Assembly (NCBI GenBank): GCA_016930715.1
Contig: JAFGGC010000013.1
Span: forward strand, 71,796 to 135,795
Origin: Endomicrobiales bacterium
GTDB taxonomy: Bacteria > Elusimicrobiota > Endomicrobiia > Endomicrobiales > JAFGGC01
Reading direction: 5' to 3'
DNA length: 64,000 nucleotides
Each line of letters opens with the position of its first letter. Within the stretch, counting starts at the first letter, position 1. Below are positions 1-64,000 of this stretch, one piece after another. The notes below the pieces were generated by a model. That model had not been told where the DNA came from. It was given only the letters and a program-made list of their open reading frames with translations, and did not search any database. Made by a program: the position numbers and the translations under genes.

Positions 1-617
1 ACGTCAGGAATACTTCTCCGAGGGAAGGATTCCCTCCCGAAACCGTGGTGCCGGAGGAGCTTTTCGACGTGGAAAACGACCCGGATTGTTCGGACAATCT
101 CGTTCACGAGTGCGATTACGCCCTTCTGGCGCGTTTGAGGGGAAAAATGGGCGCGGTAGGGCCCGAAGGTAAACGTATAAAACTGTACTTTTCGGGCGAT
201 GAGGGTTCTCAACTGACGATGAGGCTCTATTCTACTACCGGAATCGAAGCCGTGAACGCGGACAAGAAAACGGCCAGGACCTACGGCAAGCTTTTGACGG
301 CGAAATTGAACCCGGGGGAAAGTTTTTCGTTTTCGCTTAACAGAAACAGGAGCGGGTTTTCGGTCAAGTGTTTCATTGACGGGGAGCTTATGCCCGCAGA
401 GGACCTTTTGTGCGGGCGCTACGCCCTGCCGCTGCTGGGTTCGACGTACGTTCCTGGGAGTTTGTGGCCATACCTTGAGGGGTTCCCGGGAAAATTTTAT
501 GAAAAGAACAAGGTATACATCGGGATCGTTCCTGAAGAGGCGCCAGGGCCCGAAGACCTGAAAGATTCCCCCGAACAGCTTAAAAGCATGCTGGAAGAGT
601 GGGGATACATAAACTGA
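1..617 (+). CDS. Sulfatase-like hydrolase, C-terminal part (5' end outside window)
   Basis: The frame is open from base 3 to the left edge, so only the 3' part of the gene is visible. The stretch ELFDVENDPDCSDNLV, about residues 17-32 of the visible part, resembles the signature near the C-terminus of type I sulfatases (E-L-[YF]-D-x-x-x-D-P...N-L). About 170 residues follow it, longer than the usual tail, suggesting an added C-terminal domain, possibly beta-rich. The formylglycine motif would be upstream, so activity cannot be judged. The neighbours are LPS and polysaccharide genes, so an envelope or glycan substrate is possible. The family assignment rests on one motif; a related alkaline-phosphatase-superfamily enzyme is an alternative. 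Confidence 0.55.
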   Translation, partial: VRNTSPREGFPPETVVPEELFDVENDPDCSDNLVHECDYALLARLRGKMGAVGPEGKRIKLYFSGDEGSQLTMRLYSTTGIEAVNADKKTARTYGKLLTAKLNPGESFSFSLNRNRSGFSVKCFIDGELMPAEDLLCGRYALPLLGSTYVPGSLWPYLEGFPGKFYEKNKVYIGIVPEEAPGPEDLKDSPEQLKSMLEEWGYIN

Positions 618-624
618 TAACTGC

Positions 625-652
625 GTATCTGGTATCTCGTATCTAGTATCAG
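625..652. repeat. Single-arm degenerate heptamer array (4 x 7 bp)
   Basis: Four contiguous 7-bp units (625-631, 632-638, 639-645, 646-652) with consensus GTATCTN, the last ending AG. The array fills most of the gap between the sulfatase-like gene and the next gene. No inverted partner is visible nearby. It belongs to the heptamer-period family described in the findings. Confidence 0.75.
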
Positions 653-684
653 CGGACATCAACGGTCAGAAAGGAGGAAAAGGT

Positions 685-1095
685 ATGAACGTAAAACGGT
701 TTGTTCTCGCGGCGCTGGCGGTGTTCGCGGCCATTCAGGTTACCGACCCGTTGATACACGGTGTTTTGCTGGGAAACGCGTATGAAGCCACCAGCCACCT
801 CTGGCGGCCGGATATGATGTCGAAGATGTGGATAATGCTTCTGTCTTCATTCCTTTTCTCGTTTCTGTTAATGTACGTGTTCGTGAAAGGGTATGAAGGT
901 AAAGGGATAATGGAAGGCGTACGGTTCGGATTGTTGGTTGGCGTGTTCGTGTACGTCTATAGCGTGATAAATCAGTACGTCGTTTACCCGATTCCGTTTT
1001 CGCTCGCGGCCAAGTGGTGTGTCTACGGATTGATTCAATTTACAATTTTCGGGATAGTCGCTGCTTTGATCTACAGGCCGCAGTCAGGCAAATAG
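685..1095 (+). CDS. Small four-helix membrane protein, unknown function
   Basis: A 136-residue protein with four predicted membrane segments near residues 5-25, 48-68, 77-100 and 107-130. The first loop holds a DPLIHGVLLG segment, which I recall from short uncharacterised bacterial membrane proteins without a named function. A strong ribosome site (AAGGAGG at about 671-677) precedes the ATG. The gene ends four bases before the O-antigen-ligase-like gene, so the two are probably co-transcribed. No catalytic motif is visible and I do not assign a function. Confidence 0.75.
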   Translation: MNVKRFVLAALAVFAAIQVTDPLIHGVLLGNAYEATSHLWRPDMMSKMWIMLLSSFLFSFLLMYVFVKGYEGKGIMEGVRFGLLVGVFVYVYSVINQYVVYPIPFSLAAKWCVYGLIQFTIFGIVAALIYRPQSGK

Positions 1096-1099
1096 GAAT

Positions 1100-2296
1100 A
1101 TGATTGAGAACATCCTGGCCGTATTGAACTACCTTTTCGCGGCGGCGATGCCGGTTTCGCATATCGTCGGTTACCTTGCCTGCGGGCTCGCCCTTGTTTT
1201 TGTTTACCGCGTTAAAAAAGAACTGCTGCGGGAGCCCGTGTTCCTGTGGATGCTCGCTTTCGTCGCCTACGGCCTCGCGCTCGTGCCGTTTTCGGCTGAT
1301 TCTGGGCCGTCGCTGGGCGTCATGGCCGGCTATTTCTCGCACTGGGTGTGCCCGTTCATACTCGGGTATTCCCTTCTGGGTCGGAAAAAGTCGAAGATAT
1401 CGTTCCTTGTCTATTACGCCGCTTTCATAATTCTTCTCATACTTTCGGTAATGACGTATTACCTGCACTTTGCCGACCTCATCGGCAAGGAGTTCCACCT
1501 AGTTCAGGACAACCTGCTCAAGGGCGGGCGTTCGCACATCGCGCTGGCGGGAATATGCCTGATGCTTTCGTTCTTTTCGCTGAGCGCCTATCTTCACGGA
1601 GGCCTGCTTGAAGAGAGCGCGAGAAAAGCACTGCCCGCCGCGATGTTTTTCTTTCTGTACTGCATGGTGCTCACCGGTTCAAGGGGGTATTACATTGCCG
1701 GTTTTGTCACCTATTTCGGCATCGCGGTTTATGCGGCCGTGAAAAACAGGAAGTTCCTGATACTTACGGTCTTTCTACTCTCATTTCTCGTCGGTGTTGC
1801 CGCGGTTTTTTCTTTCGACACCGGATTGAAAAGAAGGATAACAAGTACCAATTTCGCGGAACAGAACATCCGCGAAAGGATACTGCTCTGCAAGGTCGCG
1901 CTGTGGGAGATAAGGGACAGGCCTCTTTTCGGTTTCGGGCCCGGCCAGGGGATAAAACAGGACAAGTACTTCGCGAGGCTTTACGGGGAAGACAGGCAGG
2001 TGCAGAGGCACCCGCACATCCACTCCTTTTTTCTGAATTTCCTGAGCGATTTCGGTCTTGTTGGTTTTCTGATTTTTGGCGCCATCGTGGTTTCGCTTTT
2101 CAGGAGACTTTCGTCGTCGGCGGCTTCCGCTGACGCAATATCGAAAACACTCGCTTACGGATTGATATGGACCCTCGTCTGTGCCCTTATAGGCGACCTT
2201 TTTGACACCCTTCTTACCGGGCCCGGTTTCGCGATGGAGATATTCTGGCTTGCTGGAATTACCTTGAGGCAATTAAGAATTGAAAATGAAAAATGA
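1100..2296 (+). CDS. O-antigen ligase / polymerase-like membrane protein (WaaL/Wzy family)
   Basis: A 398-residue polytopic inner-membrane protein with roughly ten hydrophobic segments. Near residues 300-325 it has the large periplasmic-loop pattern of the O-antigen ligase family: RDRPLFGFGPG, then a basic stretch ending RHPHIHSFFLNFLSDFGLVG, which matches the H-P-H-N-x-x-L region. Earlier, TGSRGYY (about residue 195) is the other typical motif. Members join polysaccharide to lipid A-core or polymerise O units. The glycosyltransferases and lpxK downstream fit a role in LPS assembly. Sequence alone does not separate ligase from polymerase. It overlaps the next gene by 11 bases. Confidence 0.8.
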   Translation: MIENILAVLNYLFAAAMPVSHIVGYLACGLALVFVYRVKKELLREPVFLWMLAFVAYGLALVPFSADSGPSLGVMAGYFSHWVCPFILGYSLLGRKKSKISFLVYYAAFIILLILSVMTYYLHFADLIGKEFHLVQDNLLKGGRSHIALAGICLMLSFFSLSAYLHGGLLEESARKALPAAMFFFLYCMVLTGSRGYYIAGFVTYFGIAVYAAVKNRKFLILTVFLLSFLVGVAAVFSFDTGLKRRITSTNFAEQNIRERILLCKVALWEIRDRPLFGFGPGQGIKQDKYFARLYGEDRQVQRHPHIHSFFLNFLSDFGLVGFLIFGAIVVSLFRRLSSSAASADAISKTLAYGLIWTLVCALIGDLFDTLLTGPGFAMEIFWLAGITLRQLRIENEK

Positions 2297-3182
2297 AAAG
2301 ATAAAAGTCAGCGGGGCGACGATAATCAGGAACGGCGTGAAATACGGGTACCCGTTTGTCGAATCGGTGAGATCCGTGCTTCCCCTGTGTGACGAATTCG
2401 TCGTCGGCGTGGGTGATTCGGACGACGGCACGAGAGCCAAAATCGAAGCCATCAGGGACGAAAAGATAAAGATATTCGACAGCGTCTGGGATATGAAAAT
2501 GCGCGAAGGCGGGAAAATACTTTCTGTGGAGACAAACAAGGTTTTGAAAAAATGTTCCGGGGATTTCATCTTTTACGTGCAATCCGACGAAGTAATAAGC
2601 GGACGAGATTATGGTAGAATAGGAGAGGCGATTTCCTTCGCGTCGGAGCGCGAAAATATCGACGGAATAGCGTTTGATTACTTGCATTTTTACGGGAGCT
2701 ACTATACGGTTCAGGATTCGAGGTCCTGGTACAGGAGCGAAGTGAGGATAATAAAGAACGGCCGGGGCATCGTGTCCCACGGCGACGCGCAGGGGTTTCG
2801 CAGGGACGGCGGCAGGATCTCCGCGATAAACTGCGGGGCAAACGTATATCACTACGGCTGGGCCCGGCCCCCGCAGGTGATGGCGGAAAAAATAAGGGAT
2901 TTTCACAAGTTCTGGCACGATGACGGGTGGGTGGAAAAAAACACCGCCGGCAAGCAGATGAAAGACCATTTTTCCGACCTCGGGAACCTCGCGGATTTCG
3001 GCGGTACCCATCCCGAAACGATGAACGTCGTCGCGAACCGCGAATTCGAGCCGTTCATCAGGGCGCTCAGGGAGCAATGGCACAAAGAAAGCGGTTTCGG
3101 CAAAAAGATAAAGGCGTGGGTAAACAGCCTGCGCTTGGGAGACCATAAAAACTTCAAAGAAATAAAGTGGAGAAGAACATGA
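2286..3182 (+). CDS. GT-A fold glycosyltransferase (family 2-like)
   Basis: The N-terminal half has the nucleotide-sugar-binding pattern of GT-A enzymes: an opening beta strand with SGATIIRNG (about residues 7-15), then CDEFVVGVGDSDDGTR (about 36-51), then FYVQSDEVI (about 94-102) where the D-x-D type motif is expected. The C-terminal half contains YHYGWARPP, often seen in LPS-type transferases. Start chosen at ATG 2286; an in-frame TTG lies six bases upstream. It overlaps the preceding gene by 11 bases and shares ATGA with the deacetylase that follows. Donor and acceptor sugars cannot be inferred. Confidence 0.8.
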   Translation: MKNEKIKVSGATIIRNGVKYGYPFVESVRSVLPLCDEFVVGVGDSDDGTRAKIEAIRDEKIKIFDSVWDMKMREGGKILSVETNKVLKKCSGDFIFYVQSDEVISGRDYGRIGEAISFASERENIDGIAFDYLHFYGSYYTVQDSRSWYRSEVRIIKNGRGIVSHGDAQGFRRDGGRISAINCGANVYHYGWARPPQVMAEKIRDFHKFWHDDGWVEKNTAGKQMKDHFSDLGNLADFGGTHPETMNVVANREFEPFIRALREQWHKESGFGKKIKAWVNSLRLGDHKNFKEIKWRRT

Positions 3183-3898
3183 TCAATTTCATCCGTTACT
3201 CGAAGGTTTTCAGGCTTTACGAGTACGTGCAGCCGCTTCTGAAGTATTCCCTGATCGTGGACAAGGATTTTCCCGGCGGGAACGCCCTCGTCATAGCCCC
3301 TCATCCGGACGACGAAGCGGTCGGTTGCGGCGGCGCGGTCAGGATCCTGTCCGAAATGGGCGGGTCGGTCGACGTCGTTTTCTGCACTTCCGACGGACAA
3401 AAGCGCGACGAAGAAGCCGGTGCCGCGGCGAAGGTCCTCGGCGTGAAAAACACGATAGAGCTTAAATACCCCGTTGAGAGCCTTTCGAGGCAGTCCGAGT
3501 TGCCCGATAAAATAATGCAGATAGTGGCGGAAAAAAAGCCGGACATTATCTTCCTGCCGTTTGTCCTTGATAATCACGCGGACCACAGGGCGGCCAATTC
3601 GGCCTTCCTTAAAGCGCACGACAGGAACAAGTTCAGCTGCATGGTCTACGCCTATCCCGTGTGGATGCCGCTGTACCCGAACGTGCTCATAGACATAGGC
3701 GGGGCGTGGGATAAGAAAAAAGAAGCTATAGAATGCTACAAATCCCAGCTGGAGACAAGGGATTACGTCAAGATGGCGGGATCGCTCGGTGAATACTGGG
3801 CGGGCGTGAAGGGGCACGGGTTCAAGATGCTCGAAAGCTATTACAGGGCGAGCGCGGCCGAATACGCGAAGATGGTGCAGAAACTGTCCGGAATATAG
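3179..3898 (+). CDS. PIG-L / LmbE family N-deacetylase
   Basis: A 239-residue zinc-dependent deacetylase-like protein. The metal-binding signature PHPDDEAVGCGG lies about 40 residues in, and the later His motif NHADHRAAN is present, together giving the His/Asp set of the PIG-L family, which removes acetyl from N-acetylglucosaminyl groups. Start set at ATG 3179, whose TGA overlap with the previous gene and GGAG at 3169-3172 are convincing; an in-frame GTG at 3167 is less likely. Between glycosyltransferases it probably deacetylates a sugar of the LPS or capsule, which is inference. Confidence 0.87.
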   Translation: MINFIRYSKVFRLYEYVQPLLKYSLIVDKDFPGGNALVIAPHPDDEAVGCGGAVRILSEMGGSVDVVFCTSDGQKRDEEAGAAAKVLGVKNTIELKYPVESLSRQSELPDKIMQIVAEKKPDIIFLPFVLDNHADHRAANSAFLKAHDRNKFSCMVYAYPVWMPLYPNVLIDIGGAWDKKKEAIECYKSQLETRDYVKMAGSLGEYWAGVKGHGFKMLESYYRASAAEYAKMVQKLSGI

Positions 3899-3906
3899 GG
3901 AACGGC

Positions 3907-4998
3907 ATGGCAAAAAAAATACTGCATGTTTACACGTCGTGGACGGCCGGCGGTGCGGAGAAACTCATGCTCCTTCTTGCCGAACATCTGGAAAAAAAGG
4001 GATTTTCAAACGTCATTGCCTGTCCCGGGAACAGCTATATCGCGAAGAAGGCCGCGGAACTCGGGCTTAAGGTCCGGCACGTTTCGATAAAGGGGTCGTT
4101 CGACCCGGTTGGTTTCACCCAGCTGGCCGCCGCCGTGTCGTTGGAAAAAATAGACATAATACACGCCCATCAGGGTAAAGTTTTCTGGCCGTGCGTTTTC
4201 GCCAAATGGCTCAGCGGTTCGAGGATTAAAATAATATTTCACCGCCACGCCCAGTTGCCTCACGCTTTCTATTCGCGCCTGCACTACAGATGGGCCGACA
4301 AGGTCATCGCCATATCGAAAGCCGTCAGGGAAGGGCTTGTCGACAGGGAGAACGTGGATAAATCAAAAATTGAGGTCGTCTATAACGGCACGGATTTTGC
4401 GCGGTTCAATCCAAACGTGAGCGGGGAAGCGGTGCGCCGGAAATACGGATTGGGCGCCGGGCCCGTCATTGGCACGGCAGCGGCAATGAACAGGCCGCGG
4501 GGCAAGGGGCAGGAATACCTTATCGAAGCGGCCCAGATGATACTTGAAAGGTTCCCGCAGGCGAGGTTTCTTATAGTCGGCACCGGCGAGATCGAAGGCG
4601 AACTGAAAGCGCTCGCTAAAAAGCTTGGAGTCGCGGATAAAATTATTTTCACGGGATACGTGGAAGACGTCGAGAACTATATCGCGGCGATGGATGTTTT
4701 TTGTTTTCTTTCGTGGGACACGGAGGGTTTCGGTCAGGTGATGGTGGAGGCTCAAGGATTGGGCAAGCCCGTGATAGGGACCAACATCGGGGGCATACCG
4801 GAGACCTTCATGGACAATTCGTCGGGGATACTCATTCCGCCGAGGAATTCCGAGGTGCTGTCGCAGGTAATATTAACGCTTTTGAACGAACCGGTTCAAA
4901 TTAAACATATGGGGGAATGCGGTATCCAGTTCGTCACTGAAAATTTTAGCATCGGAAAGATGACCGACGAGGTCGCGGGAATATACGATTCTTTTTGA
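3907..4998 (+). CDS. Glycosyltransferase family 4 (GT-B fold)
   Basis: A 363-residue retaining GT-B transferase. The N-terminal acceptor domain opens with a strand followed by GGAEKLMLLLAEHL (about residues 16-29), the usual glycine-rich loop. The C-terminal Rossmann domain has GTGEIEGELKALA (about 222-234), and EGFGQVMVEAQGLGKPVIG (about 273-291) gives the E-x7-E donor-binding motif. It starts 9 bases after the deacetylase stop. Similar enzymes add hexoses to LPS core or exopolysaccharide; the exact sugar is unknown. Confidence 0.88.
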   Translation: MAKKILHVYTSWTAGGAEKLMLLLAEHLEKKGFSNVIACPGNSYIAKKAAELGLKVRHVSIKGSFDPVGFTQLAAAVSLEKIDIIHAHQGKVFWPCVFAKWLSGSRIKIIFHRHAQLPHAFYSRLHYRWADKVIAISKAVREGLVDRENVDKSKIEVVYNGTDFARFNPNVSGEAVRRKYGLGAGPVIGTAAAMNRPRGKGQEYLIEAAQMILERFPQARFLIVGTGEIEGELKALAKKLGVADKIIFTGYVEDVENYIAAMDVFCFLSWDTEGFGQVMVEAQGLGKPVIGTNIGGIPETFMDNSSGILIPPRNSEVLSQVILTLLNEPVQIKHMGECGIQFVTENFSIGKMTDEVAGIYDSF

Positions 4999-5014
4999 TT
5001 ACGACGGAGGCAAA

Positions 5015-5791
5015 ATGACGAGGTTTAAAATAACCGCTTACGTGATGACCTACAACAACGCGGACAAGATCAAGGACTGCCTTGAGAGCATAAATTGGGC
5101 GGACGAGATTGTCGTGCTCGACTCCTTTTCCACTGACGGCACGGTCGAGATAGCGAAGAACTACACGCAGAAGATAATACAGGAGAAATTCGTCGGTTTC
5201 GGGCGTCTGCGCAACATAGCCCTGTCCCACTGCTCCAACGACTGGGTGTTCAGCCTTGATTCCGACGAACGCGCGACCGAGGAAATAAAGAACGAGATAT
5301 TCGGACTTCTTGAAAAAGGCCCCGAATGCGAAGCGTACCTTGTCCCGAGGAAAAGCCATTTTCTCGACATATGGATAAGGCACTGCGGGTGGTACCCGGA
5401 CTTCCGCCAGCCGCAGTTTTTCAACAAGAAGCGCATGAAGTACAGGGAGCAGCTCGTTCACGAGACTTACGAGCTTGACGGCAGGCTCGGGCGCTTGAAG
5501 GAGCACGTCCTTCAGTTCCCTTTCTTTTCCCTTGAGCAGTTTTTCGCGAAAATGGACCGTTACTCGGCCCTGAGGGCCGAAGAGATGTTCATGGAGGGAA
5601 GGAAATTCAGGGCGACGAACCTTATGATAAACCCGGCCGCGATGTTTTTCAGGATGTACGTGGCAAAGCTCGGGTTTCTCGACGGCGTGCCGGGTTTCAT
5701 ACTTTCGTCCCTGTACGCGTACTACACGATGCTCAAATACGTTAAGCTCTGGGAAAAACTCAAGAAACAGGATAAGGGGAACAGGGGATAA
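5015..5791 (+). CDS. Glycosyltransferase family 2, WaaE/KdtX-like LPS core enzyme
   Basis: A 258-residue GT2 enzyme. It has the short form typical of the WaaE-like group: TAYVMTYNNADKI near the start, INWADEIVVLDSFSTDGT (about residues 28-45), the FSLDSDER motif (about 85-92) with the divalent-metal D-x-D, and the H-C-G-W-Y-P-D-F-R-Q-P block (about 124-135) shared by LPS inner-core glucosyltransferases. A GGAGG site at about 5004-5009 precedes the ATG. It lies directly upstream of lpxK, the order expected for core assembly. The donor is probably UDP-glucose or similar, but this is not shown. Confidence 0.87.
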   Translation: MTRFKITAYVMTYNNADKIKDCLESINWADEIVVLDSFSTDGTVEIAKNYTQKIIQEKFVGFGRLRNIALSHCSNDWVFSLDSDERATEEIKNEIFGLLEKGPECEAYLVPRKSHFLDIWIRHCGWYPDFRQPQFFNKKRMKYREQLVHETYELDGRLGRLKEHVLQFPFFSLEQFFAKMDRYSALRAEEMFMEGRKFRATNLMINPAAMFFRMYVAKLGFLDGVPGFILSSLYAYYTMLKYVKLWEKLKKQDKGNRG

Positions 5792-5799
5792 GAAACAGG

Positions 5800-6825
5800 A
5801 TGCTCAACGCATTTTCGCCTTTTGTTTTCGTCTATAAAACGCTGTCGGAGCTTGACAGGAAACTGTCAAAACCCGCGAAACTCCCTGCGCCCGTGATAAG
5901 CATAGGCAACATAACGTGGGGCGGGACCGGCAAGACACCGGTGGTGATAAAACTCGCGCGCGACCTTGAAAACCTGGGTTTAAAACCCGTCGTTCTCTCT
6001 CGCGGGTACAAGAGAAAAGGCTCGGCGGCGCGCAGCGTCGTGGTTTCTGACGGCGAGAAAACGCTGTGCGAGCCGGACGAATGCGGGGACGAGCCCTATC
6101 TCGTGGCGGAGGCCCTAGGAAGCGTCGTGGTTATGTCCGGAAGGGACAGGGTGCGCTCCGCGGAGTTCGCGTTCAAAAAATTCTCGCCTGACGTGTTCAT
6201 CATCGACGACGGTTTCCAGCACTGGAAGGTAAAAAGGGACCTTGACATCGTCTGCGTGAACGCCCTGAACCCTTTCGGCAACGGGTTTTTGATACCCGCG
6301 GGCATGCTGCGGGAGGATAAATCCTCGCTCGCTAGGGCCGGGCTCGTCGTGGTGACCAATTCGGACACCGCCGGAATACAAAAAACGAAGGAAACAGTCG
6401 AGGAAATAAAACGCCACACGTCCGCTCCGGTCGTTGAATCGAGATACAAGGTAACCGGGCTAAGAAGGATAACTGACAACAAGAGCCGCAATATCGAGGA
6501 ATTCAGCGGCAGGAAGGTGACCGCATTCTCGGGAATCGGCGAGACCGCCAGTTTTCATAAATTGATTGAAAAATCAAATGTAATAATAGAGAAAAGTCTT
6601 GATTTTCCTGACCATCATTGGTATAATCTTAACGACGTCAGATCGGCGGGTTTCCGGCGGCCCATTCTGACTACGGGCAAGGACGCCGTTAAACTGAAAA
6701 GTATTCTTGGCGGGCTTGACGCGGAGCGCGCCGGGATGTTTTTTATTTTGGACATAGAGCCGGAATTCCTGCAGGGAGAACATGTTTGGCGACAGGCGAT
6801 AGAAAAAACCGCGCGGTCTTCATAG
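5800..6825 (+). CDS. lpxK: Tetraacyldisaccharide 4'-kinase LpxK
   Basis: LpxK transfers phosphate from ATP to the 4' position of the lipid A disaccharide, giving lipid IVA at the inner membrane. The protein has the expected length (341 residues). Its family motifs are ISIGNITWGGTGKTP (about residues 35-49, Walker A), VLSRGYKRK (about 67-75), the D-E-P-Y-L segment and IIDDGFQHWKVKRD (about 130-143, including the catalytic Asp pair). The end overlaps gmhB by 40 bases. I see no other lipid A gene (lpxA, B, C or D) in this window. Confidence 0.96.
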   Translation: MLNAFSPFVFVYKTLSELDRKLSKPAKLPAPVISIGNITWGGTGKTPVVIKLARDLENLGLKPVVLSRGYKRKGSAARSVVVSDGEKTLCEPDECGDEPYLVAEALGSVVVMSGRDRVRSAEFAFKKFSPDVFIIDDGFQHWKVKRDLDIVCVNALNPFGNGFLIPAGMLREDKSSLARAGLVVVTNSDTAGIQKTKETVEEIKRHTSAPVVESRYKVTGLRRITDNKSRNIEEFSGRKVTAFSGIGETASFHKLIEKSNVIIEKSLDFPDHHWYNLNDVRSAGFRRPILTTGKDAVKLKSILGGLDAERAGMFFILDIEPEFLQGEHVWRQAIEKTARSS

Positions 6826-7343
6826 ACCGCGACGGCACTCTTATTCACGAAAAAAATTACCTTCACAAAATAAAGGACGTCAGGTTCTATACCCGCGCTG
6901 TCGAGGCCTTGAAAAAACTAAAAGCGCTGGGATACAGGATCATCGTCGTCACCAATCAGTCGGGGATAGGCAGGGGTTATTTCAAGGAAAGTGACCTGAA
7001 AAAAGTCCACGCCTTCCTGGCAAGGTACTTCTCGCGGCGCGGTGTCCGGATTGACGCGATTTATTACTGCCCGCACGCGCCCGACGCCGGATGTTCGTGC
7101 AGGAAGCCCAGGCTCGGCCTCGTCAAAAAGGCGCAGAAAAGGTTTAACCTCGATCTTAAGAAGTCGTACGTGATAGGCGACCACAATAATGATTTTCTGC
7201 TAGGAAAAAACATGGGCGGCAAGGGGATTTTCATCCTGACTGGCCACGGCAAAGAGGAAATTAAAAAGATAAAGGATACCAGACCCGACAGAATAGAAAA
7301 GAATCTTCTTTCGGCCGCGAAATGGATAGGAAAACAGGACTGA
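6786..7343 (+). CDS. gmhB: D-glycero-D-manno-heptose 1,7-bisphosphate 7-phosphatase
   Basis: A HAD-superfamily phosphatase of 185 residues. VFIDRDGTLI (about residues 11-20) is the DxD nucleophile motif, VVTNQSG (about 55-61) is motif II, and IGDHNNDFLLG (about 132-142) carries the acidic motif IV. The CPHAPDAGCSCRKP loop supplies the Cys/His zinc site typical of GmhB. The only start that keeps the DxD strand is TTG 6786, 7 bases after AGGGAG at 6773-6778, so the gene begins 40 bases inside lpxK. A histidinol-phosphatase-type HAD is possible, but the hldE kinase gene nearby supports heptose synthesis. Confidence 0.9.
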   Translation: MATGDRKNRAVFIDRDGTLIHEKNYLHKIKDVRFYTRAVEALKKLKALGYRIIVVTNQSGIGRGYFKESDLKKVHAFLARYFSRRGVRIDAIYYCPHAPDAGCSCRKPRLGLVKKAQKRFNLDLKKSYVIGDHNNDFLLGKNMGGKGIFILTGHGKEEIKKIKDTRPDRIEKNLLSAAKWIGKQD

Positions 7344-8161
7344 TGATCAACAAAAGGGTAATGACGCTGTTTGTTTTGGCTGCTTTGGTTGCTTTCTCGT
7401 TGGCGGCCGTATCTGAAGAGGAGCCGGTTCAGGGAACGGTTACGGCGCCCGAAATGGAAAACGATCCGTTCTTCATATGGCGTCAGGAGTCGGTGAACGG
7501 CGCTTTCAAGGACGGCGAGAAACTTGATTTTGCCGTGAGATGGAAGTTCATAACCGTCGGATATGCGACGATGGAAATAGACGGTATAGACGAAATAAAC
7601 GGCAGGCGCGCGTTCCATATATACACTGAAGCCCGTTCGGCTCCGTTTTTCGACGTGTTTTACAAGGTTCGCGATACTAACGAGTCCTGGATGGATTTTG
7701 AAAGTCTCTGCTCGCTTAAATTCCTCAGCCGGATAAACGAAAAGAACGCCGTAAAGAGCGAGACTCTGATTTTTGACCAGCCGAACGAGGAGTTCCTCAT
7801 AGTGGAATCGAGCAAGACCGGAAAGATACTGCCTTGGGTGCAGGACATCCTGTCGTCGCTGTATTATCTCAGGACAAAGGATTTGGAAGTCGGCAAGAAG
7901 TATTCCATAGACGCCCATTCGGGCGACCTGTCCTGGCCCCTGACGGTAAGGGTGACGGACAAGGAGAAAATAAAAGTACCCGCCGGAGAATTCGAGTGTT
8001 TTCTTCTCGAACCGGCGGTCAGGGAGGGAGCCGGGCTTTTCCAGTCAAAAGGAAAGCTCTGGGTATGGGTGACGGCCGATTCGAATAAATTCCCGGTCAT
8101 GATGCGCTCAAAAATCCCGATAGGGTCCGTGGTCGCGGTATTGACCGACGTAAAACTATAG
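7343..8161 (+). CDS. DUF3108 domain periplasmic protein
   Basis: A secreted protein of about 272 residues. Residues 1-21 form a signal peptide (basic start, hydrophobic core LFVLAALVAFSLAA). The body matches DUF3108: an opening KLDFAVRWKFITVGYATMEI block, alternating beta strands, a central ILPWVQDILSSLYYLRT segment and a late KVPAGEFECFLLEP segment. DUF3108 proteins are predicted beta-rich periplasmic proteins of unknown role, often encoded near envelope genes. ATG 7343 overlaps the gmhB stop as TGATG; an in-frame ATG at 7322 would place seven extra residues before the signal peptide. Confidence 0.83.
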   Translation: MINKRVMTLFVLAALVAFSLAAVSEEEPVQGTVTAPEMENDPFFIWRQESVNGAFKDGEKLDFAVRWKFITVGYATMEIDGIDEINGRRAFHIYTEARSAPFFDVFYKVRDTNESWMDFESLCSLKFLSRINEKNAVKSETLIFDQPNEEFLIVESSKTGKILPWVQDILSSLYYLRTKDLEVGKKYSIDAHSGDLSWPLTVRVTDKEKIKVPAGEFECFLLEPAVREGAGLFQSKGKLWVWVTADSNKFPVMMRSKIPIGSVVAVLTDVKL

Positions 8162-8179
8162 CGGTTAAACGGAGGAAAA

Positions 8180-9124
8180 GTGAGATCCGCAAGGATAGAC
8201 CTGAAAAAAATAAGGACGGTTCCTCTAAAAAACAGGCCGAGCAAGGTGAAAAAGGAATTCCTCTCGAGACTTCCGAAAAAACCGGTCGGTTTCAGGGGGT
8301 TTTGGAATTCGATACCGCCGATACTGTGCGGAAAGGACATTAAGGCCCTGGTGGACACTATAGTCAGGGCCAGAGAAAAGGGAAAACCGGTTATTTTTTC
8401 GTTCGGCGCGCACGTAATAAAATGCGGGTTGAGCCCGTTTCTCATAGACCTTGCCAGGCGGGGTGTTATTACGGCGTTTGCTTCGAACGGTGCCTCCGCC
8501 GTGCATGATTTCGAGCTCGCGCTTTGCGGGCACACCTCCGAGGACGTTGCAAAACGCCTGAAAGACGGTTCTTTCGGGATGACGAGGGAAACCGGGGAGT
8601 TCCTGAATTCCGCGGCGCGGGTAGCGCACGGAAAGAGGCAGGGTCTCGGTTTCACGGTAGGCCAGCAGATCGAGGCGAGTAAGCTTCCGTTCCGTTCCCA
8701 GAGCGTATACGCCAGTTCTTTCAAGCTCGGAATACCCTTTACCGTCCACGTCGGTATAGGAACCGATATAATCTACCAGCACCCGCAGTGCGACGGCGCG
8801 TCGTGGGGATGGGCGAGCCACAAGGATTTCATCACTTTCGCGGATTCCGTCTCAAGGCTCGGTCAGGGCGGCGTGCTTATAAACTTCGGAAGCGCTGTCA
8901 TTATGCCGGAGGTATTCCTCAAAGCCCTGACCGTCGCGCGCAACCTGGGGTACAAGGTTTCGGGTTTCACGACCGCGAATTTCGACATGATACGCCAGTA
9001 CAGGCCGGCGCAGAACATAGTAACGAGACCGGTGCAGGGTTCCGGCAGAGGGTATGATTTTACCGGGCATCACGAGATAATGCTTCCGCTTCTGTATTCG
9101 GCGATAATAGACGCCATAAAATGA
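8180..9124 (+). CDS. Deoxyhypusine-synthase-like protein of the heptose/Kdo operon
   Basis: A 314-residue protein of conserved appearance. PVIFSFGAHVIKCGLSPFLIDLARRG (about residues 70-95, in part) and the following SNGASAVHDFELALCGHTSED resemble the NAD-binding core of deoxyhypusine synthase (G-A-x-x-x-K-x-G-L-x-P-F...G-A-x-x-x-H-D). Bacteria have no eIF5A substrate, and I cannot place the catalytic Lys, so the true reaction is unknown. I believe homologues occur beside heptose genes in other Gram-negatives. The start is GTG 8180 after GGAGG at about 8171-8175. It shares ATGA with hldE. Confidence 0.6.
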   Translation: MRSARIDLKKIRTVPLKNRPSKVKKEFLSRLPKKPVGFRGFWNSIPPILCGKDIKALVDTIVRAREKGKPVIFSFGAHVIKCGLSPFLIDLARRGVITAFASNGASAVHDFELALCGHTSEDVAKRLKDGSFGMTRETGEFLNSAARVAHGKRQGLGFTVGQQIEASKLPFRSQSVYASSFKLGIPFTVHVGIGTDIIYQHPQCDGASWGWASHKDFITFADSVSRLGQGGVLINFGSAVIMPEVFLKALTVARNLGYKVSGFTTANFDMIRQYRPAQNIVTRPVQGSGRGYDFTGHHEIMLPLLYSAIIDAIK

Positions 9125-10124
9125 AAATGGAGAAACAAATGGAAAAGCTTCTCAAGTTCATCCCGAATTTCAGCAGGCAGAGAATACTTGTCATAGGCGA
9201 CCTGATGATGGACAAGTTCATCTGGGGCAGGGTGTCCAGGATCTCTCCCGAGGCGCCCGTTCCGGTAGTCGAGATCACGCGCGAAAGCCAGGCGTTCGGA
9301 GGGGCGGGCAACGTCGCCAACAACATCATAAGCCTCGGAGGCCGCGCGCTTATCGTCGGTGTCGTGGGCGATGATTTCAACGCCGAGCAGTTAAGAAAGC
9401 AGTTCAAGGCAAGGAACATCGACACGGCAGGGATCGTAGCGGACGGCGCCAGGCCCACGATAATGAAAATGCGCATAATAGCGCAGAACCAGCAGGTGGT
9501 TAGGGTCGACAAGGAGCTTAAAGGCAATTTCGAAGCCGCCGTGACGAAGAAAATAGTCGGGAATATCGAAGAATTCGCCACGGAGGTCGACGGTATCATA
9601 ATTTCAGACTACGGGAAGGGAGTGATCACGAAACCCGTGCTTCAAACCGCCATAAAACTCGCGAAAAAAAGAGATATACCGGTCACCGTGGATCCCAAGC
9701 CGGAGCATTTTCTGCACTATAAGAATGTTTCGTGCATCACTCCGAACCTGAAGGAAGCCGTGGAGGGGATGAAGTACCGTGAGGTCTCGAAAGACAGCGA
9801 GGTCGTGGGTCTGGGCAAGAGGATATTGAAAAGGCTCGGGTCGGATACCGTTCTCATAACCCGCGGGGAAAAGGGCATGACGCTTTTCGAGCCCGGCGAC
9901 AAGATAACCGACATCCCGACAAGGGCGAAGGAAGTTTTCGACGTTACCGGCGCCGGGGACACGGTGATATCGGCGCTGACGCTCGCCCTGGCGGCGGGTG
10001 CCCGCCACGCGGAAGCGGCTGAGATTTCCAATTTTGCCGCCGGCATAGTCGTGGGCAAGATAGGGACCGCGACCGCGTCGCCCCAGGAACTCCGCGAGGC
10101 AATAACCGGGTTTCATAAAAGGAC

Positions 10125-10128
<4 letters not shown>
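9121..10128 (+). CDS. hldE: Heptose-7-phosphate 1-kinase (HldE kinase domain / RfaE1)
   Basis: A PfkB/ribokinase-fold kinase of 335 residues. ILVIGDLMMDKFIWGRV (about residues 22-38) and SPEAPVPVVE (about 43-52) are specific to the RfaE domain I family. GGAGNVANN (about 61-69) binds substrate, and DVTGAGDTVISAL (about 279-291) holds the anion hole and catalytic Asp. It phosphorylates D-glycero-D-manno-heptose 7-phosphate at position 1, the step before GmhB. The adenylyltransferase domain fused to it in enterobacteria is absent, so that step must be encoded elsewhere. Confidence 0.92.
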
Positions 10129-13290
<3,162 letters not shown>

Positions 13291-13306
13291 CTTTGTTAAT
13301 ACAAAG
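13291..13306. repeat. Perfect 6-bp hairpin just after kdsA
   Basis: CTTTGT at 13291-13296 and ACAAAG at 13301-13306 are perfect complements around a TAAT loop, directly after the kdsA stop. There is no U-run, so it is not a standard intrinsic terminator. It may stabilise the 3' end of the kdsA mRNA. Confidence 0.5.
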
Positions 13307-13310
13307 CGGC

Positions 13311-13375
13311 GCGAATTGGCGAATTAGAGAAGCGGGTCACATGCCAATTCGCCAATTTACTAATTTATGAATTTT
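13311..13375. repeat. Inverted array with 8-bp period between kdsA and the zinc-ribbon gene
   Basis: The left arm is three 8-bp units (13311-13334, first two GCGAATTR) and the right arm four (13344-13375), mostly built on an AATT core. AATTGGCGAATT (13314-13325) is perfectly complementary to AATTCGCCAATT (13346-13357), giving a 12-bp stem with a 20-base loop. The architecture matches the heptamer family but with a different period. Confidence 0.75.
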
Positions 13376-13403
13376 CAGGTTAACAACGTTCAAGGAGAAA
13401 AAG

Positions 13404-13658
13404 ATGAAATGCCCAAAATGCCAGACTGACAACAAGGAAGGCGCAAAGACCTGCAGGAAATGCGGGTACGACCTCATCCAGGTACCGCTTTGGAAACCGA
13501 CGTGGAAGTGGCACTTAAGGACCCTTGCCGTGATATACGTTATCCTCATAGTCGCCTTCTTCGCGCTGAATCACGTCTTGAAACCATACATGAGGAAAAT
13601 ACCACATGAAATAACACCCTGGCTCAAAGAGGTTCCGAAAGAGGCGAAAGTAGGCTAA
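13404..13658 (+). CDS. Zinc-ribbon membrane-anchored small protein
   Basis: 84 residues. The N-terminus is a zinc ribbon with two C-x2-C knuckles (CPKCQ at residues 3-7, CRKCG at 17-21), followed by one hydrophobic segment at about 38-60 (TLAVIYVILIVAFFALN) and a basic/acidic tail. GGAG lies upstream of the ATG. The protein is probably anchored in the inner membrane with the ribbon in the cytoplasm. It ends two bases before kdsC. I do not recognise a named family. Confidence 0.75.
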   Translation: MKCPKCQTDNKEGAKTCRKCGYDLIQVPLWKPTWKWHLRTLAVIYVILIVAFFALNHVLKPYMRKIPHEITPWLKEVPKEAKVG

Positions 13659-13659
13659 A

Positions 13660-14193
13660 ATGAACCCGAAAAAACTTCAGTCACTTGCCAAAAGAGTCAA
13701 GCTCCTTGCCATGGATGTCGACGGTGTTCTTACGGGCGGGGAAATAATAATGTTTGACACCGGTGGTGAAATAAAGATATGGGACGTAAAGGACAGGATG
13801 GCTTTCCACCTCATCGACAGGTCCGGGTCCGGGATCAAGGTGGCGTGGATAACCGGAAGGAGCTCCAGGCAGGTGGCCGACAGGGCCAAAGAGATAGGCA
13901 TTCATTACTACTACCACGGCTCGAACGACAAGATACACGCTATAAAGGAGATACTCGCTAAGGAAGGACTCGAACCCGAGGAAGCACTATACATCGGTGA
14001 CGATATACTTGACATACCGGTTTTCAGGTACGTGGGTTTTGCCATATGCCCGTCGGACGCGCCCGCGGAGGTCAAAAAAGAGGCCGATTTCGTGTCCAGG
14101 ATCCGCGGCGGCAAGGGAGTTGTCAGGGAAGTAATTGAACTGGTGCTGAAGGCCCGCGGTTTCTGGAAAAAGGCGACGGAAGGCTACATTTGA
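13660..14193 (+). CDS. kdsC: Kdo-8-phosphate phosphatase (HAD family)
   Basis: KdsC removes phosphate from Kdo 8-phosphate. The 177-residue protein has the short C0-type HAD layout without a cap: LLAMDVDGVLTGGEI (about residues 16-30, DxD nucleophile), AWITGRSS (about 63-70), then YIGDDILDIPVF (about 110-121). Family members work as tetramers with a C-terminal tail over the neighbouring active site. It sits between the zinc-ribbon gene and the acyltransferase. kdsD, usually adjacent in Proteobacteria, is not here. Confidence 0.94.
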   Translation: MNPKKLQSLAKRVKLLAMDVDGVLTGGEIIMFDTGGEIKIWDVKDRMAFHLIDRSGSGIKVAWITGRSSRQVADRAKEIGIHYYYHGSNDKIHAIKEILAKEGLEPEEALYIGDDILDIPVFRYVGFAICPSDAPAEVKKEADFVSRIRGGKGVVREVIELVLKARGFWKKATEGYI

Positions 14194-15089
14194 AGAAGAT
14201 AAAACGTTACTTTTATTATATCTTCGCGCTGGTTCTTTCAAAACTGATACTTCTTATTCCTTTCCGTCTCGCGGTAAAACTCGGAGGATTGTTGGGGTTG
14301 TGGGCTTATTATGCGGTTCAAAAATCGAGAAACGTGTGCATTGGCAACCTCAAGGCTTCTTTTCCGGAGAAGAGCGCTCCGGAGATAGAAAACATAGCAA
14401 AAAAGGTCTTTGTCAACCAGGGAAAGAACATGATGGAGCTGTTCTCCTATCCCAAGCTCGGGCAAAAAGACGTCGAAAAGCTCATGAAAGTCGAGAACCG
14501 CCAGGCGCTTGATGCGGCGCTCGCTCTCGGCAAGGGGGTTCTGCTTGCGAGCGCGCACTGCGGAAGCTGGGAGATAACTGGCGTCGCGCTGAGCTCCGAG
14601 GGTTTCCCGATAAACGCCATAGCCAGAAGGATATACATCGAGGGCTTGAACAGAATGCTTTTGGCCTACAGGAGGTCGAAGGGCATAAACGTGATAATGC
14701 GTTCCGACCGGGAGACCGCCAAGGATATCTTGAAGGGCTTGAAGCGCAACCAGGTGGTCGCGATGCTCATAGACCAGGACACCGAAGTGCCCGGCGTGTT
14801 CGTGGATTTCTTCGGAAGGCCCGCATGGACGCCGTCCGGCCTTGCGTCTCTGGCGCTGAGGATCGACGTGGGGGTGGTCGTGGCGCTGGACGTCAGGAAT
14901 CCCGACGACACGCATACGGTTAAGGTCACCGGCCCGGTGGAGCTCCGGAAAAGCGGCGACATGGGAGAGGACATAAAATACAACACGCAGCGCGTGACGG
15001 CGATGATAGAAGAGCACATAAAGCGGTATCCGGAGCAATGGGTGTGGATGCACGAGAGATGGAAGACGAAGGAAGCGAAAAATGCCTAG
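14190..15089 (+). CDS. Lipid A biosynthesis acyltransferase (LpxL/HtrB family)
   Basis: A 299-residue inner-membrane acyltransferase. One N-terminal hydrophobic segment (about residues 8-25) is followed by the catalytic H-x4-E motif HCGSWE (about 127-132) and the later LIDQDTEVPGVFVDFFG block typical of LpxL/LpxM. It transfers an acyl chain from ACP onto the Kdo-lipid A intermediate. The start is TTG 14190, overlapping the kdsC stop, with GGAAGG about 6 bases upstream. Whether it adds laurate or another chain cannot be told. Confidence 0.9.
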   Translation: MKKIKRYFYYIFALVLSKLILLIPFRLAVKLGGLLGLWAYYAVQKSRNVCIGNLKASFPEKSAPEIENIAKKVFVNQGKNMMELFSYPKLGQKDVEKLMKVENRQALDAALALGKGVLLASAHCGSWEITGVALSSEGFPINAIARRIYIEGLNRMLLAYRRSKGINVIMRSDRETAKDILKGLKRNQVVAMLIDQDTEVPGVFVDFFGRPAWTPSGLASLALRIDVGVVVALDVRNPDDTHTVKVTGPVELRKSGDMGEDIKYNTQRVTAMIEEHIKRYPEQWVWMHERWKTKEAKNA

Positions 15090-15636
15090 ACTTAAACCCG
15101 GCAGGAAAACGGTCGTCGTAATCTCAGCGCTTTTTCTAGGAGCGTTTTTGTTCTTTCTTTTTTCCACGGACGACGTTGGGAAAGAGGGGGAGAACGCGCC
15201 GCCGATACCCGAGCAGGCGATCGAAAAATTCAACGTGACCGAGACCGAAGCCGGCAAAACCAAATGGGTTCTTGATGCCAAGAGCGCCCAGATAGTGGAG
15301 TCCCAGAAGAAGGTGTACCTCGACGCTCCTGTAATTAAATTCTACGAGGGCGGAGAGTATGTTTCCACGCTCGTTTCGGAAAAAGGGCGGATAGATTCGA
15401 ACAACTATGATATCTGGGGCGACGGCAAGTGTCTGCTCACCACGGTAAAGGGCGAAAGGCTTGACACTCACAATCTTCACTATAAATCAGAAATAAAAAG
15501 GATCGTCACCGAAGAAAAGGTAAAGCTTGAAAGGAAAGATGAAACGATTTATGGTCAGGGCATGGAAGCAACTCCCGACCTTGAGACTATAATGATAAAA
15601 AAACAGCGTGTCGTGATGCATGAAAAGAAAAAATAG
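15082..15636 (+). CDS. lptC: LPS export protein LptC
   Basis: A 184-residue bitopic protein: a cytoplasmic basic start, one membrane helix (about residues 11-29) and a periplasmic beta-jellyroll. The pattern of strands, KWVLDAKSAQI then VYLDAPVIKFYEGGEYVSTLVSEKGRID, matches LptC, which hands LPS from the LptBFG complex to LptA. The start overlaps the acyltransferase gene by 8 bases and the end overlaps lptA by 17. Context (lptA, lptB next) makes the assignment firm. Confidence 0.9.
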   Translation: MPRLKPGRKTVVVISALFLGAFLFFLFSTDDVGKEGENAPPIPEQAIEKFNVTETEAGKTKWVLDAKSAQIVESQKKVYLDAPVIKFYEGGEYVSTLVSEKGRIDSNNYDIWGDGKCLLTTVKGERLDTHNLHYKSEIKRIVTEEKVKLERKDETIYGQGMEATPDLETIMIKKQRVVMHEKKK

Positions 15637-16324
15637 GACGGTTTGGCCGTTTCTGCTGTCTTTGGCTTTTTTTGCCCTGATATGTTCGGCAAAAGAACCT
15701 AGGACCGTGATCACCGGGGAGAAGATGGAGATAATCAACGGCGGCAAAAAGGTGGTGTTCACTGAAGGCGCCAGGGTCACGAAGGGCGAGAACGTCCTAA
15801 CGGCCAGAAAGCTCGTTCAGGACAAGCGGAACAACAGGATAGACGCCGAAGGAAACGTCAAGTTCAAAACGTTCACGGAGGACAGGGAGCCCATAAGGGG
15901 AAGGTCCGACAAGGCCTATTATAGCCCCGATGAGGGTTTCGCGAAGCTCTTCTCCGGCCGGCCGGAGATAGTGTATTTCACGAAGAGCTCGACGTCTCCC
16001 GTGAACCTGACCGCGGACGAGATAACCTTTTACGAAAAGAAGGAGGAACTGCACGCGAAAGGCGAGGTCGAGGTGATATCGTCGTCCGTCACGGCTTTTG
16101 CGCCTTACGCCGTGTTCGCTCAAGGACAAAAGAAGATGGTTCTGACGGGTTCCGACCCCCAGCCGGTTCTCATACATACGGAAGGCGATAAGAAGAGCAC
16201 CTATACCGCCGACAGGATAACATTTTTCATAAACCGCGACAAGGTGCTTCTCGAGGGGAAAGTACATTGCGTGGTGACGGCGAAAGATGAGGACATAAAA
16301 AAGAATGATGCTGAAAAGCGTTGA
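15620..16324 (+). CDS. lptA: LPS transport periplasmic protein LptA (OstA domain)
   Basis: A 234-residue protein with a signal peptide (residues 1-24, [16 protein letters not shown]) and an OstA-type jellyroll: [27 protein letters not shown] and [19 protein letters not shown] repeats. LptA oligomers bridge the periplasm and carry LPS to the outer membrane. It is longer than E. coli LptA (185 residues) and could give two OstA modules. It overlaps lptC and lptB (20 bases). Confidence 0.9.
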
Positions 16325-17024
16325 GTTGAAAAAACAGTACAAGAAACGCACGGTGGTTGACGGTGTCAACATCAGGGTGAGCCAGGGCGAGATAGTCGGG
16401 CTTCTCGGCCCGAACGGCGCCGGAAAAACCACGACCTTCTATATGACGGTCGGCCTGATAAAGCCCCTGAGCGGAAGGGTGCTTGTCGAGGAGACCGACA
16501 TAACGGAACTGCCGATGTTCAGGAGAGCGAGGCTCGGCATAGGATACCTTTCGCAGGAGCCTTCGATATTCAGGGGGCTGACCGTTGAGGAAAACCTATG
16601 GGCCATCGCCGAGATGCTTGAGGTCGGCCATGAAGAAAAAAGACAGAAGGTGGAAGGCCTCCTTGAAGAGCTCGGGCTCGTGAAGCTGAGGAATCAGTTG
16701 ACGGTAACTCTTTCTGGCGGCGAAAAAAGACGCTGCGAGATAGCAAGGGCGCTGGTGACGGACCCGAAGTTCCTCCTGCTTGACGAGCCCTTCGTGGGCA
16801 TAGACCCCATAACGGTTTCCGACATTCAGGGTATAATCGCCCGCCTGAAGGAAAAGGGGCTCGGCATACTCATAACGGATCATAACGTGAGGGAAACCCT
16901 CGAAATAATAGACAGGGCATATATAATCTATGAAGGCAGGATACTGCTTGAAGGCAACGCGAAAGAGCTTCTCGAAAGCCCAGAAGCAAGAAGAGTGTAC
17001 TTGGGCGAGAATTTCAGGATGTAG
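16305..17024 (+). CDS. lptB: LPS export ABC transporter ATPase LptB
   Basis: A 239-residue ABC ATPase. Walker A is [10 protein letters not shown] (about residues 36-45), the signature is [13 protein letters not shown] (about 138-150) and Walker B is [12 protein letters not shown] (about 158-169), with the switch His in ITDHNVRE. These agree closely with LptB. It powers LPS extraction with LptF and LptG, which are not in this window. A second in-frame ATG follows three bases after 16305. rpoN, which often follows lptB, is absent. Confidence 0.95.
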
Positions 17025-17051
17025 GGGCCGTGTTTCAGCCGGTCCGCGATA

Positions 17052-17080
17052 TTGAAGTGTGTTGAAAAATATGGTAAAAT
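17052..17080 (+). promoter_or_regulatory. Predicted sigma70-type promoter of hpf
   Basis: TTGAAG at 17052-17057 and TAAAAT at 17075-17080 are separated by 17 bases, with an extended -10 (TGG at 17072-17074). It lies between lptB and hpf and gives a leader of about 70 bases. It probably separates the LPS operon from the PTS/HPr-kinase operon. Confidence 0.65.
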
Positions 17081-17155
17081 CCAAACTCGGCCGGTCCCGC
17101 ATGAATTTGCGGTAATCACGGGTAATTGCAGCACGTAAACCAGGGAGAGACAGCA

Positions 17156-17692
17156 ATGCAGATCAACATCACCGCGCGCCACCTTGAATTGACCAAACCG
17201 CTGGCGGACTACGTCAGGAAAAAAGTAGAAAGATGCGAAAGGTATTTTAACCATCTGGTGTGGGTTCAGGTGGTGCTTTCCGTCGAAAAAAAATACCGCC
17301 AATCAGCCGAGGTCGTGATACACGCCAAGAACAACACTTTCAGAGCTAAAGAGGAATCGATCGACCTTTACGCTGCCATCGACCTCTGCGTGGACAAGAT
17401 GGAAAAACAGCTGAAAAAGCATAAGGAAATATCGAAGGTCCACAGAAGGGACAAGGCGGCCATCTACAAGAGCATGGTCGACGACATCGCGTCTTTTCCC
17501 GCCAACAGGGTTTCCGAGATAACCGAGGTCAAGCGGTTCGACGTCAAACCGACCACCATAAAAGAAGCCATCAACGAGATGCAACTGATGGGATACGCCT
17601 TCTATATGTTCCTGAATGCCGATACTTCGAGGATAAACGTGGTTTATCAGAGGAACAACGGGACGTACGGCATTCTAGAGCCCGATATGTAA
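17156..17692 (+). CDS. hpf: Ribosome hibernation promoting factor, long form
   Basis: A 178-residue protein. The N-terminal domain (about residues 1-100: QINITARHLELTKPLADYV, then SAEVVIHAKNNTFRAKEES, DLYAAIDLCVDKMEKQLKK) is the 30S-binding fold. The C-terminal domain (about 120-178, VKRFDVKPTTIKEAINEMQLMGYAFYMF) is the dimerisation domain that makes 100S ribosomes. Start set at ATG 17156 with GGGAGAG upstream; an in-frame TTG at 17126 adds residues that the family lacks. It heads the PTS regulatory block. Confidence 0.94.
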   Translation: MQINITARHLELTKPLADYVRKKVERCERYFNHLVWVQVVLSVEKKYRQSAEVVIHAKNNTFRAKEESIDLYAAIDLCVDKMEKQLKKHKEISKVHRRDKAAIYKSMVDDIASFPANRVSEITEVKRFDVKPTTIKEAINEMQLMGYAFYMFLNADTSRINVVYQRNNGTYGILEPDM

Positions 17693-17723
17693 CGCGATAA
17701 AAAAAGATACAGGAGGAAAAAGG

Positions 17724-18182
17724 ATGAAGATCATGGATTTCCTGTGCACTGAGGCGATAAGCATCGACCTTAAGGCTGGTGACAAGAAAACGGCGATAAC
17801 CGAACTCGTGGAAATGCTGGCAAAGGCCAAAAAGGTCAAGAAAACCCAGGAGGTTATAGAAACGGTTCTTGAACGCGAGAAACTCGGGTCGACCGGCATA
17901 GGCCAGGGGGTCGCCATACCGCACGGCAAGACCGACGCCGTGTCGGAGCAGATAGGCGCTCTGGGCATATCGCAGAAAGGCGTCGAGTTCAATTCGCTTG
18001 ACGGAGAACCGGTCCATCTGATCTTCTTTCTCGTGGGTCCGGTGGAAGTCGCGGGCCAGCATCTGAAGGCCCTTTCGAGGATCTCCAGGCTTTTCAAGGA
18101 CAAGTATTTCAGGCAGGCGCTCAGGGACGCAAAATCCGTTGAAGAAGTGGTCAAGATCATCCAGCGGGAGGATGCCTATTAA
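17724..18182 (+). CDS. ptsN: PTS IIA protein, PtsN (nitrogen-type) family
   Basis: A 152-residue IIA domain of the fructose/nitrogen family. The phosphoryl acceptor His lies in GVAIPHGKTDAV (about residues 67-78), with the earlier EREKLGSTGIG block. In Proteobacteria PtsN receives phosphate from NPr and regulates potassium and nitrogen functions rather than transporting sugar. Here the possible donors are the HPr and EI encoded 7 kb downstream. The stop overlaps the hprK start by one base. Confidence 0.88.
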   Translation: MKIMDFLCTEAISIDLKAGDKKTAITELVEMLAKAKKVKKTQEVIETVLEREKLGSTGIGQGVAIPHGKTDAVSEQIGALGISQKGVEFNSLDGEPVHLIFFLVGPVEVAGQHLKALSRISRLFKDKYFRQALRDAKSVEEVVKIIQREDAY

Positions 18183-19117
18183 TGTCCAACATCAGTGTTG
18201 GGACATTCCTGCAGGAGAAGAACGAGGACCTGAAGCTCGAACTGATAGCCGGCGTGGAAGGTTTGCAGAGGCCGGTCAAGGTTTCCGAAGTCAACAGACC
18301 GGGGCTGGTCCTGACCGGGTATTTCGAGCATTTTCCGGCCGAGCGCATACAGATAATCGGCCTCGGCGAGCACACGTATCTCAGCTCGCTTTCACCGGAC
18401 AAGCAAAGAGAGATACTGGAAAAGATATTCGCCTATCAGGAACTCCCCTGCTTCATAATCGCCCGCGGGCTTGAACCCCTGCCGGAGCTCGTCAAGATCC
18501 ACCAGAAGCACAAGGTACCTCTTTTAAGGACGGCCCTCACGACCACCCAGCTCATGGGCGAGCTGATATTCTACCTCGAGGACAAGCTCGCTCCTTCCAC
18601 GAGCATGCACGCGGTGCTGGTAAGCGTGTACGGTCTGGGTGTTCTAATTGTCGGCGATGCCGGAATGGGTAAATCGGAATGCGCCCTTGAACTCGTTAAA
18701 AGAGGCCACATGCTTGTTGCCGACGACGTCGTCCAGATAATACAGCGCTCCGGCGGAATTCTCGTCGGAAGGGGCGAAGAGATAATACGCCATCACATGG
18801 AGGTAAGGGGTCTCGGCATAATCGACGTGCGCAGTCTTTTCGGGATAGGTTTCATACTCGACGAGTCGCGGATAGAGATGGTCATAAAGCTTGAGGAGTG
18901 GAGCCCGAACCTTGAATACGAGAGGGCGGGCCTGGAAGAACATTTCACGAGCATACTGGACGTAAAGGTCCCGGAAATAGTATTGCCGGTCGCTCCGGGC
19001 AGGAACATCGCGGTCCTCGTCGAGATAGCAAGCCTCAACCAGAGGCTGAAGAACAAGGGACACTATTCGGCGCAGGAGCTCAATCAGCGCCTCATACAGA
19101 TGATGAGCCAGAGGTAG
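18182..19117 (+). CDS. hprK: HPr kinase/phosphorylase
   Basis: A bifunctional enzyme that phosphorylates HPr on Ser46 with ATP or pyrophosphate and reverses it. The 311-residue protein has the N-terminal domain (about 1-130) and the catalytic domain with P-loop VGDAGMGKSECALEL (about 156-170) and signature RHHMEVRGLGIIDV (about 205-218). The capping loop NLEYERAGL follows. Its likely substrate, HPr with an intact Ser46, is encoded at 25381-25647. HprK in a diderm usually accompanies a partial PTS; here the permease is complete. Confidence 0.96.
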   Translation: MSNISVGTFLQEKNEDLKLELIAGVEGLQRPVKVSEVNRPGLVLTGYFEHFPAERIQIIGLGEHTYLSSLSPDKQREILEKIFAYQELPCFIIARGLEPLPELVKIHQKHKVPLLRTALTTTQLMGELIFYLEDKLAPSTSMHAVLVSVYGLGVLIVGDAGMGKSECALELVKRGHMLVADDVVQIIQRSGGILVGRGEEIIRHHMEVRGLGIIDVRSLFGIGFILDESRIEMVIKLEEWSPNLEYERAGLEEHFTSILDVKVPEIVLPVAPGRNIAVLVEIASLNQRLKNKGHYSAQELNQRLIQMMSQR

Positions 19118-19176
19118 AACGGCCGGAACTTCGCCGGACCGCAACACGAATCATTGAGTTTTTTGGAAGGTTTTGG

Positions 19177-20028
19177 ATGAGGAACCAGTTTTACATTATC
19201 ACGGGTCTTTCGGGCGCCGGCAAAAGCCAGGCGCTGAAGATCCTCGAAGATTTCGGTTTTTTCTGCGTTGACAATATTCCCTTAGCCCTTGTACCAAGGT
19301 TTACCGATATATGCCTTGAAAACTCGATGGGCATGAGGAGGGTCGCGCTGGGCATAGACATACGAGCGGGTAAATCACTGCGGCAGATAAACTCGGTCCT
19401 CAGTCAGATTAAAAAGAAAAAGATAAACTACAGGATAATTTTTTTCACCGCCACCGCCGCGAGCCTTCTCCAGAGGTATTCGGAAACGAGGCGCCGCCAC
19501 CCGCTGGGCAGAAGGGTAATAGACGGTATCAGAAGGGAAAGAAAAATGATGGGGGGGATCTATACTCTTGCGGACCAGGAGATAGACACGTCGTTTTTGA
19601 ACCTGGGGGAATTGAAAGAAATATTAGGGCGCGAGTTCAAGGTGTCGTCCGACAGGAAAATATCGATATCGCTTCTTTCATTCGGATATAAATACGGAAT
19701 ACCGGTCGACGCCGACATGGTTCTCGACGTCCGGTTCATTCCCAATCCAAATTATGTCCCGAAATTAAGGGAAAAGACCGGGAAGGACCTGCCCGTCAGA
19801 AAATACGTTCAAAAACAGAAGATGTATAAAAAATTCATGAAACAAATCCGGGGGCTCGTAGATTTTCTTCTTCCGAATTACGTCAAAGAGGGCAAGAGCT
19901 ATCTGACGATAGCCGTGGGATGCACCGGTGGCCACCATCGTTCGGTAGTTGTCGCGGAAAGCCTGGCGGCGTACCTCGGCAAAAAAAAGTATTCCACCCA
20001 GATATATCACCGCGATATATCCCGATGA
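19177..20028 (+). CDS. rapZ: RNase adapter / P-loop protein RapZ (YvcJ)
   Basis: 283 residues. Walker A is ITGLSGAGKSQAL (about 7-19), and FFCVDNIPLALVP (about 27-39) and ETRRRHPL (about 106-113) are characteristic. The C-terminal domain ends with VGCTGGHHRSVVVAESLA. In E. coli RapZ senses glucosamine 6-phosphate and directs RNase E to the GlmZ RNA; in Bacillus YvcJ affects competence. The C-terminal GlcN6P-binding motif appears intact. It is followed by yvcK, the classic pair. Confidence 0.95.
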   Translation: MRNQFYIITGLSGAGKSQALKILEDFGFFCVDNIPLALVPRFTDICLENSMGMRRVALGIDIRAGKSLRQINSVLSQIKKKKINYRIIFFTATAASLLQRYSETRRRHPLGRRVIDGIRRERKMMGGIYTLADQEIDTSFLNLGELKEILGREFKVSSDRKISISLLSFGYKYGIPVDADMVLDVRFIPNPNYVPKLREKTGKDLPVRKYVQKQKMYKKFMKQIRGLVDFLLPNYVKEGKSYLTIAVGCTGGHHRSVVVAESLAAYLGKKKYSTQIYHRDISR

Positions 20029-20043
20029 TCGGGGCTTAAAATA

Positions 20044-20997
20044 ATGCACAAGAGCAACGGCAGGAAAGAACTTAGTATTGTGGCGCTGGGTGGAGGGACG
20101 GGGCTTTCGGCGCTTCTGCGCGGCCTCAAAAAATACACCTCGAAAATTACGGCGATCGTGACCGTGAGTGACGACGGCGGTAGCTCCGGGACATTGCGAA
20201 GGGAGCTCGGCGTGCTTCCTCCGGGCGACATAAGGAACTGCCTTGTGGCGTTGTCGGAGGAAGAAAACCTGATGGCGCGCCTTTTTCAGTATAGGTTCCC
20301 GTCGCGGGGGACTCTCGCGGGGCATTCTTTCGGGAACCTCTTCCTCACGGTAATGTCGTCAATCTCGGGGGGGTTCAGCCCCGCGGTCGCCAGTTCAAGC
20401 GAGGTTCTGGCCGTAAGAGGCAAAGTCCTGCCGGTGACCCTCAAATCGGTTACGCTCTCGGCGGAACTGTCCAGTGGCAGGACGGTCAAGGGAGAAACGA
20501 ACATAGCGAAAAGCAGGTCGAAGGTGCAGAAACTCTCAATCCATCCGGCGCTACCTTCCGCGGGGCCCGGAGTCGTTGACGCGATAAAAAAGGCGGACTG
20601 CATAATCCTGGGGCCGGGCTCGCTCTATACTTCGGTCATAGCGAATCTCCTGGTCAAAGGCGTGGTCCAGGCGATAAGAAGGTCCAAGGCGCCAAAGATA
20701 TACATAGCCAACATCATGACCCAGCCCGGAGAAACTTCCGGCTACACGCTGCGTGACCACATCGAAGCCATAGAGAAACACACGCAAAAAGGGCTTATGG
20801 ATTACGTGATAGTGAACTCGGGTAAAATACCTTCGAAATTGCTCAGGCGCTACGCCAGGAAAGGATCTTATCCGGTGGTAGCGGACGGCATCATCTACGG
20901 CATCAGGCTCATTGAAGCGGACGTTGTTTCCCGCAGGGAATACGCAAGGCACAACAGCGAAAAACTTGCGGATATCGTCTGCAAACTGGCGGTGTGA
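20044..20997 (+). CDS. yvcK: Gluconeogenesis factor YvcK (UDP-sugar-binding)
   Basis: A 317-residue member of the YvcK/CofD-like family. VALGGGTGLSALLRGL (about residues 14-29), VSDDGGSSGTLRRELGV (about 41-57), PPGDIRNCLVAL (about 59-70), GHSFGNLFL (about 99-107) and ILGPGSLYTSVIANLL (about 196-211) are the conserved nucleotide-binding blocks. YvcK binds UDP-GlcNAc and supports growth on gluconeogenic carbon sources and cell-wall synthesis. Its position after rapZ supports a role coupling carbon status to amino-sugar supply. Confidence 0.95.
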   Translation: MHKSNGRKELSIVALGGGTGLSALLRGLKKYTSKITAIVTVSDDGGSSGTLRRELGVLPPGDIRNCLVALSEEENLMARLFQYRFPSRGTLAGHSFGNLFLTVMSSISGGFSPAVASSSEVLAVRGKVLPVTLKSVTLSAELSSGRTVKGETNIAKSRSKVQKLSIHPALPSAGPGVVDAIKKADCIILGPGSLYTSVIANLLVKGVVQAIRRSKAPKIYIANIMTQPGETSGYTLRDHIEAIEKHTQKGLMDYVIVNSGKIPSKLLRRYARKGSYPVVADGIIYGIRLIEADVVSRREYARHNSEKLADIVCKLAV

Positions 20998-21000
20998 AAT

Positions 21001-21408
21001 ATGATAAAAATACTCATTATCACCCACGGCGAACTCGGCATGGAAATGATTAAAACCGCGGAACTGATCGTGGGCAAGCAGGAGGACGTCGAGACCCTGT
21101 CGCTCACGCAGATGGACAGTCTTGCGGGGATGTGCAAGAGGGTCGAAGAAGAGCTTTCAAAGATAAAGAGCGAAGAAGGCATCCTGATACTTACGGACAT
21201 GCTCGGCGGCACGCCTTGCAACGCGTGCCTTCCTTTCTGCAAGGACTATAACATCGAGATAATCACGGGTCTGAACCTGTACATGCTCATATCGGCGTTC
21301 ATAAGCAGGGGGCAGTTGAGGCTGCCGGATCTCGCCTCGAAAATACTGTCGGATGGTCAGAAGAACATCGCGAATGCCAAGGAAATATTTTTAAAAAAAC
21401 TTAAATGA
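21001..21408 (+). CDS. PTS mannose-family EIIA component
   Basis: A 135-residue EIIA of the mannose/fructose/sorbose family. IITHGELG near the start places the phosphoryl acceptor at His9, and ILTDMLGGTPCNA (about residues 62-74) is the second family signature. It takes phosphate from HPr and passes it to the EIIB encoded 13 bases downstream. It begins 3 bases after yvcK. Confidence 0.92.
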   Translation: MIKILIITHGELGMEMIKTAELIVGKQEDVETLSLTQMDSLAGMCKRVEEELSKIKSEEGILILTDMLGGTPCNACLPFCKDYNIEIITGLNLYMLISAFISRGQLRLPDLASKILSDGQKNIANAKEIFLKKLK

Positions 21409-21421
21409 GGGATCGCGCGTT

Positions 21422-21922
21422 ATGACTATAAGTCTTGTAAGGATCGATGACCGCCTCATACACGGCCAGATCGTTGAAGGCTGGCTGAAGAATATCGGAG
21501 TGAACCACATAGTCGTTGTATCGGACGAGGTTGCAGGCGACGAGATGCAGAGGGTACTCTTGACTATGGCGGTACCCCCGGGTGTCAAGGTAACGGTGTT
21601 GTCGATAAGCGCCGGTGCCGAAAAGATAAACGGCGGCTACTTCAGGGAGGAAAGGATACTTCTTCTTCTTTCGACTCCTTCCGACGTGCTGAAGCTCCTG
21701 GAATCGGGGGTCAGGGTGGCGTCGGTGAACGTCGGAGGAATGCATTACGCCCCGGGCAAGAAACAGGTCTTGCGGAACCTTTCGGTGGACGATAGCGATA
21801 TTTCGGTTTTAAGAAGAATACACGAGATGAACATAAAGCTTGAAGGGCGGGTGCTTCCGTTTGACGAAGCCGTGGACGTTATCTCGGCCATAGACGGTGC
21901 ACTTAAGGGCCAGAAGACATAA
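21422..21922 (+). CDS. PTS mannose-family EIIB component
   Basis: A 166-residue EIIB. LVRIDDRLIHGQIVEGW puts the phosphorylated His at residue 14, exactly the family pattern. The rest follows the EIIB fold, with VVVSDEVAGDE and the VNVGGMHY block. It receives phosphate from EIIA and gives it to the sugar during transport. The GH57 gene follows after one base, before the membrane components. Confidence 0.92.
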   Translation: MTISLVRIDDRLIHGQIVEGWLKNIGVNHIVVVSDEVAGDEMQRVLLTMAVPPGVKVTVLSISAGAEKINGGYFREERILLLLSTPSDVLKLLESGVRVASVNVGGMHYAPGKKQVLRNLSVDDSDISVLRRIHEMNIKLEGRVLPFDEAVDVISAIDGALKGQKT

Positions 21923-21923
21923 A

Positions 21924-23969
21924 ATGAAAAGCATAAAATTCATATTCGGGATACACAACCACCAGCCGGTGGGCAATTTTCCGGAGGTCCTCGAAAAGGG
22001 CTACCAGGAGGCGTACAAGCCGTTCATGGACGTGATGTCGCACCATCCGAAGATAAAATGGTCGCTGCATATGTCGGGTATTCTCTGGGATTTTGTTATC
22101 GAAAAGCATAAGGAATACGTGGATGCCGTGAAGAAGATGACCGAATCAGGTCAGCTGGAGCTTCTGACCGGAGGCTACTACGAGCCGATAATCCCGACCA
22201 TTCCGGACCGCGACAAGCTGGGGCAGATAGCAATGCTCACCGATTTCATCAGGCAGACGTTCAACGTGACTCCCAGGGGGATGTGGCTTGCGGAAAGGGT
22301 CTGGGAACCGCACCTTCCTAAGATCCTGGCCCGGGCCGGCGTGGAGTACACGGTCGTTGACGACGCCCATTTCGCCGCGGCGGGAAAGGACGTGGAAAGA
22401 CTGAGGGGCTATTACTTGAGCGAGGACGAAGGCGTGAACCTGAAGATATTTCCCATAAACCAGCGGCTCAGGTACTATCTCCCTTTCGAAGTCGTGGAAA
22501 AAAGCATTGAGTATTTTACCGCGTGCGCGTCCGAGTCCGGGGCGCCTGTCCTTGTGATGGCCGACGACGGGGAAAAGTTCGGTCTGTGGCCCGAAACGAA
22601 CAAGCACGTGTACAAGGACAAGTGGCTCGACAATTTTTTAAGCGCTATGGACAAGAACCTCTCGTGGATAGAGCCGGTGACATTTTCAGAGTACGCGGCA
22701 AAGAATCCTCCGGAAGGCAGGATATACCTGCCGACCGCGTCGTATTTCGAGATGTCCGAGTGGTCCCTGCCGAGCGACGCGCAGGAGGTGTTTCAGGGCG
22801 TGGTGAAAAGGTTCCGGGACGATCCTTCGGTCACGAGGTTCCTGAGGGGCGGTTTCTGGAGGAATTTTCTCACGAAATACGCGGAATCTAACAATATGCA
22901 CAAGAAGATGCTTTATGTCAGCGAAAAAATATCCGGACTGAAGGAAAGCGAGCGTCCCCCTGCCGCTGTCAAGGCGCTTTATGAGGGGCAATGCAACTGC
23001 GCTTACTGGCACGGGGTTTTCGGCGGGCTGTACCTGCCGCATTTAAGGTCCGCCGTGTATCAGAAGCTCATCGAGGCGGAATCTCTTTGTCCCAGGGCCC
23101 CCAGGGAAGGCGTCTGCAGGGAGTTTGATTTCGACAAGGACGGCAGGGATGAGGTTGTTTTTGAGTCGGCCGGGCAGAACCTGTATTTTTCTCCGCATTC
23201 AGGCGGCAGTCTTTTCGAATGGGACTTTCTGGAAAAAAAGACGAACCTCCTGAACGTCCTGACGCGCCGGCAGGAAGCATACCACGGGCGCCTGCGCGAT
23301 TTCCTGGCGCATCCCGAAAAGTGGAACAACAACTCCATGACCATAAACGACATTGTCAAGGTCAAGGAACAGAACCTAGGCAAGTACCTGAGCTACGATT
23401 GGTACAGGAGGGCGTCGCTCGTAGACCATTTCCTGCACGAAAACACCAAGTGCGAGGACTTCATGCTCTCGACCTACGGCGAGCAGGGAGATTTTGTCCT
23501 GGGGGAGTACGCGTTCGAGAAGCACAAAAAGGCGCTTGTCTTCAAGAGACGGGGAATAGTCTGGAAAAACGATTATCCCCAAAAGGTGGAGTTGAGCAAG
23601 GAAATCACGCCGCAGGACGAGGGGCTGAAGATATTTTACAGGATAAAAAATCTCGAGAACAGGGAAGTTTCCTTCGTGTTCGCCCCTGAGTTCAATTTTT
23701 CCTTTTCATGCAGGACGGAGCAGGATTCGATAATATTGAAAGACGTGCATAGATGGATACGCAGGGACGAGGTAAACGGCCTGCACCTTGAAGTCGAGCT
23801 CGGCCGCGCGTCAGATTTCTGGGTATTCCCGATAGAAACGGTTTCGATTTCGGAGGGCGGTTTCGAGCGCACTTATCAGGGGACGGTCGTTCTTGTGGTA
23901 AAGAAAATGGTTCTCAAGGCCGCGGAAGAATACGTTTCAGAGATCACGGTAAGGACACACAATGACTGA
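21924..23969 (+). CDS. GH57 4-alpha-glucanotransferase / alpha-amylase
   Basis: A 681-residue family 57 glycoside hydrolase with C-terminal DUF1925/DUF1926-type domains. GIHNHQPVGNF (about residues 8-18) starts the barrel, the nucleophile Glu is in WLAERVWEP (about 118-126), and the acid/base Asp is expected in MADDGEKFG (about 210-218). Members of this length, such as the Thermococcus enzyme, transfer maltodextrin segments. There is no signal peptide, so it acts in the cytoplasm. Start at ATG 21924; an in-frame GTG at 21897 lies inside the EIIB gene. It overlaps EIIC by 8 bases. Confidence 0.9.
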   Translation: MKSIKFIFGIHNHQPVGNFPEVLEKGYQEAYKPFMDVMSHHPKIKWSLHMSGILWDFVIEKHKEYVDAVKKMTESGQLELLTGGYYEPIIPTIPDRDKLGQIAMLTDFIRQTFNVTPRGMWLAERVWEPHLPKILARAGVEYTVVDDAHFAAAGKDVERLRGYYLSEDEGVNLKIFPINQRLRYYLPFEVVEKSIEYFTACASESGAPVLVMADDGEKFGLWPETNKHVYKDKWLDNFLSAMDKNLSWIEPVTFSEYAAKNPPEGRIYLPTASYFEMSEWSLPSDAQEVFQGVVKRFRDDPSVTRFLRGGFWRNFLTKYAESNNMHKKMLYVSEKISGLKESERPPAAVKALYEGQCNCAYWHGVFGGLYLPHLRSAVYQKLIEAESLCPRAPREGVCREFDFDKDGRDEVVFESAGQNLYFSPHSGGSLFEWDFLEKKTNLLNVLTRRQEAYHGRLRDFLAHPEKWNNNSMTINDIVKVKEQNLGKYLSYDWYRRASLVDHFLHENTKCEDFMLSTYGEQGDFVLGEYAFEKHKKALVFKRRGIVWKNDYPQKVELSKEITPQDEGLKIFYRIKNLENREVSFVFAPEFNFSFSCRTEQDSIILKDVHRWIRRDEVNGLHLEVELGRASDFWVFPIETVSISEGGFERTYQGTVVLVVKKMVLKAAEEYVSEITVRTHND

Positions 23970-24618
23970 GATACTTACGATCGCGCTGTTGGCCTCGATA
24001 ATCTGCCTGGACGCGACTGCGGTCGGCCAGTTTATGATATCAAGGCCGATAGTGTGCGCCACGATATTTGGTTTCCTCAAGGGTGACCCGCTCACTGGTC
24101 TTTGGGTCGGAGTTATCGCCGAACTAATATGGGTTTCTTCTCTTCCGATGGGCGCGGCGGTTCCTATAGACACGACTGCGGTGTCGATACTCACGGTCGT
24201 GTGGAGCCTGACCACGTTCCCGGTGCAGAAAGGGACCATAATACTCGCGCTTCTTATTGCCGTGCCTTGCGGGCTTCTGTTCACAAAGCTCGACATTTGG
24301 ATAAGGTACCTCAACGTGTTCATTATGAGGTGGGTGGAAAAAGGAATAGAGTCGGGAAAGGAAATCAGGATAGTGCAAGGCGTGGTGATAGGCCTGCTCA
24401 TGTTTTTTTTAAAGGCGTTCGTGTTTTTCGCGGTGTTAATCGTGCCCGGGAGGAACATCGTCAAGCATGTTTTTCCGCTTCTTCCCGGCTACGTTGTCGA
24501 GGGTTTTGGGGTGGCGTGGTATCTGCTTCCAATAATGGGCATGGGTTTCATTCTGGTGAATTTCAGGGACGGCAAGTTCCCCTGCAGGAAGGTCGGAGAG
24601 CTTAAAAATGAAAGATAG
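23962..24618 (+). CDS. PTS mannose-family EIIC component
   Basis: A 218-residue membrane protein that forms part of the sugar channel. ALLASIICLDATAVGQFMIS (about residues 8-27) and the GLWVGVIAELIWVSSLPMGAA segment (about 51-71) match the mannose-family EIIC pattern. About six hydrophobic segments are visible. It is shorter than typical EIIC (about 250-265), so the C-terminal helix may be reduced. It overlaps GH57 by 8 bases and EIID by 11. Confidence 0.88.
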   Translation: MTEILTIALLASIICLDATAVGQFMISRPIVCATIFGFLKGDPLTGLWVGVIAELIWVSSLPMGAAVPIDTTAVSILTVVWSLTTFPVQKGTIILALLIAVPCGLLFTKLDIWIRYLNVFIMRWVEKGIESGKEIRIVQGVVIGLLMFFLKAFVFFAVLIVPGRNIVKHVFPLLPGYVVEGFGVAWYLLPIMGMGFILVNFRDGKFPCRKVGELKNER

Positions 24619-25381
24619 GATGACTTTTGTCGCGGTCTTCGCGCATTCGTTTTTCCTTCAGGCGTTGTGGAACTTCGAAAGGATGCAGAACGTCGGCTTC
24701 GTTTTCGGACTGATGTCTTTTTTCAGGCATCTTTATCCGGATAGGAAAGCGAGGAGGGAAGCGTTTTTAAGGCATTTCGGCTATTTCAACACGCATCCTT
24801 ACCTCATAGGAATCGTTTACGGAATAGTCGCGACGCTTGAAAAGGACATGCGCGACGGCAAGCCCGTGAACGCGAGGCAGATAGAGATGATAAGGAACAA
24901 CGTGGCGGGGCCGCTGGCGGCCATAGGCGACACGTTCTTCTGGGCCACGTGGAGGCCGTTCAGCGTTTTGATAAGCATAGGCATAACTATGCTTTCGTAC
25001 CGTTACCTTCCTGAATATTTTGCCGTGTTCGTGTGCCCTGTGGTTTTTCTGTTCGTCTACAACGTCATGCATATTCCTTTCCGTTACTGGAGCCTGTACG
25101 TGGGATACCAGCTGAACGTGGGAATAATCGAGATACTGTCCAAGCTTGAGTTCCATTACGTCGTCAACCTGGTGAGGGGAATAGGTGTTCTTGTCCTGGG
25201 GCTGATTTTCACGGCGTATGTTTTCATATTTGCCAACACGTTAACGGCAAAACTGGTTTTTATCGGAGTGTTCCTGACGACGATATTTTTCGGATGTTGC
25301 AGGCTGCCTCCGTCGATATTGTTTTATCTGGTCGTGCTGGCGAGCGTAGCTGCGGTTTTTTTGAAAGGGTACATAATATAA
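24608..25381 (+). CDS. PTS mannose-family EIID component
   Basis: A 257-residue EIID. LQALWNFERMQNVGFVFG (about residues 16-33), HFGYFNTHPYLIGIVYGIV (about 55-73) and GPLAAIGDTFFWATWRP (about 99-115) are the diagnostic blocks. Hydrophobic segments fill the C-terminal half. It pairs with EIIC to move the sugar. Its stop shares one base with the HPr start (TAATG). Confidence 0.92.
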   Translation: MKDRMTFVAVFAHSFFLQALWNFERMQNVGFVFGLMSFFRHLYPDRKARREAFLRHFGYFNTHPYLIGIVYGIVATLEKDMRDGKPVNARQIEMIRNNVAGPLAAIGDTFFWATWRPFSVLISIGITMLSYRYLPEYFAVFVCPVVFLFVYNVMHIPFRYWSLYVGYQLNVGIIEILSKLEFHYVVNLVRGIGVLVLGLIFTAYVFIFANTLTAKLVFIGVFLTTIFFGCCRLPPSILFYLVVLASVAAVFLKGYII

Positions 25382-25647
25382 TGCAGAAAAAGGTTTTCGT
25401 TATAAAGAACAAGCTGGGTCTGCACGCGAGACCCGCGGCTATTCTCGTGCAGATGGCCGCGAAATTCAAGTCTCAGGTCAAGATAATAAAAGACGGTCAG
25501 GAAGTGGACGGTAAAAGCATAATGGGAATAATGACGCTTGCCGCCGCGGCAGGAACCGATATTAAAATAGCCGTGGCGGGCGAAGACGAAAATGAGGCCA
25601 TGGGTGCTCTATCCCAGTTGATAGAATCCGGTTTCGGGGAAGAATAG
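25381..25647 (+). CDS. ptsH: Phosphocarrier protein HPr
   Basis: 88 residues, the usual length. KLGLHARPAAIL places the EI-dependent phosphorylation site at His15, and GKSIMGIM places the HprK site at Ser46, both with family-typical surroundings. The protein can therefore act both in sugar transport and as an HprK target. The start is ATG 25381, overlapping the EIID stop by one base; a longer upstream in-frame start lies inside EIID and is not supported by the family. Confidence 0.97.
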   Translation: MQKKVFVIKNKLGLHARPAAILVQMAAKFKSQVKIIKDGQEVDGKSIMGIMTLAAAAGTDIKIAVAGEDENEAMGALSQLIESGFGEE

Positions 25648-25658
25648 GGAGTTTAGAT

Positions 25659-27410
25659 ATGACCGAAAAAAATACCACGAACATCTTGCACGGCGTAGCC
25701 GCATCCTCGGGCATCGCCATCGGCAGGGTATTCCTGCTGGAGGACGACGAATTCTGTCTGATACAGAGGGAGATTTCAAAGGAGGAGACGAAAAGGGAAA
25801 TCACGCGGTTCCGCGACGCGCTGGTCAAGACAAGGACTGAGATGTTGGCGAGCCAGGAAAAGATATACAAGACGCTGGGAAAGGAATACGCGAGGCTTGC
25901 CGACGCCTATCTTCTGATACTTGAGGATCCTCTGATAACCAGGGACGTCGTAAAGCGCATAAGCGAAGGGGTCAATGCCGAGTACGCGTTGTTCAGGATA
26001 CTTGAGAAAGTCATACGGTCGTTCGAAATGATAGACGACGAGTATTTCAGGGAGCGAAAACACGACATTCAGGACGTCGGCAAGAAGATATTAAGGCACC
26101 TGATGGGTAAGGAGAGGAGGTCTCTTACCGAGATAAAGGAAGAATCCATCGTTGTAGCCCACAACCTCGGGCCCAGCGACACGATATCGATGAGGGAAAA
26201 CCTAGTGAAGGGTTTTGTCACGGATATCGGAGGAAGGACCTCCCATACGGCGATAGTGGCGCAGAGCCTCGAGATACCCGCCGTGGTGGGTTTGCGGAAC
26301 GTTTCGGCTTACGTCCGGGACGGGGACACCATCATAGTGGACGGAAATCAGGGGCTGGTGATAATAAATCCGACACCGGAAGTTCTTGATAACTACAAGA
26401 GAGAACAGGAAATACAGTTCGCGCAGGTACGCGAACTCGAGAAATTGAGAGACCTGCCAGCGCAGACCACGGACAGCCACAGGGTCATAGTCGCGGCGAA
26501 CATCGAAAACCCGGAGGAAATAAAATCCGTCTTGAAGCACGGCGGGGAGGGTATAGGGCTATACAGAACGGAGTTCCTCTATTTCAACAGGTCGAGTCTC
26601 CCCACGGAAGAAGAACACTACCAGAACTACCTGCACGTTACGCAAAAAATGCTTCCTTACAATTTGATAATACGCACGATGGATATCGGCGGGGATAAGC
26701 TGGCGAACATCGGTCTTGAAGGACTGACGGAAGAAAGCAATCCCTTCCTGGGCTTGAGGGCCATAAGGCTTTGCCTCAAATACCCGTCGGTCTTCAAGAC
26801 GCAGTTGAGGGGCATCCTGAGGGCTTCGGCCGAGGGCAAGATAAAAATAATGTACCCGATGATATCCGGCATAGCCGAGCTTCGGGCCGCCAACAAGATC
26901 CTGCACGAGACAATGGATGAGCTGAGGAGCGAAGGGAAGAAGTTCGACGAGAATATCGAGGTCGGCGCGATGATAGAGGTTCCCTCGGCGGCCCTGACCG
27001 CCGACGTCATCGCGAAAGAAACGGATTTCCTTTCGATAGGGACCAACGACCTCATTCAGTACACCCTTGCCGTAGACAGGGTTAACGAGAACGTGGCTGG
27101 TCTTTATGAGCCGCTCCACCTTTCAATCTTGAGGCTTCTAAGAAACGTGATCAACGCCGGGCACAGCGCCGGCAAGTGGGTCGGTATGTGCGGCGAAATG
27201 GCGGCGGACCCGACCTTTACCATGATACTGATAGGGCTGGGGCTTAACGAACTGAGCGTTTCCCCGGTACAGATACCGAAAATCAAGAAAATAGTGAGGA
27301 GCATATCCCTTCTTGAGGCCAAGGCGCTGGCCGAGGACGTGCTTGTTTCTCCTGACAACGAAAGCATCATAAAAAAAATCAAAGCCAAAGAATTCATGGG
27401 TAACGCCTGA
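25659..27410 (+). CDS. ptsI: PTS enzyme I (PEP-protein phosphotransferase)
   Basis: A 583-residue cytoplasmic enzyme that phosphorylates HPr from phosphoenolpyruvate. The active His is in GGRTSHTAIVAQSLEIPAVVG (about residue 195). The C-terminal PEP-binding barrel shows GIGLYRTEFLY (about 294-304), IRTMDIGGDK and GTNDLIQYTLAVDR, and the Cys in GMCGEMA (about 505). It ends the PTS operon. Length and motifs are fully typical. Confidence 0.97.
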   Translation: MTEKNTTNILHGVAASSGIAIGRVFLLEDDEFCLIQREISKEETKREITRFRDALVKTRTEMLASQEKIYKTLGKEYARLADAYLLILEDPLITRDVVKRISEGVNAEYALFRILEKVIRSFEMIDDEYFRERKHDIQDVGKKILRHLMGKERRSLTEIKEESIVVAHNLGPSDTISMRENLVKGFVTDIGGRTSHTAIVAQSLEIPAVVGLRNVSAYVRDGDTIIVDGNQGLVIINPTPEVLDNYKREQEIQFAQVRELEKLRDLPAQTTDSHRVIVAANIENPEEIKSVLKHGGEGIGLYRTEFLYFNRSSLPTEEEHYQNYLHVTQKMLPYNLIIRTMDIGGDKLANIGLEGLTEESNPFLGLRAIRLCLKYPSVFKTQLRGILRASAEGKIKIMYPMISGIAELRAANKILHETMDELRSEGKKFDENIEVGAMIEVPSAALTADVIAKETDFLSIGTNDLIQYTLAVDRVNENVAGLYEPLHLSILRLLRNVINAGHSAGKWVGMCGEMAADPTFTMILIGLGLNELSVSPVQIPKIKKIVRSISLLEAKALAEDVLVSPDNESIIKKIKAKEFMGNA

Positions 27411-27454
27411 ATCGTGGTGCCGTATGAATGAAAAAAACGGGATAACGGATATAA

Positions 27455-29239
27455 ATGGAAATTCGAAATTTCTGCATCGTAGCTCACATAGACCACGGCA
27501 AGAGCACCTTGGCCGACCGTCTTCTTGAATTCACAAAAACGATATCGTTGAGGGAGATGAGGGACCAGATCCTCGACGGTATGGAGCTTGAGAGGGAAAG
27601 GGGCATAACCATCAAGGCCAAGGCCATCAGGATGGATTATGCCGACGAAACCGGGGCGCGATACATCTTGAACCTTATCGACACTCCCGGCCACGTGGAT
27701 TTCACATACGAGGTATCGCGCGCCCTTGCCGCGTGCGAAGGCGCGCTTCTCGTGGTGGACGCGTCGCAGGGCGTGCAGGCCCAGACGCTGGCTAATACTT
27801 ATCTGGCAAAAGGGGCAAAACTGAAGATAATCCCCGTGATCAACAAGATCGACCTGCCAACCGCCGATATCGAAAACACGTACATTCAAATGAGGGAAGC
27901 CCTCGACATATCGGATGAGCCGATACTCGCCAGTGCCAAGGAAGGCAGCGGCATGAAGGAGATGCTGCAAGCCATAGTGAAGGAGATACCGCCGCCGCAG
28001 GGAAGCCCCTCGGAACCGCTTTCCGCGCTCATATTCGACTCTTTCTACGATTCGTACAGGGGCGTCATAATAATAATCAGGGTTTTCGAGGGCAGGATCA
28101 AGGCCGGTATGAAGATAACGATGGTCTCCTCCGGAGCCCAGTACGAGGTCCTGGAGATCGGCTATATGAAGATAAAGATGGTTCCGACAAGCGAACTCAG
28201 GGCCGGCGAGGTGGGATACGTGATTGCCGGCATAAAGAACATACACGACATAAAGATAGGCGACACCATAACGGAATCCATCAAGCCCACCAGCCGCCCT
28301 CATCCGGGATACAAGGAGATAAAACCGTTCGTTTTCGCCGGGCTTTATCCGGTGAATTCCTCCGATTACGACAACCTCAAAAACGCCATCGAGAAACTCC
28401 ACCTTTCGGACTCTTCGCTCTTTTACGGGCCCGAAACATCAGTTGCTTTGGGTTTTGGTTTCAGGTGCGGTTTCTTGGGGTCGCTCCACTTAGAGATAGT
28501 CAAAGAGCGCCTCGAGAGGGAGTTCGGGCTCAACCTTCTCATTACCGCGCCCAATGTCATATACGAGGTCACGACCGCCAAGGGTATCTCCGAAATTGAC
28601 AACCCGGCGAAGTTCCCGCCGTACGGAGACATTATCGAGATAAGGGAGCCGTACGTCCTTTCAACCCTCATATTGCCCTCGGAGTTCATGGGGCCGGTGC
28701 TTGACCTGTGCCAGAAAAAGCGCGGCAAGCAGATACTGCTGAGGTTCCTCGACACCAAGACCATCATAGTGAAATACGAGATACCGCTTTCCGAGATAAT
28801 AATCGGTTTTTACGATTCCCTCAAGTCCGTTTCAAAAGGATACGCGTCGTTCGATTACGAGCACATAGGCAATAAACCGGGCGACCTGGTGAAGCTTGAG
28901 ATACTGATAAACCAGGAAGTCGTGGACGCCTTTTCCATAATAGTGCACAAGGACAAGGCCCAGACGCTGGCGCATTACCTGACGGAAAAGCTCAAAACCA
29001 TCATCCCAAGGCACATGTTCGAGATACCGATACAGGCGAGGGTCAACAACAAGATAGTAGCCAGGGAAAATATCGCCGCCATGCGAAAAGACGTCATCGC
29101 CAAATGCTACGGCGGGGATATAACGAGAAAACGCAAGCTTCTTGAAAGACAGAAGGAAGGGAAGAAGAAAATGAGGCAGTTCGGAAGGGTGGAAGTCCCT
29201 CCGGAGGCCTTCGTTGCCGTATTGAAAATGTCGGATTAA
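27455..29239 (+). CDS. lepA: Elongation factor 4 (LepA)
   Basis: A 594-residue ribosomal GTPase that back-translocates or rescues stalled ribosomes. G1 is AHIDHGKSTLADRL, G2 ERGITIKA, G3 LIDTPGHVDF and G4 NKIDLP, all canonical, so GTPase activity is expected. Domain III-V motifs and the LepA-specific C-terminal domain (KKKMRQFGRVEVPPEAFVAV) are present. lepB follows 23 bases later, an arrangement conserved in many bacteria. Confidence 0.97.
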   Translation: MEIRNFCIVAHIDHGKSTLADRLLEFTKTISLREMRDQILDGMELERERGITIKAKAIRMDYADETGARYILNLIDTPGHVDFTYEVSRALAACEGALLVVDASQGVQAQTLANTYLAKGAKLKIIPVINKIDLPTADIENTYIQMREALDISDEPILASAKEGSGMKEMLQAIVKEIPPPQGSPSEPLSALIFDSFYDSYRGVIIIIRVFEGRIKAGMKITMVSSGAQYEVLEIGYMKIKMVPTSELRAGEVGYVIAGIKNIHDIKIGDTITESIKPTSRPHPGYKEIKPFVFAGLYPVNSSDYDNLKNAIEKLHLSDSSLFYGPETSVALGFGFRCGFLGSLHLEIVKERLEREFGLNLLITAPNVIYEVTTAKGISEIDNPAKFPPYGDIIEIREPYVLSTLILPSEFMGPVLDLCQKKRGKQILLRFLDTKTIIVKYEIPLSEIIIGFYDSLKSVSKGYASFDYEHIGNKPGDLVKLEILINQEVVDAFSIIVHKDKAQTLAHYLTEKLKTIIPRHMFEIPIQARVNNKIVARENIAAMRKDVIAKCYGGDITRKRKLLERQKEGKKKMRQFGRVEVPPEAFVAVLKMSD

Positions 29240-29262
29240 TCCGCTAAGAAAGGGCTCGAATA

Positions 29263-30036
29263 ATGGAATTCAAACTATTAATTGCAGGCGCGGTACTTTT
29301 CGTGGTGGCCCAGGTCCTCAGGTTAGTCAAACCGAGGATGCAGGAAACCAGGTTCAAAAGGATCTTCAACGAAATACACGAGTGGATAGAAACGGGCTGG
29401 TCGGCCGTGCTTCTCGCGGCGTTTCTGATGTATTTCTTCATACAGGCGTTCAAGATACCTTCCGGTAGCATGAGGACGACGCTCCTTGAGGGCGATCACC
29501 TTTTCGTCAACAAGTTCATATACGGTTTTCACCTACCCCTTTCCGACGGCAAGAGGTTTTGGCCGCTCAAAGATGTCAAAAGAGGGGACATAGTCGTTTT
29601 CAGGTGCCCGCCGCTCGCGCTTACTCAGGCCGAGCGCGAAGACAAGATAGACAAGGACTTTATCAAAAGATGCGTGGCCGTCGGAGGGGACAGGGTCCTG
29701 ATAAAGGACAAGAAGCTTTACGTGAACGGCGAGTTTGTCGTTGAACCGCACGCGAGCTACTCCGAGAGCGTAGTTTATCCCTACGTGAAGCTGTTCCCCA
29801 CTAACGAGGAGTACCAGCGCGCGTGGGAGAAGGGCAAGTTCGAGGAACTCCCTGCCGCCGCGTTCAGGGACAATTTCGGGCCCGTGACGGTGCCGCCGGG
29901 CCATTATATGGTAATGGGCGACAATAGGGACCGCTCTTTCGATTCCAGGTTCTGGGGTCCGCTGCCCGATAAATACCTTAAAGGCAGGGCGCTTTTTCTC
30001 TACTGGCCGGTCAACAGAATGCGTCTGATAAAATAA
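29263..30036 (+). CDS. lepB: Signal peptidase I
   Basis: A 257-residue membrane protease that releases Sec- and Tat-exported proteins. Two hydrophobic segments lie near residues 1-20 and 47-65. The nucleophile is in FKIPSGSMRTTL (Ser at about residue 70) and the general-base Lys is in DKDFIKRCVAVGGD (about 126-139). The C-terminal VMGDNRDRSFDSRFWG box is intact. It probably belongs with lepA. Confidence 0.95.
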   Translation: MEFKLLIAGAVLFVVAQVLRLVKPRMQETRFKRIFNEIHEWIETGWSAVLLAAFLMYFFIQAFKIPSGSMRTTLLEGDHLFVNKFIYGFHLPLSDGKRFWPLKDVKRGDIVVFRCPPLALTQAEREDKIDKDFIKRCVAVGGDRVLIKDKKLYVNGEFVVEPHASYSESVVYPYVKLFPTNEEYQRAWEKGKFEELPAAAFRDNFGPVTVPPGHYMVMGDNRDRSFDSRFWGPLPDKYLKGRALFLYWPVNRMRLIK

Positions 30037-30044
30037 GGAATTTT

Positions 30045-30060
30045 TGTGACGCAAATCACA
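30045..30060. promoter_or_regulatory. CRP/FNR- or Rex-type operator (perfect TGTGA-N6-TCACA)
   Basis: TGTGA at 30045-30049 and TCACA at 30056-30060 form a perfect inverted repeat with a 6-base spacer, extended on the left to TTGTGA. It is centred about 54 bases upstream of the start site predicted from the promoter at 30072-30100. CRP-family and Rex operators both have this form. rex is encoded in this window; no CRP-family gene is. Confidence 0.6.
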
Positions 30061-30071
30061 CGCGATGTTTA

Positions 30072-30100
30072 TTGACAAGGACCGGCTGTTATATTATAAT
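30072..30100 (+). promoter_or_regulatory. Full-consensus sigma70 promoter of the FecR-domain gene
   Basis: TTGACA at 30072-30077 and TATAAT at 30095-30100 with a 17-base spacer match consensus at every position. The ATG at 30131 lies about 25 bases after the expected start site. This is the strongest promoter-like sequence I see in the window. Confidence 0.85.
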
Positions 30101-30130
30101 GAAGGTGAAAGAGCTACAAGGAGGTCCGTC

Positions 30131-31705
30131 ATGCGTAAAATATCCTTAATACTTATTGCGTCGTTGTTTATAGCGTCTGTTTCCCTCGCTGATACGAGGA
30201 TAACCTTCGTGTCGGGTTCGGTCAACGCCTTCCACAAGGGCCAGTGGGTAGAAGCGAAATCCGGGATGTCACTTGACGCAAAGGACAAGGTTAAAACGGT
30301 TTCGGGGAGCAAGGCCGCGCTGGTAGTCGATGAGCAGACCAGGATATGGGTGAGCCAGAACTCCGAGATGGAGGTTTCAGAGTCGAGCGGCGGGGGCAAT
30401 GTTTTCGGGCTTTTGCTCGGAAAAATCAGGGCGAAAGTGAAACTGCTTGCGGGCAGGAAGTTCAGCGTCAAGACGCCCGTTGCCGTGGCTTCAGTGAGAG
30501 GCACGGATTTTGATATAGATTCAGAAGGGAAATTGAACGTTTTTGGCGGTATGGTGGGATATTCCGGCGCCGACGGTCAGGGAAAGGACGTCGGAGAGGG
30601 CCAGACTTCGCAGGTCGGAGATGACGGCAAACCGACCGAACCCCGCGACATGACGCCGGAAGAAAAGCAGAACGCGGAAAACGAATGGCAGGGCTTCGGC
30701 GACATAGGCGACCAAGGCAAGGGCGACCAGGAAGACAAGAAAGCCGAAAAGGAAGCGTTCAACAAGGAGATGGAGCGCCTCAGGCACGAGCTCCTTGTCA
30801 TAGTCGAACAGATTAAGAACGATCTCGCGCAGACTAGAGAGCTTACCAACGAAATAAAGGAATCCGATTTTTCGACCGGAAGAACGCTCCGCGACGTGCA
30901 CGGCAACGTGGTGAGGGTCGAACAGCACGTCTTGAGGCCCGATAACCACACTCTTGAGTTTTTAAACCTGACAAAGCGCGCCGAATACTCGTATTCCGAC
31001 AGGCAGAAATGGGGTTTCACCGTCCCGGCCGGCTCAAGGCTTGACATGGTCTCCGTGAAAATGAAGATGAACATGAGCCTTCCCGACCAGATAACCGACT
31101 GGCCTTCGTACATTTCCTCAAAAGGCGACGACATGCACCCGGACAGCGTTAACGTCAAGATGAGCAACATGAAGGACGAGATGGAGTTCACCGGCGAATG
31201 GCGCCTCAAAGGCCAGCCTGACGAAAAGGGGAACGCGCTTGAGGACGACAGGCTCGTGTTCGATTCCTACATAAACGGATGGAAGGTTGACGAGACGTAT
31301 GACGCGGAACTGGACCCGACGGCAGTATATAAGGAAGGCCAGGACTATCCGAAAGAAGGAGAGGAACCCGAAGAGCTGTTCTTCTGGAGCATTTCGCCCC
31401 AGCTCAAGATCACGAAGGACGGCATGCCGGACAAATACGTGAGGCTGTTTACTGAAGGCTACGTCATAAACAATGACGGCAACGTCCTGCGCATGAGGGA
31501 TTTCACGTCGACTTCCGAAGACCCCTTCACCGTGTTCAAGAAAGTGGCGGGTGAGCAGATAATCTTCTGCAGGGAGATAAACGGAACGGATTTCTTCGTT
31601 AAAGGCAATCTCGACATAGTTACCACTCCCGATATGATGATAGCGGTAGTGCAGAAGCTGGGGACCCAGATAGGCGAGCTGAGCAAGTCTTCTTCGGACG
31701 ATTGA
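30131..31705 (+). CDS. FecR-domain envelope protein with coiled coil
   Basis: A 524-residue secreted protein. A signal peptide (about 1-20) precedes a FecR-type domain (about 22-150): VSGSVNAFHKGQWVEAKSG, VSQNSEMEV and the closing TPVAVASVRGTDFDID block. A charged, Glu/Lys-rich coiled coil (about 185-245) follows, then a C-terminal region of about 270 residues I do not recognise. The start is ATG 30131, 6 bases after AGGAGG at 30119-30124. No sigma-regulator partner or anti-sigma domain is visible, so the FecR module is probably structural. It heads a three-gene envelope module. Confidence 0.8.
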   Translation: MRKISLILIASLFIASVSLADTRITFVSGSVNAFHKGQWVEAKSGMSLDAKDKVKTVSGSKAALVVDEQTRIWVSQNSEMEVSESSGGGNVFGLLLGKIRAKVKLLAGRKFSVKTPVAVASVRGTDFDIDSEGKLNVFGGMVGYSGADGQGKDVGEGQTSQVGDDGKPTEPRDMTPEEKQNAENEWQGFGDIGDQGKGDQEDKKAEKEAFNKEMERLRHELLVIVEQIKNDLAQTRELTNEIKESDFSTGRTLRDVHGNVVRVEQHVLRPDNHTLEFLNLTKRAEYSYSDRQKWGFTVPAGSRLDMVSVKMKMNMSLPDQITDWPSYISSKGDDMHPDSVNVKMSNMKDEMEFTGEWRLKGQPDEKGNALEDDRLVFDSYINGWKVDETYDAELDPTAVYKEGQDYPKEGEEPEELFFWSISPQLKITKDGMPDKYVRLFTEGYVINNDGNVLRMRDFTSTSEDPFTVFKKVAGEQIIFCREINGTDFFVKGNLDIVTTPDMMIAVVQKLGTQIGELSKSSSDD

Positions 31706-31727
31706 GGGTGTTTGCATGCATTTTGGG

Positions 31728-31760
31728 AAAAACCGCAAAATCCTTTTTTGCGGTTTTTTT
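31728..31760 (+). terminator. Intrinsic terminator after the FecR-domain gene
   Basis: A 13-bp stem with a small loop: left arm 31728-31740, right arm 31746-31758 with core CCGC/GCGG flanked by A/T pairs, ending in a run of T. The A/T-rich flanks could work in both directions. The next promoter starts at 31762. Confidence 0.85.
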
Positions 31761-31761
31761 A

Positions 31762-31790
31762 TTGACAAGTATGGCGATATTTTGTATTTA
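31762..31790 (+). promoter_or_regulatory. Predicted promoter of the beta-barrel gene
   Basis: TTGACA at 31762-31767, a 17-base spacer and TATTTA at 31785-31790. It lies immediately after the terminator of the previous gene and 30 bases before the ATG at 31820, so the barrel and lipoprotein genes have their own transcription start. Confidence 0.7.
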
Positions 31791-31819
31791 AGATTCGAGA
31801 GAACCGAAAGGAGAAAGGC

Positions 31820-32686
31820 ATGAGAAAACTGTCGTTGTTTTTTTGTATTTTATTAGCATTTCCCGCAGCCGCCTTACCGGAACCGCTTTTGCTCGAGCAG
31901 GCGCAGAACCTCATCGGCCCTGACACTCTTGAGGCCGGCGTCCAGTCCGTCGAGTATTCTAACGACGTAACAAGTCTGGTGGACAATTCCGGAAACGAAG
32001 TATGGAAATGGACGTACACCGCGATGACCATACCGGTTTTCGCGAGATACGCCTTCAACCCGCTCACTGAAGGTTTCGTTAGCATACCTTATCAAACGCT
32101 CGCGTCGAAGACCGAGCAGTCCGGAGGTTCTTCTTCTTCGGACAGCGACTCTGGGCTTGCCGATCCCCTCTTCGGGGTCAAGTACCTGGTGATGGACGAA
32201 GAAATAAAGATTGCCGTGGGCACCGGCCTGACCGTGCCCATTGGAAAAACAAGCGATAAATTCCCGGTGAGTTTCAAAAAGGGCGTCGACTTGAAACCAA
32301 CGTTCGTCCTGAGCAGGCCCGTCAACAACGGCATGATGCACGTCAATATTTCATACAGAATGACCGGCGAGTTCGAGGACGGGACGTCGCAAAAGACGAA
32401 GCACGACCCCGGCGATATAGTGTCGATAGGCGCGGGGTACGAGTATCCTTACGGAGCCCTTGACCTAATAGGTGAACTTTATTTTAAAAGCTTTTCGGAA
32501 TCCAAGATCGCAGGAACCGCGCAGTCAGGGTCGTCTGGCACGCAGAGCGAAATGGCCGTGGGATGCAACTATTATTCCGGGGACATTAAAATGAAGTTCG
32601 GCCTCGTGCTGTCGCTCGGCGAGGAAAAATACCGCGTTTTCGACTATAAAATACTGGCCGGCATAACCTATCTGGTTCAGATATAG
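31820..32686 (+). CDS. Predicted outer-membrane beta-barrel protein
   Basis: A 288-residue protein with a signal peptide (about 1-20, LSLFFCILLAFPAAALP). The remainder alternates short amphipathic strands and ends in an aromatic-free but hydrophobic VQI. GLADPLFGVKYLVMDEEIKIAVGTGLTVPIG (about 110-140, in part) resembles the transporter-like barrel family annotated as phenol/MetA-pathway outer-membrane proteins. A Ser-rich loop lies near 100-108. Substrate unknown. It is followed by a predicted lipoprotein 17 bases downstream, with GGAGG between. Confidence 0.65.
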   Translation: MRKLSLFFCILLAFPAAALPEPLLLEQAQNLIGPDTLEAGVQSVEYSNDVTSLVDNSGNEVWKWTYTAMTIPVFARYAFNPLTEGFVSIPYQTLASKTEQSGGSSSSDSDSGLADPLFGVKYLVMDEEIKIAVGTGLTVPIGKTSDKFPVSFKKGVDLKPTFVLSRPVNNGMMHVNISYRMTGEFEDGTSQKTKHDPGDIVSIGAGYEYPYGALDLIGELYFKSFSESKIAGTAQSGSSGTQSEMAVGCNYYSGDIKMKFGLVLSLGEEKYRVFDYKILAGITYLVQI

Positions 32687-32703
32687 GAAGGAGGAGAAAT
32701 ATA

Positions 32704-33579
32704 ATGAAAAAAATAATCTATTTCATGATGGCTGTTTCGGTCATGGGTGCCTCGGCCGGCTGCGGCGACAACAAAACCAAGGAAAAACTGCTCGGGACCA
32801 CCGTTTATAACAGCTCGGGTTCGGGTGGCGGAACGACCGTTACCTCCACGCCCGAAGAGAGCACCGCCGACATGTCCGCCGATTCGGCCACGATGACAAC
32901 GCTTGCCGGACAGGGAGGGGCGTCCGCTTTTCTTGCGCCGGGAGTAAACGGCGCGTTCGCTCGGGCCTATCAGGCGAGCAAAGTGCCAACGGGACTGACC
33001 GGTCCCGACGCGGACGGCTATTACACGTATTCCGGATTTTCCGACAGCACTATGAAGATAAGGTTCCAGAAAGCCGACGGTTCGGCGGTAAATTTCAACA
33101 CGAATCCGGCCGACATGGCGAACCTGGCCAGGGTACGTGTCAGGTTGACCTCTAATTATTCTTTCGGCAATTTCAGCGGGGATTTCACGATGTTCGTGAC
33201 GACGAACACGACCGAGATGACGATCGAGTCGGGAACCATAACCCTTTCGAACGATCCCGGCGGTCTCGGAGGGTTTACGGCGACAATCAGCAACATGGTG
33301 TTAGAGATGGTGGGATCGGGCGCCTCGACGTATGGCTTGCCGAAACAGGGCTCTATGACGATAACCTCGACCCTGGGAACCTACACCGGAACTGGGACCT
33401 ATTCCAAATCCGGGACGAATTACTTATACACGGGTGACATAAGCGCGTTCGGCAGCAAGGTGGCGGAGGTTCACCTTACATACAGTTCAACGCTCGGCAA
33501 CTACACCGGTTACTGGGTGAATACCGTCACGAACGACGGCATACAGCACCAGATAACCGGTAACATAAGCAGGAACTAA
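32704..33579 (+). CDS. Predicted lipoprotein, Gly/Ser/Thr-rich, unknown function
   Basis: A 291-residue protein whose signal peptide ends SAGC (Cys about residue 20), a lipobox with Ser rather than Leu at -3. A linker rich in Ser, Gly, Thr and Glu follows, then beta-rich repeats with many T-G-T/Y motifs and the endings GNYTGYW and QITGNISRN. No enzyme motif is seen. Together with the upstream barrel and FecR genes it forms an envelope module. I do not recognise the family. Confidence 0.65.
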   Translation: MKKIIYFMMAVSVMGASAGCGDNKTKEKLLGTTVYNSSGSGGGTTVTSTPEESTADMSADSATMTTLAGQGGASAFLAPGVNGAFARAYQASKVPTGLTGPDADGYYTYSGFSDSTMKIRFQKADGSAVNFNTNPADMANLARVRVRLTSNYSFGNFSGDFTMFVTTNTTEMTIESGTITLSNDPGGLGGFTATISNMVLEMVGSGASTYGLPKQGSMTITSTLGTYTGTGTYSKSGTNYLYTGDISAFGSKVAEVHLTYSSTLGNYTGYWVNTVTNDGIQHQITGNISRN

Positions 33580-33602
33580 ACGAAGCTTTGCGTTTTATAG
33601 AA

Positions 33603-33636
33603 GGAGGCGGCTTGATTGATAAGCCGCCTCCTTTTT
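33603..33636 (+). terminator. Strong intrinsic terminator after the lipoprotein gene
   Basis: A perfect 11-bp stem: GGAGGCGGCTT at 33603-33613 pairs with AAGCCGCCTCC at 33621-33631 around a 7-base loop, followed by five T. It closes the envelope module. Confidence 0.95.
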
Positions 33637-33638
33637 AC

Positions 33639-33667
33639 TTGTTGCGCGTGAAAAAAAATGGTAAAAT
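33639..33667 (+). promoter_or_regulatory. Predicted promoter of the nadC-birA-rex operon
   Basis: TTGTTG at 33639-33644 and TAAAAT at 33662-33667 with a 17-base spacer and an extended -10 (TGG). It starts just past the terminator and lies 37 bases before the nadC ATG. Confidence 0.65.
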
Positions 33668-33703
33668 TAACACGTTGAAATTACAGGATAAATTTGATAT
33701 TCT

Positions 33704-34549
33704 ATGTCACCGATAAACAGGCTGATCAGGCAGGTATTGAAGGAAGACGAGGCTTTTAACGACGTTACGACCGGCGCCGTTAAACGCGCCGGAGAGGATG
33801 TGGCCGGTGTTTTTATCGCTAAAAAACCCGGAGTCATATGCGGCCTTTCGGTGGCGCACAGGGTGTTCAAGATAGTCGATAAAGCCTGCGTGTTCAGGCC
33901 TCTTTTGAAGGACGGCGCAAAAGTTAAAAAGGGGAGGCTGATAGCCGAAGTGAAGGGGCCTCTCAGGGCCGTCCTGGCGGCCGAGAGGACCGCGCTGAAT
34001 TTTTTGGGACGCCTGTCGGGAATAGCCACGCTGACGCGCAGGTTCGTCAAGAGGATACGCGGCACAAAGGCGATGATATACGATACCAGGAAAACAACCC
34101 CTGGCTTGAGGGATCTTGAAAAATACGCGGTTCTTTGCGGCGGCGGTAAGAACCACAGGATGAGCCTTAGGGACATGGCGCTTTTCAAGGACAACCACCT
34201 GAAACTGATCGATAATCTCAAGAAAACGGTATCAAGGCTCAAAAAAGAAAATCCGGGTCTTGTTGTGGAAATAGAATGCGAGAACATGCTTCAGGTCAGG
34301 CAGGCGGTCGAAGCCGGCGCCGACATCGTTATGCTCGATAACATGGGTATAGCGACGATGAAAAGGGCCATAAGGCTCGTCCGCGGGTTCAGGAAGAAGT
34401 CAAAGAATGATCTTCCGCATATCGAAGTATCGGGCGGCGTGAACCTCGGTTCGGTGAGGGAATTCGCTAAGCTCGGGGTTGACAGGATATCCACCGGCAG
34501 CATAACCCATTCCGCGCCGGCTCTGGACATTAGCATGGAGCTGCAGTGA
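33704..34549 (+). CDS. nadC: Nicotinate-nucleotide pyrophosphorylase (carboxylating)
   Basis: NadC converts quinolinate and PRPP to nicotinate mononucleotide in NAD synthesis. The 281-residue protein has DVTTGAV at the N-terminus (about 19-25), ERTALNFLGRLSGIAT (about 94-109), YDTRKTTPGLRDLEKYAV (about 126-143), GGGKNHRMSL (about 146-155) and KDNHL, all active-site blocks. nadA and nadB are not adjacent. The stop overlaps birA as TGATG. Confidence 0.97.
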   Translation: MSPINRLIRQVLKEDEAFNDVTTGAVKRAGEDVAGVFIAKKPGVICGLSVAHRVFKIVDKACVFRPLLKDGAKVKKGRLIAEVKGPLRAVLAAERTALNFLGRLSGIATLTRRFVKRIRGTKAMIYDTRKTTPGLRDLEKYAVLCGGGKNHRMSLRDMALFKDNHLKLIDNLKKTVSRLKKENPGLVVEIECENMLQVRQAVEAGADIVMLDNMGIATMKRAIRLVRGFRKKSKNDLPHIEVSGGVNLGSVREFAKLGVDRISTGSITHSAPALDISMELQ

Positions 34550-35502
34550 TGGATATAGAGGGAATATTGAGCAGCAGTGAGTTCCGTTCGGGCGAAGCCA
34601 TAGCCGAAAAGGCAGGAATATCGCGCGCGGCGGTGCACAAGAAGATAAAGAAACTGCGCGCCTTGGGGTATAATATCATCGGCGAGCGCAAACTCGGCTA
34701 CAAGCTTGTATCCGCGCCCGACAGACTGGACCCGAACGCCATTAAACGTGTTCTGTCAAGGAAAAACCTTGCGGATTATGATATAATCTTCAATGAGAAG
34801 CTCGGTTCGACACAGACCGAGGCCAAGCTTTCCGCGGACTCCGGCGCCGAGGATAAAACGATTTTTTTGTGCGAAGAGCAGTCGTCGGGTTACGGTAGGC
34901 TTAAAAGGGAATGGTTTTCGGGCAGAGGAGGGTTGTGGTTTTCAGTGGTCCTCAGGCCCGGGATAAGGCCTGAAGCGGCACCGCACTTGAATTTTGTCGC
35001 ATCGATGGCCGTTGTCCGAGCGGTTAAACGCATCTTTTGCGTTGACTGCCGGATCAAGTGGCCTAACGACGTGTTGACCCGTGACGGGAAAAAACTCTGC
35101 GGCATATTGACCGAGCTGTCTTCCGAGATAGGCAGGCTCAACTGGGCCGTTGTAGGCATAGGGTTCAACGTCAACAATGAGATTCCGGGAAGGCTGAAAG
35201 GCATTGCGTCGTCCCTTTCTGACCATACGGGCGCAATTATTGACAGGCAGGAGCTTTTTTGCGGTATAATCGCCGAGTTTGACAGTTTATATTCGATGTA
35301 TCTCAAAGAAGGTTTCGGCGGACTTGAGGGCGAATACAACAGGAGCTCGATAATGAACGGCCGCCGGGTCGCGGTTGAGTACGGCGGAACCGTGCTCAAA
35401 GGTTTTGTGAAAGGCATAGACAAAGAAGGTTTCCTTGTTTTAAAAACCGAAGAAGGCGGAATCAAAAAAGTGATCGCCGGCGACGTTAGGGTCTTAGAAT
35501 AG
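34549..35502 (+). CDS. birA: Biotin protein ligase with N-terminal HTH (BirA, bifunctional)
   Basis: 317 residues. The first 60 form a winged helix (ISRAAVHKKIKKLRALGY), so it may repress biotin genes as well as biotinylate carriers. The ligase domain has EQSSGYGRLKREWFSG (about 108-123; the usual G-R-G-R-x-G-R is altered to G-Y-G-R-L-K-R), KWPNDVL (about 167-173) and KLCGILTE (about 178-185). Its expected substrate, the carrier AccB, is encoded at about 61 kb. ATG 34549 is preferred over GTG 34546 because GGAG lies 7 bases upstream. Confidence 0.92.
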   Translation: MDIEGILSSSEFRSGEAIAEKAGISRAAVHKKIKKLRALGYNIIGERKLGYKLVSAPDRLDPNAIKRVLSRKNLADYDIIFNEKLGSTQTEAKLSADSGAEDKTIFLCEEQSSGYGRLKREWFSGRGGLWFSVVLRPGIRPEAAPHLNFVASMAVVRAVKRIFCVDCRIKWPNDVLTRDGKKLCGILTELSSEIGRLNWAVVGIGFNVNNEIPGRLKGIASSLSDHTGAIIDRQELFCGIIAEFDSLYSMYLKEGFGGLEGEYNRSSIMNGRRVAVEYGGTVLKGFVKGIDKEGFLVLKTEEGGIKKVIAGDVRVLE

Positions 35503-35524
35503 CCGCCAAAAGGAGCCCTATAAG

Positions 35525-36367
35525 ATGAGTTTCAAAAATTCCATCGTATTGTTAAACCGGTCAGAAAAACATTTTACGGAATCGTTTTACTATCGAAGGG
35601 TGAAACTGGGCATTGACACGGCGATAGATGGTTCGGGTTACAACCTGGTCCAGGCGATGCAGGACAGCAGTCTCCCGGACAACGTTTCGGAGAAATGCGG
35701 CGTAGTATCGATCGCACCCCACGTCAACCACCAGTCGGTCGAGCTATTAAGAAAATCGAAAATGCCGTCGATTCTGATAAACTGCCGTTCTGAAGACATG
35801 AGCTGGGTCGACGTGGACAACGTGCGGGGAGCGATAACGATGACGGAATACCTCGTCGGATTAGGGCACAGGAATATACTGCTCGTAAACGGTTTCCCTG
35901 AAAGCCAGAACAGCATAGACCGGCAGAAAGGTTTCGTCGAAACCCTTCAAAGGCACAGCATTGAGTTCAATCCAAGGATGGTGATAAGCTGCGATTTCAG
36001 CGTGAGCCTTGCCTACGAAAGAATGAAGAATTTTCTCTCGCAGAACAAGAAAAGGGATTTTACCGCGATATTCTCGACCAACGACTACATGGCGGTCGGC
36101 ATAATCAGGGCTTTAACCGACGAGAACATAAAAGTCCCGGAAGACGTCGCCGTTGTGGGTTTTGACGACCTTGATTTCGCGTCGAATTTCTACATACCGC
36201 TTACGACTTACCGGCAGCCCTTTCCCAACATAGGTTTTGTCGCGACCAAGCTTCTGATGAAACAGATCGAAAACGGCAGGAGCGGGCCGCATCAGGTAGA
36301 ACTCATGGGCGAGCTGATCATCAGGGATTCCTGCGGGGCAAAGCTTAGAGTGGGGCAGGAACGTTAA
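35525..36367 (+). CDS. LacI/PurR-type ligand-binding domain without a DNA-binding domain
   Basis: A 280-residue protein aligned with the periplasmic-binding-protein-like sensor half of LacI regulators: VDVDNVRGAITMTEYLVGLGHRNILLV (about 96-122, in part), FSTNDYMAVGIIRAL (about 179-193), VPEDVAVVGFDDLDFASNF (about 200-218) and the PLTTYRQPFPNIG segment. A full LacI regulator carries about 60 more residues with an HTH and hinge; here the protein begins directly at the first strand. A clear GGAG site precedes ATG 35525. It probably senses a ligand and acts through a partner. Confidence 0.8.
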   Translation: MSFKNSIVLLNRSEKHFTESFYYRRVKLGIDTAIDGSGYNLVQAMQDSSLPDNVSEKCGVVSIAPHVNHQSVELLRKSKMPSILINCRSEDMSWVDVDNVRGAITMTEYLVGLGHRNILLVNGFPESQNSIDRQKGFVETLQRHSIEFNPRMVISCDFSVSLAYERMKNFLSQNKKRDFTAIFSTNDYMAVGIIRALTDENIKVPEDVAVVGFDDLDFASNFYIPLTTYRQPFPNIGFVATKLLMKQIENGRSGPHQVELMGELIIRDSCGAKLRVGQER

Positions 36368-36374
36368 ACATATT

Positions 36375-37013
36375 ATGGACGAAAATATTGCATGGCACCG
36401 CCAGGTTACGCTTGATAAACTTGCCGAAAAACTCACCAATAACAGGTTCAACGCGACAATCGCACGCGACGCCGCAGACGCAGCAAAAAAAATCCTTGAA
36501 CTGATACAGCCCTCAGAATCGGTGGCTTTGGGCGGCTCTCAGACCGTTAAAACGCTAAAGATCGCCGAGGCGCTTGACGACAGGAAGCAGAAGGTGATAC
36601 GGCCTCTGCCGGGCGCAAAATTCGACGATACCCTCAGGACAAGAAGGGAGGCGCTTCTTGCCGATGTCTATATCGCGAGCCCCAACGCGGTGACGATGGA
36701 CGGCAGTCTTGTTTTTGTGGACAAGATAGGCAACAGGGCGGCCGGCATGATGTTCGGCCCCAAGAAGGTCATCGCGGTAGCGGGTTTCAATAAGGTAGTT
36801 AACGGCGAAAACGACGCGCGGGAACGCGTGAAGAATACGGCGGGCCCCCTCAATGCCAAAAGGCTGAAACTCAAGACCCCCTGCGCGGCCTCGGGCGCGT
36901 GTTCGGACTGCGATTCGGAACAGAGGATCTGCAATATCTACGTGACGCTGAAAAAAAGACCGTCCTATACCGAATATCACGTCATACTTCTCCCCGAAGA
37001 CCTTGGTTACTAA
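36375..37013 (+). CDS. LUD-domain (LutC/YkgG-like) protein with a Cys cluster
   Basis: 212 residues. The LUD domain spans most of the protein: ESVALGGSQTVKTL (about 48-61), ADVYIASPNAVTMDGSLVFVD (about 97-117, in part), GNRAAGMMFGPKKVIAVAG. Near the C-terminus the pattern C-x5-C-x2-C-x5-C (residues about 172-187, in PCAASGACSDCDSEQRIC) suggests a metal site. LutC homologues take part in lactate oxidation to pyruvate with LutA and LutB, which are absent here. It lies two bases before rex. Confidence 0.85.
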   Translation: MDENIAWHRQVTLDKLAEKLTNNRFNATIARDAADAAKKILELIQPSESVALGGSQTVKTLKIAEALDDRKQKVIRPLPGAKFDDTLRTRREALLADVYIASPNAVTMDGSLVFVDKIGNRAAGMMFGPKKVIAVAGFNKVVNGENDARERVKNTAGPLNAKRLKLKTPCAASGACSDCDSEQRICNIYVTLKKRPSYTEYHVILLPEDLGY

Positions 37014-37015
37014 AA

Positions 37016-37654
37016 ATGACAAGAGAACCGAAAAAAATATCGATGAAGGTCGTGCCCAGGCTTTCACAGTATTACAGGATTATTTACGACAGAGACTCAA
37101 AGGACATGGTTTCCTCGAACGACCTTTCCGTGGCGACAGGTTTCACGGCGGCGCAGGTAAGAAAGGACCTTACCTATTTCGGGCAGTTCGGATATCCCGG
37201 GAAAGGGTATAATGTCGGCGAGCTCAAGGGCTCCCTCAAAAGAATACTCGGGCTTGACAGGAGATGGAGGGTGGCGATCATCGGCACCGGGAACCTCGGC
37301 ATGGCGCTGCTGGGTTACAGGGGCTTCAGGGAGCAGGGGTTTGAGATCGTCGCGGCTTTCGATTTCGACAAAAGAAAGACAGGACGCGTGATAAACGGCG
37401 TAAAGGTTTTCGATATAGGCCAGCTTCGCCGGGTACTGGAGAAAAACGGCATAAACATGGCACTGCTTACCATTCCCAGAAACTCCGCCCAGAATACCGC
37501 CGACGAACTCGTGAAATGCGGCATCAAGGCGATACTCAATTTCGCGCCGGTAAACCTGAAGCTGCCTTCGGGCGTCAAGGCAAGGAACATAGATATGTCC
37601 ATGGAGCTTGAGAGCCTGTCGTTTCTTTCGGTACAGAACGGGGAGCAGGAATGA
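37016..37654 (+). CDS. rex: Redox-sensing transcriptional repressor Rex
   Basis: A 212-residue repressor that senses NADH/NAD+. The N-terminal winged helix (about 1-75) includes SNDLSVATGFTAAQVRKDL and the FGQFGYPGKGY segment. The Rossmann domain has IGTGNLGMALL (about 86-96) and a domain-swap C-terminal helix. The start is ATG 37016; the frame is open further upstream inside the LUD gene but the family starts here. NAD synthesis (nadC) and the LUD protein in the same operon support a redox theme. Confidence 0.94.
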   Translation: MTREPKKISMKVVPRLSQYYRIIYDRDSKDMVSSNDLSVATGFTAAQVRKDLTYFGQFGYPGKGYNVGELKGSLKRILGLDRRWRVAIIGTGNLGMALLGYRGFREQGFEIVAAFDFDKRKTGRVINGVKVFDIGQLRRVLEKNGINMALLTIPRNSAQNTADELVKCGIKAILNFAPVNLKLPSGVKARNIDMSMELESLSFLSVQNGEQE

Positions 37655-38778
37655 GAAGGCTCAATATCGCGCAGGTCTCGTTTCTGATAGCGTGCGGGGC
37701 GGCGCTGCAGCTTGCGGAACAATTCATACCGATTCCCATACCTCTTCCGGGCCTGAAAATCGGCCTTGCCAACATAAGCACGCTACTGGGCCTTATGCTT
37801 TTCGGAGCGCCGGTGGCGTTCCAGGTGGCCGTGTTCAGGCCGGTTTTGACCAGCATTGCCAACGGAACGTTCATGTCGCCGTGGCTTATCTTAAGTTTCT
37901 GCGGTTCGTTGGCGAGTTTTTTTATCATGGTATCCCTTTTTTCGCTGTTTAAGAGCAGGAACGCGGCTTTTATAATAACCTTGAGCATAATAAGCGCCGT
38001 GACGCACAACGCCGCGGAGCTGGTCGTGGCGTATTACTGGCTGATACCTCACGCCGTGGTTTTCGCAATAGCGCCCGTGCTTCTGTTAATGGCGGTAGTG
38101 GGCGGGTATTTCGTGGGATGGTCGGCGGATTTCGTCTATAAGAGAATCGAAAAAGAGAAATACGAAAACCTCCCCGATACCGAAAGAACTGAAAATGACC
38201 CGGAAATAGGGGCGCTTGAACTAAAGGACAAGGTGAGAATAACCGCCGCTTTCATACTTGTCATAAGCACGATATTCTGGCGCACGGCGCAGATGTACGG
38301 CATATTGATTTCGGTAGTTCTCTTTTTCATGTTCATTTACGGTATCAAACCGTCGGAAGCGTTCAAAAAAGTGTCTGCGCTTTGGCCGATACTGGTCTTC
38401 AGCTTCCTGCTTCCGGTCTTTTTTTCGCCGGAGGGCCGGATCCTTTTCGAGTGGAAATTCGTCAGGATAGGTGTTGAAGGCCTGATGGAAGGTCTTCTTT
38501 TCTCATTGAGGCTGATTCTTCTCATATTGATAAGCGTCTGGGTCGGAGTGGGGAATCCGTCCGAGATATCGAAGGAGCTTGCGTGGATACTCTCTCCGCT
38601 GAGATACTTCCATTTCGCGGTGAACAGGATACCGAGGATGACGTCCCTGTCCCTTTCGTTCCTTCCGGTAGTCTGGGAAAGGATCTCGAAGACCAAACCC
38701 AGGACTTTAAAGGGGATACTGGAGACCCTTTCGGTGTTTTTCGTTGAACTTGACAGCAACCTACAGGAAAAAGAATAA
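37651..38778 (+). CDS. Fused Gx-transporter (S-like) and EcfT-like membrane protein
   Basis: A 375-residue polytopic protein. Residues about 1-165 match the Gx transporter family (called heptaprenyl diphosphate synthase component I in older annotation), with the PIPLPGLKIGLANISTLLGLM motif and five or six helices. After a charged linker (about 165-190), residues 190-375 resemble the EcfT/CbiQ transmembrane component, including LSFLPVVWERI where the coupling helices begin. The C-terminal Ala-Arg-Gly coupling motifs are not found, and no EcfA ATPase gene lies nearby. It overlaps rex by ATGA. Confidence 0.75.
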   Translation: MRRLNIAQVSFLIACGAALQLAEQFIPIPIPLPGLKIGLANISTLLGLMLFGAPVAFQVAVFRPVLTSIANGTFMSPWLILSFCGSLASFFIMVSLFSLFKSRNAAFIITLSIISAVTHNAAELVVAYYWLIPHAVVFAIAPVLLLMAVVGGYFVGWSADFVYKRIEKEKYENLPDTERTENDPEIGALELKDKVRITAAFILVISTIFWRTAQMYGILISVVLFFMFIYGIKPSEAFKKVSALWPILVFSFLLPVFFSPEGRILFEWKFVRIGVEGLMEGLLFSLRLILLILISVWVGVGNPSEISKELAWILSPLRYFHFAVNRIPRMTSLSLSFLPVVWERISKTKPRTLKGILETLSVFFVELDSNLQEKE

Positions 38779-38793
38779 ATTTTCTCAAAATTA

Positions 38794-38822
38794 TTGTAAA
38801 ATCCCTGTTTTTTTTGTAAAAT
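38794..38822 (+). promoter_or_regulatory. Predicted promoter of rpsB-tsf
   Basis: TTGTAA at 38794-38799 and TAAAAT at 38817-38822 with a 17-base spacer, after the transporter gene. It gives a leader of about 180 bases before rpsB. Confidence 0.6.
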
Positions 38823-39007
38823 CAATTATTCCCGAAAACCGGACGCAAAGGCGGACCCGCAAAAGGGTTTTGGTATGTTTTTGTTCATAAGGTTGAAAGG
38901 GAAAATATATCTCACGCTTTGGGATTTGACGCAGGGTCCCGCGGTTTAAAACCCGAGGGCTGCGAAAAAGACGAACAGAGCGGAGGAAAAAACCAAAGGA
39001 GTGCAGT
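38823..39007 (+). promoter_or_regulatory. Long rpsB leader, possible S2 autoregulatory RNA
   Basis: About 180 bases of leader with several complementary segments: GGACCC in the first half can pair with GGGTCC in the second, and GGTTT can fold on AAACC just after. A GGAG lies before ATG 39008. Ribosomal protein S2 represses its own operon by binding its leader in other bacteria, so a similar element is plausible. I cannot match it to a described family by eye. Confidence 0.4.
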
Positions 39008-39808
39008 ATGTCTAACATTTCCATGAAAGCCCTGCTTGAAGCAGGCGTACACTTCGGCCATCAGACCCGCCGATGGAACCCCAAGATGGCGAAATTCATC
39101 TTCGGGACACGCAACAAAATCCACATTGTCGACCTGCAGAAGACCGTCAAGGAACTCAAAAAAGCCTACAAATTCGTCCGCGATTCGGTCATCGAGGGCA
39201 AGACCGTCCTTTTCGTCGGCACGAAAAAACAGGCTCAGGTGCCCCTAAAGGAAGAGTCACAGCGCTGTGGAGCCTTTTTTGTCTGCGACAGGTGGCTGGG
39301 CGGCACGCTTACCAATTTTGAGACCATCAAGAAGTCGATAGCCCGGCTCAATGAGCTCAATAAGATGAAGAACGACGGCTTGTTCGCCGTCCTTTCCAAG
39401 AAAGAGGTCTCTCAGAAAGAAAAGGAAAGACTTCGCCTTGAGAAATCCCTTGAAGGCATCAAAGACATGAAAGAGCTCCCGGGCCTTCTTTTCGTGGTAG
39501 ACCCTTCCGAGGAAACGACCGCGGTGAGCGAAGCGCGCAAATTAAAAATACCGGTCGTGGCCATATGCGACACGAACTGCGACCCGGACATAATTGATTA
39601 CCCCATACCCGGCAACGACGACGCCATAAGAGCCGTGAAGCTATTTTGCTCGATAGTGGCGGACGCGGTGCTTGAGGGAAAGGGGCTTGAGGACAAACAG
39701 GACGAATCGCAGTCTGCGGACGCCGCACAGAACACGCAGGCCGCCTCTTCGGAGGAAATGACCACAAAAAATGAAAGAGAGGTAGCAAGTAATGAGTCCA
39801 TCAGCTGA
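39008..39808 (+). CDS. rpsB: 30S ribosomal protein S2
   Basis: A 266-residue S2. [21 protein letters not shown] at the start (in part), [36 protein letters not shown] and the late [23 protein letters not shown] block are typical. The last 35 residues form an acidic, Ser/Gln/Ala-rich tail not needed for the fold. The gene overlaps tsf by 17 bases. Confidence 0.97.
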
Positions 39809-40394
39809 GACGATCCAGAAATTAAGAGCAATGACCGGAGCGGGCATTATGGACTGCAAGGCGGCCCTGGCCCATTCGAAGGATGACATAGAAAAGGCGA
39901 TACAGTATTTGAGGGAAAAAGGGGTCGCTTCGGCGGTCAAGAAAGCGGAAAGGACCGCCAAGCAGGGGCTTGTTTCGTCCTACATACACGCCGGCGGGAA
40001 GCTGGGGGTCCTGGTGGAAGTGAACTGCGAGACTGATTTCGTGGCAAGGACCGAAGATTTCCAGAACCTTGTCAAGGAATTGGCCATGCAGGTGGCAGCG
40101 GCGAACCCTCTTTACATAAATAAGGACGACATGCCTCAGGAAGTCGTGGACAAGGAAAAGGAAATTTACAAGGCGCAGCTCAAGGAAGAAAAGAAACCGG
40201 AAAAGGTGATAGAAAAGATCATCGAGGGCAAACTCGAGAAGTTTTACACGCAGGTCTGTCTCGTTGACCAGCCTTATATCAGGGACACGTCCGGAAAACA
40301 GAAAATAAAAGACGTCATAACCCAAGCCATAGCGAAGATCGGCGAGAACATCGTAGTGAAGCGTTTCGCGAGGTTCAGGGTCGGGGAAGAATAG
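39792..40394 (+). CDS. tsf: Elongation factor Ts, short form
   Basis: A 200-residue EF-Ts, nucleotide exchange factor for EF-Tu. The N-terminal UBA-like domain has [16 protein letters not shown] (about 12-27), and [13 protein letters not shown] (about 82-94) is the core motif. It has one copy of the dimerisation subdomain, like the short Thermus form rather than the 283-residue E. coli form. Start ATG 39792 with GAGAGG upstream, inside the end of rpsB. Confidence 0.96.
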
Positions 40395-40400
40395 ATAATT

Positions 40401-40484
40401 CAGGTAAAAGTTGAAAGGTGCAAGTTGGAAGTTGGTTTTTTTGTCTGCCATGGCGTTCACTTTTTAACATTTACCTTTTACCTG
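40401..40484. repeat. Inverted heptamer array between tsf and frr
   Basis: The left arm holds four 7-bp units at 40404-40431 (first two GTAAAAG, TTGAAAG); the right arm holds four at 40454-40481. CAGGTAAAAG (40401-40410) pairs perfectly with CTTTTACCTG (40475-40484). The rest pairs only partly because units differ. It fills the gap where pyrH is often found. Confidence 0.8.
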
Positions 40485-40500
40485 TTTTTAGGGAGGTTTT

Positions 40501-41061
40501 ATGATTGTTAAAACCATCGTTGCCCAGGGCGAAGAGCCGATGAAAAGGACCTTGGAAAAAATGAAAGGCGATTTTGCGGCTTTGAGGACGGGCAGGGCCA
40601 ACACCGCACTGGTTGAAAACCTAAAAGTTGAAAGCTACGGGACCGTGATGCCAATAAACCAGCTTGCCGGCCTGGGCATTCCCGACGCCAGGACCATAGA
40701 GATAAAGCCGTGGGACCACTCTCAGCTCCAGAACATAGAAAAAGCTATTCAGAAATCGGAGCTCGGGCTCACTCCCATGAACGACGGAAAACTGATACGC
40801 CTCTCGCTTCCCAAGCTTACCGAAGAAAGAAGAAAAGAGATAATCAAGATAACGCATAAAATGGCCGAAGACTTCAAGGTCGCGATAAGGAACGAACGCC
40901 GCCAGATCATTGAGAGCATAAAGCAGGCAGAAAAGGACAAAAAGATAACCGAAGACGACAGGAAAAAGGGCGAAGCGGAACTGCAGAAACTGACCGACTC
41001 CTACATAAAAAAGATCGACGATGTTTTGGCGCTGAAGGAAAAAGAAGTGATGGAAGTATAA
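40501..41061 (+). CDS. frr: Ribosome recycling factor
   Basis: A 186-residue RRF that splits post-termination ribosomes with EF-G. LRTGRANTALVENLKVESYG (about 26-45) and the helices ending in RLSLPKLTEERRKEI (about 101-115) are diagnostic of the three-helix bundle and hinge. GGGAGG precedes ATG 40501. pyrH, often between tsf and frr, is not present. Confidence 0.97.
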   Translation: MIVKTIVAQGEEPMKRTLEKMKGDFAALRTGRANTALVENLKVESYGTVMPINQLAGLGIPDARTIEIKPWDHSQLQNIEKAIQKSELGLTPMNDGKLIRLSLPKLTEERRKEIIKITHKMAEDFKVAIRNERRQIIESIKQAEKDKKITEDDRKKGEAELQKLTDSYIKKIDDVLALKEKEVMEV

Positions 41062-41064
41062 TAC

Positions 41065-41159
41065 CAGCGGTTAGCGGATAGCGGTTAGCGTATAGCACGG
41101 AAAAGCAAAGACGGTTGGACGTTGCCTTTCTATACGCTATTTGCTAAACGCTACGCTAG
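41065..41159. repeat. Inverted heptamer array (TAGCGNN family) between frr and the ferredoxin gene
   Basis: Five 7-bp units at 41065-41099, consensus TAGCGNN, face an inverted arm at 41131-41156 of three units plus a shortened one, consensus TANNCGC on the + strand. The two arms pair imperfectly around about 30 bases. It shares its heptamer type with the array before nusA. Confidence 0.85.
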
Positions 41160-41174
41160 AATTCGGAGGAGAAA

Positions 41175-41354
41175 ATGGCGTTTAAGATCGACAAAGAGCA
41201 GTGCGTGGGATGCGGGGCTTGCGAAGGCGTGTGCCCGACGAAAGCAATAAGCCAGGACGGCGACAAATATAAAATAGACGACGCCAAGTGCACGGACTGC
41301 GGCGAATGCGCCGGCGTGTGCCCGGTCTCGTGCATATCCGGAACGAAAAAATAA
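41175..41354 (+). CDS. 2[4Fe-4S] ferredoxin
   Basis: A 59-residue ferredoxin. Two cluster motifs, CVGCGACEGVCP (residues 10-21) and CTDCGECAGVCP (39-50), each supply C-x2-C-x2-C-x3-C-P, as in clostridial-type 8Fe ferredoxins. GGAGGA at 41166-41171 precedes ATG 41175. It carries low-potential electrons in the cytoplasm; candidate clients in this window include IspG, but that is inference. It lies alone between two heptamer arrays. Confidence 0.93.
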   Translation: MAFKIDKEQCVGCGACEGVCPTKAISQDGDKYKIDDAKCTDCGECAGVCPVSCISGTKK

Positions 41355-41361
41355 AAAGAGT

Positions 41362-41429
41362 CAATTTCTAATCTCGAATTTCGAAAAACAAGGCCGGGCA
41401 AACCGTAATCAGGCTGTATTTCGAAATTG
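41362..41429. repeat. Heptamer array with partial inverted arm between the ferredoxin gene and uppS
   Basis: Four 7-bp units at 41362-41389 (first CAATTTC, third GAATTTC) and an inverted arm at 41417-41429 (TATTTCGAAATTG) that can pair with them. The right arm is shorter and does not show several units. It lies just upstream of uppS. Confidence 0.65.
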
Positions 41430-41447
41430 CCTTTTCGATATTTAAAT

Positions 41448-42188
41448 ATGGCAAACGAGCTGAAGGCTAAGGATAAGCAGGGAATAGATCTTTCTAACCT
41501 CCCGTCCCATGTTGCCATCATTATGGACGGCAACGGCAGATGGGCGAAAAAAAGGGGATTCCCGAGGGTTTACGGTCACAAAAAGGGTGTCGAGAACGTC
41601 CGCGAGATAGTAGAAACATGCGCAGATCTCGGCGTGAAGGTCCTGACACTGTACGCCTTTTCCACCGAGAACTGGATCCGGCCGAAATCGGAGATAGCGG
41701 GATTGATGTCGCTTCTGGGAAAATATCTCGTCAGCGAGGAAAAAACCCTTAACGATAACAATATAAGGCTAAGGACCATCGGCGACACCGGCGCCCTCCC
41801 GAAACCGCAGAGAGAGCTCCTTGAGAAAACGATGAGATCCACCGAAAAGAATACCGGTATGGTGCTAAATCTTGCCCTCAACTACGGCAGCCGTCAGGAG
41901 ATAATACGCGCTTTCGGTATTCTCGTTGAGAAGGGCGTACAAAGGGCCAGCGAGCAAGACATAAGCTCCAGTCTTTACACGGCCGGGCTTCCGGACCCGG
42001 ATCTCCTGATCAGGACCTCAGGCGAGCAAAGGCTTTCGAACTTCCTCCTCTGGCAGATGGCCTACGGAGAGCTCTACATAACCGACGTTCTGTGGCCGGA
42101 TTTTAAACCGCAGGAACTTTACAAAGCGATAAAAGATTTTCAGTCAAGGCACAGGCGTTTCGGCGGCATCAAGGCGGTTCAAACATAA
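41448..42188 (+). CDS. uppS: Undecaprenyl diphosphate synthase (isoprenyl transferase)
   Basis: A 246-residue cis-prenyltransferase that makes undecaprenyl diphosphate for peptidoglycan and LPS. HVAIIMDGNGRWAKKRG (about 18-34) has the catalytic Asp, STENWIRP (about 75-82) and the late DLLIRTSGEQRLSNFLLWQ block are conserved. Start at ATG 41448; a TTG seven codons upstream lacks support. cdsA begins 2 bases after the stop, in the usual uppS-cdsA-dxr-rseP order. Confidence 0.96.
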   Translation: MANELKAKDKQGIDLSNLPSHVAIIMDGNGRWAKKRGFPRVYGHKKGVENVREIVETCADLGVKVLTLYAFSTENWIRPKSEIAGLMSLLGKYLVSEEKTLNDNNIRLRTIGDTGALPKPQRELLEKTMRSTEKNTGMVLNLALNYGSRQEIIRAFGILVEKGVQRASEQDISSSLYTAGLPDPDLLIRTSGEQRLSNFLLWQMAYGELYITDVLWPDFKPQELYKAIKDFQSRHRRFGGIKAVQT

Positions 42189-42190
42189 TA

Positions 42191-43015
42191 ATGATATTTC
42201 CACGTTTGATAACGGCAATATTGGGAATTCCGCTCATTATTTTCACGGTATTCTGGGGAGGGATACCGTTTTTTGTTATCATGTCGGGCATCGTATTTAT
42301 GTCCCTGCGCGAGTATTTCATTCTCTCTTCGCACGCCAAATACGCCTCGCAGCCGCTCATCGGCACTCTCATAGGACTTTTTCTGTTCATGTCCGTTTTC
42401 CTGAACGGCACCAAACTCGGGCCTCTCGTGGAAAACCAGGGCACGGCGGCGGTCATAACGTTGATAATGGCCATTGTTTTTTTAAGGGAGATAATAAGAG
42501 GCAGGGCAGACAAGGCCATCGAGCGCCTCGGGGTGACGTTCCTCGGGGTGTTTTTTATCCCCTGGACGCTCGGTCATTTCATACTGATAAGGAGCATGAG
42601 GCCGGGCGGAATGGAATACGTGTATTTCCTGTTCATCGTCATATGGCTGCTTGACACCGGTGCCTATGCCGTCGGTAAAAAAATCGGGAAAATCCAGCTG
42701 TCCCCCATAAGCCCTAAAAAAACGCTTGAAGGCGGGATAGGCGGGGTGGCGGTGGGAATGCTCGCGGCCGTCCTTTGCAGGATAGTGTTCATGAGAGACC
42801 TGCTCAGCGTCGGCGAGGCCGCCATGCTCGGGTTCGTCATTTCCGTGGTCGCGCAGTTCTCCGATTTCGCCGAGTCGATACTCAAAAGGGACGCCGGGGT
42901 GAAAGACTCCGCGGAACTCCTGCCGGGCCACGGCGGGATACTCGACCGTTTTGATTCCTTCCTGTTTACGGCGCCGTTTTTATATTATTATCTTTCGATC
43001 GTCAAGGGTCTGTAA
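42191..43015 (+). CDS. cdsA: Phosphatidate cytidylyltransferase
   Basis: CdsA makes CDP-diacylglycerol from phosphatidate and CTP. The 274-residue protein has about seven membrane segments and the C-terminal signature: LSPISPKKTLEGGIGG (about 171-186), SDFAESILKRDAGVKDS (about 223-239) and LPGHGGILDRFDS (about 242-254). It lies between uppS and dxr. Confidence 0.96.
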   Translation: MIFPRLITAILGIPLIIFTVFWGGIPFFVIMSGIVFMSLREYFILSSHAKYASQPLIGTLIGLFLFMSVFLNGTKLGPLVENQGTAAVITLIMAIVFLREIIRGRADKAIERLGVTFLGVFFIPWTLGHFILIRSMRPGGMEYVYFLFIVIWLLDTGAYAVGKKIGKIQLSPISPKKTLEGGIGGVAVGMLAAVLCRIVFMRDLLSVGEAAMLGFVISVVAQFSDFAESILKRDAGVKDSAELLPGHGGILDRFDSFLFTAPFLYYYLSIVKGL

Positions 43016-43043
43016 AAATCCCGGTTATCGCTGAAGCATTATA

Positions 43044-44204
43044 ATGAAGAAAATATCTATTCTGGGTTCTACCGGTTCAATAGGGACGCAGGTGTTGGAT
43101 GTCGTGAGGCATTATCCGGACGCCATAAAAGTGGTGGGTTTAAGCGCGCATTCGAAGGTCAGGATCATAAAGAAGCAGATACTGGAATTCAAGCCCGAAG
43201 TAGTTTCGGTCTGGCACGAGGAAGCTGCGGCGAAGCTCGCGGAGTATTGCAGAAAGAAACGCGTTAAAACGCGCGTGCTGTCCGGCATGGACGGTATGAA
43301 GAAGGTGGCATCCCACAAGAAAGCGAGGCTTGTCGTGTCTTCGGTAGTCGGTTCCATCGGGCTGGAGCCTCTTTTAAAGGCGGTGGATTCGGAAAAAGAC
43401 ATTGCTCTCGCAAACAAGGAAGCGCTTGTGGTCGCGGGCGACATAATAATGAGGAAAGCCAGAAGAAGGGGCGTCGAGATAATACCGGTCGACAGCGAGC
43501 ATTCGGCCATTTTCCAGTGCCTCAAGAACGAAAAAGGTTCTTCCGTCAAAAAAATAATCCTGACGGCTTCTGGAGGGCCGTTTTACAGGAAGAAAACGGG
43601 GCGAAAGAAAATAACCGTCAGGCAGGCCCTCGCGCACCCGACCTGGGTCATGGGGCCGAAGATAACGGTTGATTCCGCGACCCTGATGAACAAGGGGCTT
43701 GAAGCGATCGAGGCGCACCACCTGTTCGGTGTTCCAATGGACAAGATAGAGATAGTGATACATCCGCAGTCGGTCGTGCATTCCATGGTGGAGTTCCTGG
43801 ACGGTTCGGTCATCGCGCAGATGTCGAACCCGGATATGAGGCTTCCCATACAATACGCGCTGACCTACCCCGGCAGGGTGCCGTCGCGCGTGAAAATGCT
43901 CGATCTCGCCCGCGTGGGAAAGCTTGAGTTCGACGAGCCGGATTTCAAGAGGTTCCCGTGCCTCGGCCTTGCCCTTAAGGCCGGCCGGATCGGAGGAACG
44001 ATGCCGGCCGTAATGAACGCGGCCAACGAGGTCGCAGTCAGCTGGTTCCTGAAGAACAGGATAGATTTTTCGCAGATACCACAGGTTATATCAAGAGCGA
44101 TGAGGGCGCACAGAACAAGGAAGAGCTGTTCGATAAAGGATATATATAACGCGGACAGAAACGCGAGGTCGGAAGCGGAAAAGATCCTAAAGTCGTTGAA
44201 TTGA
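43044..44204 (+). CDS. dxr: 1-deoxy-D-xylulose-5-phosphate reductoisomerase
   Basis: Dxr catalyses the first committed step of the MEP pathway. The 386-residue protein has the NADPH motif GSTGSIGTQ (about 7-15), the active-site stretch PVDSEHSAIFQCL (about 150-162), and LMNKGLEAIEAHHLF (about 214-228). It supplies isoprenoid precursors used by uppS upstream and is paired with ispG downstream, so the MEP pathway is in use. Confidence 0.97.
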   Translation: MKKISILGSTGSIGTQVLDVVRHYPDAIKVVGLSAHSKVRIIKKQILEFKPEVVSVWHEEAAAKLAEYCRKKRVKTRVLSGMDGMKKVASHKKARLVVSSVVGSIGLEPLLKAVDSEKDIALANKEALVVAGDIIMRKARRRGVEIIPVDSEHSAIFQCLKNEKGSSVKKIILTASGGPFYRKKTGRKKITVRQALAHPTWVMGPKITVDSATLMNKGLEAIEAHHLFGVPMDKIEIVIHPQSVVHSMVEFLDGSVIAQMSNPDMRLPIQYALTYPGRVPSRVKMLDLARVGKLEFDEPDFKRFPCLGLALKAGRIGGTMPAVMNAANEVAVSWFLKNRIDFSQIPQVISRAMRAHRTRKSCSIKDIYNADRNARSEAEKILKSLN

Positions 44205-44222
44205 GCGGTCGAGAGGAGTAGA

Positions 44223-45305
44223 ATGTTCCAGATATTCGGATTCACCATAAGCGTTTTCCAGATAGTAGTCACTGTTTTCGGGGTGGGGCTTTTGATTTTC
44301 ATCCACGAGCTCGGCCACTTCCTTATGGCCAAGAAGTTCGGCATGAAGGTGGAAAAATTCGCCTTCGGTTTCGGCCCCGAGATAGTCGGTTTCACGAAGG
44401 GCGGAACCAGGTACCAGATATGCGCCATTCCGCTGGGCGGGATGGTTAAGCTTCCCGGAGAGGACGTCAACGACGCGACGGGTAGCCCCGACGATTTCAT
44501 ATCGCAGCCGTGGCACAGGCGGCTCGCGATAGCGGTCTTCGGGCCCTTCATGAATTACGTGCTGGCGGTGATTCTTTTTACGGTCGTGATATACTTTTGG
44601 GGCCTCACGAGGCCATCTTCGCTCTCCGTGATCGGGGAGGTCATAGAAGGATATCCGGCTCATGCCGCCGGCATCAGGGCTGGAGACACGATAACCTCGG
44701 TAAACGGCGTCAGGGTCAAGGCTTGGGAGGAAATGGCCGTCATAATACACAAGCATCCGGAGAAAAAGATAGGGATCGGTCTCGTGAGGGACGAGCAGGC
44801 GATGACGATCGACATAGTGCCACGAAAGGATCCCGTAACCGGATACGGGCTCGTGGGGATAACGCCCAAGACCGAGATCGAGCACCTGAGCCTGGCGGGT
44901 TCCGTTTATCTAAGCTGTAAGATGGCCGTTTTTCAGTCGGTTTTCACGCTCAAATACCTTGGCGAAAAGCTTGTCAGGTGGGAAAAGCCCGACGTCGCGG
45001 GGCCCATAGGCGTCGTCCAGATACTCGCAAGGGCGGCCAGGACCGGAGTTCCGCAGCTTCTCTACATTCTTGCCGTGATATCCGTTGCTCTGGGGCTTTT
45101 CAACCTCCTTCCTATACCTCTGGTGGACGGGGGGCACATACTCCTTGCCTTGATAGAGGGCGTCATCAGGAGGCCCATAAACAAAAAGGTGGTGCACGTG
45201 TCCAACCTCGTCGGGTTTACCATAATAATCTCGATTTTTGTCCTCGCGACATACAACGACCTGGCCAGGCTCGGCCTTGATTTTTCAAAACTGTTGCCAA
45301 AATGA
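44223..45305 (+). CDS. rseP: Site-2 protease RseP
   Basis: A 360-residue intramembrane zinc metalloprotease. FIHELGHFLMAKKFG (about 21-35) supplies the H-E-x-x-H ligands, and NLLPIPLVDGGH (about 296-307) supplies the third ligand in the last membrane segments. One PDZ domain lies between (about 115-190, IEGYPAHAAGIRAGDTI), rather than the two of E. coli. It cleaves anti-sigma factors or remnant signal peptides. It overlaps ispG by ATGA. Confidence 0.95.
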   Translation: MFQIFGFTISVFQIVVTVFGVGLLIFIHELGHFLMAKKFGMKVEKFAFGFGPEIVGFTKGGTRYQICAIPLGGMVKLPGEDVNDATGSPDDFISQPWHRRLAIAVFGPFMNYVLAVILFTVVIYFWGLTRPSSLSVIGEVIEGYPAHAAGIRAGDTITSVNGVRVKAWEEMAVIIHKHPEKKIGIGLVRDEQAMTIDIVPRKDPVTGYGLVGITPKTEIEHLSLAGSVYLSCKMAVFQSVFTLKYLGEKLVRWEKPDVAGPIGVVQILARAARTGVPQLLYILAVISVALGLFNLLPIPLVDGGHILLALIEGVIRRPINKKVVHVSNLVGFTIIISIFVLATYNDLARLGLDFSKLLPK

Positions 45306-46384
45306 CCGCGCATAAAAGAAAAAACACGAGGAAGGTTTGGGTGGGAAAGGTGGCCGTTGGTGGAGGCGCGCCCGTCAGCGTTCAGTCAATGACGAACACC
45401 GACACGCGCGACGTCCGCTCCACGCTGAACCAGATACGGATGCTCGAGGAAGCGGGCTGCGAGATAGTGCGGGTCGGCGTGCCGGACATGGAAGCGGCCC
45501 TGAACATCGCAAGGATAAAAAAGGGGATAGGCATCCCCCTCGTGGCCGACATACATTTCGACTACAGGCTCGCGCTTGAAGCGGTAAAGCAGGGGGTGGA
45601 CAAGCTCAGGATCAACCCAGGCAATATTGGTTCGCCGGAAAAGGTTAGAGAAGTAGTGAAGGCGGCCAGAGGTGCCGGCATACCTATAAGGATAGGCGTG
45701 AACGCCGGGTCGCTCAAATCGGCGCAGGGGCATCAGAGCCCGGCCTTGAAAGCTAAAAAACTGGTGGATTCGGCGCTTGCCCACGTCAAAATACTCGAGA
45801 AAAACGGTTTCGAGGATATAGTCGTCTCTTTGAAGGCTTCCGACGTCGCCACGACGGTGGAGGCGTACAGGTTGATGGCGAAAAAACGCGGCTATCCGCT
45901 GCACATCGGCGTGACGGAGGCGGGTTCGGAGTTCCGTGGAACGATAAAATCAAGCGTGGGTCTGGGCATACTTCTCAGCGAAGGCCTTGGCGACACGGTG
46001 AGGGTGTCTCTGACGGCCGATCCGGTCAAAGAGGTCGCGGTGGCCTACCAGGTGCTGCAGTCGCTGGGCCTGAGATCGACGGGCGTGGAACTGATATCGT
46101 GCCCGACCTGTTCGCGATGCGAAGTGGACCTGATATCCATAGTAAACGAGCTCGAGGAGGAACTGCCGCGCATGGCGGCGGCGCGCGCGGGCAAAAAACC
46201 CCTGAAAATAGCTGTTATGGGCTGTGTCGTCAACGGCCCTGGCGAGGCAAAGGAAGCCGACGTGGGCATAGCCGGCAGCAGGAAAAAGGGCATACTGTTC
46301 GAAAAAGGCAGGATAGTGGGCGAGGTCGGGCCTGACGGCTGGATCGACGCGCTAAAGAAACTCATAACCGGAAGGAGCGGTTGA
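45302..46384 (+). CDS. ispG: 4-hydroxy-3-methylbut-2-enyl-diphosphate synthase (IspG/GcpE)
   Basis: IspG reduces MEcPP to HMBPP using a [4Fe-4S] cluster. The 360-residue two-domain form begins with VAVGGGAPVSVQSMTNTDT (about 17-35) and has ISCPTCSRCEVDL (about 262-274) and MGCVVNGPGEAKEADVGIAG (about 301-320), which give the cluster Cys residues and ligand Glu. It needs low-potential electrons, for which the ferredoxin at 41175 is a candidate. Confidence 0.97.
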   Translation: MTAHKRKNTRKVWVGKVAVGGGAPVSVQSMTNTDTRDVRSTLNQIRMLEEAGCEIVRVGVPDMEAALNIARIKKGIGIPLVADIHFDYRLALEAVKQGVDKLRINPGNIGSPEKVREVVKAARGAGIPIRIGVNAGSLKSAQGHQSPALKAKKLVDSALAHVKILEKNGFEDIVVSLKASDVATTVEAYRLMAKKRGYPLHIGVTEAGSEFRGTIKSSVGLGILLSEGLGDTVRVSLTADPVKEVAVAYQVLQSLGLRSTGVELISCPTCSRCEVDLISIVNELEEELPRMAAARAGKKPLKIAVMGCVVNGPGEAKEADVGIAGSRKKGILFEKGRIVGEVGPDGWIDALKKLITGRSG

Positions 46385-46845
46385 TGGCCGAAGGGATCTA
46401 CCTCACGAAAGAGGGAAGGAATAAGCTGGTCGACGAGCTTGAAAAGCTGAAAAAACGCAAACCCCAGCTTTCGGAAGAAATAGCGAAAGCAAGGGAGCTC
46501 GGCGACCTCAAAGAGAACGCCGAGTACCACGCGGCCAAGGAAGCCCTTACCAACCTTCAGCGAAGGATAGCGGAGATCGAGAACAAGCTATCTCGTGCGA
46601 AAATACTTGAGACAAAAAATACCGACAAGGTTTACATAGGAGTTACCGTTTCCATGCGGGAGGCCGACACGGGCGACGAGTACGACTACACGATAGTGGA
46701 CGCCGAGGAAGCCAACCCCGCTGAAAAAAAGATATCGCTCAAATCACCGCTGGCTCAAGGGTTATTGGGGCATAAAAAGGGAGATAAGGTAAAGGTCCGG
46801 CTTCCCGGCGGCGAAACCGAGTACGAGATACTTAAGATAACTTGA
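46384..46845 (+). CDS. greA: Transcription elongation factor GreA
   Basis: A 153-residue GreA. The N-terminal coiled coil has EIAKARELGDLKENAEYHAA (about 34-53) with the acidic tip that enters the RNA polymerase channel, and the C-terminal FKBP-like domain ends KISLKSPLAQGLLGHKKGD. Start at ATG 46384, 6 bases after AGGAG at 46373-46377 and overlapping the ispG stop. It rescues backtracked polymerase. Confidence 0.96.
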   Translation: MAEGIYLTKEGRNKLVDELEKLKKRKPQLSEEIAKARELGDLKENAEYHAAKEALTNLQRRIAEIENKLSRAKILETKNTDKVYIGVTVSMREADTGDEYDYTIVDAEEANPAEKKISLKSPLAQGLLGHKKGDKVKVRLPGGETEYEILKIT

Positions 46846-46854
46846 GGCACGAAG

Positions 46855-46882
46855 AATTTGAGATTTGAAATTTGAGATCTGA
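46855..46882. repeat. Single-arm heptamer array between greA and proS
   Basis: Four contiguous 7-bp units, consensus RATTTGA (46855-46882), with no inverted partner before proS. It occupies much of the 67-base gap. Confidence 0.75.
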
Positions 46883-46912
46883 AAACCTCGGATCAAAAGA
46901 AGGATCGACCCT

Positions 46913-48628
46913 ATGTTATTCTCAAAGTTGTTCATTCCGACTCTCAGAGAGGCTCCGGCCGACGCCGACACGGTTTCGGCCAAGCTCATGATGCGTTCCG
47001 GCATGATAAGGAAGCTCGCCTCCGGCATATACGAGTGGCTGCCGCTGGGCCTGAAGGTACTTAAAAAAGTGGAGTGCATCATCCGTGAAGAAATGAACGC
47101 CGCGGGCGGCAACGAGGTCTGGCTTCCGCTTCTACTGCCCAAGGATCTCTGGACGGAGACCGGGCGCTGGAACGTGTACGGCAAGGAGCTCTTCCGTCTT
47201 AAAGACAGGAAGGACTCGGAATTCTGCCTGGGGCCCACCCACGAAGAGATAATAACCGACCTCGTCAGGCGCGACGTCCGCTCTTACAGGCAGCTTCCGC
47301 TTATGCTCTATCAGTTTGGTACCAAATTCCGCGACGAGATACGCCCGCGTTTTGGCATAATGCGGGCGCGCGAGTTCCTGATGAAAGACGCCTACTCCTT
47401 CCACGCGGACGATACAGACCTCGAGAGGTACTACATGGTCGCCTTCGAGGCCTATAAAAAGGTCTGCGAGAGGTGCGGTTTCAAGTACAGGGCGGTCGAA
47501 GCGGCGACGGGCGCCATAGGAGGGTCTTTTTCGCACGAATTCATGGTGCTTGCCGACACAGGCGAGGAGGAGATTGCCTGGTGCGACTGCGGATATGGCG
47601 CCAACGTTGAGAAAGCGGAATGCCTGAAGTCAGAGATTAGAAAAGAGAAAGTAGAAAGTAGTAAAAACAAGCCGGAAGAAGTACATACGCCGAACCTTAA
47701 AACCGTAGAAGAGGTGGGTGAATTTCTCAAGGCGGAGCCGCGGAAGTTCATCAAGACGCTTGTGTACCTGTGCGACGATTCGCCGGTGGTGGCTCTGGTC
47801 AGGGGCGATTACGAGGTAAACGAGGCCAAGCTCCAGCAGGTAGTCGGATGTTCAGGAATCGCGCTGGCCGACGAGGCCGTGATAAACAGGATTACCGGCG
47901 CCCCGCTCGGTTTTGCCGGCCCGGTGGGCCTGAAAGAAAAGGTGAAGATGGTTGCGGACTACAGCGTTGAGTCCATAGCGGACGGTATTTCGGGCGCAAA
48001 CAAGAAAGACTATCACCTGAAGAACGTCAGCATGGGCAGGGATTTCGTGGCGGATGTCTCCGCGGATATAAGGCAAGTGGAAAAAGGCGACGCGTGTCCG
48101 CGCTGCAAAAAACCCCTTCAATTTGCAAGGGGAATCGAGATAGGGCACACTTTCAAGCTGGGGCTGAAATACTCGAAGGCGATGAACGCGGTTTACCTTG
48201 ACGAGCAGGGCAAGGAAAACCTGATGGTAATGGGCTGCTACGGCATAGGTGTTTCCAGGATCGTCGCCGCGACAGTAGAGCAGTCAAACGACGAAAACGG
48301 CATAATCTGGCCGGTGGCGCTTGCCCCGTACCAGGTGGCGGTAGTGCCGGTCAACTACGCGGACGAGAACGTCAAAAAGGCCAGCGATAAAATATACGAG
48401 GACCTGCAAAAAGCGGGCGTGGACGTCCTTCTTGACGACCGGGACGAGAGGGCCGGCATTAAATTCAAGGATATGGATCTCATAGGCATACCTTGGCGCA
48501 TAACAATAGGCGATAAGAACCTGAAAAACGGCAAGGTGGAGATTAAGGCCCGCTGGCAGAAGAATTCGGAATCACAGCTTGTTGACGCCGCGGAGGCGGC
48601 GCGGGAAATCAAAAAACTTGTCGGTTGA
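46913..48628 (+). CDS. proS: Prolyl-tRNA synthetase (bacterial type)
   Basis: A 571-residue class II synthetase. Motif 2 region LGPTHEEIITDLVRR (about 103-117), KFRDEIRPRFGIMRAREF (about 140-157) and motif 3 GCYGIGVSRIVAA (about 442-454) are conserved. The editing (INS) domain (about 225-400) interrupts the catalytic core, as in bacterial ProRS. Inside that domain a Lys/Glu/Ser-rich stretch, about codons 240-251, is encoded by a 7-bp-period repeat (47630-47664). The aminoacylation motifs are intact. Confidence 0.96.
   Translation: MLFSKLFIPTLREAPADADTVSAKLMMRSGMIRKLASGIYEWLPLGLKVLKKVECIIREEMNAAGGNEVWLPLLLPKDLWTETGRWNVYGKELFRLKDRKDSEFCLGPTHEEIITDLVRRDVRSYRQLPLMLYQFGTKFRDEIRPRFGIMRAREFLMKDAYSFHADDTDLERYYMVAFEAYKKVCERCGFKYRAVEAATGAIGGSFSHEFMVLADTGEEEIAWCDCGYGANVEKAECLKSEIRKEKVESSKNKPEEVHTPNLKTVEEVGEFLKAEPRKFIKTLVYLCDDSPVVALVRGDYEVNEAKLQQVVGCSGIALADEAVINRITGAPLGFAGPVGLKEKVKMVADYSVESIADGISGANKKDYHLKNVSMGRDFVADVSADIRQVEKGDACPRCKKPLQFARGIEIGHTFKLGLKYSKAMNAVYLDEQGKENLMVMGCYGIGVSRIVAATVEQSNDENGIIWPVALAPYQVAVVPVNYADENVKKASDKIYEDLQKAGVDVLLDDRDERAGIKFKDMDLIGIPWRITIGDKNLKNGKVEIKARWQKNSESQLVDAAEAAREIKKLVG
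47630..47664. repeat. Degenerate heptamer array inside proS
   Basis: Five contiguous 7-bp units (47630-47664), most with a G-x-A-G-A-A-A-like core, encoding a charged low-complexity stretch in the editing domain of proS. Base composition is A/G-rich and unlike its flanks. It resembles the intergenic heptamer arrays of this window. Confidence 0.55.
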
Positions 48629-48642
48629 AAAAACCCGGGAGC

Positions 48643-48671
48643 TTGCAAAAGGTTTTTGTATTTAGTAAAAT
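48643..48671 (+). promoter_or_regulatory. Predicted promoter of rimP-nusA-infB
   Basis: TTGCAA at 48643-48648 and TAAAAT at 48666-48671 with a 17-base spacer. The expected transcript start at about 48678 falls just before a 10-bp hairpin, leaving a leader of about 40 bases before rimP. Confidence 0.65.
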
Positions 48672-48681
48672 ACCAAAGTAC

Positions 48682-48708
48682 AGAGAGCGGCAGTCGCCGC
48701 TCTCTTTT
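48682..48708 (+). terminator. Perfect 10-bp hairpin with T-run in the rimP leader
   Basis: AGAGAGCGGC (48682-48691) pairs perfectly with GCCGCTCTCT (48696-48705) around a 4-base loop; the last stem T is followed by three more. It lies between the predicted promoter and the rimP ATG, with no Shine-Dalgarno after it. It may attenuate or stabilise the transcript, or end read-through from proS. Confidence 0.7.
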
Positions 48709-48716
48709 GGTTAAAT

Positions 48717-49172
48717 ATGAACAGGCTTGAAGAAATCGAAAAGACCATAACCCCTATTCTTGAGCAGGAAAAGATGGAGCTCGTGGACCTCCAGTACGCG
48801 GGGGAGTCAGGCAGGAAGGTCTTGAGGGTGTTTATCGACAAGGAAGGAGGGGTTAGGCTTGACGACTGCGAGCGAATGAGCTCCGTCATAGGAGCGGTTC
48901 TCGACAAATCGGACCCAATAACGGAGCCTTACGTGCTTGAAGTTTCGTCCCCGGGCCTGGACAGGGTGCTTAAGAAGGAAAAGGATTTCGTCAAGTTCAA
49001 AGGAAAAAAAGCGCGTATCTCCCTTTTTGCCCCGGTTGACGGCCAGAGGAATTTCAGCGGGCCGATACTGGAGGCCGGCGGCGGGAAGATAAAGATAGAC
49101 GACGTGACGGGCAAAACGGTGGAGCTTGAGCTCGACAGGATAGCCAGGGCACGGCTTGAACCGGAAATTTAA
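48717..49172 (+). CDS. rimP: Ribosome maturation factor RimP
   Basis: A 151-residue protein needed for 30S maturation. MELVDLQYAGESGRKVLRVFIDKEGG (in part) is the N-terminal domain core, and YVLEVSSPGLDRVLKKEKDFVKFKGK (in part, about 80-105) is the RimP signature. The ATG at 48717 is preceded by a hairpin and by no clear ribosome-binding site. nusA and infB follow, the conserved order. Confidence 0.95.
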   Translation: MNRLEEIEKTITPILEQEKMELVDLQYAGESGRKVLRVFIDKEGGVRLDDCERMSSVIGAVLDKSDPITEPYVLEVSSPGLDRVLKKEKDFVKFKGKKARISLFAPVDGQRNFSGPILEAGGGKIKIDDVTGKTVELELDRIARARLEPEI

Positions 49173-49176
49173 AAGA

Positions 49177-49263
49177 CAGCGGATAGAAAATAGCGGATAG
49201 CGTATAGTAAAAAGATTTTGACCAGGATTAATCTAAACGCTATGCGCTATACGCTAAACGCTA
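49177..49263. repeat. Inverted heptamer array (TAGCGNN family) between rimP and nusA
   Basis: Five 7-bp units at 49177-49211, consensus TAGCGGA/TAGCGTA with two degenerate units, face four inverted units at 49234-49261 (TAAACGC/TATACGC). The arms are imperfect complements around 22 bases. The heptamer type is shared with the element at 41065-41159. Confidence 0.85.
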
Positions 49264-49283
49264 GAATGAACGGAGAGAGAAAG

Positions 49284-50696
49284 ATGTCGGAGAAAAGCGA
49301 ACTCATACTTGCGCTTGAGCAGATCGAAAAAGACAAAGGCATAAAACGCGAAGACATACTTCACGTTATTGAGAATGCCCTTGTGTCGGCGTACAAGAAG
49401 CACGTGGGCAAAAACGTGAACGTGGAGGCGCAGGTCGACCCAGAAACGGGGAGCATGAAGGCCGTCGTGGTCAAGAAGGTGGTGGACGAAATAGCCAACC
49501 CGGGGCTTGAGATAAAACTTGACGAAGCGAAAAGGGCAGACTCTCAGATAAAAACGGGGGATGACCTCAAAATACCGCTTGATACCCAGGATTTCGCCCG
49601 CATAGCGGCCCAGACCGCGAAACAGGTCATAATGCAGAAGATAAAGGAGTCCGAAAGGGAAAGCCTCTTTGACGAATACCAGAAGAAGATCGGCGTTATG
49701 GTGTCGGGCGTTGTGTGGCGCTTTGCCAACAGGAACCTCATAGTGGACATCGGGAAAACCGAAGCCATACTTCCCATTTCGGAGCAGATCTTCAGGGAGA
49801 GGTTCAATCTCGGCCAGCATATAAGGGCCGTGATAGTCAGAGTGGAAAAGAGCCCGAGAGGCCCGGCCATAATCCTTTCAAGGAGCCACCCGGACGTGGT
49901 CAAGCGCCTTTTTGAGGTGGAAGTGCCTGAAATTTACGAGAAGATCGTCGAGATAGTCAACGTCGTGCGCGAGGCCGGCATGAGGACAAAAGTGGCCGTG
50001 ATATCGAGGAACCCCAAGGTGGATCCCGTTGGCGCCTGCGTGGGCGTCAAGGGCGCCAGGGTAAAACCTATAATAGAAGAGCTTCAGGGCGAAAGGATCG
50101 ACCTCATACCGTTCACCAACGACCCCGCAAAATACATAGCTTCAGCTCTTTCCCCGGCAAAAGTCATAGCCGTGTCTTTGTTGTCCGAGAACGAAAAAAA
50201 GGCGGAAGTGCTTGTCGGCGACGACATGCTTTCCCTCGCGATAGGAAAGAACGGTCATAACGTGAGGCTTGCGGCAAGGCTTACCGGATGGCACATCGAC
50301 GTCAAGTCCGAAGCCCAGAAAAAGAAAGAGGCCAGCGAAAAGAGCGCGCTTACCGTCCAGAGCCTTGAAAAACTGGAAGGCATAGGGCCCAAGACGGCCG
50401 ATGTGCTTCTAAAGGCAGGCATACGCGACATCGCAAAACTCGCAGGAATGAACGTTGATGACCTCACGGCGTTTCAGGGCATAGGCCCGAAAACCGCGGA
50501 AAAGATCATCGATTCGGCCGCCAAACACATAAGGGAGCGCTCCAAGGAGGCGGAGGAGCCGGCGAAGGAAGCCGCGGAAACTGAAACCGTCGGGAAAAAG
50601 GAAGAAAAGGCCGAGGCAAAACCAAAGAATGAAGAAAAACCAAAGGGCAAGAAGAAAGAAACTAAAAAGGAAAAAAACGCCGACAAGGAAGAATAA
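49284..50696 (+). CDS. nusA: Transcription termination/antitermination factor NusA
   Basis: A 470-residue NusA. The N-terminal RNAP-binding domain is followed by S1 (about 115-185, VMVSGVVWRFANRNLIVDIG) and two KH domains (ACVGVKGARVKPI, then LSLAIGKNGHNVRLAARLTGW at about 315-335). Two helix-hairpin-helix repeats follow (LEGIGPKTADVLL, FQGIGPKTAEKII), then a Lys/Glu tail of about 50 residues. Start at ATG 49284, 6 bases after GGAGAG at 49272-49277; in-frame ATG 49266 is alternative. Confidence 0.95.
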   Translation: MSEKSELILALEQIEKDKGIKREDILHVIENALVSAYKKHVGKNVNVEAQVDPETGSMKAVVVKKVVDEIANPGLEIKLDEAKRADSQIKTGDDLKIPLDTQDFARIAAQTAKQVIMQKIKESERESLFDEYQKKIGVMVSGVVWRFANRNLIVDIGKTEAILPISEQIFRERFNLGQHIRAVIVRVEKSPRGPAIILSRSHPDVVKRLFEVEVPEIYEKIVEIVNVVREAGMRTKVAVISRNPKVDPVGACVGVKGARVKPIIEELQGERIDLIPFTNDPAKYIASALSPAKVIAVSLLSENEKKAEVLVGDDMLSLAIGKNGHNVRLAARLTGWHIDVKSEAQKKKEASEKSALTVQSLEKLEGIGPKTADVLLKAGIRDIAKLAGMNVDDLTAFQGIGPKTAEKIIDSAAKHIRERSKEAEEPAKEAAETETVGKKEEKAEAKPKNEEKPKGKKKETKKEKNADKEE

Positions 50697-50699
50697 TTG

Positions 50700-52946
50700 A
50701 TGACACAGAAAACACCTAAACAAACGGCCAAGAAAACGGCCAAAGAAGCCGCCAAACCCAAAAAAAGCGCGGGTGCTGTACCGGCCAAGAAGGAAACCGA
50801 AGAAAAAAAGCCGGGCAAGAAAGCCACTGCGGTGAAAAAGGTCCAGGCCCCCGTCAAGAAGAAGGCGGTCGAAGAAAAAACGCACGAAGCAGTACCCGTT
50901 CAGGAAGTTAAGGAGAAAAAGCCTGTTAAGAAGGCGAAAGCGGCTCCGGGGCAGCATGTGCCGTCTGCGGTTCATGAAAAGCCGGAGCATCCCGCCTCCG
51001 CTGCGAAGCCCGCGCATCCTAAAACATACGTAGTAAAACCCGAAAAACCCGAAGAAATCCATAAAAAAGACGAAAAACCGCACCATCCTCACAAAGCCGA
51101 ACAGGCAGTGAAACCGCAGGAAGTCCATAAGATTCCTGAACCCGGAACGGAAGCGCCTGCTGAGCCCGTGCCGTCCAAGGCGCCCGAGGCCCCTAAGGCC
51201 CCCGTATATAAGGGAGAGGTGAAAATAAACGAACTCATTACGATACGCGACCTCGCCGAGAGGATGAACGAGAAGCCCGGGGAGCTCCTGAAAAAGCTGC
51301 TTTCGATGGGAACGCTCGCGACCATCAACCAGAGGCTTGACAGGGAGATAGCGGAGCTTTTGGCGCAGGAGTTCGGGTATAAGACGAAATTCGAATCGGT
51401 TTATTCCGAAGACGCGATGCACGAAGTGAAAGATGACCCGTCAAAACTCAAACCTCGCCCGCCGGTAGTCACTATCATGGGGCACGTCGATCACGGAAAG
51501 ACTTCGCTTCTTGACGCCATAAGGGAATCAAACGTCGTTGACGGAGAAGCCGGCGGCATAACGCAGCACATAGGCGCCTACAAGGTCAAGACCGCCCACG
51601 GCGCAATAGCTTTCCTTGACACGCCGGGTCACGAGGCTTTCACCGCCATGCGTTCCCGCGGGGCCAAGGCGACCGATATAGTAGTGCTCGTGGTTTCCGC
51701 CGGCGACGGTGTGATGCCTCAGACGGTCGAGGCGATAGACCACGCCCGCGCCGCAGGCGTGCCGATAATCGTGGCGATAAACAAGATCGACCTCCCCACC
51801 GCCAATCCCCAGCAGACGAAGCAGGAGCTGTCAAAATACAATCTTGTTTCAGAGGACTGGGGCGGCGATACGATAATGGTGGAGGTTTCAGCGAAAAAAC
51901 GCATAAACATACAGAACCTTCTTGAAATGGTTTTACTCAAGGCCGAGATGATGGAGCTTAAGGCCGATCCCGACAGGACGGCTCAGGGGGTCGTTATAGA
52001 AGCGAAACTCGATTCCAAGAGAGGGCCTGTGGCGACCGTACTGGTGCAGACAGGTACGCTTAAAATAGGAGACAACATAGTCCTGGGCACGACTTACGGA
52101 AAGGTAAGGGCCATGGTGGATGAGCACGGAATGAGGCTTGCTTCCGCGCCTCCGAGCACTCCGGTCGAGATTCTGGGCATAAACACTCCGCCGCAGGCGG
52201 GCGACACTATTATTGCCGTCGGACAGGAATACCAGGCGCGCGAGGTGGCCGAGTCTAGGGCCAACCGCGCCAAGGAAGACGCCTTAAGGCCCCGCCACCA
52301 TCTTTCGCTTGAGGATATAGCGGCCGGCAAGGTCAAGGATCTGAGAATAGTGCTCAAGGCTGACGTCCAGGGTTCAATCGGGGCGCTTTCCGACGCTCTT
52401 GAGCGGCTTTCGACATCGGAAATAAACCTGAAGATCATCCACTCCGGCGCCGGAGGTATCACCGAATCGGACATCATGCTTGCGGCGGCGTCAGACGCCA
52501 TGATAATCGGTTTCAATATCAGGCCGGACACCTACGTGGAAAAACTGGCGGAAAGCGAAGGGGTCAGCATAAGGATTTACAGGATAATATACGAGCTGAT
52601 AGCCGACGTCAAGGCGGCGATGGAAGGCATGCTCGAACCGCAGTTGAAGGAAGTGAACATAGGCAAGGCGTTCGTCAAGCAGACGTTCAGGATAACGAAA
52701 GTGGGGATGGTGGCCGGATGCATGGTTTCGGAAGGAAAGATACAGCGCGTCAATAAAGTCCGGCTCGTGAGGGACAGCGTTATCGTTTACGAGGGAGTCA
52801 TCGCTTCACTCCACAGGTTCAAGGACGACGTCAGGGAAGTCGATAAAGGTTTCGAATGCGGGATTGCGCTCGAGAATTTCGCCGACATAAAGACCGGCGA
52901 CGTGATAGAGTCTTTCACCCAGGAAAAAATAGCCAGAAAACTCTGA
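50700..52946 (+). CDS. infB: Translation initiation factor IF-2
   Basis: A 748-residue IF-2. About 175 residues of Lys/Pro/Ala-rich low-complexity N-terminus precede the IF2N subdomain (about 176-225), then the GTPase: G1 GHVDHGKTSLLDAI, G3 DTPGHEAF, G4 NKIDLP, all canonical. Domains II-IV follow, with the fMet-tRNA-binding C-terminus. TTG 50697 is an alternative start. YlxR and L7Ae-like genes, often between nusA and infB, are absent. Confidence 0.96.
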   Translation: MTQKTPKQTAKKTAKEAAKPKKSAGAVPAKKETEEKKPGKKATAVKKVQAPVKKKAVEEKTHEAVPVQEVKEKKPVKKAKAAPGQHVPSAVHEKPEHPASAAKPAHPKTYVVKPEKPEEIHKKDEKPHHPHKAEQAVKPQEVHKIPEPGTEAPAEPVPSKAPEAPKAPVYKGEVKINELITIRDLAERMNEKPGELLKKLLSMGTLATINQRLDREIAELLAQEFGYKTKFESVYSEDAMHEVKDDPSKLKPRPPVVTIMGHVDHGKTSLLDAIRESNVVDGEAGGITQHIGAYKVKTAHGAIAFLDTPGHEAFTAMRSRGAKATDIVVLVVSAGDGVMPQTVEAIDHARAAGVPIIVAINKIDLPTANPQQTKQELSKYNLVSEDWGGDTIMVEVSAKKRINIQNLLEMVLLKAEMMELKADPDRTAQGVVIEAKLDSKRGPVATVLVQTGTLKIGDNIVLGTTYGKVRAMVDEHGMRLASAPPSTPVEILGINTPPQAGDTIIAVGQEYQAREVAESRANRAKEDALRPRHHLSLEDIAAGKVKDLRIVLKADVQGSIGALSDALERLSTSEINLKIIHSGAGGITESDIMLAAASDAMIIGFNIRPDTYVEKLAESEGVSIRIYRIIYELIADVKAAMEGMLEPQLKEVNIGKAFVKQTFRITKVGMVAGCMVSEGKIQRVNKVRLVRDSVIVYEGVIASLHRFKDDVREVDKGFECGIALENFADIKTGDVIESFTQEKIARKL

Positions 52947-52948
52947 AG

Positions 52949-53053
52949 ACAATTTCCAAACGACAATTTCTAATATCTAACAAACATTAGAATATCCTGG
53001 TTTAACCCGATTTTGACCGTTAGACATTAGATATTGTCTATTGAAAATTGTTG
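52949..53053. repeat. Inverted heptamer array between infB and rbfA
   Basis: Six 7-bp units at 52949-52990 (two copies of ACAATTT, others such as CTAATAT and CTAACAA) face five inverted units at 53019-53053. Read on the minus strand the right arm gives a similar order beginning ACAATTT. The loop is about 28 bases. The array ends 8 bases before the rbfA ATG. Confidence 0.85.
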
Positions 53054-53061
53054 TTAATATT

Positions 53062-53415
53062 ATGCAAAACTACAAGCGTTCAACCAGGGTTGGAGAACAG
53101 ATACAGCAGGAAATATCGAAGATAGTCCAGGAAATAAAGGATCCGGAATTCGGTTTTGTCACGATAACGGGGATAAAACTGACGGACGACCTTCTTAGCG
53201 CCAGGATCTTCTATTCGGTATTGGGCAGCCCGGAGGAGGTCAAAAGAAGCTGTCAAATACTGGAGGAACAGCTGAAACACATCAGGCACGAGCTTGCCGT
53301 AAGGCTGAACTTGAGAAGGACGCCAGATCTTACCCTTGAATACGATCATACGCCGGAAAAAGCGAACAGGGTCTTCGAGATACTTGAGAATCTGAAGAAA
53401 GAAGATCAGAAATAA
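53062..53415 (+). CDS. rbfA: Ribosome-binding factor A
   Basis: A 117-residue KH-like factor for 16S maturation. KRSTRVGEQIQQEISKIV at the start, IKDPEFGFVTITGIKLTDDL and LRRTPDLTLEYDHTPEKANRV are family blocks. The preferred start, ATG 53062, has no clear ribosome-binding site because the heptamer array abuts it; an in-frame TTG at 53041 lies within the array. Confidence 0.94.
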   Translation: MQNYKRSTRVGEQIQQEISKIVQEIKDPEFGFVTITGIKLTDDLLSARIFYSVLGSPEEVKRSCQILEEQLKHIRHELAVRLNLRRTPDLTLEYDHTPEKANRVFEILENLKKEDQK

Positions 53416-53470
53416 TACCGCGCCGAGCCCGCCGCCCGAACTTGCAGAACCGCAGGACGCGTTAGGACCA

Positions 53471-54457
53471 ATGAAAAGCGACTTAAAGAACCTCGCCAGA
53501 ATTGAACAAGCCATTTCAAAGTCCCGGACTTTTTTCATAGCCGGACACGTGAAGCCCGACGGCGACACGGTCGGTTCGGCTCTCGCGCTATCCTCGCTTC
53601 TCAAACGCCTTGGCAAGAAATGCGAGGTTTTTTCCGCGGAAGGGATTCCGGAATACCTTATGTTCCTGAAGGGCGCGGACAGGATAAAAATATCGAAAAA
53701 AGCCGAAGGGCATTTTGACTGCGCTATAATACTCGAATGTTCGGACCTCGAAAGAATGGGCGGCCTCATCGAGCCCTCGCAGGCCGGGATACTGATAAAC
53801 ATAGACCATCACGCTTTTTCATCGGAATACGGCGACATAAACCTTTTAGACCCCGGCGCGTCTTCAAGCGCCGAGCAGGTGTTTTTTCTTTTCAGGCACA
53901 TGAAGAAAGACCTTACCTGTCACGAGGCGGAGGCGCTCTACGTTGGCATTGTGACGGATACGGGAAAATTCCAGCAGACGAACACGACCGCGAAGGCACT
54001 GACCGTCGCGGCAGAGCTCCTGAAAAATGGAGTAAAACCGTTCAAGGTTTACGAGAAGCTTTACGCGACGCAGACGCTTTCGTCCTTGAGGCTTTTGGGG
54101 GGGGCGTTAGCGACGCTTGAGGTGACAGCGTCGGGCAAGGTGGCGCATATGCACGTGACGAAGGACATGTACGAGAAAGCGGGATCAGGCGCCGCCGAGA
54201 CCGAAGGGATAATAAACTATTCGATGATGATACCAGGGGTCCTTGTCGGGGTTCTGCTCAGGGAGAATGGCGGAACGGGCGGCGTAAAGGCGAGCCTGCG
54301 CTCGAGGGAAGGGATCGACGTCAACAATGTGGCGAAAAGGTTCGGCGGCGGAGGTCACAAGACGGCTTCGGGTTGCACGATAATGGCGGACCTTCCTTCG
54401 GCCAAAAAGGCGCTTCTGGAAGAAATAGCAAGGAATATAGGGGAAGCGGGGCTATGA
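53471..54457 (+). CDS. nrnA: DHH/DHHA1 phosphoesterase, NrnA-type
   Basis: A 328-residue protein that degrades short RNAs and dephosphorylates pAp. The DHH domain has FIAGHVKPDGDTVGSALAL (about 21-39), CSDLERMGG and NIDHHAFSSEYGDINLLDP (about 111-129). The DHHA1 domain ends RFGGGGHKTASGC (about 293-305). It lies between rbfA and truB, the position known from many bacteria. A Pro-rich open frame continues upstream of the ATG but has no start. Confidence 0.93.
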   Translation: MKSDLKNLARIEQAISKSRTFFIAGHVKPDGDTVGSALALSSLLKRLGKKCEVFSAEGIPEYLMFLKGADRIKISKKAEGHFDCAIILECSDLERMGGLIEPSQAGILINIDHHAFSSEYGDINLLDPGASSSAEQVFFLFRHMKKDLTCHEAEALYVGIVTDTGKFQQTNTTAKALTVAAELLKNGVKPFKVYEKLYATQTLSSLRLLGGALATLEVTASGKVAHMHVTKDMYEKAGSGAAETEGIINYSMMIPGVLVGVLLRENGGTGGVKASLRSREGIDVNNVAKRFGGGGHKTASGCTIMADLPSAKKALLEEIARNIGEAGL

Positions 54458-55164
54458 CAGAACTGGCGGGCGGGCTTCTGAACATCAACAAGCGAAAGGG
54501 CGTCACGTCGTTCTGGGTAGTTAAACAGGTCAGGCGGATACTGGGCGCCAAAAAGGTGGGCCACTGCGGAACGCTCGACCCGATGGCCGAAGGGGTGCTG
54601 CTGGTACTATTCGGCAGGGCTACCAAGCTTCAGGCAAAATACATGTCCTGCGAAAAGGTATACAGGGCAAGAATAACTCTCGGCGTCGAAACGGATTCCG
54701 GCGATATCACGGGGAAAACCGTCAGGAAAAAGGAGATCCCGCCGTTTAAGACGGAAGACATAGAGAACGCGTTGCGCTGTTTTGAAGGCGAGATTGAACA
54801 GGTGCCCCCGATGTATTCGGCGCTCAAAGTCAACGGGAAAAAGCTTTACGAACTCGCGAGGAAGGGCGTTTCGGTGGAAAGACTCCCGAGAAAGGTGATC
54901 GTGCACGGAATCGAGCTGCTCGGTTTTGACGGCGGGAGCATAGACCTGCGGATAAGATGCTCTAAAGGCACATACATCAGGACGCTTGCAGTGGATATAG
55001 GAGAGAAACTCGGCTGCGGGGCGACGGTGTCCGAGCTCTGCCGGGAAAAAGTGGGAGATTTTTGCGTTGCCACCGCTTTCGACGGCGCGATGTTAAAAGG
55101 CGCGACGGCCCCGGAGCTTTTCAGGAAGGTCATAGCCGCGGGAGATGTTCAGGTCCGGAACTGA
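54454..55164 (+). CDS. truB: tRNA pseudouridine-55 synthase TruB
   Basis: TruB modifies U55 in the T loop of tRNAs. The 236-residue protein has GLLNINKRKGVTSFWVV (about 7-23), the catalytic Asp in GHCGTLDPMAEGVLLVL (about 36-52) and PPMYSALKVNGKKLYELAR (about 118-136). It overlaps nrnA by ATGA; a longer frame start inside nrnA is not supported. The PUA domain of longer forms is reduced or absent. Confidence 0.96.
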   Translation: MTELAGGLLNINKRKGVTSFWVVKQVRRILGAKKVGHCGTLDPMAEGVLLVLFGRATKLQAKYMSCEKVYRARITLGVETDSGDITGKTVRKKEIPPFKTEDIENALRCFEGEIEQVPPMYSALKVNGKKLYELARKGVSVERLPRKVIVHGIELLGFDGGSIDLRIRCSKGTYIRTLAVDIGEKLGCGATVSELCREKVGDFCVATAFDGAMLKGATAPELFRKVIAAGDVQVRN

Positions 55165-55177
55165 CAGGTAAAAAAAT

Positions 55178-56053
55178 ATGAAGAACTCGGCCGTAGCAAT
55201 AGGAACATTCGACGGTTTTCATCTCGGGCATAAATACCTTGTATCAAAGCTTATCGAAATAGCGAAGGCCAGAAGCCTGAAAAGCGTCGTTGTCACGCTC
55301 TCCCGGCCCGTGAAACAGGTGGAGGGTATACTCACCACGCTTGAGGAAAAATCCGGGATACTCGCGGGCCTTCCGGTGGATGAGATCGTAATACTGCCGG
55401 TAAAACCCGAAATAATAAACCAGCCCGCGTGGACCTTCTTTTCGGAGTATCTACAGGGGAGGCTTTCGGCCAGGCACCTGGTGGTGGGCCAGAACTTCGC
55501 GTTCGGGCACCAGAGGCAGGGCACGGTCCAGTGGCTGAAATCGGCCGGGGCGAGGCTGGGTGTCGAGATAGACGTAGTAAGACCGGTCTGTCATCAAAAC
55601 ACGGTCATATCCTCGACCTTGATAAGGAAGATGCTTCTCGAGGGCAGGATAGAGCAGTCAAACAAACTCCTGGGCAGGTTCTTTCATTTCGAGGGTCCGG
55701 CGGAAAAAGGCCGCGCGATAGGTAGGAAGATAGGCGTGCCGACCATCAACATCAGTATCGACCAGGACAAGCTGCTTCCGCTGGGAGTTTTCGTGGTCAT
55801 GGTGGAAGGGGAAAAAAAACTGCATCCGGGGGTTCTAAACATAGGTTCAAAACCGACTTTTTTCAGCGAGGGCAAGGTCATCCCGGAAGTCCATCTTCTG
55901 GATTTCAAGGGGAGGTGGAGGGCCAACAGGACAAAGGTGTACCTTTTGTCGCGCCTCAGGGAAGAAAAAAGGTTCTCAAATATAGGCGATTTGAAAAATC
56001 AAATCAATAATGATATAAAGAAAGCGAAGGTCTTCTTCGGGTTATCAAAATAG
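55178..56053 (+). CDS. ribF: Bifunctional riboflavin kinase / FAD synthetase
   Basis: A 291-residue two-domain protein that makes FMN and FAD. The N-terminal adenylyltransferase domain has AIGTFDGFHLGHKYLV (about 5-20) and LVVGQNFAFGHQRQG (about 105-119) with SSTLIRKML. The C-terminal kinase domain has GRAIGRKIGVPTINI (about 176-190) and the VLNIGSKPTF block. It is at the usual position after truB. FAD and FMN are cofactors for many redox proteins. Confidence 0.96.
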   Translation: MKNSAVAIGTFDGFHLGHKYLVSKLIEIAKARSLKSVVVTLSRPVKQVEGILTTLEEKSGILAGLPVDEIVILPVKPEIINQPAWTFFSEYLQGRLSARHLVVGQNFAFGHQRQGTVQWLKSAGARLGVEIDVVRPVCHQNTVISSTLIRKMLLEGRIEQSNKLLGRFFHFEGPAEKGRAIGRKIGVPTINISIDQDKLLPLGVFVVMVEGEKKLHPGVLNIGSKPTFFSEGKVIPEVHLLDFKGRWRANRTKVYLLSRLREEKRFSNIGDLKNQINNDIKKAKVFFGLSK

Positions 56054-56224
56054 GACATTAATTCTTGTTAGGAAGGGATGACAGTCCCGCCGTAGGCGGG
56101 ACGCAAGAAGGGGAACCTTAGGTTCCCCTATTGGGAGCGTTCTCGCGTCGACAGTGAGAACAATCTTGAGCGATAGCGAAAGTAAGTCCGCCTTAGGCGG
56201 ACGCGACATGAGGGAGGTATTTGG
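56054..56224 (+). promoter_or_regulatory. Multi-hairpin leader of the EF-G-like gene
   Basis: A 171-base intergenic region holding four hairpins: GTCCCGCC/GGCGGGAC (56084-56102, 3-base loop), GGGGAACC/GGTTCCCC (56110-56128, 3-base loop), GTTCTC/GAGAAC (56139-56161) and GTCCGCC/GGCGGAC (56186-56202, 3-base loop). TCGCGTC (56143-56149) can also pair with GACGCGA (56200-56206), competing with the last two. GGGAGG precedes the ATG. No heptamer period and no recognised riboswitch class. Confidence 0.6.
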
Positions 56225-58198
56225 ATGAAAAACTATGCTTCCACGGATCTGCGCAACGTTTGTATAGTCGGCTCGCAGGGTGACGGAAAGACGTCCCTTG
56301 CGGAAGCGTTGTTATTTAACTCGAAAGTGACGAACCGCCTCGGCACGATAGCCGAAGGAAATACGGTATGCGATTCAAGCGAGGAGGAGATCGAAAGGAA
56401 GATATCCATAAACCTCGCGGTTTCTTTTGTCGAACACAGGGACAAGAAGATAAACCTTCTGGTAGCCCCCGGGTACGCCGATTTCGTGGGTGATATCTAT
56501 GCCGGGCTTGCGGTCGCCGACGTCGCCGTGCTCGTTATAGGAGCGGACACGGGCGTGACGCCGGCTCTCGAAAACGTCTGGGAACTGCTCGAAGACAAAA
56601 AAATGCCGGTCGCGATATTCCTGAACAGGATGGACAAGGAAAATGTGGATTTCAGCGCTCTCGTGAAGACAATGAAGGAAAGGATGAGCAGCCAGGTGGT
56701 CCCGATAAACGCTCCCAACGCGGCCGGAGGAGGTTTCAGTTCACTGGTGAACCTGTTTGACGAGAAGGTGCAGGGAGAAGCTGCGTCCCTGCGGGATATG
56801 ATGATCGAGACGATATCTTCGGGGGACGACACTCTGACCGAGCAGTACCTTGACGGCAAACCGATAGCAAAAGAAACCCTGGAAAGCGCCCTTAAGCACG
56901 AGCTCGTAGAGCGCAATTTATTCCCGCTTCTCTGCGGAAGCGCGACCAAGAACCTGGGAACGAAGGAACTCGCTGATTTCATAGTTGACTATTTTCCCGC
57001 CCCGAAGCTTTCGGAAAACAAGAATTTTTCGGCCCTTGTCTACAAATCGGTAAGCGAACCGGGAATGGGGCAGCTGAATTTCGTTAAGATATTCTCGGGC
57101 GCTGTCACCCCCGGGAAAGACATATTTAATTTTAGTAAAAACAGCCGAGAAAGAGTCGGCCAGCTGACATTCGTTCAGGGAAAGAAAAAAGTGGAATGCC
57201 CGCAGGTTTCCGCCGGCGACCTCGTGGCCCTGATGAAGCTCAAAGACACCAAGACCAACGATATATTGTGCGATGAAAAGACCGCTCCGGACCTTAAACA
57301 GATTGAGTTCCCGGTTATGCTTTATCAAAGGACCGTAGTGACCCAGTCGAAGGGGGACAACGAGAAGGTTGGGAACGCCCTGTCGATAATAACGCTTGAG
57401 AATCCCACCATAAAACATTTCTTCAATCCGGAGACAAAGGAAATGATACTGGCGGGTATGGGCGCTTTGCAGCTTGAGATAGCCGCCAAGAAGATAAAGG
57501 CGCGCTACGGCGTGGATGTCACGTTAAAAGCCCCGAGGGTACCCTACAAGGAGACCATAAGGGGCAGGGCGGAAGTGCAGGGCAAATACAAGCGACAGAC
57601 CGGGGGTCACGGCCAGTACGGCGACTGCTGGCTCAAGATCGAACCGCAGGAGCGAGGCAAGGGATTTGAGTTCATAGACAAGATAGTCGGGGGTGTTATA
57701 CCCAAGAACTTCATCCCCGCGGTCGAAAAAGGCGTGAAGGAAACGATGGAACAGGGCGTGGTGGCCGGTTATCAGGTCGTGGACGTGCGCGTCACGGTTT
57801 ACGACGGATCCTACCACGACGTGGACTCTTCAGATATGGCCTTCAAGATAGCGGGCGCGCTGGCTTTCAAGAAAGGTTTTTCCGAAGCCAAGCCTGTCCT
57901 GCTCGAACCGATAATGAACGTCGAGGTCTTTGTCCCCACGGAATACATGGGCGCCATCATAGGGGACTTGAATTCCCGCAGGGGGCGGGTGCTCGGCATG
58001 GACAAATCCGGCAGGAAAGAAGTTGTCAAGGCGCAGGTGCCCCTCGGCGATATGTTCCAGTATGCCGTGGATTTGAGGTCGCTCACCAAGGGCAGCGGTA
58101 AATTCAACATGAGCAAGTCGCATTACGAAGATGTGCCTTCGGAGATATCAGTGCCTTTGATAAACGCGTACCAGAAGTCCAGGACACAGGAAGAGTAA
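56225..58198 (+). CDS. EF-G-like protein (EF-G-2 type) with altered G3 motif
   Basis: 657 residues with the full EF-G domain order, but not the canonical translocase. G1 is GSQGDGKTS (16-24), switch I reads RKISI (58-62) instead of RGITI, and G3 is VAPGYADF (80-87) where the family has DTPGHVDF; the Asp becomes Val (codon GTA at 56462-56464) and the catalytic His becomes Tyr. G4 is NRMD (134-137). Domains III-V appear intact, including RQTGGHGQYGDCWLKIEP. His-to-Tyr occurs in EF-G-2 proteins; loss of the Asp is unusual. Function unknown; it cannot be assumed to hydrolyse GTP. Confidence 0.85.
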   Translation: MKNYASTDLRNVCIVGSQGDGKTSLAEALLFNSKVTNRLGTIAEGNTVCDSSEEEIERKISINLAVSFVEHRDKKINLLVAPGYADFVGDIYAGLAVADVAVLVIGADTGVTPALENVWELLEDKKMPVAIFLNRMDKENVDFSALVKTMKERMSSQVVPINAPNAAGGGFSSLVNLFDEKVQGEAASLRDMMIETISSGDDTLTEQYLDGKPIAKETLESALKHELVERNLFPLLCGSATKNLGTKELADFIVDYFPAPKLSENKNFSALVYKSVSEPGMGQLNFVKIFSGAVTPGKDIFNFSKNSRERVGQLTFVQGKKKVECPQVSAGDLVALMKLKDTKTNDILCDEKTAPDLKQIEFPVMLYQRTVVTQSKGDNEKVGNALSIITLENPTIKHFFNPETKEMILAGMGALQLEIAAKKIKARYGVDVTLKAPRVPYKETIRGRAEVQGKYKRQTGGHGQYGDCWLKIEPQERGKGFEFIDKIVGGVIPKNFIPAVEKGVKETMEQGVVAGYQVVDVRVTVYDGSYHDVDSSDMAFKIAGALAFKKGFSEAKPVLLEPIMNVEVFVPTEYMGAIIGDLNSRRGRVLGMDKSGRKEVVKAQVPLGDMFQYAVDLRSLTKGSGKFNMSKSHYEDVPSEISVPLINAYQKSRTQEE

Positions 58199-58282
58199 AC
58201 CTTTTTGGTAATACCAGCGGCCTTTTTTCGGGCTGGAAGCGGTATATGGGGGCGCTTTCAGCTCGAATTTTCCAATGCGGGG

Positions 58283-58311
58283 TTTACAACACCCGCGAAA
58301 TATGATAAAAT
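58283..58311 (+). promoter_or_regulatory. Predicted promoter of rpsO-pnp
   Basis: TTTACA at 58283-58288 and TAAAAT at 58306-58311 with a 17-base spacer and an extended -10 (TGA). The upstream 80 bases after the EF-G-like stop hold GC-rich inverted segments that may end the previous transcript. The leader is about 95 bases. Confidence 0.65.
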
Positions 58312-58374
58312 AATCAGAATTTCAATGATATTTGGGTTGTGAATTCGGCCAAATATAGCGAAAAGAATACTATA

Positions 58375-58389
58375 CCCGCCAAGGGCGGG
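58375..58389 (+). promoter_or_regulatory. Hairpin in the rpsO leader
   Basis: CCCGCC (58375-58380) pairs with GGCGGG (58384-58389), a 6-bp stem about 10 bases upstream of the rpsO ribosome-binding site (AAGGAGG). S15 often represses its own translation through leader structure, so this is a candidate operator. Confidence 0.45.
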
Positions 58390-58412
58390 GCGACATTAAG
58401 GAGGAAGCAAAA

Positions 58413-58673
58413 ATGCAGTTGGCTAAAAAACAGACAATCGAGAACTACAAGGTGCACCCGACGGACACGGGTTCGCCGGAGGTGCAGATAGCGCTTCTCA
58501 CGAACCGCATCAACCACTTGAACGAGCATTTCAAGAAATTCCCCAAGGATTTTACTTCCAGGGGCGGTTTTTTAAAGCTGATAGGCCAGAGGCGCAGGCT
58601 TCTGGAATATCTTAAAAGACACAAGAAGGAAAAATATAAAGAAATCCTTGAGAAACTTGAGTTAAGGAAATAA
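58413..58673 (+). CDS. rpsO: 30S ribosomal protein S15
   Basis: An 86-residue S15. YKVHPTDTGSPEVQIALLTNRI (about 12-33, in part), HLNEHFKKFPKDFTSRGGFLKL and the QRRRLLEYLKRH block are typical. pnp follows after 11 bases; the rpsO-pnp pair is conserved across bacteria. Confidence 0.97.
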   Translation: MQLAKKQTIENYKVHPTDTGSPEVQIALLTNRINHLNEHFKKFPKDFTSRGGFLKLIGQRRRLLEYLKRHKKEKYKEILEKLELRK

Positions 58674-58684
58674 AGGAGAAATAC

Positions 58685-60769
58685 GTGACACAGAGAACAG
58701 AATCGATAAAAGTAGGAGATAAAGATATCATCATAGAGGTCGGAAAACTGGCCAAACAGGCGAACGGTTCCTGCCTGGTGCGCGTCGGGGACACGAGCGT
58801 GCTAGTGAACGCCGTCGCCGGAAAAGAACCGAGGGAAAACTGCGATTTCCTTCCCCTGACGGTGGATTACAGGGAAAGAACCTACGCCGCGGGGAAAATC
58901 CCCGGCGGGTTCTTCAAGAGGGAAGGAAGGCCGAGGGAGAACGAGATACTCACCAGCCGCCTCATCGACAGGACCATAAGGCCGCTTTTCCCGGAAGGGT
59001 GGTACGTCGACACGCAGGTGGCGGCGATACTCCTCTCGTACGACGCCGAGAACGACTCGGACATCCCGAGCATAGTAGGGGCGTCGGTCGCGCTGATGGT
59101 TTCGGACATGCCGGTCAAAACGCCTTTTGCCGCAGTGCGCGTGGGCCGCGTAGAGGGAAAATACGTTATAAATCCCACGATAACCCAGCAGAAGACCAGC
59201 GAGCTCGACCTGGTCGTCAGCGGCACCGAAGACGCAATAGTGATGGTCGAAGCCGGGGCCAACGAGCTTTCGGAATCCGAGATAGTGGACGCCCTCAAAA
59301 CCGCCCACGACGAGATAAAAAAGATATGCCGTTTCCAGAAATCCTTCATAAATCAGTCGAAGCTTCCGGAACCGAAAGTGGACGTGCCGGCCGACATAAA
59401 GAAGTCAGTCGAAGATATGGTGCTTTCAAAAGCCGGCGAGATAGTCAAGATAGCCGAAAAATCCGCAAGGGAGAACGAGTGGTCAAGTCTCAAGAAAAAC
59501 GTCCAGCAGACGCTTGCCGAAAAATACCCTGAAAAGGATGCGGTCATATCATACGTTCTCGAGGACGTGTTTTACCGCAAGGCCCGAGAGCTCATCTTGA
59601 ACGAAAAGACAAGGTCCGACGGCCGCAAGTTCGACGAAATAAGGCCGATAGAATGCCAGGTCGGAGTTTTGCCGAGGACGCACGGTTCCGGGCTTTTCAC
59701 CCGGGGCCAGACCCAGGCGATGGTGACGGTAACTCTCGGCAACCCGGCCGACAAGCAGATAATGGACGAGCTCGAAGGCGAATACAAGGAGCGCTTCATG
59801 CTCCACTACAATTTCCCGGGTTTCGCCACCGGCGAGCCCAAGCCGGAGCGTTCTTCTTCGAGAAGGGAGATAGGCCACGGGGCGCTCGCAAGGCGCGCGC
59901 TGCGCCCGCTCATACCTTCAGAAGACGAGTTCCCGTACGCGTTGAGGATAGTTTCCGACATACTCGAGTCTAACGGTTCGTCATCGATGGCCTCGGTCTG
60001 CGGAGGTTCGCTGTCACTTTTCGACGCGGGAGTCCCCCTGAGGGCGACCTGCGCTGGGATAGCGATGGGCCTGGTCAAGGAAGGCGAAAAGCACGCGGTG
60101 CTGACCGACATCATGGGCATGGAGGACCATCTCGGCGACATGGATTTCAAGGTGGCCGGGACCAAAAAAGGTATCACCGCGCTTCAGATGGACATTAAGA
60201 TATCCGGGCTTTCGGCGGAGCTTATGTCGGAAGCGCTTGAAAAAGCCCGCGTAGGCAGGATGGCGATAATAGAAAAGATGGAAGCGGCCATATCCTCCCC
60301 GAGGGAGGACCTTTCGGCTTACGCGCCCAGGATGGTAACGGTGATGATACCACAGTCCAAGATAGGAGAGCTCATAGGCCCGGGCGGCAAGAACATACGC
60401 CGCATCCAGGAAGAGTCCGGCGCCGAGATAAATATAGAGGAAGACGGAAGGGTCTTTATTTCAAGCGCCGACAAGACCGCCGTGGACCTGGCCAAGCAGA
60501 TGGTCGAGTTTCTGACCGCGGACGTCGAGGTCGGCAAAACATACAAAGGTAAAGTGACGAGGATACTCAATTTTGGGGCCTTCGTCGAGGTTCTTCCAGG
60601 AAAAGAGGGGCTGGTGCACATATCGCAGCTTGCCGAACGCCACGTTAAGAAAGTGGAAGACGTGGTCAAGGAAGGTGACGAGGTCACGGTTAAGGTCGTC
60701 GAGATAGACAGCCAGGGAAGGGTGAACCTGAGCAGGAAAGCCGTTCTCATAGAACAGAGGAACAAGTAA
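58685..60769 (+). CDS. pnp: Polyribonucleotide nucleotidyltransferase (PNPase)
   Basis: A 694-residue phosphorolytic 3'-5' exoribonuclease. Two RNase PH-like domains (first about 1-215, second about 300-520, with NFPGFATGEP and GSSSMASVCGGSLSLFDAG) are followed by KH (KIGELIGPGGKNIRRIQEE) and S1 (KVTRILNFGAFVEVLPGKEGLVHIS, in part). Start at GTG 58685 after AAAGGAG. Its phosphate-dependent RNA decay makes nucleoside diphosphates. Confidence 0.97.
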   Translation: MTQRTESIKVGDKDIIIEVGKLAKQANGSCLVRVGDTSVLVNAVAGKEPRENCDFLPLTVDYRERTYAAGKIPGGFFKREGRPRENEILTSRLIDRTIRPLFPEGWYVDTQVAAILLSYDAENDSDIPSIVGASVALMVSDMPVKTPFAAVRVGRVEGKYVINPTITQQKTSELDLVVSGTEDAIVMVEAGANELSESEIVDALKTAHDEIKKICRFQKSFINQSKLPEPKVDVPADIKKSVEDMVLSKAGEIVKIAEKSARENEWSSLKKNVQQTLAEKYPEKDAVISYVLEDVFYRKARELILNEKTRSDGRKFDEIRPIECQVGVLPRTHGSGLFTRGQTQAMVTVTLGNPADKQIMDELEGEYKERFMLHYNFPGFATGEPKPERSSSRREIGHGALARRALRPLIPSEDEFPYALRIVSDILESNGSSSMASVCGGSLSLFDAGVPLRATCAGIAMGLVKEGEKHAVLTDIMGMEDHLGDMDFKVAGTKKGITALQMDIKISGLSAELMSEALEKARVGRMAIIEKMEAAISSPREDLSAYAPRMVTVMIPQSKIGELIGPGGKNIRRIQEESGAEINIEEDGRVFISSADKTAVDLAKQMVEFLTADVEVGKTYKGKVTRILNFGAFVEVLPGKEGLVHISQLAERHVKKVEDVVKEGDEVTVKVVEIDSQGRVNLSRKAVLIEQRNK

Positions 60770-60854
60770 TCGCGCGGTTTGTAAAGAAGTGTTTTTAAGT
60801 CTTCCTCAGGCGGAAACAATGAAACCTCAAGGGAACACATCGGAGGAAAACGCT

Positions 60855-61301
60855 TTGAAAAAAAGGGTTAAAGACCTTTACGAGATGATGTGCGCGGAGA
60901 GGCTGGAAGAGCTCGAGATAAAGGAAGACGAGTTCTACCTATACATCAAGAGAAAGGGCAAGAACTCGCCGCTTCCGATACAGCATCACACTCTTCACGT
61001 GCCTCCGGTACACGTGTCGGGCCAGCCGCAGAACGCGGGCCAGACCCGGGAAGAGCTGAACGGAGAAACCGTCAAATCCCCGATAACGGGCGTTTTTTAC
61101 CGTTCTCCTTCGCCCAGTTCGCCGCCTTTCGTCAAAGAGGGCGATGTCGTGGATGCCGGCAGGACGCTCTGCATAATAGAGGCAATGAAAGTGATGAACG
61201 AGATAAAGGCCGAAACCAGGTGCAGGATAGCCAAGATCCTGGTCGAGAACGGGAAGCCCGTCAATGCCGAGCAGGACCTGTTCCTGATAGAAAAAGCTTA
61301 G
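60855..61301 (+). CDS. accB: Biotin carboxyl carrier protein of acetyl-CoA carboxylase
   Basis: A 148-residue carrier. The N-terminal segment KKRVKDLYEMMCAERLEELE is the usual start of the family; a Pro/Gln-rich linker (about 40-70) follows, then the biotinyl domain with EAMKVMNEI holding the biotinylated Lys. I choose TTG 60855, 8 bases after GGAGG at 60842-60846; ATG 60819 would add 12 residues the family lacks. accC usually follows but is absent; BirA at 34.5 kb would load biotin. Confidence 0.88.
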   Translation: MKKRVKDLYEMMCAERLEELEIKEDEFYLYIKRKGKNSPLPIQHHTLHVPPVHVSGQPQNAGQTREELNGETVKSPITGVFYRSPSPSSPPFVKEGDVVDAGRTLCIIEAMKVMNEIKAETRCRIAKILVENGKPVNAEQDLFLIEKA

Positions 61302-61326
61302 CGCGGTTTGAAACGGAAATTATCCA

Positions 61327-61530
61327 ATGCAAGATATAATCGGGACGACAGCAGGGCGTATCTGGAAACATCTGGAGCAGAACGGGACATTGACTCCGAT
61401 AGAGCTGAAAGCGGCGCTCGGCATACCGAACAGCACTATGTACCTGGCACTGGGATGGCTGGCGCGCGAAGGCAAAATAGAAATAACGGCGTCCGGGCAT
61501 TCGTTCAGAATTTCTCTTAAGGACCTATAG
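61327..61530 (+). CDS. Winged-helix protein (DUF2582-like)
   Basis: A 67-residue single-domain protein. GTAGRIWKHLEQNGTLTPIELKA (about 6-28, in part), LGIPNSTMYLALGWLAREGKI (in part) give the helix-turn-helix and EITASGHSFRISL the wing, matching DUF2582. Such proteins are small DNA-binding candidates of unknown target. The gene lies between accB and ftsK, 21 bases before the latter. Confidence 0.8.
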   Translation: MQDIIGTTAGRIWKHLEQNGTLTPIELKAALGIPNSTMYLALGWLAREGKIEITASGHSFRISLKDL

Positions 61531-61551
61531 TCACATCTTCCGTCTTTACTT

Positions 61552-63762
61552 ATGTATTTTCGCGTAAAGGCAAAATCCAAAAAAAGAGACCACAGACAGC
61601 TTAAAGGGATACTTCTTTTTGCGGTTTCCTTCTTTCTTGCCTACTGTCTCGTCCTGCCTTCGCAGGTCGGCGCCGTTGGAACCGCGGTCTATAACATCCT
61701 CGCCAAGATATTCGGGAACGCTTCCTATCTGATACCGCTTATAATCTTCTGGTTCGGGCTTGCCATGATCAGGACCTCCTATCAACTGCGCACGCGTCTG
61801 GACGTCATATGGAGCGTGCTGCTGATGTTTCTGGCGTCCACGTTCTTCGTTTCGTTCGGGCACGTCTTTTACGGTGTTGAAAGCGAAAAATTCGGCGGTT
61901 GGATAGGTATGAAGCTCTATCCTTTCTTCTGGAGGCTTTTCGGAGGATATGTATCGCTTGCCATAACCTTCTTCGTTTTCATTTACGTGCTGAGCCTTTT
62001 CTTGAGGATATCCTTGAGGGAGATAATGCGGGCCGCGTGGCACAAGATAGCAGAAGACTATCGACAGTGGCAGGAAGCCCGCAGGGAGCTGCAACGTTCG
62101 GCTCCCCCGAAAATAAAAGCGCCGGCGCAAGGTACTATAGGGCAGGAGCCCAGGATCGAGCAGAGACAGCAGGAGTTCCCGCAGATGCCGAAGATAACGA
62201 AACCTGCGGCCGCGGAAAAAGAGGAAATGCCGAAACCTTCCAAAAAAATTCCGGTTCCGGCCGCGGCGCCCACAGCCAAGCAGCCCGCCGAACAGCCGGC
62301 TCCCGTAGCGTACAGCCTTCCCTCCATTGAAATGCTTCACGATGACAGGATGCCCAAGAAACAGGGCGAGTCCGAGCACCTTGCTAACGCCGAGCTGCTG
62401 ACTAAGATATTGGCTGATTTCGATATATCGGCGAAGGTGGTGGAGATAATTCCGGGGCCCGTAGTGACGAGGTACGATATCGAGCTTGCACCCGGCATAA
62501 AGATACAGTCGGTCATAAACCTGAGCGATAACATCGCTCTTGCGATGAAATCGCCGTCAATCAGGATAGTCCCCATCCCCGAAAAGGCCGCGGTCGGGAT
62601 AGAGGTGCCGAACGAGAACACTTGCGTCGTGGGCTTGAAGGGGATACTATCGAGCGAAGATTACGTGAATTCGGAATCACTGCTCACGCTTGCCTTCGGC
62701 AAGACCACCGACGGCACGCCGTACGTAGCGGACCTCGCGCCGATGCCACACCTGCTCATAGCCGGTGCGACCGGTTCGGGCAAGAGCGTCGGCATACACA
62801 GCATAATCCTTTCCATACTGTACAAGGCAAGGCCGGACGAAGTCAAATTCCTAATGATAGATCCGAAACGGCTTGAACTGCCCGTTTACAGGGGGCTTCC
62901 GCACATATATGACCCCCGGGTCCCTCCCGAAAAGGCCGAGATCGTGACTCAGCCGAAAGAAGCGGCCGAATCTCTGAAAAAACTCGTCAAGGTGATGGAG
63001 TCGCGTTACGAAAAATTCGCCAAGGAGATGGTGCGCAACATCGAGGCCTACAACGAGAAGATGGCCCAGACCGGAGGCAAGAAAGAATTCTACATAGTGG
63101 TCATAATCGACGAGCTCGCTGACCTCATGCTCATAGCCACAAGGGACGTCGAGGACTCTATACAGAGGCTCGCGCAGATGGCCAGGGCCGTTGGCATACA
63201 CCTTGTCCTTGCGACCCAGAGGCCTTCCGTCGATGTCATAACCGGCGTGATAAAGGCCAACTTTCCCTGCAGGATAGCGTTTCAGACCACTTCAAAGGTG
63301 GATTCCAGGGTCATACTTGATTCCATCGGCGCCGACGCCCTCCTGGGCCGCGGCGATATGCTTTTCCTGCCTTCGGGCGAGGCAAAACCGATACGCCTCC
63401 AGGGCGCGTTCGTGTCCCCGAAAGAGGCCGAGCAGGTCGTCAGTTTCATCCGCAGGCAGAACATTCCGCCGCAGTACGAGTTCGCGTCCGTCTCTCACGG
63501 CGCCAAGAACGGTAACGGCGAAGACGACGATGAACTCAGGGAAGAGCTCGTTATGGCGCTGAAGCTCGTGCAGGAAAGAAAGAGGGTTTCGCAGGATCTT
63601 CTCAAGGCGCATTTCGGTTCCTCGGCGCGGGCGACGAACCTGCTGAGCCTGCTTGAAACAAAAGGTTTCATACACAAACCGGAAGGGACGAACCGCTGGA
63701 CCATATATTTCGAAAAAATAAACGATTACCTCTCTACCGCGAGCGCGGGAACCCAGGACTGA
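61552..63762 (+). CDS. ftsK: DNA translocase FtsK/SpoIIIE
   Basis: A 736-residue protein that pumps DNA at the division septum. Four membrane helices lie in residues about 18-165, followed by a short Pro/Ala/Lys linker (about 185-255). The motor has Walker A IAGATGSGKSVGIHS (about 402-416) and Walker B VVIIDELADLMLIATRD (about 519-535), ending in the gamma winged-helix domain (about 660-725) that reads KOPS-like sites. The linker is much shorter than in E. coli. Confidence 0.96.
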   Translation: MYFRVKAKSKKRDHRQLKGILLFAVSFFLAYCLVLPSQVGAVGTAVYNILAKIFGNASYLIPLIIFWFGLAMIRTSYQLRTRLDVIWSVLLMFLASTFFVSFGHVFYGVESEKFGGWIGMKLYPFFWRLFGGYVSLAITFFVFIYVLSLFLRISLREIMRAAWHKIAEDYRQWQEARRELQRSAPPKIKAPAQGTIGQEPRIEQRQQEFPQMPKITKPAAAEKEEMPKPSKKIPVPAAAPTAKQPAEQPAPVAYSLPSIEMLHDDRMPKKQGESEHLANAELLTKILADFDISAKVVEIIPGPVVTRYDIELAPGIKIQSVINLSDNIALAMKSPSIRIVPIPEKAAVGIEVPNENTCVVGLKGILSSEDYVNSESLLTLAFGKTTDGTPYVADLAPMPHLLIAGATGSGKSVGIHSIILSILYKARPDEVKFLMIDPKRLELPVYRGLPHIYDPRVPPEKAEIVTQPKEAAESLKKLVKVMESRYEKFAKEMVRNIEAYNEKMAQTGGKKEFYIVVIIDELADLMLIATRDVEDSIQRLAQMARAVGIHLVLATQRPSVDVITGVIKANFPCRIAFQTTSKVDSRVILDSIGADALLGRGDMLFLPSGEAKPIRLQGAFVSPKEAEQVVSFIRRQNIPPQYEFASVSHGAKNGNGEDDDELREELVMALKLVQERKRVSQDLLKAHFGSSARATNLLSLLETKGFIHKPEGTNRWTIYFEKINDYLSTASAGTQD

Positions 63763-63763
63763 C

Positions 63764-64000
63764 ATGAAAGGTTTTGCAGTATTAGTTTTTGCCATTGCCC
63801 TTACCGCATCGCCGTGCCTCTGCGGCGACAACAAGGCTCTTGACGAGCTTATGTCGAAGATAGAGGCTGCCGACGCAAAAATAACCACGCTGAAGTTCAG
63901 GTTCGACCAGACCATCACCTACAAGCTGACAAGGGAAAAACAGTCCAATTCCGGGGAAGTCGCGTTCAAAAAGCCGTCGAGCATCCGCATAAAGCAGAAA
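63764..64000 (+). CDS. lolA: LolA-like outer-membrane lipoprotein carrier (3' end outside window)
   Basis: 79 visible codons. Residues 1-22 form a signal peptide with hydrophobic core AVLVFAIALTASPCLC. The mature part, LDELMSKIEAADAKITTLKF and then a G-E-V-A-F-K-K-P-S-S-I-R-I-type block, resembles LolA, the periplasmic chaperone that takes lipoproteins to the outer membrane. lolA directly follows ftsK in many Gram-negatives. The fold cannot be confirmed because the gene runs off the window. Confidence 0.75.
   Translation, partial: MKGFAVLVFAIALTASPCLCGDNKALDELMSKIEAADAKITTLKFRFDQTITYKLTREKQSNSGEVAFKKPSSIRIKQK

Follow-up and report, generated by a model that had tools for sequence, protein, structure and literature searches.

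An EetB-like S-component fused to an EcfT-like domain that lacks ATPase coupling motifs in an Endomicrobiales genome

Results

A fusion gene at the end of a co-directional cluster

Within the 64,000-nucleotide stretch analysed here (the window), which belongs to a 92.5%-complete MAG, six co-directional genes in the order nadC-birA-PBP-LUD-rex-fusion end in a single uninterrupted open reading frame of 375 codons. The cluster and the parts of its last gene are as follows.

33599..33635, + strand: strong terminator-like hairpin, upstream bound of the cluster (consensus match only)
33704..34549, + strand: nadC, quinolinate phosphoribosyltransferase, first gene of the cluster (Pfam)
34546..35502, + strand: birA, biotin-protein ligase/regulator (Pfam)
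35525..36367, + strand: LacI-type ligand-binding protein (PF13377), no Pfam HTH match (Pfam)
36375..37013, + strand: LUD-domain protein (PF02589; Pfam)
37046..37654, + strand: Rex-type NADH-sensing repressor (PF06971 + PF02629; Pfam)
37651..37654, + strand: ATGA overlap of the rex stop and the fusion start (junction sequence)
37651..38778, + strand: fusion of an EetB/Gx-type S-component and an EcfT-like domain, 375 aa (ORF, Pfam, AlphaFold)
37684..38133, + strand: S-component domain PF07456, aa 12-161 (Pfam, AlphaFold, Foldseek)
38161..38220, + strand: linker, aa 171-190, low-confidence (AlphaFold, orthologue comparison)
38221..38772, + strand: EcfT-like domain, aa 191-374 (Pfam, family profile, AlphaFold, Foldseek)
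38626..38772, + strand: remnant of two cytosolic coupling helices that lacks both A-R-G motifs, aa 326-347 and 353-374 (AlphaFold, family profile, motif count)

The six genes form an apparent operon, with 4-nt overlaps at the nadC/birA and rex/fusion junctions, and translational coupling from rex to the fusion is likely from the junction sequence. No Rex operator was found near the operon; the one match in the window lies far away and is at chance level. An earlier note on this DNA had read the position after rex as a hint of a redox cofactor or isoprenoid substrate. The fusion does overlap rex, but the hint is weak, in that a second genome of the phylum (G003) has the order nadC-birA-nitroreductase-PBP-fusion-rpsB with no rex upstream of the fusion, and another (G004) has LUD-rex-rpsB and no fusion.

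Some neighbors recur elsewhere. In G003, too, a LacI-type ligand-binding protein lies directly upstream of the fusion (L040:5348-6190), and no DNA-binding domain was detected in it; a LUD-like reading frame, recognized by its N-terminal sequence only, also precedes an EetA-fusion pair in locus L049. Downstream of the window fusion are the housekeeping genes rpsB-tsf-frr-uppS-cdsA-dxr-ispG; in most of the relatives that were checked, no fusion accompanies rpsB-tsf. In four genomes (G006, G002, G298 and G296; loci L151, L154, L158 and L159), genes that resemble RnfA/RnfB, judged by eye from their translations, stand directly 5' of rpsB, in the place of the window's rex and fusion. The gene for UMP kinase, pyrH, is missing between tsf and frr (window 40394-40501) and is kept just after rpsB-tsf in 13 of 13 relatives checked; searching the whole MAG with a profile gave no match above the cut-off and one weak hit on contig C17, such that its absence reflects either assembly loss or a real replacement.

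Architecture and fold of the fusion protein

The N-terminal half matches PF07456 at aa 12-161 (E 2e-30, 106 bits against a cut-off of 30), over profile positions 1-146 of 147. The C-terminal half matches PF02361, CbiQ (EcfT), at aa 194-346, narrowly above the curated cut-off (E 6.5e-6, 26.4 bits against 25). Both domains occur in all 23 fusions scanned, and a family profile made from an alignment of 23 fusions matched the EcfT chains 4huq_T, 4hzu_T and 5d3m_D at E-values of 3.7e-35 to 1.4e-26, the best of these matches, to 4huq_T, running over the T half.

The AlphaFold model of the window protein (41 sequences in the input) has a mean pLDDT of 86 and a pTM of 0.79. Its S half has six predicted membrane helices, the first of which keeps an AxxxA motif as read from the sequence (aa 14-18, ACGAA). 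The linker falls below a pLDDT of 50 at aa 171-182, and its identity to the linker of the G003 orthologue is only 9.5%. With Foldseek, the modeled C half matched EcfT 7nnu_D at probability 1.0, and the closest folds to the N half were those of TmRibU (5kbw/5kc4); for 5kbw_B the TM-score by target length is 0.68 and the probability 1.0, with an E-value of 0.037 that is modest by itself. Pfam-type profile searches gave no match of the S half to the NiaX and BioY families.

Judged from the family profile and the predicted fold, the T half is homologous to EcfT, and therefore the objection that this half might not be homologous falls away. The same two kinds of match rule out a spurious similarity. 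Open reading frame, Pfam, profile and model thus bear out the description of one 375-residue chain carrying an S-component and an EcfT-like domain.

An intact gene with relatives in many phyla

The earlier note allowed that an assembly frameshift might have merged two genes. The closest relative is a full-length orthologue in G003 with 53.6% amino-acid identity, and many further fusions share 25-33% identity with the window protein. Between the window and G003 genes, codon position 2 is 77% identical and fourfold third positions 33%, i.e., saturated, and this combination of saturated synonymous sites with a conserved protein holds in both halves of the fusion. The orthologue, the further fusions and the codon-position pattern rule out the frameshift, and the fusion is genuine.

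Searching for the same architecture elsewhere, with genome-wide scans that are profile searches, returned 38 distinct fusions, spread over Elusimicrobia and seven or more further groups. Within the phylum, 19 of 341 genomes carry one (a twentieth, G153, has a CbiQ-only fragment and was left out), and with two copies in G003 there are 20 loci. A scan of GTDB genomes, made with a 4-row alignment, found fusions outside the phylum in Desulfobacterota (Desulfobacteraceae/Desulfosarcina), Omnitrophota, WOR-3, KSB1, Poribacteria, Armatimonadota and Planctomycetota, and S-domain matches without a fusion in Nitrospinota, Gammaproteobacteria and Bacillota; a plasmid search gave a single weak S-domain match, in Fusobacterium. 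That the two modules are separate genes in most lineages is true of Bacillota, as in the literature, but in other phyla fusions are common. A quick tree separates the fusions from the stand-alone proteins at its midpoint, with a support of 84 that is not strong.

Coupling motifs and the missing ATPase

What defines ECF transporters is an ATP motor that works through EcfT. The coupling runs through two A-R-G motifs of EcfT, which in BioMNY crosslink to the ATPase, and replacement of both A-R-G arginines abolishes that complex (PMC3246461). We located the corresponding positions by counting from a conserved proline (P339), the first motif lying at +15 to +17 in the EcfT of 4huq. Neither motif is present in the window protein: in it and in its G003 orthologue a shortened loop replaces the first A-R-G segment, and the window chain ends where the second would start. 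Among the 38 distinct fusions, the first motif is kept in two (G189 and G208) and the second in none. It had been proposed that the C-terminal half stops before the coupling helices; the motifs are indeed absent, but both C-terminal helices (aa 326-347 and 353-374) are still predicted in the AlphaFold model. The two exceptional fusions (L051/L052) come from one genus, and their A-R-G stands exactly where EcfT has its first coupling motif; in their relatives A-A-G or A-G-G takes its place, which looks like a motif in decay.

The absence of an EcfA gene near the fusion, remarked on earlier, extends to the whole genome within the limits of a 92.5%-complete MAG. The profile for ECF ATPases has 25 matches there, the best scoring 165 bits where the cut-off is 315. 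The genome encodes at least ten intact ABC ATPases; the ten that were classified individually, the weaker profile matches lying outside this set, all fall short of the ECF cut-off, and other families fit them as well or better (MsbA, OppD-like, UgpC, PstB, LolD-like, LptB). At the level of profiles, and of a MAG this complete, no EcfA is hidden elsewhere in the genome. The genome also has no CbiQ-family match besides the fusion, hence no other EcfT. Ten of 18 other fusion genomes have no ECF ATPase match at E <= 1e-52, and in the remaining eight, nine ATPase loci were inspected, each of which adjoins a T component of its own; most belong to cobalt/nickel-type operons with CbiM/CbiN-like genes.

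Linkage to flavinylation genes and divergence of the window copy

In Listeria, EetB (PF07456) binds FAD; EetB, the EcfT-like FmnA and EcfA/A' are together needed to supply FAD to the ApbE-like FmnB, with EetB-FmnA exporting FAD for ApbE (PMC9973259). The fusions collected here are linked to apbE, eetA and FMN_bind loci. In the phylum, apbE lies within 3 kb of the fusion (<=3 kb) in 17 of 20 loci, often with EetA/NusG_II and FMN_bind genes; across all groups, 34 non-redundant fusion loci were profiled, of which 27 have apbE, 24 an EetA-like NusG_II gene and 20 a gene of the FMN_bind type. Of the 34, 32 have one or more of the tested flavinylation-locus neighbors, the exceptions being only the window and its G003 orthologue. 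From this linkage, we infer that the fusion family consists of transporters of the flavin pathway.

Two families with no Pfam match also recur in these loci. One (L070:7020-8465) is present in 20 of 34; in flavinylation loci of different phyla it lies 3' of the fusion, and in L041/L043 it resembles a secreted outer-membrane protein. The other (L130:1586-2089), of about 160 aa and like a membrane protein, occurs in 10 of 34.

The window copy departs from the rest of the family. With the rpsB-linked copy of G003 it forms a fully supported two-member clade in the quick tree, on a long stem of 1.2 changes per column; the nearest neighbor outside this pair is that of L049 (G296), where a LUD-like reading frame is followed by a NusG_II gene and the fusion. 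Positions conserved among apbE-linked fusions are altered in the window/G003 pair, among them Q123E, in the pocket region, and H30, T64P, S67T, G110 and W143. No apbE, eetA or FMN_bind gene stands at the window locus, and profile searches of the 92.5%-complete MAG found no ApbE, FMN_bind or NusG_II. The genome does have a ribB-type gene, which makes flavin import by an auxotroph unlikely. These patterns suggest that the window/G003 pair has moved away from flavinylation.

Discussion

Because the searches for ApbE, FMN_bind and NusG_II found none of them, the gene sits in an apparent operon with a redox and NAD-biotin character, and the conserved residues have changed, the window copy is probably a retargeted paralogue, a conclusion based on sequence divergence and gene context in two genomes. 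We give an even chance to the view that it belongs, as a divergent member, to a group, spanning multiple phyla, of single-chain ECF-type carriers that have lost their ATPase contacts, and that its cargo has been retargeted. Most likely, as far as the sequence can indicate, that cargo would be a different small redox cofactor or a precursor of one.

A first alternative is that flavin export has been retained: the window protein would release FAD, FMN or riboflavin into the periplasm, to serve an ApbE missed in the incomplete MAG or to act as a free flavin shuttle. The function of EetB within PF07456, the apbE linkage across the family and the capacity for riboflavin synthesis, judged from the ribB-type gene, all speak for it. 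Against it, ApbE, FMN_bind and NusG_II are absent together, and genome incompleteness seldom explains three such absences unless the genes shared one lost contig; G003 retains an apbE-linked copy besides its rpsB-linked one, and the residues conserved in apbE-linked members are altered. On balance we hold continued flavin export to be unlikely, if the most credible of the alternatives.

Could the protein instead import a vitamin or an NAD or biotin precursor (nicotinate, quinolinate, biotin) for NadC and BirA, under the control of Rex and NADH? ECF S-components usually import, the co-directional cluster is tight, with its 4-nt overlaps, and the order nadC-birA-PBP-fusion is common to the window genome and G003. 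However, the remaining neighbors differ, G003 having a nitroreductase and the window LUD and rex, and G004 has LUD-rex beside rpsB without the fusion; the neighborhood may therefore be coincidental. The S half, moreover, matches neither the NiaX nor the BioY family. Precursor import seems to us rather improbable.

The two options raised earlier for energizing the protein were an ATPase-independent carrier and a partner of a shared ATPase. As no EcfA was found in the genome and the protein has lost its contact motifs, a shared ECF ATPase is unsupported, and the ATPase-independent carrier is the better of the two. A non-ECF ABC ATPase might still serve as a shared motor, given the ten or more encoded and the two C-terminal helices that remain, but no EcfA-type ATPase is among them, those examined belong to recognizable other families, and both A-R-G contacts are gone, the first through the shortened loop; we consider such a motor quite improbable. 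Least credible by far is the handling of isoprenoid diphosphates, as in the literal Pfam name of PF07456 ('heptaprenyl diphosphate synthase component I') and the downstream uppS, cdsA, dxr and ispG: a polyprenyl synthetase gene does occur in 8 of 34 fusion loci, but those eight also have EetA-like and, mostly, other flavinylation genes, none was found at the window fusion's locus, the downstream genes are housekeeping ones beside an rpsB-tsf that in most relatives checked has no fusion, and the name takes no account of the demonstrated binding and export of FAD by EetB (PMC9973259).

How would a retargeted, ATPase-independent carrier operate? We infer that the EetB-like S-component is held covalently by an EcfT-derived scaffold without ATPase contacts, and that the S half may alternate or topple against the tethered T half. 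In apbE-linked members FAD would be carried in this way from the cytosol to the periplasm for ApbE, with no ATP; the irreversible use of FAD by ApbE on the outside would make net export downhill. The window copy would perform ATPase-independent facilitated transport of another small redox cofactor or precursor. Transport by S-components without an ECF module has precedent in BtuM and BioY (PMC6072759). Two observations weigh on the other side: the fusions of G189 and G208 still have the first A-R-G motif, and, since the MAG is 92.5% complete, an ApbE or an ATPase could sit in the missing part.

The system is built from known parts, and EetB-EcfT fusions have been mentioned before (WP_021725833.1, MBE6480012.1 and MBQ3267887.1; PMC9973259); these have the same domain pair in one polypeptide, and the available part of that paper does not discuss their coupling motifs or ATPase-free genomes. 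Like the EetB-FmnA-EcfA-EcfA' system of Listeria monocytogenes (PMC9973259), the window protein has an S half of the EetB family and an EcfT-like T half, as in FmnA, and most fusions sit in apbE/eetA loci. In contrast to that system, the fusion is one chain rather than two, its A-R-G motifs are lost, and no EcfA/A' or ApbE was found in the window genome. Because FAD export by EetB-FmnA in Listeria needs EcfA/A', dispensing with the ATPase would mean a real change of mechanism. BtuM and solitary BioY likewise are S-components in genomes without an ECF module (PMC6072759), but they have no T domain, whereas the window fusion retains a conserved, motif-less one. Canonical EcfT (PDB 4huq, 5d3m, 7nnu) resembles the T half in fold, and in sequence up to the coupling region, but differs in having both A-R-G ATPase contacts and in not being joined to an S-component.

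Taken as a whole, the fusions may be multi-phylum ECF-derived exporters without an ATP motor, in which EcfT has become a passive tether and flavinylation pulls FAD outward, the window protein being a second step, re-addressed to another cargo once it had left the flavinylation locus; we advance this wider reading tentatively, at somewhat short of even confidence. The retention of EcfT without its motor contacts in a widespread lineage raises the question of what EcfT does alone, and the fusion offers a natural one-gene system in which to study toppling without ATP. The family may point to a supply route of FAD for periplasmic flavoproteins in many Gram-negative anaerobes, and the window copy would be a test case for the change of a carrier's cargo after its original pathway has been lost.
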